Assembly: GCA_947458705.1 (NCBI GenBank)
Contig: CANHAH010000016.1
Span: 1 to 34,467 of the forward strand
Reading direction: 5' to 3'
DNA: 34,467 nucleotides
DNA from: Opitutia bacterium
Lineage (GTDB): Bacteria; Verrucomicrobiota; Verrucomicrobiia; Opitutales; Opitutaceae
The notes under the pieces are model-generated. The model saw only the letters and a list, made by a program, of their open reading frames with translations, was not told where the DNA came from and did not search any database. This document shows, one piece after another, positions 1 to 34,467 of this stretch (positions are counted from its first letter, which is position 1; every line of letters starts with the position of its first letter). Position numbers and translations under genes: made by a program.

Positions 1-1
1 C

Positions 2-130
2 ATCGGGCTCGTGCCCATCACGGGCATACCGCTTCCCTTCATCAGCTACGGTGGCTCCTTTGTGCTCAGTTGCTGCTTGCTGCAAGGACTGGTCCAGAGC
101 GTCTATCGCTTCCGAAAGGATTTTGCATGA
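2..130 (+). CDS. rodA: RodA/FtsW/SpoVE (SEDS) peptidoglycan polymerase, 3' end only
   Basis: This is the last 42 codons of a gene entering from the left, open from base 2 to the TGA at 128-130. The peptide begins IGLVPITGIPLPFISYGGS, the conserved C-terminal signature of SEDS glycosyltransferases, and ends in a short basic tail. SEDS proteins polymerise lipid II into glycan strands at the inner membrane. RodA serves cell elongation and FtsW serves division. RodA is preferred because an RNase G/E gene follows directly: the mreBCD-mrdA-rodA shape cluster is often next to rng in Gram-negative bacteria. FtsW cannot be excluded from 42 residues. Confidence 0.85.
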   Translation: MGLVPITGIPLPFISYGGSFVLSCCLLQGLVQSVYRFRKDFA

Positions 131-235
131 ACTCCATGCAGCTTCCTCTCCGCGTTAACGACCGCTCTGCCGGAATTTCCTGCGCCGCGACCTCCACACA
201 TCGGTGCCCCGGGCTTAACCCGCATAGCACCCACC

Positions 236-1990
236 ATGAGCGATCAATCGCAATTCCCCAAACCCGATGCACCGTCCACGGACATCTCGCAAAAGTATGA
301 CGCCGAATTGGCCAATCCTCCTCCGGTCGAAGACGTCACCGGCGTCAACGCCAGTGAGCTAAAGGCTGGCGCAGCCGAACGCGCCAAGGACCGCCCCCTC
401 CTACAGAAAATCCTCGCGGTTTTCCAAAAGGAAAAAAGCACCTACCGCGAACTCATCATCAATTCTGAGCCGCTCGAAAAGCGTGTAGCTCTCCTCATCG
501 ACGGTCGCCTCGAGAAATTTGAAATCGAGCGCGAGTCCGACGACCGAATGGTCGGTGGTATCTACAAGGGTCGCATTAAGAATCTCGATCCCGGCCTTAA
601 AGCCGCCTTCGTCGACATCGGCTACTCTAAGAACGCGTTTCTGCACTACTGGGACATGCTCCCCGCTGCGACCGATTCCAATATCGAGGTCGTCCGCGTT
701 AACAAAAAGAAAAACGCCGCACCCCGCCCCGCCGATCCCACGGTCAAAGACATCCCCTCGATGTATCCCCCGGGCTCCGAGATCGTAATCCAAGTCACCA
801 AAGGCCCGATCGGCACCAAAGGCCCGCGTACTACAACTAATCTCTCCATCCCAGGCCGTTACCTCATCCTCACGCCATTCTCCGATGGCTGCGGCATCTC
901 GCGCAAAATCGAGGACCCACAGGAACGTAAACGCCTCAAAACCCTCATCAACGAACTCACCCTCCCTGAAGGCGTGGGCGTGATCGTTCGTACCGCCGGC
1001 GAGGGCAAGAAATCGCGGTATTTCGTCCGTGATCTCCACCTGCTCCTCAAGACCTGGGAGAACATCCAGCACAAGATGCTCAACGACAAAGCCCCGTGCT
1101 GCCTCTATCAGGAGCCCGACGTCGTCGAGCGCACCGTGCGCGATTTCCTCACTGAAGAAGTCGACCGCGTCCTCATCGACAGCAAAGACGACCACGAGCG
1201 CACTCAAAAACTCGTCGCCCAGATTTCCAAACGCTCCGCCAGCAAGATCGCCCTCTACAAAGATAGCATTCCGATCTTCGAACGCTTCAACATCGAGCGT
1301 CAGATCGAGCAAACCGGCCAGCGCAAGGTCCCACTCCCGTCGGGAGGCGAAATCATCATCGACGAGACCGAGGCCCTCATCGCGGTCGACGTAAACACCG
1401 GCTCTCACAAGAACCGCGGCGGTGACGAGAAAAACGTCATTTACGCCGTTAATCTTGAAGCTGCCGCCGAAATCGCCCGCCAGATCCGCCTCCGCAATCT
1501 CGGTGGTCTGATCATCATGGACTTTATCGACATGAAGGAACGGCGCCACCGCAATGCCGTTTACGAAAAGATGGTCGAGCTGATGTCCACCGACAAAGCC
1601 AAGAACCACATTCTGCCCATCTCGCAACTCGGCATCATGCAGATGACACGCCAGCGCCAGCAAGAATCGCTCTCGGCCAATCTGTACACCGACTGCCCGT
1701 ATTGCCGTGGCCGCGGCATCGTTAAGAGCGCGACCACCATGTCGGTCGAGCTCCAGCGCCGCCTCTCCTCCATCGCGCGCCGCCTCCAAGTCCGCAACGA
1801 CGGCAAGGAATACTCCCTGCGCGTCCTGGTCCACCCGAGCATCCTCGAACGTCTCCGCAGCGAAGACGCCGACCTGCTCGTGCGCGTAGAGAAACTCTAT
1901 GGCGTGAAACTCGCCTTCCGCGCAGACCCGAACTACCACCTCGAACACTTCAAAGTCATCAACGCCATCACAGGGGAAGAATACCGCTGA
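236..1990 (+). CDS. rng: Ribonuclease G/E family endoribonuclease
   Basis: The product is a 584-residue RNase E/G homologue, which cleaves single-stranded AU-rich RNA in mRNA decay and rRNA maturation. An S1-like RNA-binding region starts near residue 105 ([20 protein letters not shown]). The DNase I-like catalytic core has the two metal-binding aspartates D385 (LIAVDVNTG) and D429 ([10 protein letters not shown]), spaced as in E. coli RNase E. A Zn-link CPYC motif (C487, C490) follows, the site that holds dimers together in RNase E. The protein stops soon after the core and lacks the long degradosome scaffold, so it is closer in size to RNase G, with about 70 extra N-terminal residues. It lies 105 bp behind rodA. 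The ATG has no Shine-Dalgarno sequence (upstream GCACCCACC). The symbol could equally be rne-like. Confidence 0.95.
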
Positions 1991-2036
1991 GGTTTCACCC
2001 GCGTGGGGCTCACCCTGCGCCGCTCAGATCCCAACT

Positions 2037-2065
2037 AAAAGGCCGCCCTAATGGGCGGCCTTTTT
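2037..2065. terminator. Bidirectional intrinsic terminator between rng and the sulfatase locus
   Basis: GGCCGCCC (2041-2048) and GGGCGGCC (2053-2060) form a perfect 8-bp GC-rich stem around the loop TAAT. Four As precede it and five Ts follow, so both strands end in a U-tract. It closes rng on the plus strand and the long sulfatase transcript on the minus strand. Confidence 0.93.
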
Positions 2066-2106
2066 ACGTTCGGGAGCTGCTGCTCTGCGCACGATAGAAA
2101 GAAACC

Positions 2107-3567
2107 TTAATTCATTTTCTCGCCTGCCGGCAATAAGGCCCGCGGCCGATTAGACGGGCCGGGTTTTGGCGCGGGCAACCCATGAAGAAATTCCGCCCCA
2201 GCTTTAAGCGATAGAGTCTGCGTCGCATCAGCGGCACGATTGCGATATTCGCCTGGGTCCTCGGCCCGCACATAAAGCTCAAGACCTCGGTTGCCGCCGT
2301 CCCATTCCGTATAGCGCCAATCGGACGCGATCACCGTGCGGCTCATCACATCGGTGCGCTTCGCCACATCGTAGTGAAACACCATGCTAGCAGCCGGCCG
2401 CCGCCTCGCACTGGCCTCGGCGCGCATCAAACCCACCAAAGATTGACCTTCCAGACCCGCAGGCGACGGCGCCTGACACAAATCGACCAACGTCGGATAA
2501 ACATCCAGCAGCTCTACCGGCGCATTTACAACGCGACCCACAGGCACCCCCGCACCAGCGATAATCATCGGCACGCGCGTCGCGTTATCAAACGCGCTCA
2601 ATTTAGCCCACAAGCCACCATGATCACCCAAGTGAAAGCCGTTATCGCCAATCAGCACGACGACCGTGCTTTTCCAGAGATCGAGTCGCTCCAATTCGTC
2701 CAGCAACATCCCCACGTGTGAATCAGTAAAAGAAACACACGCGTAGTACCCACGGATCGCAGCCTCGCGGGAGGCCGGTTGCGCAAAACCGGAAAGCTCC
2801 GTCTGCAACGCGATCGCCGGCACATCCTGCATTGCTGGCTCAGCTTTCGGCGTGAGACTACCGGGTGGATAGAGATCAAAAAATTTCTTTGGCGCCGTCC
2901 ATGGCAAGTGTGGTTTGTGAAAGCCTGCCGCCAGAAAGAAAGGTTTCCCTGCCGCATTTTGCTCCTGCATTAATCGCAAGATTGTTCGGACATTGCGCCC
3001 GTCACGCGTACGAGAGCCATCACTTGTGAGAATAAATGACGCTGGCCGCCCATCACCACCGCCAGCCTCACCCGCGCCATAGCGTGACTCAATCGCTGCC
3101 AACTCTTCAGGATCCTGCGTGACGTCATCTTCATAAAGATCCCAAGAAGTCGCGTCGCTCACCTTGGCATTGTGAAAAACCTTACCTGCCCCTGCGCTGA
3201 AATACCCGCGCTGACGGAAAAATTGAGGCAACATCACCGCCTCGGGTAGCGCCTTGCGCGCTGGAGTGTTCAACACATACACGCCACTGGTCTCGGGCCG
3301 ACGTCCGCTAAGAAACGACACGCGACTGGGATTGCATAAAGGGTATTGGCAATACGGGCGATCAAACCGCACGCCGCGCGCCGCAAGCCGATCAATATTA
3401 GGCGATTTCACTCGTGTATCACCGTAACAACCAAGCGAGGGATTCAAATCATCGACAACAATCAACAAAACGTTCGTCGGTTTTGATGCTGCGGCCTGAG
3501 CAACAGGTACAAATACATAAACGAATGCAGCTAAGAAAAATCCTATTAAACAACGTGAGGGATGCAT
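2107..3567 (-). CDS. Sulfatase, iduronate-2-sulfatase-like (S1_7 type)
   Basis: The product is a 486-residue exported sulfatase. It has an N-terminal signal peptide (hydrophobic to about residue 25) and metal-binding D39-D40 in NVLLIVVDD. The formylglycine motif is C78-N-P-S-R, where the Cys would be converted to the catalytic aldehyde. A later IGDNGFHLGDHG segment supplies further metal and sulfate ligands. GKVFHNAKVSDATSWDLY and KPHLPWTAPKKFFDLY are typical of the iduronate-2-sulfatase group, which hydrolyses sulfate esters on uronates and related sugars. It is the last gene of the locus. Its ATG lies 5 bp after the stop of the upstream sulfatase, so the two are probably co-translated. Subfamily is judged by eye and the true substrate is unknown. 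Confidence 0.93.
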   Translation of the reverse strand: MHPSRCLIGFFLAAFVYVFVPVAQAAASKPTNVLLIVVDDLNPSLGCYGDTRVKSPNIDRLAARGVRFDRPYCQYPLCNPSRVSFLSGRRPETSGVYVLNTPARKALPEAVMLPQFFRQRGYFSAGAGKVFHNAKVSDATSWDLYEDDVTQDPEELAAIESRYGAGEAGGGDGRPASFILTSDGSRTRDGRNVRTILRLMQEQNAAGKPFFLAAGFHKPHLPWTAPKKFFDLYPPGSLTPKAEPAMQDVPAIALQTELSGFAQPASREAAIRGYYACVSFTDSHVGMLLDELERLDLWKSTVVVLIGDNGFHLGDHGGLWAKLSAFDNATRVPMIIAGAGVPVGRVVNAPVELLDVYPTLVDLCQAPSPAGLEGQSLVGLMRAEASARRRPAASMVFHYDVAKRTDVMSRTVIASDWRYTEWDGGNRGLELYVRAEDPGEYRNRAADATQTLSLKAGAEFLHGLPAPKPGPSNRPRALLPAGEKMN

Positions 3568-3572
3568 AAAAA

Positions 3573-5390
3573 TCAGAGTGTAGAACGAACCAAATAGTCA
3601 GCGGCGCGCGCCGTATAATTATCAGCGCCATTGGCAGCAGAGGTTTTGGCTAATGATGCGATCGCGTTGAGCACACTCGCCGGCGCTTTACGCGGGATGC
3701 GGGCAACCACGTTGATAGCAAACAATCGGCCTTCCGATTTTTTTTCGTCTTTGAGTGCGGCCTCGATCGCGCTCCAAGCATTCGCGTTGTCACCACGCCG
3801 CAAAATCGCTTCAGCCGCCGCGAGACGCACCGCCATTTCGGAGTCGCTTAATAATGATGTCACATCCGGCAATGTCTCAGCACGCAGTACCGCGACCGCC
3901 GCCCAGTAACGGATAACAGCCTCAGGCGCGCGCAACGCAGCCGCGATTGCCTTGGGATCAGGCGATACGGGCTGCTGCAAAGCGTCGAGGGTATCAAGTA
4001 TCCGTGCGAGCGGGTAACGCGTCTCATCTGCGGCGACGATGGCCGGCGAAGCTTTCGCAGCCCAGTCGATCATGAGCGGCTCCGGCATGAAACCCGTGTC
4101 ACGAATCGCGAGTTGATGCCCGCGCAGCGCGGCGCGAAGACGCACCAGATGGGGACGCGCCTCAGGGTCGCCGACCAAATTTCGGACGTTATCGGGATCG
4201 TTGGCGCAGTCGAAGAGTTCCTCGACCGGCTTGAGTTCGAAGAAGGCACGTTGAGCGGCATTGAGTTTTCCCGCCGCGTACAGACTTGCCCATTCGGCCA
4301 TCGATGCTTGGCGCCAGAGAAAATCGAGATGCTGGCCCCAGGGTTGGTTTGGGTAGTAATTGCGGATGTAACGGTAGCGCCCATCGGTTGCAGCGCGCGC
4401 GAGGTCGTAACGTTCATCCATACGATCGCGGAATGAAAACGTGTACGCGGGTGCGGCGGTGCGTGCTAGTCCAGCTATAGCACGGCCTTGAAATTGTGCA
4501 GGCAACGGTACACCAGCGAGGCTCAAAACGGTAGGTGCGAAATCGATGAAGTTAACAAGTTCGCCGAGGCGTGAATCAGGCGCGGCAGGGGCAAGGTGTT
4601 GATATTTTTTGGGGAAATGCGCGATGAGCGGAGGATGCGTGCCGTTCTCATATAGGAAGCGTTTGCTGCGCGACACCGCACCACCATGATCACCATAGTA
4701 AAAAATGATAGTATCCTCGGCGAGGCCGTCTTCGGCGAGTTGATCGAGGATTTTTCCGAGCGCTTCATCGGCGCGAGCGACGCAATCGTAGTATTGAGCA
4801 ATATCGGCGCGGACCGTCGGTGTATCGGGCAAATAAGCAGGCACACGGACCTTGGCGGGATCGGTCACGAGCGGTGTGCGTTTATGGAGGTTACTCTCGT
4901 GCGTTTGTTCGAAATTGAAGATCGCAAAGAAGGGTTGGCCAGGGGCGCGGTGACGCCAGTGAGCGCGCTTGCTATTCTCATTCCAGGCCGGGTCCCAATC
5001 GCTAGAGGTGTTATAATCGGTCTTAGCGTTGTTGGAGGTGAAATAGCCAGCTGCTCTAAGATATTCGGGAAAAAATTTCACGCCTGCGGGGAGCGGACGC
5101 TGACTTCGCATGTGTTGCGTGCCCATGCTGCTAGCGAAACGGCCTGTGATGATGCTCGAACGCGTCGGGGCACAGACGGCCGAAGCTGAATAACAGCGAT
5201 CAAAGACAATACCGCCGGTGGCGATGCGATTGATATTGGGCGTGCGCGCCAGCGGGTCGCCGTAAGGACCGACGGTGCTAGCGACGTTGTCTTCGGTGAC
5301 GATCCAGAGGATGTTGGGACGATCAGCAGCATGCAGCGCGCCCGTGATGACTAAGGTGAGAAAATAAAGGCGGCGGATAAACGAGGACAT
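3573..5390 (-). CDS. Sulfatase, heparan N-sulfatase-like (S1_8 type), with HEAT-like C-terminal region
   Basis: The product is a 605-residue exported sulfatase with a signal peptide ending near AADRPNILW. The metal site is of the VTEDN type (E33, D34) and the formylglycine motif is C73-A-P-T-R. FYYGDHGGAVSRSK is the second conserved metal and sulfate segment. FFPEYLRAAGYFTSNNAKTDYN is typical of the sulfamidase-like group. Beyond the sulfatase fold, residues about 465-605 are Ala/Leu-rich paired helices (AVIRYWAAVAVLRAE, AVRLAAAEAILRRG) that look like HEAT or armadillo repeats, perhaps for protein or polymer contact. It sits between two other sulfatases, 24 bp after one and 5 bp before the other. 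Exact substrate is unknown. Confidence 0.92.
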   Translation of the reverse strand: MSSFIRRLYFLTLVITGALHAADRPNILWIVTEDNVASTVGPYGDPLARTPNINRIATGGIVFDRCYSASAVCAPTRSSIITGRFASSMGTQHMRSQRPLPAGVKFFPEYLRAAGYFTSNNAKTDYNTSSDWDPAWNENSKRAHWRHRAPGQPFFAIFNFEQTHESNLHKRTPLVTDPAKVRVPAYLPDTPTVRADIAQYYDCVARADEALGKILDQLAEDGLAEDTIIFYYGDHGGAVSRSKRFLYENGTHPPLIAHFPKKYQHLAPAAPDSRLGELVNFIDFAPTVLSLAGVPLPAQFQGRAIAGLARTAAPAYTFSFRDRMDERYDLARAATDGRYRYIRNYYPNQPWGQHLDFLWRQASMAEWASLYAAGKLNAAQRAFFELKPVEELFDCANDPDNVRNLVGDPEARPHLVRLRAALRGHQLAIRDTGFMPEPLMIDWAAKASPAIVAADETRYPLARILDTLDALQQPVSPDPKAIAAALRAPEAVIRYWAAVAVLRAETLPDVTSLLSDSEMAVRLAAAEAILRRGDNANAWSAIEAALKDEKKSEGRLFAINVVARIPRKAPASVLNAIASLAKTSAANGADNYTARAADYLVRSTL

Positions 5391-5414
5391 AAATAAGAGA
5401 GACGTGACCGTGTG

Positions 5415-7115
5415 TTATCCTGAATTTTTCTTAGCGTTCTTGTTCACCGGCCAAGGCAAGACGCCCGCGCGCTTCGCCCATACATCGTAGCTTTGAACCA
5501 TTGCGCGGACGCGATCGGGTTGTTGAGCAACAAGATCGTGAAGTTCAGCGCGGTCAGTCGCGATATCATAAAGCTCCCAGCCTTCAGGAAATTTCGAAAC
5601 GAGCTTCCAGCGTCCATCACGGACAGCGCGATTACCTTCGTGCTCCCAGAAAATGGGCTGAGAGCGAGCGAGCGGTTGACCGGCCAAGGCGGGACGCAAG
5701 CTCACGCCTTCCATCGGAGTGATGGTTTCCCCGTTGAATTTCTTAGGATAAGATGCGCCGGCAAGATCGACACAGGTAGCCATAAGATCGATGAGATGGC
5801 TGGGCTGCGTCTCAATTTTACCATTACGTGCCGCGGGAATTCCAGCAGGCCAATGAGCGATTAACGGCGTCGAGATACCACCTTCGTGGACCCAGTGTTT
5901 GTACTCGCGGAAGGGGGTATTACCGACATTGGCCCAATCGCGACCATAAGCGACGAAGGTGTCAGCCGGACCGGGCATCACGCCATAACCCGTACGTACC
6001 GGATAACCGTCACGGGTTTGCGCAGGTTTGTTACCGTGCTGGTAAGCATTTTTGTCGAGTGCGGGCAAGGTAGGCGCCGAGGCGCGGGCGACATACGGGC
6101 CGACTCGGCCGTTGGTTTCTTCGCATGCTCCGTTATCTTGGAGATAGAGGATGACCGTGTTCTCATATTGGCCCGTGGCTTTTAGCTCCGCGACAATTCG
6201 GCCAATGCCGGCATCCATCGAGGTGAGCATCGCGGCGTAAACTTCCATGCAGCGCGCTTCGAATTCTTTGTTGGCGACTTTATCCCAATCACCAGATTGC
6301 GGGGCGAGCTCCGAGGCGGTATCGACGAGACCGAGATTTTTCTGCTTAGCCCAGCGAGCAGCGCGGATCGAAGTGTAACCGCTATCGTAACGACCTTTGT
6401 ACTTTGCGATATCACGTTCGCGGGCATGCATCGGCCAATGCGCAGCAGTGTAAGGCACGTAGAGAAAAAAGGGCGAAGTCGCATGTTCGCGACGGTGTTC
6501 GCGGATGAATTGCGTAGCGTGATCCGTGAGCGCGTCGGTGTAATAGTACTCTTCTTTGGGTTGATAGAGCGGGTCGTTGGCGACGGTGAGGTTCGTGTTA
6601 TCGCGCACAAGTGAACCGGGATCCCAGAAACTGCCGGCACCTTGAATCGTACCGTAGTAACGATCGAAACCGCGTTGCAGCGGCCAATTCGATTTATTAT
6701 CCCAGTCTGCCAGTGTGTAACCGGGCGTGACGTGCCATTTGCCGGAGACGTAGGTGCGATAACCGGCAGGTTTAAGAGCCTCGGCGATAGTGACGCTGCG
6801 GCGGTTAAGCGTGCCGCGATAGCCTTCGACACCGTCATCGTTCATCATGTGACCGATCCCAGCTTGGTGCGGATAAAGCCCGGTAAGCAGCGAGGCGCGC
6901 GTGGGGCAGCAACGACTCATATTATAAAACTGCGTGAAGCGCACGCCGCCGGCCGCTAACGCATCCAAGTTGGGCGTAGCGATTTCACTGCCGTAGCAAC
7001 CGATGTCGGAATAGCCGACGTCGTCAGCCATAATGATTATGACGTTGGGACGTTCGGCTGCACGAACAACCAAAGCCACGGATAAAACTGCAATCAGACG
7101 AAGTACAATCTTCAT
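5415..7115 (-). CDS. Arylsulfatase-type sulfatase (S1_4-like)
   Basis: The product is a 566-residue exported sulfatase with a signal peptide (MKIVLRLIAVLSVALVVRAA). Metal-binding D31-D32 are in IIIMADDVGYSDIGCYG. The formylglycine motif is C69-C-P-T-R, with GLYPHQAGIGHM after it as in bacterial arylsulfatases. YLQDNGACEE is the second metal segment. GYRTYVSGKWHVTPG supplies the usual Lys and His around the sulfate pocket. The C-terminus is basic (NKNAKKNSG). The start is fixed by the signal peptide, and no Shine-Dalgarno sequence precedes it. A structured 118-bp gap upstream separates it from the NTF2-like gene, so it could be partly uncoupled from the genes before it. Confidence 0.93.
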   Translation of the reverse strand: MKIVLRLIAVLSVALVVRAAERPNVIIIMADDVGYSDIGCYGSEIATPNLDALAAGGVRFTQFYNMSRCCPTRASLLTGLYPHQAGIGHMMNDDGVEGYRGTLNRRSVTIAEALKPAGYRTYVSGKWHVTPGYTLADWDNKSNWPLQRGFDRYYGTIQGAGSFWDPGSLVRDNTNLTVANDPLYQPKEEYYYTDALTDHATQFIREHRREHATSPFFLYVPYTAAHWPMHARERDIAKYKGRYDSGYTSIRAARWAKQKNLGLVDTASELAPQSGDWDKVANKEFEARCMEVYAAMLTSMDAGIGRIVAELKATGQYENTVILYLQDNGACEETNGRVGPYVARASAPTLPALDKNAYQHGNKPAQTRDGYPVRTGYGVMPGPADTFVAYGRDWANVGNTPFREYKHWVHEGGISTPLIAHWPAGIPAARNGKIETQPSHLIDLMATCVDLAGASYPKKFNGETITPMEGVSLRPALAGQPLARSQPIFWEHEGNRAVRDGRWKLVSKFPEGWELYDIATDRAELHDLVAQQPDRVRAMVQSYDVWAKRAGVLPWPVNKNAKKNSG

Positions 7116-7135
7116 AAGAAATCGGGGGTGGTAAA

Positions 7136-7222
7136 TAACCGCGGTTAACGGAGGGGTATAGGAGAACGATGCTTAATGGGGCCTGTCGGGGACAACTGCA
7201 TTCGCAGTAGATCAAAAGATCT
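7136..7222. promoter_or_regulatory. Palindrome and tandem mini-hairpins ahead of the S1_4 sulfatase
   Basis: The gap between two genes of the locus holds a perfect 12-bp palindrome TAACCGCGGTTA (7136-7147), 21 bp from the sulfatase ATG. Two back-to-back 14-nt hairpins lie further up: ACTGC-ATTC-GCAGT (7195-7208) and AGATC-AAAA-GATCT (7209-7222). GGGGTATAGG (7153-7162) also occurs directly ahead of the first receptor at 17564-17573. An operator for a LacI-type regulator or an mRNA processing site are both possible. Confidence 0.4.
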
Positions 7223-7233
7223 TAGAGGTCGTG

Positions 7234-7725
7234 CTAGTTCGGGGTAGTGACGGGCGCTGGATTTTTTGCCGCCTGCCAATCGAGCAGTCGCCATCGGCCA
7301 GACTCCTCCCGCCAGACGGCGAGAAAATTTACGTCGTTCACTGATTTACCTTTGGCGCTCGTCGTATGGATCAAGAGGCGGCCTGACATGAGAACGACCC
7401 CGGGGCCCGCGGATAGAAATTCGCGAACTTGGTAATCGAAGCGGTCGTGACTCGTTTTTTTGTCGGAGAGGGCCGCAATATGTTGCGCCTTGTTGTCGAT
7501 TTTTCCGTTGGCGTGAGCGTAACGCAAACCGTCGGAATAAATATGATCGAGACGGACTTTGTCTGCGGCCACGGTCGCAGCCACCCGCTCGTCGTCGACC
7601 CCGCGCACCGCAGCAAAGGGATCGGACTCCTCCGCACGAGCGAAAACCCCGCAGAATAAAATAGTAGAATAACAAACGATCCGACAGACCGCTGAATCGA
7701 AAAATCTCCGACGGATCGTTCTCAT
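7234..7725 (-). CDS. Secreted NTF2-like / DUF4440-type small protein
   Basis: The product is 163 residues with an N-terminal signal peptide (basic MRTIRRRFF, then a hydrophobic stretch to FARAEES). The mature part resembles SnoaL/DUF4440 NTF2-like proteins: an initial helix region, DRFDYQVREFL, GVVLMSGRLLIHT and a final WREESGRWRLLDWQAA strand pair. These folds bind small ligands or act as isomerases or scaffolds, and no catalytic role can be assigned here. The frame is open further upstream to 7893, but that part overlaps the preceding sulfatase and has no signal-like N-terminus. The ATG at 7725, 4 bp after the sulfatase stop, is therefore chosen. It probably assists or modifies a step in the same pathway. 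Confidence 0.75.
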   Translation of the reverse strand: MRTIRRRFFDSAVCRIVCYSTILFCGVFARAEESDPFAAVRGVDDERVAATVAADKVRLDHIYSDGLRYAHANGKIDNKAQHIAALSDKKTSHDRFDYQVREFLSAGPGVVLMSGRLLIHTTSAKGKSVNDVNFLAVWREESGRWRLLDWQAAKNPAPVTTPN

Positions 7726-7729
7726 AATC

Positions 7730-9292
7730 TTAAAGTGCGCCGGTCGGCTTAGCGCCTTGCCAGCCTTTGCGCCACTGGGCGAGAAGTTGTTCAACGAGTT
7801 CGCCATTGGCGGGAGCTTTGGCGACGTTAAAGTTTTCCTGTGGATCAATCTGGTGATCGTAGAGCTCGATGGCGTCGATCTTGGCGTGGTCATCGCGGTT
7901 TACCCATACGGTGAGGCGGTATCGTTCCGTACGCATCGAGTAGCCCATGAGTTGACCAGCGCCGGTTTTGCCGGCGTTGCGCGGATATTGGCTGAAAGCA
8001 GCAGATTTCCAGGGACGATTGGGATTATCGAGGAGCGGCTTGAAACTCACGCCTTCGAGGTGAGACGGTAAAGAAAGGCCGGCGAGATCGGTGAGCGTCG
8101 GATAGATGTCGACGAACTCGACAATGGATTTGGTCTTGGCGCCGGCATTTTTCATGCCGGGCACGGATAGCAGCAGCGCGGTGTTGGTATCGTTTTCGGT
8201 GGTGGAATGTTTGCACCAAGCGTCGTGTTCGCCGAGTTTCCAGCCGTGGTCGCCCCAAAGGATCACAATAGTATTTTTACGCAGATCGAGGCGATCGAGC
8301 TCGTCGAGTAGCTTGCCCACTTGTGCGTCCATGTAACTGATCGAAGCGTAATAGCCGTGCTTGAGCTGACGGGCGAGGTCGTCCGGGATAGATCCTTCGG
8401 GGATGCCGTAATAATTGCGTAGTTCACCACCAGGAAGGATCGAGTAATCGGGCGCGTCTTTCGGACGAAATTTATTGGTCGCGAGCTCTATCTTGGCTGG
8501 ATCGTAGAGGTCCCAGTATTTTTTGGGCGAAACAAACGGGAGATGAGGTTTTACAAATCCCACGGCGAGGAAGAAAGGCTCCGATTTTTTGCTCATGCTC
8601 TGCAGCGTGGAAACAGCAAGCTCGGCGACTTTGCCGTCTTGGAAAAAATTATCCGGCACGTCAGCGCCTTCGAAGGCAGGTCCGCGGATATTTTTCTTTG
8701 CGGGCATTGAATCGGGGATAGTCGCCGCGGCACTGGCGCCTGCCTTGGCTTTGCCTTTTCCTTTGGCCTTTACCTCGGGGTTATTGTCGCCATCGGGATC
8801 GACCCCGTAGCGTCGGGCGTTCAGTTTAACGTTTTCCGGCAACGCGTAAGTTTCAGCTTTCGGTGTGCCCCAAGGCACAGACCAGCTCGGGGCATCGTCG
8901 AGGCTACCGTGATAAATCTTGCCCATGCCTTGAACGAAGTAACCGTGATTTTTGAAGTGTTGACCGAGCGTGACCACGTTGGGCAGAGCGACGCGGAAAT
9001 GTGTCTCCAAGTCCCAGACCTTGTTGGTATCGGGCCGAGTGCCAGTCAAAATACTGGTGCGGGTCGGCGAACAAACCGCTTGCTGGCAGTACGCACGTTG
9101 AAACGTGATGCCGGATTTGGCGAGGCGATCAAGGTTGGGGCTTTTGATGTAGTCAGCGCCATAAGCACCGAATTCAGGCCGCAAATCATCGACGGCAATA
9201 AACAGAATATTAGGGCGAACCGTCGCGGAGTCCGCGGCATGAATCAGGCTAGTCGCCACGAGCGCTAAGATCAGATGCAGGAACATTTTCAT
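7730..9292 (-). CDS. Sulfatase, iduronate-2-sulfatase-like (S1_7 type), with Lys/Ala-rich insertion
   Basis: The product is a 520-residue exported sulfatase. It has a signal peptide (MKMFLHLILALVATSLIHAA), metal-binding D35-D36 (FIAVDDLRPEFGAYG) and the formylglycine motif C74-S-P-T-R. ILWGDHGWKLGEH is the second metal segment. GMGKIYHGSLDDAPSWS places it in the iduronate-2-sulfatase-like group, a second member besides the one at the distal end of the locus. A low-complexity stretch at residues 174-190 (VKAKGKGKAKAGASAAA) interrupts the fold and may be a flexible cationic loop. It follows the PL6 lyase after a 42-bp AT-rich gap and precedes the NTF2-like gene by 4 bp. Confidence 0.93.
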   Translation of the reverse strand: MKMFLHLILALVATSLIHAADSATVRPNILFIAVDDLRPEFGAYGADYIKSPNLDRLAKSGITFQRAYCQQAVCSPTRTSILTGTRPDTNKVWDLETHFRVALPNVVTLGQHFKNHGYFVQGMGKIYHGSLDDAPSWSVPWGTPKAETYALPENVKLNARRYGVDPDGDNNPEVKAKGKGKAKAGASAAATIPDSMPAKKNIRGPAFEGADVPDNFFQDGKVAELAVSTLQSMSKKSEPFFLAVGFVKPHLPFVSPKKYWDLYDPAKIELATNKFRPKDAPDYSILPGGELRNYYGIPEGSIPDDLARQLKHGYYASISYMDAQVGKLLDELDRLDLRKNTIVILWGDHGWKLGEHDAWCKHSTTENDTNTALLLSVPGMKNAGAKTKSIVEFVDIYPTLTDLAGLSLPSHLEGVSFKPLLDNPNRPWKSAAFSQYPRNAGKTGAGQLMGYSMRTERYRLTVWVNRDDHAKIDAIELYDHQIDPQENFNVAKAPANGELVEQLLAQWRKGWQGAKPTGAL

Positions 9293-9334
9293 GATGATAA
9301 AATTTTTAATTTTCGTGTGCGTGAAATAAATAAC

Positions 9335-10846
9335 TCAACGACTCTTTTTCTTTTTACGGGCATCGAATGCGCTCGCTGGTCTTTCTACCGGAAGAGAATC
9401 TTCCACCGCCCAATCACCCGCGCGCCGGCGCGCGATCACCCAGGCGGGCCCGACCTCTTCGGCGGAGAGCGGCGCAGCGGCAGATCGAGCCATTTGGAAA
9501 TCATTATCGGGCGCGGCTTGAACCTTGAAACCAGATTGAGCGGGAAGCGCGATGTGGCCTTGGCCGATAAGAATATTAGCTTCGTAACGGTTAGGCTTGA
9601 AAGCGAATCGATCGAGAGGCGCTTGGATTTCGGCAACGGTCACGAGCACGGACTCACCACCTTGGGGCCGGATGAAGCGGTTGTTTTTGATCACGCAGTC
9701 TTCGGGCAAGAGCACTTGTTGCGATTCAGGCCAGTGATTCTTGTAGGAGGAGCCGATCTCGAGGTCAGGACCGGAAATACCAACGGTGACGTTGTCCGCG
9801 AGTGTGAGCCGCATGACCTGCGGGTAAGTCGGAATGCGCACTTGGGCGGTTTTTTTACCGTTAGGCTTCACGTCGGGAGTATAACTAGGCGTCAGGGCGC
9901 TTGAGATATATTCGCCGCAAGCCACGCGGATGCCATACTCGCAACCGGAAACAAAATTACCCGTCACGATATTATCGCGGCCGGACATGCGCAGTCCTTG
10001 AGCACCATCGTAGCCCTGACCCAGCACCTGATTTCCGCGCACTGTATTGAAATTACCACGCCTAATGTTGATGCCCCCGCGCGTGGAAATGACAGTGTTG
10101 CGCTGCACGACGTTGTGGTTGGATTTGAGCGAGATAATCTCGGTGCCCTCGCCGTGGGCGTGGTCGAAAAGATTATTTTCGATGGTGAAATACGCGCCGT
10201 CTTCATCGCGCTCCTCAATTTTACCCGATCCCCAGACACGAATGATTTCTCGGCCGTTGGCGTTTGCAACGTAGGGTATATTTTTAAAAAACGAACTTCG
10301 CACAGTATTGTGGCGACTGTCTTCGATGGCGTTACCGATGAGAGGCTGCAGGTTGTTTTTACCTTTGAAATAGCAGTGTTCGATCACGTTGTGGTCGCCA
10401 GCAAAGAAGACCCAGTAGTATTCAGTTTCAAAGGCCTTTGGGTTGTAGTCGACGATCGCGGTGTTGCGAACAATGCCGTGGTGCGAATTAAACTCAATCA
10501 CGGCGCCTTTTTGAATGGCCCCACCCTCAAATAAGAACCCGTCCACCGCGACGTAGGGGGCATTCATTTCGAGCGTAGAAGCACCACTGAACTTCACTCC
10601 GCCCGGATTTTCAGCGCGAATCACTAGCGGACGGCCGGCTTGACCGCCTTGTTTGATCGTTAGTTTTGCATCCTTCCATTCACCGTCTTTAAGGATGATT
10701 ACATCATCGGCACCCGCAGTTTTCAGCGCGGTGGCCAGTTGCGCCTGATTCTCGACCGGCAGGTCGCGCGCGATTACATCCCCAACGAGCAAGCCCGCGA
10801 ATAAAACTACCCTCAACACACAATGCGCAAAGGGCGAATTCGACAT
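9335..10846 (-). CDS. Polysaccharide lyase family 6 (alginate lyase / chondroitinase B type)
   Basis: The product is a 503-residue secreted lyase of the right-handed beta-helix fold. It cleaves uronate-containing polymers by beta-elimination. The expected catalytic Lys and Arg of PL6 are present as K241 (TEIISLKSNHNVVQRNT) and R262 (GGINIRRGNFNTVRGN), 21 residues apart as in chondroitinase B (K250/R271). NGREIIRVWGS is a further family segment. The ATG at 10846 gives a good signal peptide (MSNSPFAHCVLRVVLFAGLLVGDVIA). An alternative ATG at 10930 overlaps the receptor stop as TGATG, but it would add 28 residues without signal character and bury the hairpin at 10867-10896. The C-terminus is very basic (RKKKKSR). 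PL6 includes alginate lyases and dermatan sulfate lyases, and the sulfatases around it favour a sulfated substrate. Confidence 0.92.
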   Translation of the reverse strand: MSNSPFAHCVLRVVLFAGLLVGDVIARDLPVENQAQLATALKTAGADDVIILKDGEWKDAKLTIKQGGQAGRPLVIRAENPGGVKFSGASTLEMNAPYVAVDGFLFEGGAIQKGAVIEFNSHHGIVRNTAIVDYNPKAFETEYYWVFFAGDHNVIEHCYFKGKNNLQPLIGNAIEDSRHNTVRSSFFKNIPYVANANGREIIRVWGSGKIEERDEDGAYFTIENNLFDHAHGEGTEIISLKSNHNVVQRNTVISTRGGINIRRGNFNTVRGNQVLGQGYDGAQGLRMSGRDNIVTGNFVSGCEYGIRVACGEYISSALTPSYTPDVKPNGKKTAQVRIPTYPQVMRLTLADNVTVGISGPDLEIGSSYKNHWPESQQVLLPEDCVIKNNRFIRPQGGESVLVTVAEIQAPLDRFAFKPNRYEANILIGQGHIALPAQSGFKVQAAPDNDFQMARSAAAPLSAEEVGPAWVIARRRAGDWAVEDSLPVERPASAFDARKKKKSR

Positions 10847-10866
10847 TTGAGCAACGGGTGCGGCCG

Positions 10867-10896
10867 TCACGGGTAAGGCTGCAGCCCTACCCGTGA
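10867..10896 (-). other. Intercistronic RNA hairpin between receptor and PL6 lyase genes
   Basis: A 30-bp inverted repeat has outer arms TCACGGGTA and TACCCGTGA and inner palindrome GGCTGCAGCC. The single non-complementary position (A10876 against C10887) becomes a G-U pair in the minus-strand transcript. The RNA of the operon therefore forms an unbroken 13-bp stem with a UGCA loop. No U-tract follows, so it is more likely an mRNA stability or processing element than a terminator. Confidence 0.75.
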
Positions 10897-10929
10897 AAGT
10901 CGCGGTAAAACTAAGCGAGCAAACGCACA

Positions 10930-13353
10930 TCAGAACTTCGATCCCTTATGGCTGAGCGTGTAAGTGAAGAACACCGCGCGGTTTTCTCCGAGCAGACGCG
11001 TGGCGGCACTGGCACCGGTGCGGAGATATTGTTTGTCGAAAACGTTGTTCATGTTGACGGCGAACGTGTGGGTGTAATTGGAACGAGCGACCAACGAGTA
11101 ACGCGCGCCGAAGCTCCAGAGGTTGTAAGAAGGTGCCCGGAGACTCCATTGACCAGTGGAACTCGTAACAACGCGTTTGCCCGCGGAGGTCGTGGTATAA
11201 ACATCTCCAGCATTTGGCAACTCGGTGGGCGTGGAACCGACAAAAGTAACTCCGACATTAGCCGAAAATCCCTTCAAGCCACCGCGACGAGGAGAGTACT
11301 TTAGGCTCACGCTGCCGTTATACGGCGCCATAAAGGTGACGGAGCGGCCAATCGCCGCAGGGAAAGCCGTACCGTAATCGGTGTAGATCGTGTGCACATG
11401 ACCGTAGCTGGCCAAAAAGGAGAGCTCATCGGTCATGAGCCAATTCAAGTCGCCCTCAAACCCGCGCACGAGCTGATTACCATCGCGGCGCGTGGTCGTC
11501 ACATAATTACCAGAGCCTTGCGGCGACTCCATCAAGTCGGTGACAGAAACATTTTCACGACGAGCATAGAATCCACTCACCGTGTAATTCAGACGCTCAT
11601 TTAAAAATGAGCCCTTGAAGCCGTAGTCGTAACCATCGGCGCGTTCGGATTTGTAAGTAGGATCGGCGATGTCGACGGGGTTGTCACCCTGGGCCACGAA
11701 GAAACTTTGGCTGTAGCTAGCGTAGGCGCGGAGATTTGAGGTGATTTTATAGTTAACGCCGGCATTGGGCTTAACTTGGGTGAATTCTTTCGCGATCAGT
11801 TTACCGGTCGTGTAGGTCGGATCGTAGGACCTAAACAAAGCATAGTCCGCGGTGTTGGCGGTCGCACTCGCCAGATTATCGCGGTGGCGGTAACGGACCA
11901 AATCATAACGGATACCGGCAAACGCGAGCAGGCGGCCTTGATACAAAGCGGATTGGTGACGGATCAAACCACCCATGACGGTGGTGTGACGCTTGGTGTT
12001 GCGCGTTTGCACTTCGCCTGGCGATTCCTTGCTGCGCTTGGGGAAATAAGCGATGGGGCCAATCGGATTAAAGTTCGAATCGAGGATGACGCGACGCGCC
12101 GTATTCCACGCGATGATGTCGGGATCGGTGGCGCCGGCGTAGCCGCGCGTCGGGTCCCAACGGTAATAATCGTTCAAATCAAACGTGATGAGCGTGCGGT
12201 GATCGATTTTTTGATCGTTGGTGCGATATTCAGCCAAAAGATCGGCCTGAAAGCCGCCCGTGTCTTCGTAGATGCGACCGCGATTAGGCGTCGCGCCACG
12301 AAGCGAAGAAATTGCCGTGGTGGATACGGGAGGATTGATGCTTACACTACCCCAAGCCGTATTGTAATTGTAATCCCAACGCCGAGCGCGGGAATTATTC
12401 GCGGAAACACGCGCACTGAAAATGGAACTCAACTTTTTTTCGTAGATCGCCGTGTAAGAAATATTGCCACGGTTAAGTTCAGTGACCGGGCCAAAGGCGT
12501 TGTATTTACCAAGATTAAGGGCGTAACCAATCGCGACATCATCGGTGGTGGCAGCGGTGCCCTTTTGGTCGATGACCAGAGGAATCGCTGCCAGCGGAGA
12601 GTGCCGCAGCTGCAGGAAATACTCGATCGAAACAAAAACCTTCGAGCCATCAGCGAACACGTGGTCGACCGCCAAATAATATTCCTGATTCCTATCCGTG
12701 GCGTAAGCTTGATCAAAGTTGCGCTGGTAATGACTCGCCGTGAGCACGTAGTTGGTACGGCCTAAGGTGCCTTTTAAAAGAGGACCCGTTGACTCAAGCG
12801 TGAGGCGCTGCGTGCCGTAATCGCCGTAGTTGTAGAGCAGCGTTTGCTTTTCCTCAGCCTTCGGCTGCTTCGAGATGAAGTTCACCATGCCGCCAGGCGA
12901 GGTACGACCGTAGATGGCCGCGTTGGAACCCTTGATGATTTCCATGCGGTCAATGTTGCTTGAGCCGTAGCGGCCGAGACGGAAAAAGCCGTCGCGCAAC
13001 TGATTCGACGAGGAGAAGCCGCGCAAATTGAAGTTACCGCCGATGTCCAAGCCGGTGAAATTTCCGATCTGCGTAACATTGTCGGACAAGGTAAGGATAC
13101 CAAAGTCGGAAAAGAATTCGCTCGTGAGCACGTTAACCGTGTACGGCAAATCGGCGATCTGGGTTTTCACGCGGCTGCCGGACATGGTCTCGGAAGCGGT
13201 GTAACCGCGATTGGCTTCGGTTTTAACTTCAAAAGCCGAGAGTTTGATCGTTTCAGAATCTATCGTTTGAACAGATTGCGCAAAAAGGCGCGATGACAAC
13301 AGCAGCGCGCAGAGTGCGGGCCTAAGAATAGAAAAATTTACCGATGAGGTCAT
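10930..13353 (-). CDS. TonB-dependent outer-membrane receptor (SusD-less type)
   Basis: The product is an 807-residue outer-membrane receptor with a signal peptide (MTSSVNFSILRPALCALLLSSRLFAQS). The plug domain includes ADLPYTVNVLTSEF, FNLRGFSSSNQLRDGFFR and MEIIKGSNAAIYGRTSPGG, and a 22-strand-type barrel ends in Phe. Such receptors import oligosaccharides or siderophores using TonB energy. The plug pattern is that of FhuA/FecA-like receptors expanded in Opitutaceae, and there is no SusD partner nearby. The frame is open upstream to 13416, but the ATG at 13353 starts the signal peptide. A 104-bp gap with a small GC hairpin (GGCCG 13407-13411, CGGCC 13424-13428) separates it from the preceding sulfatase. 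The PL6 lyase follows, so a product of that lyase is a likely cargo. Confidence 0.92.
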   Translation of the reverse strand: MTSSVNFSILRPALCALLLSSRLFAQSVQTIDSETIKLSAFEVKTEANRGYTASETMSGSRVKTQIADLPYTVNVLTSEFFSDFGILTLSDNVTQIGNFTGLDIGGNFNLRGFSSSNQLRDGFFRLGRYGSSNIDRMEIIKGSNAAIYGRTSPGGMVNFISKQPKAEEKQTLLYNYGDYGTQRLTLESTGPLLKGTLGRTNYVLTASHYQRNFDQAYATDRNQEYYLAVDHVFADGSKVFVSIEYFLQLRHSPLAAIPLVIDQKGTAATTDDVAIGYALNLGKYNAFGPVTELNRGNISYTAIYEKKLSSIFSARVSANNSRARRWDYNYNTAWGSVSINPPVSTTAISSLRGATPNRGRIYEDTGGFQADLLAEYRTNDQKIDHRTLITFDLNDYYRWDPTRGYAGATDPDIIAWNTARRVILDSNFNPIGPIAYFPKRSKESPGEVQTRNTKRHTTVMGGLIRHQSALYQGRLLAFAGIRYDLVRYRHRDNLASATANTADYALFRSYDPTYTTGKLIAKEFTQVKPNAGVNYKITSNLRAYASYSQSFFVAQGDNPVDIADPTYKSERADGYDYGFKGSFLNERLNYTVSGFYARRENVSVTDLMESPQGSGNYVTTTRRDGNQLVRGFEGDLNWLMTDELSFLASYGHVHTIYTDYGTAFPAAIGRSVTFMAPYNGSVSLKYSPRRGGLKGFSANVGVTFVGSTPTELPNAGDVYTTTSAGKRVVTSSTGQWSLRAPSYNLWSFGARYSLVARSNYTHTFAVNMNNVFDKQYLRTGASAATRLLGENRAVFFTYTLSHKGSKF

Positions 13354-13457
13354 TTGATCTGGTGGGTTTGCTAGGTAGAAGTTGGTTCTGGATTGGAGAG
13401 GGATGAGGCCGATCAAAAGAATCCGGCCCTATCACGGGCAGTCGTGTAAAACAGCGA

Positions 13458-14792
13458 TTATAGCTGCTTTTTCTTGGCCTCTTTTTTGGCGGCTTTTTCC
13501 GCTTTGTTAGCGTGGCGGCCGGTGCCATCGCCGTCGTCAAGAATGCCGCCTGCGGGGTTAAGTTGGTCGAGGGCAGCTTGCAGTTGCTGACGCGCTACAA
13601 TCGCCGCAGGGATTTTTGTATCTGCCGAAACGAGTTTCTCGGAGAACGGTGCGTCGCTCATATCAAAGAGTTCACCGGCTTGCGTGAGTTTCCATGCCGA
13701 GCTGCGAACATACCATTGCCGAGCAAGTTGAAGATACACCCATTCCCGGGCCTGCTTGCTATCGCCGCGGATCGAGGCTGCGAAGCTGCGTCCATCGATG
13801 ATTTTTTTCTCGGGCAACTTAGCCCCAGCAATCTCGGCAAACGTGGGCACGAAGTCCGTAGAATCAATCATGTCTCCACGGACTTTACCGGCGGGCGTGA
13901 CGCCAGGCCAATTGACGATGAGCGGCTCCAAGCTGCCGCCTTCGAGCATCGAGCCTTTGGCGCCGTCGAGGCGACGGCCGTTAATCATTGCGTTGTCGGC
14001 CCGCCCGTTGGCCGTGCCGTTGTCGCCGAAGAAGACGATGAGCGTATTTTCGCGGAGATGTTGGCGCTCGAGTTCGGCGATGAGCTTACCGACGAGTTTG
14101 TCCATATACTTCACATTATCCGTATAAAGATCCTTGCTGTCGGGGGCGCTGTCGGGAGTGGGTAAAATCTCGGTGTGAACGTGCGAGAGGGAGTAATAGA
14201 GGTAAAAAGGCTTATCGTGATTCTTGGTGATAAAGTCGGTGACGAAGCCATGCATCACATCGGGCAAGTATTCCTTGTCCTTCAAAGGGGTCACTACGCC
14301 GTTCAGTAGGTAGGTTTTGGCTTTGTCCTGGGTATTCCAATAAGCGCCGCTACCTTGGAATTTCAGGTGTTGATCGAAACCAAATTCGCCAGGCCCGAGC
14401 GGAAGCTGGCCCCATTTACCGACGGCGGCAGTGACGTAGCCGGCCGATTTTAGAATCGTGGGCATCATCGTCTCGGCCGCAGGCGTGAAACGACCCGTGG
14501 CGTCCTGATTCGTGGCGCCGGTGCGGAAGAGATAACGGCCCGTCAAAATCGTGGCGCGCGAGGGACCGCAGAGAGACGGCGTGTAAGCGTGCGTGTAACG
14601 GGTGCCGCCACGCGCGAGGGCATCAATGTTAGGTGTCTTGTAATTGTCGGCACCGTAAGCGCTGACTTCGCCCACGCCGTAGTCATCTGCGAGTATAAAG
14701 ATGATATTGGGCTTCGCCGGTGTGGCAGCCCGGAGGGACACACTGAGCGCGAGGAGGCCGGCAACGAGAAGGCTGAGTCGAGCGAGGTTCAT
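13458..14792 (-). CDS. Sulfatase, S1 family (subfamily not assigned)
   Basis: The product is a 444-residue exported sulfatase. It has a signal peptide (MNLARLSLLVAGLLALSVSLRAA), metal-binding D36-D37 (IIFILADDYGVGEVSAYG) and the formylglycine motif C75-G-P-S-R followed by ATILTGRY. AAVGKWGQLPLG and VFFGDNGTANGR give the conserved Lys and Asp-Asn segments. It is shorter than the other sulfatases here. The last residues are a lysine-rich tail (KAEKAAKKEAKKKQL) that could bind an anionic polymer or cell surface. The gene starts 11 bp after the stop of the first receptor, so the two are surely co-transcribed. Substrate is unknown. Confidence 0.92.
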   Translation of the reverse strand: MNLARLSLLVAGLLALSVSLRAATPAKPNIIFILADDYGVGEVSAYGADNYKTPNIDALARGGTRYTHAYTPSLCGPSRATILTGRYLFRTGATNQDATGRFTPAAETMMPTILKSAGYVTAAVGKWGQLPLGPGEFGFDQHLKFQGSGAYWNTQDKAKTYLLNGVVTPLKDKEYLPDVMHGFVTDFITKNHDKPFYLYYSLSHVHTEILPTPDSAPDSKDLYTDNVKYMDKLVGKLIAELERQHLRENTLIVFFGDNGTANGRADNAMINGRRLDGAKGSMLEGGSLEPLIVNWPGVTPAGKVRGDMIDSTDFVPTFAEIAGAKLPEKKIIDGRSFAASIRGDSKQAREWVYLQLARQWYVRSSAWKLTQAGELFDMSDAPFSEKLVSADTKIPAAIVARQQLQAALDQLNPAGGILDDGDGTGRHANKAEKAAKKEAKKKQL

Positions 14793-14803
14793 GAGAGCAG
14801 TTT

Positions 14804-17563
14804 TTAGAATTTAACAGAGGCCGTGAGATCATATTGGACCGGCATGACATAGGAATAGGTGTAGCGGTTACTACCGTTAGCCATGGTGGTGAAACCCGTC
14901 TTGCGCGTCTTATCATTTTCAAAGTCAGTGAGATATTTAACACCTAAGCGGAAGCGAACCTGTTGGTCCCAGATTTTCTGGTCGCGCATCACATAGGCGT
15001 TCATAAGATGGCTGGAGCCACCAATCATCTGCTGACCGTTGGGGCGACCGAGGAGGTAATCATCACGCCACGTTCCATTGATACCTACACGCACGCCTTT
15101 GAGCGGCGCCCAAGCGTCGCGAGGCATTGTGTAGTCGATCACCCAACTCCCCGACCAAGGTGAGGCTCGAGCGCCGGTAGGTTTACCTGGGATATCGAGT
15201 GAATCCAACAACTGCTTGGCCAAGGCTAAGACGGCGGGGCTCTCATTGCCGCGAGCGACCGCGGCCGTATAGTAAGCGCGAAACGAAGAAAGGTCGGGTT
15301 CTCCGACGACCTTGGTGCGAGCAAGGGTGAGGCGGACTTGGAGTTGCTTCGTGGGCCGGAGTATAAGTGTAAGATCGGCGCCAGTAGAATTTTCCAGGGA
15401 AGGATAATTACGCGCGGCGCTAGCGGTGCCCGGAGCGCTGTAAAGGTAGCCTGGGCTACCCGGCAGCACCGTGTTGGGATTCATCAAATCCTCAAGGTTG
15501 GCGGCACTGAGATTGATGACGTTGTTGTACGAAAGGACTACGTTTTTCCGATCAATATCGAAAATACCTAAGGTGAGGCCGACGCGGCCGTTGAGCGCGC
15601 TGCCTTTAAGTCCGATTTCCTTCGTCGTGCCCTGGACTGGGCCGAAGCGCTTGTTGTCGAACGTGACAAAATCCTGGAACCGGAATGACTCGGAATAAAC
15701 GCTGTAGAGGTTAATGTCCTTAGTGAGCACGAACGTGAGACCGCCAGTGAACGTGGTGTTATCGAGATTCTGCGAAAGATTTTCTGTGTAATCGCCCTTC
15801 AGCGCGTCCTGATATTTCGGTGGGCGAATCGCCTCCTGGAATTGTCCGAAATAGCGGGATGTCGTATATCCGTATTCGCGGTTGGTGTCGCGGCGCATGC
15901 CGACAAGCGACAGCAGGCGACCACCAAAATATTTTCCACTGGCAGAAAATGAGGCAGCTGCACTTCGTACAAATTGCGTGCCGCTTGCCGCATCAGTGCC
16001 CGAGGCAAAGAAGCCCAACATACGCATGTCCACTGTGTTCGTGACCGGCGGATTGTTAAATTGCAGGCGATCAAATAGCGCCCGAGAATAAAACGCCGGG
16101 TCGTCGAGATAAAGACGTAGACGACCGCGATCGTTGGTGGTGCTGATCGCCGTGGCGGTGCCGTTGAGAACATTTTTAACGTTATAGCCCTGGAGGCGAT
16201 AGTTATCCTGGGAACTTTCGTTGTACTCTGCGGTGGCGACGAATATCTGCTGCATCCACTTAAACTTATCCCAATTATAAACTATGGAGCCCCGAAACGC
16301 ATCCGTGTCCGTACCGAAATGCTTTCGATCTGAAGCCGCGTCGATGAACGGTCGGCCATTGACGTCGACGCTGATCGTGGTGTCGAAAGAGTTGTCGTTG
16401 CGATCGGAGGCCTGATTTTGGCGGTTGTAACTCAACTCAACCGAAACAGGTCCGATGCCTTGCTCGATAGTAACCGAATAGGTATCGAACGGCCGGGCTT
16501 GTTTATCCCAAGAGCCGCGGATGTTATAGCGCTTGGGAAAACCATTGATCCGCTTCGTGCGCACAGCGAGGCCGGCGGCGTCGCGCATAGTGACATCCAC
16601 AAAATCACCTTCGATGAGCGAGGGTGTGCCGCCCGCGACTGAGTTGGCTGCCAATCGATCCGCCGCAGATTGGGCGGCTTGCAGCACCCAAAGATTGTCC
16701 GAGGTGTAATAAGTGCCGGCGGTGTTCCAGGCGTTGGAGCGGGCGGATTGCTCCCAGACGTTGATGCCAGCAAAACCGCGGGTGTTATCGTATTTACCGC
16801 GCTCACCTTCGACGCGAATCGAGGTGCGAGCAAAGGGTTGCCAGACAGCGGAGAGCGTCTCGCCTTCAAATTTATAAGCGGAAGCGTCTTGGAACGTCTT
16901 ATCTTGCTTGCGCACGGCGTTAAAGCGCAGCGCTAGGTTGGAGCGGAGCTTGCGGTTTACATCGATCTGGTAGCGATAGGCCCCTTCGCTGTTTTGGTTG
17001 GCGAAGATCTCTCCGAAGTTTTTAAGCAACGGACGCTTGGTGAACGCCGCACCCTGACCGCCCGGTTCGACGGCACCAAAAATCAACGAATTCGAACCTT
17101 TGCCGAAATCAATACGCTCGACGTTGTAGGTATCGCTAGGAATGAACCAACGAAAGTAGTTGCGACTGATGTTGTTAGTCTGGGTCATGCCGCGGAACGA
17201 AAAATTGCCTCCTTGATTGTCATTTTCCATCACCGGTAAGGCATAGACGTTGGCGACAAACTTCGCAGTCTCATCGGCAGAAAACAGACCGAGGTCTTCC
17301 ATGAAATCGGCGGTGATCGCATCGATGTTCACCGGAACGTCCTTCAGCGCCTGCTTCGTGCGCGTGGCTGAGAGTGTATCGTTGGCCGACCAACCCGTCT
17401 CACGCTCTGATGCAATGACGAACGGCGAAAGCCTGACGGCTTCCTCTTTAGCGGACGAAGCGACCGATGGCGCCGGAGCGACCTGCGCAGGAGCTGCCTT
17501 CATCAGCAAAAGAAACAACCCTGCAGCTCTAATGAAGCTTACGTAATTTGACGAAAATGTCAT
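14804..17563 (-). CDS. TonB-dependent outer-membrane receptor, first gene of the catabolic locus
   Basis: The product is a 919-residue receptor with a signal peptide (MTFSSNYVSFIRAAGLFLLL, cleaved near PAQVAPA). A short linker with RLSPFVIASERETGWSANDT leads to the plug: LKDVPVNIDAITADFMEDLG, GNFSFRGMTQTNNISRNYFR and VERIDFGKGSNSLIFG. The large barrel ends DLTASVKF, with a terminal Phe as expected for BAM-dependent insertion. The frame is open to 17650, but the ATG at 17563 begins the signal peptide. The leader before it is C-rich (GTCCCCTATACCCC) and has no Shine-Dalgarno sequence. It is divergent from the LacI gene and is followed after 11 bp by a sulfatase. It probably imports the oligosaccharides that this locus degrades. 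Confidence 0.92.
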   Translation of the reverse strand: MTFSSNYVSFIRAAGLFLLLMKAAPAQVAPAPSVASSAKEEAVRLSPFVIASERETGWSANDTLSATRTKQALKDVPVNIDAITADFMEDLGLFSADETAKFVANVYALPVMENDNQGGNFSFRGMTQTNNISRNYFRWFIPSDTYNVERIDFGKGSNSLIFGAVEPGGQGAAFTKRPLLKNFGEIFANQNSEGAYRYQIDVNRKLRSNLALRFNAVRKQDKTFQDASAYKFEGETLSAVWQPFARTSIRVEGERGKYDNTRGFAGINVWEQSARSNAWNTAGTYYTSDNLWVLQAAQSAADRLAANSVAGGTPSLIEGDFVDVTMRDAAGLAVRTKRINGFPKRYNIRGSWDKQARPFDTYSVTIEQGIGPVSVELSYNRQNQASDRNDNSFDTTISVDVNGRPFIDAASDRKHFGTDTDAFRGSIVYNWDKFKWMQQIFVATAEYNESSQDNYRLQGYNVKNVLNGTATAISTTNDRGRLRLYLDDPAFYSRALFDRLQFNNPPVTNTVDMRMLGFFASGTDAASGTQFVRSAAASFSASGKYFGGRLLSLVGMRRDTNREYGYTTSRYFGQFQEAIRPPKYQDALKGDYTENLSQNLDNTTFTGGLTFVLTKDINLYSVYSESFRFQDFVTFDNKRFGPVQGTTKEIGLKGSALNGRVGLTLGIFDIDRKNVVLSYNNVINLSAANLEDLMNPNTVLPGSPGYLYSAPGTASAARNYPSLENSTGADLTLILRPTKQLQVRLTLARTKVVGEPDLSSFRAYYTAAVARGNESPAVLALAKQLLDSLDIPGKPTGARASPWSGSWVIDYTMPRDAWAPLKGVRVGINGTWRDDYLLGRPNGQQMIGGSSHLMNAYVMRDQKIWDQQVRFRLGVKYLTDFENDKTRKTGFTTMANGSNRYTYSYVMPVQYDLTASVKF

Positions 17564-17769
17564 GGGGTATAGGGGACAACAGTACACCCAAGACCCTGCT
17601 CTACGTTGCAGCAAATTTCTCATCACTAGCATCGTTGAGTAAATTATCATTATTTTTACATTTAATCATTATTAGATAAACACTTAACCTATTTTGCTCA
17701 TATCATTAACCTGACCTCGAAATAAATTGCTATTTTAGGGGCTAAATTTGTGCTTTCTCGAATCAAACC
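17564..17769. promoter_or_regulatory. Divergent AT-rich control region between receptor and LacI gene
   Basis: The 206 bp between the two starts are strikingly AT-rich from about 17638 to 17730. They hold three direct copies of ATCATTA (17647-17653, 17666-17672, 17703-17709) and two of TTAACCT (17685-17691, 17707-17713). The middle ATCATTA lies in TAATCATTA (17664-17672), a palindrome around one base. A GATAAT hexamer on the minus strand (17644-17649) could be a -10 box for the receptor, but no good -35 was found for either direction. This is the likeliest place for the locus promoter and the regulator's binding sites. Confidence 0.6.
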
Positions 17770-18858
17770 ATGCGGGTAAAAATAAAGCGCGGATCTAAAA
17801 AGACGAAAGCTCTCCGCGGGCCCATTTCGATGCAGCAGGTAGCGGAACACGCGGGCGTCTCACGTTCATCGGTGTCGCTTACTCTCCAACACCACCCAAG
17901 TATCCCCGCCTCCACTCGTGACCGCATCCGCGCTGCCGCACAGGAACTGGGCTACCGACCAAATCCACTCGTAACTGCTCTCATGCGTAGTCGTCGGACG
18001 GTCGCACACGCTTCCACGGTTCGAGCTTCTTTGGGATTTCTGACTGCGGATGCACCCACGGACCGCTGGCGTGACGCAACCACACATCGCAATTTCTACG
18101 CCGCCGCCACTAGCCGAGCCGTCGAACGTGGCTTTAGCCTCGAGGAATTTTCCGCCAGCGATCCTCTAATGCGACCGGAAAGACTAATCGATCTACTTAA
18201 AGCACGCGGCATTCATGGAATTTTGGTGGCGCCGCTCACCGGCCAGAAAAATACGCTCCCTATTGATGCAACCGATTTTTCCGTAGTGGGCTTGGGTACC
18301 AGTGTGCAAGTGCCAGAAATCGATCGCGTAGCAGACGATCATTTTTACGCCGCCCAACTTGCCTACACTCAGGCCCATGCCCTCGGCTACCGGCGCATCG
18401 GATTCGCTTTGGCAGCGGATGTCAGCCGGCGGCTCGAACATCGCTGGCTTTCCGGCTATTTAGTTGCCCAACAACAAAAATCCCCGCGCCCAGGCATTCC
18501 CGTATTTATGCCCGAAACGCGCGAGGAACTCCCCCTGGGCTTAAATACCTGGATCGCCCGTCACCGCGTCGATGCTGTGATTTTCGCCCTGCGCGATAAA
18601 AATAAAATGAGCTGTGCCCCAATTGGGACAGGGCTTATTTCACTATCCGTCCATGATAACGACCTCGTCGCCGGTATCCGCCAAGACGAGTTTCGAATCG
18701 GAGCCGAAGCCATTGACCTACTCATCGAGAAACTACAGCGGTGGGAAACTGGTTCGCCGCGCGGCCCCCGCCTACAACTCGTACGCGGCGTCTGGTGCTC
18801 GGGCCTAAGTGCACCCGGCGCCGGTCGAAAACGCCAAGCCCTCCTGCCGAAAAAATAA
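17770..18858 (+). CDS. LacI/GalR-family transcriptional regulator
   Basis: The product is a 362-residue regulator. The N-terminal helix-turn-helix is at residues about 19-45 (ISMQQVAEHAGVSRSSVSLTL), followed by the usual PSIPASTRDRIRAAAQELGYRPNPL and a hinge reading VTALMRSRR. The rest is a periplasmic-binding-protein-like sensor domain (FSVVGLGTSVQVPEIDRVADD, QAHALGYRRIGFALAADVSRR). The family usually represses until a sugar binds, though activators exist. It carries an extra basic N-terminal 18 residues before the HTH. Its divergent position next to the first receptor suggests it controls the sulfatase/PL6 locus, and perhaps the DUF1080 gene 143 bp downstream. The ligand is not predictable. 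Confidence 0.93.
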   Translation: MRVKIKRGSKKTKALRGPISMQQVAEHAGVSRSSVSLTLQHHPSIPASTRDRIRAAAQELGYRPNPLVTALMRSRRTVAHASTVRASLGFLTADAPTDRWRDATTHRNFYAAATSRAVERGFSLEEFSASDPLMRPERLIDLLKARGIHGILVAPLTGQKNTLPIDATDFSVVGLGTSVQVPEIDRVADDHFYAAQLAYTQAHALGYRRIGFALAADVSRRLEHRWLSGYLVAQQQKSPRPGIPVFMPETREELPLGLNTWIARHRVDAVIFALRDKNKMSCAPIGTGLISLSVHDNDLVAGIRQDEFRIGAEAIDLLIEKLQRWETGSPRGPRLQLVRGVWCSGLSAPGAGRKRQALLPKK

Positions 18859-19001
18859 ATTTTCTTCGCCGCTCTATACCAAACAGCGGCCGCAGAACCC
18901 TCCGCCATGCACTGCAACGAAGCTAGAGAATTTTCTCCACATCCACGGCCCACCGCGTTCGTCTTTACCAATTCCCCTACCCTTCAACCCAACTCATACC
19001 C

Positions 19002-19697
19002 ATGCTCCATCACTTCCTCCCTGCCCTGCTCGTGACCATCGTCGGCTTAACATCGCTCAGCGCCGCCGAAAACCAACTCACCGCCACCGAAAAATCCGCC
19101 GGCTGGACGCTCCTCTTCGACGGACAAACTATGAATGGCTGGCGCACCTACGCTGGTAAACCCGCCGGCGGCTGGGAAGTCAAAGACGGCACCCTCCACG
19201 CCATCGCCAAAGTCAAAGGCACCGAGCTCATCACCGAAAAAAAATTCAATGACTTCGAGTTCGCCTGGGAATGGAAGCTCCCACTCGCCGGCAATAACGG
19301 CGTGAAATATTTCGTCACCGAAGCCCGCACCGCCGCGCCCGGCCCCGAATATCAAATGCTCGATGACGTCGGCCACCCCGACGGCAAGATCGGCACGCAC
19401 CGCCAGACCGCAGCATTTTACGATGTCCTGCCGCCCGCCGCCGACAAACCCATGAAACCGGTCGGCGAATGGAATGCCTCCCGCATTGTCGTCAAAGGCA
19501 ACCACGTCGAACACTGGCTCAACGGTAAAAACGTTCTCACCTACGAACTAGGCAGCGAGGCCGTCAAAGCCGGTCTGGCTAAGAGCAAATTCACAAAGCA
19601 ACCCGGCTTCGGTGAAAAAATTGTTGGCCACATCATGCTCACCTACCACCAGGACGATTGCTGGTATCGAAACATCAAAATTCGCGAGCTGAAGTAA
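19002..19697 (+). CDS. Secreted DUF1080 (3-keto-disaccharide hydrolase-type) protein
   Basis: The product is 231 residues with a signal peptide (MLHHFLPALLVTIVGLTSLSAAE) and one DUF1080 domain over most of the rest. Hallmarks are GWTLLFDGQTMNGWRTY, GGWEVKDGTLHAI, FNDFEFAWEWKLP, NNGVKYFV, EYQMLDD and a final WYRNIKIREL. The fold is a concanavalin-like beta-sandwich. Some members cleave 3-keto-glycosides made by periplasmic glucoside 3-dehydrogenases, and others seem only to bind carbohydrate. No dehydrogenase gene is seen here. The ATG follows a very C-rich leader without a Shine-Dalgarno sequence. It lies behind the LacI gene on the same strand and ends in the terminator at 19743-19773. Confidence 0.9.
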   Translation: MLHHFLPALLVTIVGLTSLSAAENQLTATEKSAGWTLLFDGQTMNGWRTYAGKPAGGWEVKDGTLHAIAKVKGTELITEKKFNDFEFAWEWKLPLAGNNGVKYFVTEARTAAPGPEYQMLDDVGHPDGKIGTHRQTAAFYDVLPPAADKPMKPVGEWNASRIVVKGNHVEHWLNGKNVLTYELGSEAVKAGLAKSKFTKQPGFGEKIVGHIMLTYHQDDCWYRNIKIRELK

Positions 19698-19742
19698 AAC
19701 CGAGCAATAGTTTTCCGTGAGGTTAGCTCAATTGAGCCACAA

Positions 19743-19773
19743 AAAAACACCGCCCACTTCGGGCGGTGTTTTT
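19743..19773. terminator. Bidirectional intrinsic terminator between convergent genes
   Basis: CACCGCCC (19748-19755) pairs with GGGCGGTG (19761-19768) around the loop ACTTC. A run of As lies to the left and five Ts to the right, so it works on both strands. It separates the DUF1080 gene (plus) from the b562-like gene (minus). Confidence 0.93.
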
Positions 19774-19806
19774 GCTTAATATTAAAACCAATAAACCGTC
19801 GGCAAA

Positions 19807-20268
19807 TTAAGCTTTTGGTTTCTGTTTCTTGAATTCTTTGTGCGAGGATTTTTGCTGGGCGTCCAAGTCAGCAATCATCTTGGCGGCTTCATCATTCTTG
19901 CCCGCCTTGAGAGCGGCTTCGAGTTTGCCGACCAGTTCGATCATTTTCTTCATCTCGGTCTTGTAGGCCTCGACAAATTTAGCCTGATCGGCGGCAGGTT
20001 TTTCGGAAGTGATCTCAGGCTTGAAAGCGAGGGATCCTTCAGCGGCAGCCTTGATCGTGGCGACCAAAGCGAGCGACTCAGTGTTCTTCGCAGGATCAGC
20101 GATCTGACGTTTCAACTTACGGTAGGCTCCGTTGAGCTTTTCCATTTTTTCACCGAGTTCGGTGTGTTTTTCTTCGCCTTTGGGGGCGGCTTTGGCGGCC
20201 TCGGCTTGCGCGAAAGGCGCGAAGGCGAGCGCGATGCATGTGCTAGCAATAAGGAGACGGTTTTTCAT
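19807..20268 (-). CDS. Cytochrome b562-like periplasmic four-helix protein
   Basis: The product is 153 residues with a signal peptide (MKNRLLIASTCIALAFAPFAQAEA) and a mature, Lys/Ala-rich all-helical domain. It lines up by eye with cytochrome b562: ELGEKMEKLNGAY matches the first helix with the Met haem ligand (M42 here). VGKLEAALKAGKNDEAAKM matches the third and fourth helix region, and QKSSHKEFKK carries the His ligand (H143). The Met-His spacing is about 101 residues, against 95 in E. coli b562. It therefore probably binds non-covalent haem and carries electrons, though haem-less relatives such as CpxP-like helical proteins remain possible. The ATG at 20304 would add 12 residues ahead of the signal peptide and is less likely. 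It lies behind DUF1552 and PSD1-type genes on the same strand. Confidence 0.75.
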   Translation of the reverse strand: MKNRLLIASTCIALAFAPFAQAEAAKAAPKGEEKHTELGEKMEKLNGAYRKLKRQIADPAKNTESLALVATIKAAAEGSLAFKPEITSEKPAADQAKFVEAYKTEMKKMIELVGKLEAALKAGKNDEAAKMIADLDAQQKSSHKEFKKQKPKA

Positions 20269-20369
20269 AAGAGGGAGAGAAGGTTTAAGGAGACTGGAAG
20301 ACATTGGTAGATACGCCCAAAAGCGCCCTAGTCGGCAACTTCATTTCACCTACTAATACCCGCTACATT

Positions 20370-21716
20370 TTAGGCCAAATCCAAGCCACGCATGGTGCCG
20401 GTCGAGGTCGCAAATTTATCCGACTCCAAACCCATGCGCTGCAACATCGAGACGAAAAGGTTGGGCAGCGGATAGTTCCGGTCTTTATCGAAGGCTAGAT
20501 GTTGGCCGTGACGGAAACCTCCACCCGCAAACAAGGTCGGCAGATTAGTCGTCACGTGGGTGTTGGCGTTACCGAGATTGGAGCCGTAAAGAATCATCGA
20601 GCGATCGAGGAGCGTTTCACCATCTTCGCGCACGTTTTTGAGGTCCGTGAAAAGTTGATTGAGCAACTTCATGTGCCACTCGTCGATTGCCTTCAACTGT
20701 GCGAGTTTCTCAGCTGATTTTCCGTGATGCGAGAGGTTGTGATAAGCATCGGTACTCTTGTGATCACCAAACTCGATGGCCGGTGAATTCACGCTGTCTA
20801 ACATGAGCGAAATCGAGCGCGTTGAATCAGTCTCAAACGCGAGGCGCGCCATGTCGTACATGAGCTTCACTTTGTCCATGTATTCGCGCGGGCTGGCGGG
20901 ATCAAGCGGCACGGGCGCATCAATCTGTGGCTTAGGTTTCCGCTCCCATTCCTTCGACATCTGCATGCGTTGCTCGAGATCTCTCACGCTGGTAAAATAT
21001 TGATCGAGCCGGTCGCGGTCGCGCGCCGTCACGCCACGCTGGAGGTCTTTAGCCTGATCAGCCACGGCATCGAGAATACTACGCCCGAGGTCGAGTTTGC
21101 GCACCTGCGCGTTCACTTCGGCCGGAGTGCCTTGGATAAACAGGCGACGGAAAACATCCGACGCCTTTTCCTCGCAAGGAATCAACACGCCAGACCCCGT
21201 CCAGGAAAGACTACGTGAACCCTGCGCAACATTTACGCCTAGGGTGAGAGACGAAAAACGCGTCTGGTAACCGATGCGTTCGGCAATGTATTGATCAAGT
21301 GAGATAGTGTTGCGAAATCCGCCACTGCCGGGATGCGGCGCCGCCGTGAGAAAACAAATATCCGCCGGATGACCGCCATCTACGTCCGGATGTGAAACTC
21401 CACTAAACACCGTGAAATCATCCCGGTGCTCTTTTAACATCTCTAGGTACGGCGAGAGCGTATAATTCCGGCCTGTCGTCGTGGGGAAAAATTGGTCCGG
21501 GACGAGCCCAAGGTTGTTACAGATCGCGAGCATCCGGCGCGGTTTGACCGCAGCCTCCTTCGCTGCCTGAGCGCGAGCGAAAGTCGGCAACATCGAATCC
21601 AGAAGCGGCAAGGAAAGCACGATGCCAGTCCCGCGCAAAAATTGCCGGCGCGAGAGTGCCCGCCGCGTCGATACATAAGAGCCGAGCGAAGAAGAGCCAT
21701 CAGAGGAATTTTTCAT
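20370..21716 (-). CDS. Tat-exported DUF1552 protein
   Basis: The product is 448 residues with a twin-arginine signal ([21 protein letters not shown]23-R24) that implies folded export. The rest is a DUF1552 domain, typical of Planctomycetota and Verrucomicrobiota. The family's HxxSHH motif is present as H326-N-L-S-H330-H331. NPHTDVDGGH-like sequence ([17 protein letters not shown]) and the closing [22 protein letters not shown] are also typical. The biochemical role is unknown. Related DUF1501-type proteins resemble the alkaline phosphatase/sulfatase superfamily. It starts 15 bp after the PSD1-type gene, the usual pairing for these two families, and precedes the b562-like gene by 101 bp. Confidence 0.92.
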
Positions 21717-21731
21717 GCAAAAATTTAACAG

Positions 21732-24362
21732 CTACTTATTAAGGAAAAGTGGGCTTTGGATCAGCTCATGCACGAGCGTGCGCACGCCGTACTGACGCGA
21801 GCGGGCGCGGTCTAAAATTTGCTCGACGATTGCGCGGTCAGAGAAACTAATCGGCGCGCCCGTAGCGTAAATTGCGAGTTGGCGCACGAGGTTACGCGCA
21901 AGTTGGGATTCATCGACGAGTAGCAGGCGTTTGAAATCGCGGATATCTCCAAATACCCTCCCGTCGGGCAACACGCCACTTGGATCCACGGGCAATGCGG
22001 TGTGAAACAAAAATTTCTGCCCACCCTTGCCGATTCCAGAATCGGGTTTGTTTTCGCTGACAGCTCGGTACCGGTCGCGCCAGCCGCCCATCACGTCAAA
22101 ACTTTCTAAAGCAAACCCAGCGGGATCGATCTTCGTGTGACACGCTGCACAACTTTCTTCAGTGCGGTGTTTCTCGAGTTGTTGGCGAATTGTTGTCGCA
22201 CCGCGCGTGTCGGGATCGACAGCCGGTACACTTGGCGGTGGTGGGGGTGGCGGTAGGCCAAGCAACCGCTCCATGATCCACGCACCTCGCAACACGGGAG
22301 AAGTTGTGGTGCCATTAGCAGTGATTTTTAGCACGGCGGCCTGAGTCAGGAGGCCACCGCGCGGGCTACTACTGGGCAGCCCTATCCGTCGTAACGCTAC
22401 CCCTTCAGTGGGCGGTAACCCGTAGTGCGCAGCGAGACGTTCGTTGACGTAGACATAATCACTGGAAGCCACATCGCGCGCCGGCAAATCACCGCGCAAC
22501 AGCTCCGTAAAAAACATTCTAGTCTCCTCCAGGGCCGATTCCTCTAGGTGATCATCAAGATAGTAGTCCGGATAAAGGGTGGAGTCAGGCGCAGTCGCGG
22601 TGATTTTGCGCAGATCGAGCCAGTAATCCAAAAATGCTTCTGTGAACCTTCGTGATTTCGGGTCATTGAGCAGGCGCTCCGTCTGTGCACGCAACACCTC
22701 ACTTCGATTTAATTCGCCGCGCGCTGCGAGGTCGCGCAAGACGTCATCAGGCGGAGAATTCCATAGAAAAAACGCGAGTCGTGAAGCGAGCGCGTAGTCG
22801 TCGAGTGGCCCAATTTTTTCATCGAGACTGATAAATTCCGAAGAACACAACACGGCCGTATAGCCGGCGATCATGGCGTCGGCAAAGGTGCTCCCCGTGT
22901 GCAACGCACTCTCAATCACGGTTAAGAAACGCGTCGCCTCGGCATCAGTCACAGGACGCCGATAAGCGTGTTGGGAGAAATTAAGCAGAAGCCGCGCGGC
23001 GTCTTGCGCAGGTTGCTTGGATACAATTTCAATCGGCCCCCCTTTTTTTTCGGGGGCTTTGAGCGGTAAATCGCCAAAGAGCAACCGGTGCCCCGCACCC
23101 AGCCCACTTTCATCTTGGAGTGGGCCTTCGACCTCGAGCCAGCGAAACACTACGCCAGGCTGACCATCGGGCTCAGCGAGTGGATTTTGAAAACGGCCCG
23201 CACCTGGACGTGAACGAAAAAGTCGGCCCGCGTCGGGGCGGATCGTTTCTTTTTCCAAAAGCCATACGTCCAGTTCACGCACGCTTGGCTCCGGGGTGAG
23301 ATCAAACGTTCCCAGCCGTCGCAACTGACGTGGGGGCAGCTCCGAATAAATTGTAATCGCCTCACCTCTCCGACCCGGCCCTACATCGTCTAGATCCGGA
23401 ATCCACCAGCGCGTGGGCTTCGGCGCAGCGACTTTTTTTCCGGGCTCGGGAGCTTTGATGGGATCAGGTTTACCTGGGCCGACCCAAACAGTGTGTCCGC
23501 TGAAACGCAGCCGATAATGCCCAGCTACGGGCGCTCGGAATTGGTTAAATTTTGGCTCGATAGGCTCATAACTGCCGGCAACTACCCCGACGCCTTCAAG
23601 TTCGCGTTTCACGGGATCAGCGGCGCCGACAGTGACAGGCGCCGCCTCACGGCGGACGTCGGGTTGGGCCTGAAACCCGAGCACGGGAAAGGTCGCGCGC
23701 TCCGGGGCGTTGTTAAACACCGAAAATTTCATCGGACCCGTGTAGCTACGTTGATCCCGCGCATAGTAACGTTTGAGCGTGGTGGGCAACGGCGCTGCTT
23801 GCGGGGCGATCACTTGGCGGAGCGCGTAATCAGCCGCGCCGAGGTAGCGCGCCATCTGCACGTGGGAAACATCGAGACGTTCGCCTACCTTATTGAAGCG
23901 GAAAGCCTCACCATCTTCGGGCAACGAATCACGCACCTGAAGCCACGGAGCATGCAGCAGATCGCGCAAGGCGTTTTCGTATTCGTAGCGATTGAGACGG
24001 CGCCGGCTCGAGCGGCCCTCGACGGCGATGCGCGCGCGGTCGATCTGTGTGAGCTTAGCGAAAAGTATTTCGGTGAACGCGGCCACCTCGGCCGGCGTAG
24101 GGCGCGGCTTCGACTTGGGTGGCATCTCGCCCGAGTTTACGCGGTCAAAAATTTTAACCCAGAGGGCGAAGTTTTTTGATTCCGATGTGAGCGAGAGCAA
24201 TGCGGGCGAAGTGAGATCAAGGCCGCCTTTTTTATCCTCGTCGTTATGACAGCTTGAGCAGCGATTATCGATCATGCTCATGACCGAATCAGGAAGCGCC
24301 GCGCCGCGGGCTAAACCCATCGAAAATACAAACGATACTACAACCCATGACAAAGCGCGCAT
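21732..24362 (-). CDS. Large PSD1-type protein with two c-haem motifs (DUF1587/1592/1588/1585)
   Basis: The product is 876 residues, exported. A signal peptide ([21 protein letters not shown]) is followed by a planctomycete-type cytochrome c domain with C35-S-S-C38-H39 and [11 protein letters not shown], the likely distal ligand segment. The DUF1587 region ([16 protein letters not shown]) and the DUF1592 region ([23 protein letters not shown]) come next. In the DUF1588 region, [25 protein letters not shown] leads to seven prolines and then a second haem motif C738-A-A-C741-H742. The C-terminal DUF1585 region ends [12 protein letters not shown]. The frame opens to 24425, but the signal peptide starts at 24362. 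Function is unknown, and a role in periplasmic oxidation of carbohydrates has been proposed for such proteins. It heads a three-gene group with DUF1552 and the b562-like gene. Confidence 0.93.
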
Positions 24363-24479
24363 GTAATTCGCCACGCAGCTCGCGTCGAATTTTTCGAGAA
24401 ACAAATAGATCACGGATCGGGGCATCTGTAACGCTGGGGTAACGAATAAGCAGAATGATGGCCAGACGTTCGGGCGAGC

Positions 24480-26849
24480 CTAAGGTTTCGAGCCTAATAG
24501 ACTTGGCCGCACAGCCTGTAGTTTGAGTCGCTCGGCCTCGTCATAATGGTCAACTGCTTCAAGGGAACGGCCCATTTGACGCAGGACTTGAGCAAGGTTT
24601 TCGTGGGCTTCAATAAAGGCAGGGCGGAGCCGAAGAGCGTGGCGAAATTCCGCCACGGCCTCAGTTAATTGGCCTAAGCTGGCGAGAGCGACGGCGAGGT
24701 TACAATGCAAGTCAGCGTCGTCGGGTGTGACATGCAGGCCGGCGCGGAATGTGCGTGCAGCGTCAGCCCAGCGCTCAGTTTGAGCGAATGCGTTACCCAA
24801 AGTTGCGTACGCTGCCGAAGAGCGCGCATCGAGCCGGACGAGCTCTTCAAACTGAGCGATGGCTTCGACATGGCGAGAGGTGCGGGCGAGTGTTGTGCCC
24901 CAGTCGCGACGAATTTTGGGCGAGTCGGGTTTGAGTTGCGCAGCCGCGGCGAATCGTGCGAGGGCCTCGTTAGTGCGCCCGGCGGCGGCGAGAGCGAGCG
25001 CATGGTTGGCGAGAGTTTCGGCGGATTTGGAGTCGAGCTGCAGGGCACGTTCGTAGCTAGCGAATGCCTCGGGCAAGCGGCCAAAGTCGCGGAGAATATT
25101 GGCGCGGTTCCCGTAGGCCGTGGCTTGATCGGGCTGTAGACGAATCGCGGTCTCAAAATGCGTGAGGGCGTCAGCCTGGCGGCCCTGCGCACTGAGTTCG
25201 CAGGCTAAGTTATTGTGCGCTTCGGCGTAGTCGGGCTTCGCGGCGAGGGCTTTTTCGTACTGCGCCGTCGCATCAGATATGCGGCCGAGGCTGCGAAAAG
25301 CGTTGCCGAGGTTGTTGTGCACCTCGGCATAGCCGGGGCGCAGGACAAGAGCGCGTTCGAAAAGTGGAATTGCTGCCAGGGGTTGGCCGATCACAACCAG
25401 CTCGCAGGCAAGATCGTTGTGACCAGGAGCGTCGTTCGGTCGTAGCTCGAGGGCTCGACGGAAGCTGGCGATAGCTTCCTCGTGGCGCCCTTTTTTAGCG
25501 AGGGTGTCGCCGAGATTAAACCAAGCCATCGCGGCAGCGGGATTGCGCGCGAGGGTGGCGCGCCAAAGGGATTCATGGCTAAGGTATTCGAGACTCTCGC
25601 GCCACGTGAGTACTCCTAGTGTCAACAACAACGCGGCGGGACCAATCACGCGGAGACGAGCCCACGCGGCGGGCAATCGCTCGAGGGCGATCGCGAGACC
25701 AGCGCCGACAAGCGCGAGCGGCCCCATGCTGGCGAGATATTGAAAATGATCTCCGACGAAGGAATAGCGGAAAAAATAGATATTAAAAAATCCAAGTACG
25801 GGAAACAACAACGCCCCGAAAAAAATCGCCGCGGTGAAGACCGGTCGTAGCGCGCCGTCGCGCCGCCACCAGAGTAAACCGAGCACAAAGACCATCGCCG
25901 CGAGCGGACCGTACACTCTTAGATCGGCGCCGTTGATCTGCCATCGCGGATATATAAAAATTAGGTCGGTGGGCCAAGCGAGTTTACCGAGGTAAAACCA
26001 TACGACGTGGCCGGCGATGGCGCAACGTTCGGGCCACGTCTGCGCCCATGCGTCGCCTTCTGCCCCCGAGTGAACACGTTGCTCCCAGATTGTCCAACCG
26101 GCGGCGCTAAGCGACAACGCGAAGAAAGGCACCAGCGGCAACAGATCGTGCCAGCTGAGCCGGCGCCGCAACCACCACAGACTCAAGGCTAGCACAACGG
26201 GCAAGGTAACCGTTGAGGGCTTGCTCAAAATAGCGAGTAACGCACACAGCAGCGCGACGGCGTAGGCGTAGACGTGAGCCTTCGAAAGCCGCGTGGCCGA
26301 TCCGTTTTTTGAGGCAATATGAGCCGTCGAAGACGGAGCCGAAGCCTCCTTTGTTTCCAGCCATCGCAAATAAAAACGGATCGCTAGCAAAAAGAAGATG
26401 GCCGACTGGGTGTTCTTGAGTTCGCAGATCCAAGCGACGGATTCGACTTGAACAGGATGCAACGCCCAAAGCGCGGCCCCAAACCAAGCACCGCGCACAT
26501 TCAGCTGGCGAAGCACCCGCCAGAGCAGCACGGCGGAGAACGCGTGGCAGGCAAGTGTGACCAGATGATAACCGAGCGGTTGCAGGCCCCAGAGCGCGTG
26601 TTGCAACCAGAAATTAGTCAGAACCAGGGGGAAATAATTCGCTGCAGCCGTAGTCCAGATTTCGCGAAGACCGAGCGGTCCGACGATAGTGGGATTAGCC
26701 GTAACGTGAAGATCATCGTCCCAGAGGAATTCACCCGGCAGCACGCCGTGATAAGCCAACATCACAGCCGCCACGAGGGAAAAACCCAAAATCAGGGAAC
26801 GATCCAAGACGATTGCTCGAATCGACGCTGGTGAGATCGGCGGTCGCAT
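24480..26849 (-). CDS. TMTC-like membrane GT-C protein with ten TPR repeats
   Basis: The product is 789 residues. The first 430 or so are a multi-spanning membrane domain. An early loop reads FLWDDDLHVTANPTI (D44-D46), and a later one reads LHPVQVESVAWICELKN (H131, E136). Both match the layout of GT-C glycosyltransferases, in which acidic residues of the first loop are catalytic, and particularly eukaryotic TMTC O-mannosyltransferases. Residues about 440-779 are ten contiguous 34-residue TPRs (for example AEVHNNLGNAFRSLGRISDA). The architecture, membrane domain then TPRs, also matches TMTC. It may glycosylate proteins or envelope polymers from a lipid-linked sugar, but this is inferred. It stands alone on the minus strand, with the terminator of the downstream-coordinate receptor gene just before it. 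Confidence 0.85.
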   Translation of the reverse strand: MRPPISPASIRAIVLDRSLILGFSLVAAVMLAYHGVLPGEFLWDDDLHVTANPTIVGPLGLREIWTTAAANYFPLVLTNFWLQHALWGLQPLGYHLVTLACHAFSAVLLWRVLRQLNVRGAWFGAALWALHPVQVESVAWICELKNTQSAIFFLLAIRFYLRWLETKEASAPSSTAHIASKNGSATRLSKAHVYAYAVALLCALLAILSKPSTVTLPVVLALSLWWLRRRLSWHDLLPLVPFFALSLSAAGWTIWEQRVHSGAEGDAWAQTWPERCAIAGHVVWFYLGKLAWPTDLIFIYPRWQINGADLRVYGPLAAMVFVLGLLWWRRDGALRPVFTAAIFFGALLFPVLGFFNIYFFRYSFVGDHFQYLASMGPLALVGAGLAIALERLPAAWARLRVIGPAALLLTLGVLTWRESLEYLSHESLWRATLARNPAAAMAWFNLGDTLAKKGRHEEAIASFRRALELRPNDAPGHNDLACELVVIGQPLAAIPLFERALVLRPGYAEVHNNLGNAFRSLGRISDATAQYEKALAAKPDYAEAHNNLACELSAQGRQADALTHFETAIRLQPDQATAYGNRANILRDFGRLPEAFASYERALQLDSKSAETLANHALALAAAGRTNEALARFAAAAQLKPDSPKIRRDWGTTLARTSRHVEAIAQFEELVRLDARSSAAYATLGNAFAQTERWADAARTFRAGLHVTPDDADLHCNLAVALASLGQLTEAVAEFRHALRLRPAFIEAHENLAQVLRQMGRSLEAVDHYDEAERLKLQAVRPSLLGSKP

Positions 26850-26906
26850 GCGGGGTAAAAATAAGCGCAGGGATGAAGCGTACTCAAGGGCGCGCTGCGC
26901 GGATAC

Positions 26907-26936
26907 AAAAAACGCCAGCCCGAAAGCTGGCGTTTT
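26907..26936 (-). terminator. Intrinsic terminator of the solitary TonB-dependent receptor
   Basis: AACGCCAGC (26911-26919) and GCTGGCGTT (26926-26934) form a 9-bp stem around a 6-base loop. On the minus strand six Us follow. It lies 29 bp past the receptor stop and isolates it from the TPR gene. Confidence 0.9.
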
Positions 26937-26964
26937 ATCGCGAATATAAACTTAAACGCGGTGG

Positions 26965-29900
26965 TTAGAACTGGCCTTTGACACCGAAGACCCAGTTGGC
27001 GCCGTATTCTTCGATCTGGCGCAGATAACCGTTTTGGCCTTCTTGCGTGCCAGTGGGAGACTCATACCAACGGTCTTTCATGTTGGTGATATTGCGTCCT
27101 TGGACGTAGAGCGAAACGTATTTAGTGAGGCGCACCGTGATCGAACCGTCGAATTTGGTGATCTCGCCGACGTAGCGGCCGTAGGTGCTACTCTCGGGTT
27201 TATCATCGACCCAGATCATACCGAACGAGGCATTGAAGCGGCCGTAAGAATAACCGAGGCGAGAGGTCACGCGGTGTGGAGCGAGTTGTTGACGGCGGAC
27301 ATTGGCATAGGTGCGACCGTAAGTGAATCCAACGTTGATACCTCGCAGATAAGGACCAGGCAGAAAGCCGAGCGTCTGGTTGTAGCTGATGTCCATATTG
27401 CGCAGTTGTTCTTCTTTGGCGTTGTTGGTGCGCACGCGGAAAGTGTAGGGCGCGAAATCCGGATCATCGACGCCGAACTGCGAGGCAGAATAATCGAAAT
27501 CTTGAATAAAATTACGCGCTTTGTCCTGCGAAAAGGAGATCGAGGCCTGACCAGGCGAACGACCTTCGAAATAGTAGGCAAGGCGCGTCTGGAACACTGT
27601 GTGAAACTCGGGGAGCAATTTGGCATTGGGCGTAGAAACACGCTGGTTGGTTTCGTCGATGTTCCAAGGGCCCGTGAGATCGTTAATCGGCGGACGAGCG
27701 ATGCCTTTATTGGCACCGGCTTGGAATTCAAAGTTGGGCAAAATTTGGTATTTCATCAGCAGCGACGGAAACCAGTTTTGATAATTTGAAGTGCGGATTT
27801 TGCGCGGCTGGCTCTCGTATTGATACTTCATGCCGGCGATGGTGATGGGGCGGCCAGAATTAGTACCAACGGCGTTAACCGGGTAGCCGGCAGCGATGAC
27901 GTCGGCTCGCGAAAGCGGATTGAGCTCGTCGAAGGTATTTTGGGTTTCCTCGAGGCGCACCCCGTAGCGGAACTGCAGCTTAGAGTTTACACGCATATCG
28001 GCTTGGAGGTAGCCGGCAGAAACAGTCTGCTGGAAGTCGCGCGGATTGGCGATAAAAGTGGTGTAGTAATTTTCCGGCGTCGCAGTGGAGACGAACCACT
28101 CGGGGTGTTCGCGGAAGAGTTTGGCCATCTGATTACGGCTTACGCGCGGTGGGACGCCTTGGACGCCGTTGATATTGAAGAGCGCAAACGAATTAACGTG
28201 ACCAGACTCAAAAGGATTGGACGAGACGTAGGCAGAACCGAGGTTAGCCCAATTACCGAAAGTAGAGATGACGTTGGCGCCCGTGGTGGGACTAACGGTA
28301 GTAGTGTTGCCACCGGGCCCGTTGTAGGACCAGATGTTCCACGAGCTAAAGTCATTGTTGTCGCGGGTTTCTTCATCCCACTTGGCGCCAAATTTGATGG
28401 AAGTGGGAAAGCGCTGCATAAAGGGCAAGACCCACTTGGCATTGAGCGTACCGGTCCATTTTTCAGTGATCCAGGTGCGGTCGTCGTTAGTGATACGAGT
28501 ACCACCCGCACGGCTATCGGTACTGTTGAAGTTGGCGAGATTGAACCAATCTGGACCGCTGGTCTGACGGATGGTCCACTCGGCGGAGCGGGGGCTCGCG
28601 CGAGTGGCCGACCAGCCACTGGCAATACCACCGCCCTCAGCGTTGGCGAAGCCGCGCTCAAGGGACTCGTAATTATTAACCGAGCGCGACATGGCGAGCG
28701 CACCGTCAACGATCCAGCCACCAATCTTGTATTCGAAACGAGGAGCAAACTGGCGGGTGTAGGTGAGCTTGGCAGAAGAACCACCGCCATTGTTTAAGGT
28801 GGCAACGTTGTTCACACTACCGCTAGCAGCACGAGTGGCCACGACGCTAGTGATGCCATCACCGCCGACCGTAGAGCGGCCGTTGTTGACGTTGGCGTTG
28901 TCATTAGCGGCGACGAAAGTGAAATTGCGGTTGAAAAACTCGCCATCAAAATAGCTGTAAACTAGGTTGATCGAGAGGGTCAGACGGGCGCTAGCTTTCC
29001 AGTCGGCGGTCAACAGCAGCGCGTCTTTGCGGATCAACTTGGGACCATCCTTGAAGTCGATTTGTCGGATCGTCATCGGACGATTGTCGCCTTGGGTGGG
29101 ATTGGCCGTGCGGTTGTAGCCGTTGGTCATCAAGAGCTGCTCCGTAAAGGAATTCGACTGGCTGGCGCTGAGCAACACACCAAAGCGTTGGTTGAAGAAC
29201 GATTCGGCGTACTCAAACTGGTAGTTGGGCTTCCACTTTTCCTCTTTGTAATCAGCGGGGCCTTGGGTCTGCGAAAGAGTGAATTCTTCGCTATTTAAAT
29301 TATAGCCCACGTTGTAGGCGATACGGCGGCCTTTGCGCTCGAAGGCACGCTTGGTCTTCATGTTAACAGTGCCAGCAGGGGAGTCGGCATCGTTTTCGGG
29401 ACTGGCAGTGCGGTTGATCTCAATGGAATCGATACTGGTAATCGAGAAGCCTTCAAAGCTCGTGGCGCGGGACGAGGCGCCACCACCACGGTTGGCATCA
29501 GCGCTGGCGGTGCGCATGCCGTCGAAGGACACGCCCACATATTGACCATCCATGCCGCCGAGGCGCGGGCCGCGAGGCTCCGATTCAACGTAATCGAGGT
29601 CGACGCCTGGAAGGTATTTAAGGAATTCACCGACGTTACCATCAGCGACATCGCCGAAAATGTCGGAGGATACCGACGTGGTGATGTTCATATTGCGGCG
29701 CTGCGCCATGATGGCCTTGGAGTTGCCCTCGCGCTCGGAGGCGACGGAGAAGGCCGCGAGCTGAATCACGCCGTCTTTGGAAACGGGTGGCGTGGCGGCC
29801 GTACTCACCAGGTTGATCTCACGAACGGCGGGCATGCCGGCGGTGACGGTGAACGAGTCGTTAACAGTGAGGTAACCAGAATAGGAAACCGAGATCGCAG

Positions 29901-30144
29901 CCGGGCCCGCGGGCACATCCGCAAATGAGAACGAACCGTCACTCTCAGAGAAGGTGATTTTGCTCGTGCCGTCCAAGCGGACCTGAGCGTTGCCCACGTA
30001 TTCCTTTGAGACTGGATTATAAACTCGGCCTTGCACAGAGCCCGTGACCGTTTGGCCGTGAACCAAAGCAACTGCAAACAACCAGCCGCAGATCAAAACA
30101 ATCAATGAGGGCAAACGCCAACGAAGAATTCCAGACTGATACAT
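26965..30144 (-). CDS. TonB-dependent receptor with carboxypeptidase-like N-terminal domain
   Basis: The product is a 1059-residue outer-membrane receptor. A signal peptide (ending ALVHGQ) is followed by a carboxypeptidase regulatory-like beta-sandwich at about residues 32-115 (GSVQGRVYNPVSKEYVGNAQVRLDG, GSFSFADVPAGPAAISVSYSGY). A plug of the Xanthomonas/Caulobacter-type receptors comes next (GNVGEFLKYLPGVDLDY, SIDSIEINRTASPENDADSPAG), with the sequence NMKTKRAFERKGRR after it. A very large barrel ends WVFGVKGQF. This plug class is usually tied to carbohydrate uptake. No SusD, enzyme or regulator is adjacent; it has its own promoter (30255-30283) and terminator, so it is a single-gene transcript. 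Cargo is unknown. Confidence 0.93.
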   Translation of the reverse strand: MYQSGILRWRLPSLIVLICGWLFAVALVHGQTVTGSVQGRVYNPVSKEYVGNAQVRLDGTSKITFSESDGSFSFADVPAGPAAISVSYSGYLTVNDSFTVTAGMPAVREINLVSTAATPPVSKDGVIQLAAFSVASEREGNSKAIMAQRRNMNITTSVSSDIFGDVADGNVGEFLKYLPGVDLDYVESEPRGPRLGGMDGQYVGVSFDGMRTASADANRGGGASSRATSFEGFSITSIDSIEINRTASPENDADSPAGTVNMKTKRAFERKGRRIAYNVGYNLNSEEFTLSQTQGPADYKEEKWKPNYQFEYAESFFNQRFGVLLSASQSNSFTEQLLMTNGYNRTANPTQGDNRPMTIRQIDFKDGPKLIRKDALLLTADWKASARLTLSINLVYSYFDGEFFNRNFTFVAANDNANVNNGRSTVGGDGITSVVATRAASGSVNNVATLNNGGGSSAKLTYTRQFAPRFEYKIGGWIVDGALAMSRSVNNYESLERGFANAEGGGIASGWSATRASPRSAEWTIRQTSGPDWFNLANFNSTDSRAGGTRITNDDRTWITEKWTGTLNAKWVLPFMQRFPTSIKFGAKWDEETRDNNDFSSWNIWSYNGPGGNTTTVSPTTGANVISTFGNWANLGSAYVSSNPFESGHVNSFALFNINGVQGVPPRVSRNQMAKLFREHPEWFVSTATPENYYTTFIANPRDFQQTVSAGYLQADMRVNSKLQFRYGVRLEETQNTFDELNPLSRADVIAAGYPVNAVGTNSGRPITIAGMKYQYESQPRKIRTSNYQNWFPSLLMKYQILPNFEFQAGANKGIARPPINDLTGPWNIDETNQRVSTPNAKLLPEFHTVFQTRLAYYFEGRSPGQASISFSQDKARNFIQDFDYSASQFGVDDPDFAPYTFRVRTNNAKEEQLRNMDISYNQTLGFLPGPYLRGINVGFTYGRTYANVRRQQLAPHRVTSRLGYSYGRFNASFGMIWVDDKPESSTYGRYVGEITKFDGSITVRLTKYVSLYVQGRNITNMKDRWYESPTGTQEGQNGYLRQIEEYGANWVFGVKGQF

Positions 30145-30254
30145 ACAAGTAGGGTGTTAAGGGTGTAAAGCCGACGAGGGTAGATCGCAGGCAGTGCGGC
30201 AAAGGGGGGGATTCCGCTATCGGATGTAAAAAAAATTCCTATATGTTGCGCAAG

Positions 30255-30283
30255 ATTATTAAAAAAGTTCGCAACCTTTTCAA
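30255..30283 (-). promoter_or_regulatory. Candidate sigma-70 promoter of the solitary receptor, with overlapping inverted repeat
   Basis: On the minus strand TTGAAA (30278-30283) is followed after exactly 17 bp by AATAAT (30255-30260), close to consensus. It would give a leader of about 100 nt. An inverted repeat GTTGCG (30245-30250) / CGCAAC (30270-30275) brackets the -10 box, and TTGCGCAA (30246-30253) is itself palindromic, so a repressor site is plausible. The rest of the 301-bp gene-free stretch 30145-30445 holds only this and the inverted repeat at 30353-30388. Confidence 0.6.
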
Positions 30284-30352
30284 TTGATGAACGACAGCGC
30301 CTGTTCGCCATTTTATAACAAAAAAATCTAGGACCGTATTTTGCACCAAAAC

Positions 30353-30388
30353 CCGATTTTAATAGCATCTAGCTACTGCTAAAATCGG
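30353..30388 (-). repeat. Inverted repeat between TrmH-family gene and receptor promoter
   Basis: CCGATTTTA (30353-30361) is perfectly complementary to TAAAATCGG (30380-30388). GCA/TGC inside can extend the stem past a 3-nt bulge. It lies 58 bp after the stop of the minus-strand TrmH-family gene. On that strand GGTTTTGG follows, a weak U-tract, so it may be that gene's terminator, or a protein-binding site upstream of the receptor promoter. Confidence 0.5.
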
Positions 30389-30445
30389 CTTCGTAACCAC
30401 GAATTAAACCTAGGAAACTGGTGTATATAACCCCGACTGAGCACT

Positions 30446-31345
30446 TCAGCCACCAGCGCTGCCTGGGCCCGTCCGACGCGCACAACATTCCCAAAGTAAC
30501 ACCGCCGCAGCGACCGAGACGTTTAAAGATTCAACTTTGCCCGTACCAGGGATCGTTACCAAACGCGTGCACGCCGCGACTACCGCAGGTGAGAGTCCCT
30601 CTTCCTCGTTGCCCATCACCAAAGCCACCGGCTTTTTCACTCCCGAGGAGGCCTCGGGCCGACCGCCCCGCGTCGCCGCACCGATAACTTCGTAGCCGGC
30701 CGCAGCCAAGTCCTTAGCCAGCGCCGCTATATTTTTAACCTGCCACAATTCGACGTGTTCGAGTCCGCCTTCAGCCACACGATGCGCGGCCTCCGTGGGA
30801 CGAGCCGCCGTCGTAGCTTCCGCGAGCACGATCCGCTCGACGCCAAAAAAAGCCGCCGTCCGTGCAATCGCGCCAAGATTGTGAGCGTTGCCAATTCGAT
30901 CGAGCACTAACACCGTCGCGCGCGCCTGCACCCAACCGCGGATCTGCTCCGCTGTCGGCGCGCGCAAGGCAGGCACCTGTACGATCGCCACAATCCCACC
31001 GTGGTGAATCGATCCCGAGATTTTCTCCAGCTCCGCCGGCGGGACACAGCGGTAAACTTTTTTGGCCGCCGCGAGCACCTGGCTCATAGCACCGACTTTT
31101 CGGCTCGTAGGCTCGTCGAAAAAGAGCCGTAAGATCGAGGCTGGGTCGCGCTCAAACCGCGCCTTCACAGCCGCGAGGCCGCAGATTTTAAGCTCATCCC
31201 GCGGCGGTAGCCCGCCCGAGCGCTTCACTTGTTTTGCTGTCGCAGGCGCAACAGCCAGCAATCCGGACCGACCCACAAAATCCGTCAACGGTCGCGCCTG
31301 AGTCGCGGGCCGGCGCTGAGATTCTGAACGTTGAAAATGGGCCAT
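30446..31345 (-). CDS. TrmH/SpoU-family RNA 2'-O-methyltransferase, YfiF-like
   Basis: The product is 299 residues. An unstructured basic N-terminus is followed by a SpoU substrate-binding domain (KICGLAAVKARFERDPASILRLFF, SGSIHHGGIVAIV). The SPOUT methyltransferase domain shows motif 1 (DRIGNAHNLGAIARTAAFFG), motif 2 (ALVMGNEEEGLS) and motif 3 (IPGTGKVESLNVSVAAAVLLWE), which together form the trefoil-knot SAM site. The pattern, with HHGG and AEGG, resembles E. coli YfiF more than RlmB. It should methylate a ribose in rRNA or tRNA, position unknown. The start is the ATG at 31345. A TTG at 31381 would add 12 residues and place a hairpin (31358-31373) inside the coding region. It follows the GxGYxYP gene by 53 bp. 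Confidence 0.92.
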   Translation of the reverse strand: MAHFQRSESQRRPATQARPLTDFVGRSGLLAVAPATAKQVKRSGGLPPRDELKICGLAAVKARFERDPASILRLFFDEPTSRKVGAMSQVLAAAKKVYRCVPPAELEKISGSIHHGGIVAIVQVPALRAPTAEQIRGWVQARATVLVLDRIGNAHNLGAIARTAAFFGVERIVLAEATTAARPTEAAHRVAEGGLEHVELWQVKNIAALAKDLAAAGYEVIGAATRGGRPEASSGVKKPVALVMGNEEEGLSPAVVAACTRLVTIPGTGKVESLNVSVAAAVLLWECCARRTGPGSAGG

Positions 31346-31357
31346 GTGAGTAGATTG

Positions 31358-31373
31358 ACCCGCGCCCGCGGGT
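31358..31373 (-). other. Short GC hairpin ahead of the TrmH-family gene
   Basis: ACCCGC and GCGGGT form a perfect 6-bp stem around a 4-base loop, 12 bp before the ATG and 25 bp after the preceding stop. There is no U-tract. It could limit translation or mark an intercistronic boundary. Confidence 0.35.
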
Positions 31374-31398
31374 AAAACCAAACAAAACTTTAATACCC

Positions 31399-33054
31399 TT
31401 AAAACCCTTTGAAATGTTTCGGATCAGCGGGGTCCTGGTAGCGCGTCGTATAAGTCTTATTGCTCGCCGCGAGTTTCAGGAACGCATCGATGGGGACAAT
31501 TTCGACGGGACCATCCAGTTGCTTTGTGATTTCGACGAGGCTATTAACGTCGTTGGACTCGCGCACGTGAACGAGCAGGAAATAAGGACGCTTGGCGTTG
31601 AGCGCGATGAGTTCGTTGAGATCGGCTGCAACTTCTTCGCGTGGACGACGCGGATCGATGTAATAATCGTAAGAAATCATCGCGCGGGTATCGCGCAAAT
31701 CGCGCGTGCGGGCGGGCCCGTAGCCATTGATGAAACCAATTACGTCGGGAAATGCTTTGTAATAACGATCGACGGTTTCCTTGGTGAGATCGGCGTTGCC
31801 TACATTTCCATCGGCCGCAGAGTTGTCCATGATCTCCATGATGTGTTCATCGAGTGTCGCCATGAGCTGGCGGGCATCCGCCATCAAGAGTTCAAATTTA
31901 TCCGCCGGAATGTGATTGGGATACATGTAACCGGGACCAGAAAGACCACCGATAAAGTAATCGTTCTTCGTCGCACTTTCGTGAAAATATTCCAGCGCCG
32001 CCGGCGAGAACTTAGTCCAGTTGACCGTCACTTGCCAGCCGAAGGGCAATTTGCCGCGTCCGGGTTTAGTCCACACGCCAATACCAATGCTGTCGGATTG
32101 AACGAAGGAGATGTAGACTTTCGGCTGCGCGGTGAGTTTTGCATCGAGCGCAACCTGGTGATTGTTGGTAAACTTAAAACCCGGCGTAAACGTGAACTGG
32201 CAGTTGAAACTGAGGTTAGGTAAATTATGCAGCCCCTCCATGCGCAAGCCATAGCCCGAAAGTAGCGTCGTGTGCTGTTCCTCAGTGTCCTTACCATAGG
32301 AATGCCAACCGAAAACGGTGCCGAGCGGTGTCATCTCAGAGAATAGTTTTTTTCCCAGCGCGACTTCTTCGGGGTGTATTGGATTGGCCGAGAGATCGTG
32401 GAAGAACATTTTTTGACGCACGCCCCAATCTGCCATCGCCGGCATCCGCACCGCGCCCACGTGACCCCCCATCAACATAATCGAATCGTGAGTGCAACGC
32501 GCCCAGTAGCGCGCGTAGGCGTCGCGATAAATCTGCGCGTCTGTCTGCCCCGTGTAGCGACCGCGCAAGTCATCGATGCGCTTCAGGCCAAATTTCTCCA
32601 CCTGTGCGACCTGCTCAGCCGTGACCACCAATGCGTCCTCGAGGCCGGCAATCGTAAAAGCGACATTCATCGTCGCCGGCACCGCGGGTTCCCAAATCAC
32701 GTAGCCCTTAGCGTGGCGACCGAAAAGCGTGAGCGCGGCCTCGGCGGTTTTTAACTCAGTAAAAACGACGCCGTGCTTGCGTTGATAAAATTCGAACAGC
32801 GGCCCCGTAATCTCCCACTGGAACTCCTTCGGGTGGACTATGTAGAGCTGAGGCGAGGCGCGATTCGCGAGGCCTTGCAGGCTCAAGAGCATGATTTTTT
32901 CCGGCAGGCCCTTGGCCACGAGCCAGTCACTGTCAAAATTCATGACCCAAGAGGCGCGCGCAGCCGGCTTAACCGGAGCGGCGTCAGTCCCAGCGGCCCG
33001 CAAGCAGGACCAGGAAAACACAACGCAAACCAGAGCTATGATGATGCGACGCAT
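31399..33054 (-). CDS. GxGYxYP-domain exported protein (putative glycoside hydrolase)
   Basis: The product is 551 residues with a signal peptide (MRRIIIALVCVVFSWSCLRAA). The N-terminal part (LLSLQGLANRASPQLYIVHP) is typical of the GxGYxYP N-terminal region. The central motif is G373-P-G375-Y376-M-Y378-P379 in GGLSGPGYMYPNHIP, and the C-terminal part includes FINGYGPARTRDLRDTRAMISYDYY. The family is predicted to be a glycoside hydrolase from fold and gene neighbourhood. To my knowledge its reaction is not well established. A Shine-Dalgarno sequence precedes the ATG, which is rare in this window. It starts 3 bp after the stop of the small upstream gene, so the two are translationally linked. 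Confidence 0.88.
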   Translation of the reverse strand: MRRIIIALVCVVFSWSCLRAAGTDAAPVKPAARASWVMNFDSDWLVAKGLPEKIMLLSLQGLANRASPQLYIVHPKEFQWEITGPLFEFYQRKHGVVFTELKTAEAALTLFGRHAKGYVIWEPAVPATMNVAFTIAGLEDALVVTAEQVAQVEKFGLKRIDDLRGRYTGQTDAQIYRDAYARYWARCTHDSIMLMGGHVGAVRMPAMADWGVRQKMFFHDLSANPIHPEEVALGKKLFSEMTPLGTVFGWHSYGKDTEEQHTTLLSGYGLRMEGLHNLPNLSFNCQFTFTPGFKFTNNHQVALDAKLTAQPKVYISFVQSDSIGIGVWTKPGRGKLPFGWQVTVNWTKFSPAALEYFHESATKNDYFIGGLSGPGYMYPNHIPADKFELLMADARQLMATLDEHIMEIMDNSAADGNVGNADLTKETVDRYYKAFPDVIGFINGYGPARTRDLRDTRAMISYDYYIDPRRPREEVAADLNELIALNAKRPYFLLVHVRESNDVNSLVEITKQLDGPVEIVPIDAFLKLAASNKTYTTRYQDPADPKHFKGF

Positions 33055-33057
33055 GGC

Positions 33058-33582
33058 TTATTTCTCCCCGGTGACTTTGGTGAAACGATAGACGAGAGGC
33101 TTGCCCCGAGTACTGTGAAGCTCAATGAGCAACAATTCTTGATCGCCCTCGATCAGGCGCAACTCTTGGTAAATCCGCATCGGACCCGTGCCCTGCGAAC
33201 TCTCGATCTGTGGCGTCGCCTCCACTCGCAGCGTACGCTCACTATCGAGCCACTCTGCCCGCACCGGCGTTAGCGTTCCTCGTACCGCGTACAACGCCAT
33301 GTGGCGTTGTTCGACGCGGAAAAAATCCGGCAATGTCGTTGGCTTCGCCGTATCCACAGCATTTGTGGCTGTAAGTTTCGTCGTGCGCCATTGCATATCG
33401 TGCCGTAGGTCGACTCGCGTACCCTCGAGCGATACGACAAGGTCCCATGCCGTCCATCCATCCAGAGCCGTACTGCGCTTCGGATCGAGCCGCCAACGTC
33501 CGGCCAAAGCCGGATTAGCCGCCCAGGCCGCCAACGGCAGCACCAACAACAACCCCAGCGCTTTCCAAGATATGAATTTCAT
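33058..33582 (-). CDS. Small exported protein, possibly lipocalin-like, unknown function
   Basis: The product is 174 residues with a signal peptide (MKFISWKALGLLLVLPLAAWAA). The mature part begins NPALAGRWRLDPKRSTALDGWTAWDL, a GxW-type opening seen in lipocalin-like beta-barrels. Alternating strands follow, with RIYQELRLIEGDQELLLIELH and PLVYRFTKV at the end. No catalytic residues are recognisable. The ATG at 33600 would add six residues before the signal peptide, so 33582 is preferred; a GGGG lies about 7 bases upstream. It overlaps nothing and ends 3 bp before the GxGYxYP start, which suggests a shared function, perhaps in carbohydrate or lipid handling in the periplasm. Confidence 0.72.
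   Translation of the reverse strand: MKFISWKALGLLLVLPLAAWAANPALAGRWRLDPKRSTALDGWTAWDLVVSLEGTRVDLRHDMQWRTTKLTATNAVDTAKPTTLPDFFRVEQRHMALYAVRGTLTPVRAEWLDSERTLRVEATPQIESSQGTGPMRIYQELRLIEGDQELLLIELHSTRGKPLVYRFTKVTGEK
33064..33069 (-). promoter_or_regulatory. Shine-Dalgarno sequence of the GxGYxYP gene
   Basis: GGGGAG on the minus strand lies 9 bases before the ATG at 33054, inside the 3' end of the upstream gene. It is the only clear ribosome-binding site I found in the window and confirms that start. Confidence 0.7.
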
Positions 33583-33648
33583 GGCTGACCCCATCAACAC
33601 CGCCCCGGGCCCGAATGACTAGGTGAAAGTATCTGAAAATTCAAAAAA

Positions 33649-34467
33649 TCAGGCCCGCGCCTGCACCACGCCGACCACGGTGAACTCCTCGCGATCATGA
33701 TATAGATGACGCACGAGGAAGCCTGGCGCATAGCGCGACAAGGGCGAATCCGCCGCGTGCAACTCCCGCAACAACGCCACCGAATCCACGTGCCCAAACT
33801 TTAGATTAAACACAAACCGCCGGCACCAGCCGCGCGCGAGCCAGGGCTCGACGAGGTTTTTCATCACGTGGTGCGGCTCCTCGAGTAGATCACAAAACAT
33901 CCAGTCGTACGCCACGTTTTCCTCAAAGTTGAAATGAAACGCATCGCCAAGGCGGTGCTCGATCAGCGGATGCCCGAGCGCCCCGCCTTTGAGCGGGCCG
34001 TTGTCTACCGCGATCACGCGCGCACCGCGTTTCGCCGCACTATAACTCCAACCGCCCGGCGCCGCACCGAGATCGACGACCGTTTCTCCCTCTTGCGGCT
34101 CAATCCCAAGCACCACGAACGCCTCTTCGACTTTTAAATAACTCCGCGACGGCGCCGCGTCATCATCGGCCATGCGGCGCTGCCCGTGGATAAACGCATC
34201 CCGCGCGACATACACGCGCCCGAAATCCGTAAACCACACAAACAGCCCACGCGCCTCCCCCAGCCCGCGCGGCAGATCCGCCACCGCGAGCTTCGCGACG
34301 CGGGCCAGCCGTTTTTTCAACTGCTCGTGAAACGCTTTTTCCACGCCGCTCATCCGGCGCCCGAGCCCGACTAATTCTGCCGGCCCGCCAAACACACACG
34401 GCCACGCCGCCTCGACGCGTTCGCCGCGCAGGCTCGTCAGGAAAAATTCCACGATTTGATTAGCCAG
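33649..34467 (-). CDS. RlmM-like 23S rRNA 2'-O-methyltransferase, 5' end beyond window
   Basis: The frame is open from the window edge to the stop at 33649, giving 272 residues. The C-terminal FtsJ-type domain matches RlmM, which 2'-O-methylates C2498 of 23S rRNA using SAM. APSRSYLKVEEAF holds the first catalytic Lys, VDLGAAPGGWSYSAA is the SAM site, and VIAVDNGPL follows. MFCDLLEEP, VFNLKFG and YHDREEFTVV supply the Asp, Lys and Glu of the K-D-K-E tetrad. QRRMADDDAAPSRS is also typical of RlmM. A GTG at 34452 could start the gene, but the sequence before it (LANQI) keeps the same protein character, so truncation by the edge is more likely. A THUMP-like N-terminal part cannot be judged here. 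Confidence 0.85.
   Translation of the reverse strand: MANQIVEFFLTSLRGERVEAAWPCVFGGPAELVGLGRRMSGVEKAFHEQLKKRLARVAKLAVADLPRGLGEARGLFVWFTDFGRVYVARDAFIHGQRRMADDDAAPSRSYLKVEEAFVVLGIEPQEGETVVDLGAAPGGWSYSAAKRGARVIAVDNGPLKGGALGHPLIEHRLGDAFHFNFEENVAYDWMFCDLLEEPHHVMKNLVEPWLARGWCRRFVFNLKFGHVDSVALLRELHAADSPLSRYAPGFLVRHLYHDREEFTVVGVVQARA

Follow-up and report, generated by a model that had tools for sequence, protein, structure and literature searches.

A clade-specific stem-loop at a receptor–lyase gene junction in Opitutaceae and its possible role in lyase translation

Introduction

A gene cluster on the minus strand (17650 to about 2107) of the window, meaning the whole stretch of 34,467 nucleotides that was analysed, encodes TonB receptors, several sulfatases and a chondroitinase-B-type lyase. 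A strong hairpin lies where a receptor gene gives way to the lyase gene, and the question is what this structure does there: whether it protects or processes the transcript between two genes, affects translation of the second gene, or has arisen by chance. A sequence-only reading had described it as an intercistronic hairpin that is fully paired only in the operon transcript, and had considered mRNA stabilisation or processing likelier than termination.

Three strands of published work bear on such a position. Structure located just after an upstream stop codon correlates with weaker translational coupling (PMC12548453); in E. coli, stable hairpins lacking a U-tract are found where stabilised operon segments have their 3′ ends (PMC5927463); and the hairpin at the end of galE blocks 3′–5′ digestion, with transcription ending there upon failed initiation of galT (PMC9239205).

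Results

Structure of the junction

The following features, all on the minus strand, define the locus.

9335–10930, minus strand: lyase gene of the chondroitinase-B type (domain match, PF14592, E 8.8e-43)
10930–13416, minus strand: TonB-dependent receptor gene (domain matches, Plug PF07715 and barrel PF00593)
10928–10932, minus strand: TGATG, in which the receptor stop and the earliest ATG of the lyase frame (10930–10928) overlap
10847–10930, minus strand: clade-specific 84-nt spacer in frame with the lyase (28 codons, MCVCSLSFTATFTGRAAALPVTAAPVAQ)
10867–10896, minus strand: core hairpin with a 13-bp stem, a UGCA loop and one G-U pair (10887 with 10876), from sequence and folding
10860–10903, minus strand: extended imperfect inverted repeat with 22-nt arms that are 82% complementary, from an inverted-repeat search
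10844–10846, minus strand: second in-frame ATG (M29), with an ordinary signal peptide directly after it

The core starts 33 nt past the receptor stop, the outer stem ends 13 nt ahead of ATG29, and no Shine-Dalgarno-like sequence was seen immediately ahead of ATG29. How the hairpin is placed depends on the start codon that is used: with a start at 10846 it lies in an 83-nt gap, and with a start at 10930 it belongs to a 28-codon N-terminal leader. The description as intercistronic was right in that the element is found between a receptor and a lyase, and has to be corrected in that the hairpin is inside the first 28 codons of the lyase frame opened at TGATG. With an overlap of this kind and a leader that is in frame, an element that seems to lie between genes may in fact belong to the translated beginning of the lyase.

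Sequence, fold and strength of the hairpin

On the plus strand, positions 10867–10896 read TCACGGGTAAGGC TGCA GCCCTACCCGTGA, an inverted repeat of 13 + 4 + 13 nt. The repeat reported from the sequence is therefore real, although it measures 30 nt rather than 30 bp and its weak extension to 10860–10903 had been missed. Its sole non-Watson-Crick position was confirmed as A10876 against C10887 on the plus strand, equivalent to G-U in minus-strand RNA, and the core alone folds in the sense transcript into an unbroken 13-bp stem with −23.5 kcal/mol, as compared with −19.6 kcal/mol for the antisense strand (3.9 kcal/mol in favour of sense). When flanks were included, both strands were equally stable (−31.0 kcal/mol sense, −31.2 kcal/mol antisense). 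The argument that strand asymmetry indicates RNA function was rejected, because it rests on a single G-U, is lost with flanks and is contradicted in the related genome G009, where a second mismatch goes the other way, being A-C in the sense strand and G-U in the antisense strand.

The 54-nt stretch around the hairpin gave a z score of −5.56, none of 200 shuffles folded as well, and the element ranked first among the inverted repeats listed for the window. Against the background of a whole shuffled window (34 kb, 56% GC), an unbroken stem of at least 13 bp was found in 35% of cases with G-U permitted, 12% had a stem comparable to the present one, allowing a single mismatch, and shuffled 34-kb strands usually held some stretch at or below −30 kcal/mol. 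Since similar stems and energies often arise in shuffled windows, the hairpin is strong for its location, yet neither unique nor exceptional for a window of this size.

A U-tract was correctly reported as missing: no U-tract, terminator-like or promoter-like site was found at 10700–11100. An intrinsic (Rho-independent) terminator was rejected on these grounds and because the element is unlike the A/T-run hairpins of the window (2037, 19743, 26909). As an in-genome contrast, three terminator-like hairpins flanked by A/T runs occur at 2037–2064, 19743–19773 and 26907–26938; the first two are located between convergent genes. No covariance-model match was obtained in Rfam, and a known RNA family was rejected as well. 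The element is best read as an RNA stem-loop, and as neither a terminator nor a repeat element.

Distribution of the spacer among relatives

The lyase is present in 7 of 13 genomes of the genus. The 84-nt spacer was found only in the window and in G009 (91% identity), L065 (89%) and G012 (87%), and these four members form a clade with support of 100/100 in the lyase tree, in which the pairs window plus G009 and L065 plus G012 are moderately supported; with this pairing, an intact core is most simply taken as ancestral and the damage in G012 as derived. In G010, G008, G004 and G001 (66–69% identical) the signal peptide of the lyase begins right at TGATG, with neither spacer nor hairpin, and the TGATG, which is kept in all four clade members, serves these relatives as the direct lyase start. 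In other genera the receptor–lyase junction is different or longer, and no significant hairpin was found in the longer junctions (L076, L078, L072; z −0.2 to −0.9). One of them, L078 (G134, from a different genus), also has a TGATG, and between it and the ATG of the lyase lies a leader of 25 codons that forms an ORF of its own. The L065 sequence is a contig in a bin labelled Flavobacteriaceae, and mis-binning is likelier than transfer for a lyase 89% identical to that of the window. Two Ignavibacteriae bins (L073, L074) contain a lyase that is 40–41% identical.

The exact core was found at this locus only among 372 genomes of the order, and a search that tolerated up to 3 mismatches gave a single copy in the assembled genome (80.6% complete). 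Weak matches within the genus fell into coding sequence of unrelated proteins, and no relatives were found in a scan of viral contigs.

Evolution of the stem

The spacer comparison comprised four sequences, all from metagenome assemblies, which gives low power for compensatory changes. The inner 11 bp of the stem were identical in the window, G009 and L065: none of their 22 columns varied, as compared with 22 of the 62 columns in the rest of the spacer (p 0.0005, a guide only, because columns are not independent). At third codon positions of the same three sequences, 0 of 6 varied in the inner stem and 10 of 15 outside (p 0.012). Conservation of the inner stem held for three of the four species that carry the spacer, and did not extend to the four genus relatives without it. 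In G012 two inner pairs are broken and one C-G pair has become U-G; in G009 both partners of one outer C-G have changed, leaving A·C.

The compensatory changes that had been proposed as a check were not seen: on the consensus structure of the four sequences there were 0 compensatory pairs and several broken cells. On the fixed structure of the window, one outer cell, beside mismatches, had substitutions in both partners, which is no more than shuffles give. Folding energies in the relatives were within the range left by simulated random substitution (P 0.13–0.74). With no compensatory change and energies as under random substitution, selection on the stem is no more than suggested by these comparisons. 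The spacer is free of indels in all four members, the second ATG being shifted by one codon in L065 via substitution.

Reading of the leader

In codons 8–28 of the three intact members, a stretch chosen after seeing the data, variation was mostly at third positions (10 of 14, p 0.004); over the whole leader the bias had p 0.08. G012 has a 27-codon leader ending TAA-ATG, with the stop exactly ahead of ATG29, a weak indication as it is one of six available single-step stops. Codon usage in the leader was atypical, with frame scores of −5.5 to −1.9 in intact members as compared with a 5th percentile of −0.1 for real genes, and the rare codons AGG and TTA occur. Taken together, the sequence comparison leans towards a leader that is translated from the TGATG start.

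Discussion

Our preferred explanation, to which we give a probability of about 0.4, is that the element is an RNA stem-loop peculiar to this clade, set in a leader that is probably translated, and that it lowers or buffers lyase output relative to the receptor by limiting restart, by guarding the 3′ end of the receptor mRNA, or by both. Close relatives begin the lyase on the receptor stop itself, as is typical of translationally coupled genes; in the clade, a ribosome restarting at TGATG would have to read through the hairpin to reach the signal peptide. Where restart succeeds, ribosomes would open the hairpin. Where it fails, the hairpin would stay folded and hinder lyase translation, and could then guard the 3′ end of a shortened receptor mRNA. 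The most likely effect would be lyase output that is lowered and buffered relative to the receptor. The hairpin itself, the TGATG, the confinement of the spacer to the clade and the identical core in three of four members are observations; translation of the leader, folding of the RNA in the cell and the effect on expression are inferences.

The literature precedents, taken together, favour such a weakening or buffering leader. With the E-hairpin of E. coli galE-galT (PMC9239205) the present element shares the cistron junction, a four-base loop, a G-U pair and the lack of a U-tract, and that system provides a precedent for failed initiation of the next gene being linked with 3′ ends at a hairpin; the present hairpin differs in lying downstream of the stop and within the frame of the next gene, and in coming from Opitutaceae (Verrucomicrobiota), where it is known from sequence. 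Protective operon hairpins such as those of malEFG and the puf intercistronic stem-loop (PMC5927463 and works cited there) likewise combine a stable stem, co-directed genes and no U-tract; the present stem is not a repeated (REP) element and its conservation is narrower, and it resembles a protective hairpin in these three respects only in the sense that it follows the receptor stop, as the lyase frame may by then be open. Systems coupled through TGATG (PMC6728339, PMC10666635, PMC12548453) have the same one-base overlap of stop and start, and structure past the stop could reduce restart; only the present clade has an 84-nt in-frame leader between TGATG and signal peptide.

Nearly as likely as this explanation, and its main rival, is a neutral origin, in which a spacer was inserted or drifted with a chance palindrome that is now decaying and whose role is spacing only. 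Such a history would account for the restriction of spacer and hairpin to four species, the lack of covariation, the decay in G012 with energies that match random substitution, the frequency of similar stems in shuffled windows, and a divergence of the whole spacer like that of neighbouring gaps (80–89%). It fits poorly with an inner stem that is invariant in three species, third codon positions included, while the rest of the spacer varies, and with four spacers that have all escaped indels. A further possibility, which we regard as rather unlikely, keeps closer to the sequence-only reading: the gap would be untranslated, the lyase would start independently at ATG29, and the hairpin would be a plain stabiliser or processing site that shields the receptor segment from 3′–5′ exonucleases. 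Strong stems of this kind, between co-directed genes and with no U-tract, stabilise the operon segment ahead of them in E. coli (PMC5927463). M29 is also where the signal peptide begins, and the ATG that L065 retains one codon further on hints that this start matters. However, TGATG is conserved both in the clade and in the relatives without spacer, ATG29 lacks a Shine-Dalgarno-like sequence, the third-position bias suggests that the leader is read, and, since termination–reinitiation is all but lost at about 20 nt (PMC10666635), two genes that appear coupled in relatives would be uncoupled by a gap of 83 nt. The preference for stabilisation or processing over termination was borne out as regards the terminator; with the hairpin possibly located inside the translated start of the lyase, a translational role is at least as likely as plain stabilisation.

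The remaining readings concern the DNA itself. A palindromic operator for a regulator acting inside the cluster would agree with the near-perfect dyad and with the equal stability of both strands once flanks are included, but it is very unlikely: a search of the assembled genome (80.6% complete) that allowed spacings of 4–18 gave the half-site pair ACGGGTA...TACCCGT once, so that none is present in the divergent promoter region 17651–17769, and promoter-like sequence is lacking nearby. An operator with further sites was rejected on the same single half-site pair. That the palindrome lies within a lineage-specific insertion would suit the remnant of a REP-like or mobile element, a reading largely refuted by the single copy in the genome, the exact core at one locus in the order and the unrelated coding sequence behind the weak genus matches. 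Single copy number, a locus-restricted core, the lack of an Rfam match and the single half-site pair jointly count against identifying it as a repeat element, a member of a known RNA family or the operator of a regulon.

The stem-loop leader that we prefer may be carried one step further, to a hairpin within a translated N-terminal leader that is under both coding and base-pairing constraint and was added to a coupled pair in one clade, where it would set the ratio of receptor to enzyme in a glycan-use operon; we consider this fuller version improbable. If the element is functional, the locus would offer a natural before-and-after case in a poorly studied phylum, in which some species couple the two genes directly and others place a hairpin leader between them, and it would show how glycan-use operons adjust the relative expression of their genes with no new promoter. 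At present it stands as one plausible, unproven example of an already known class of device.

Additional observations on the neighbourhood

In G009 (L059, G009:C44) a junction at about 15303–15305 corresponds to window positions 11467–13324, so that the receptor gene is without about 1.86 kb internally and is joined in frame. The remnant consists of the first residues and the last ~170 aa, and is either a real deletion or an assembly artefact. The sulfatase adjoining the receptor (window 13458–14792) is 72% identical in G009 (L059), as compared with about 87–89% for its neighbours, and this divergence suggests that the gene was replaced.
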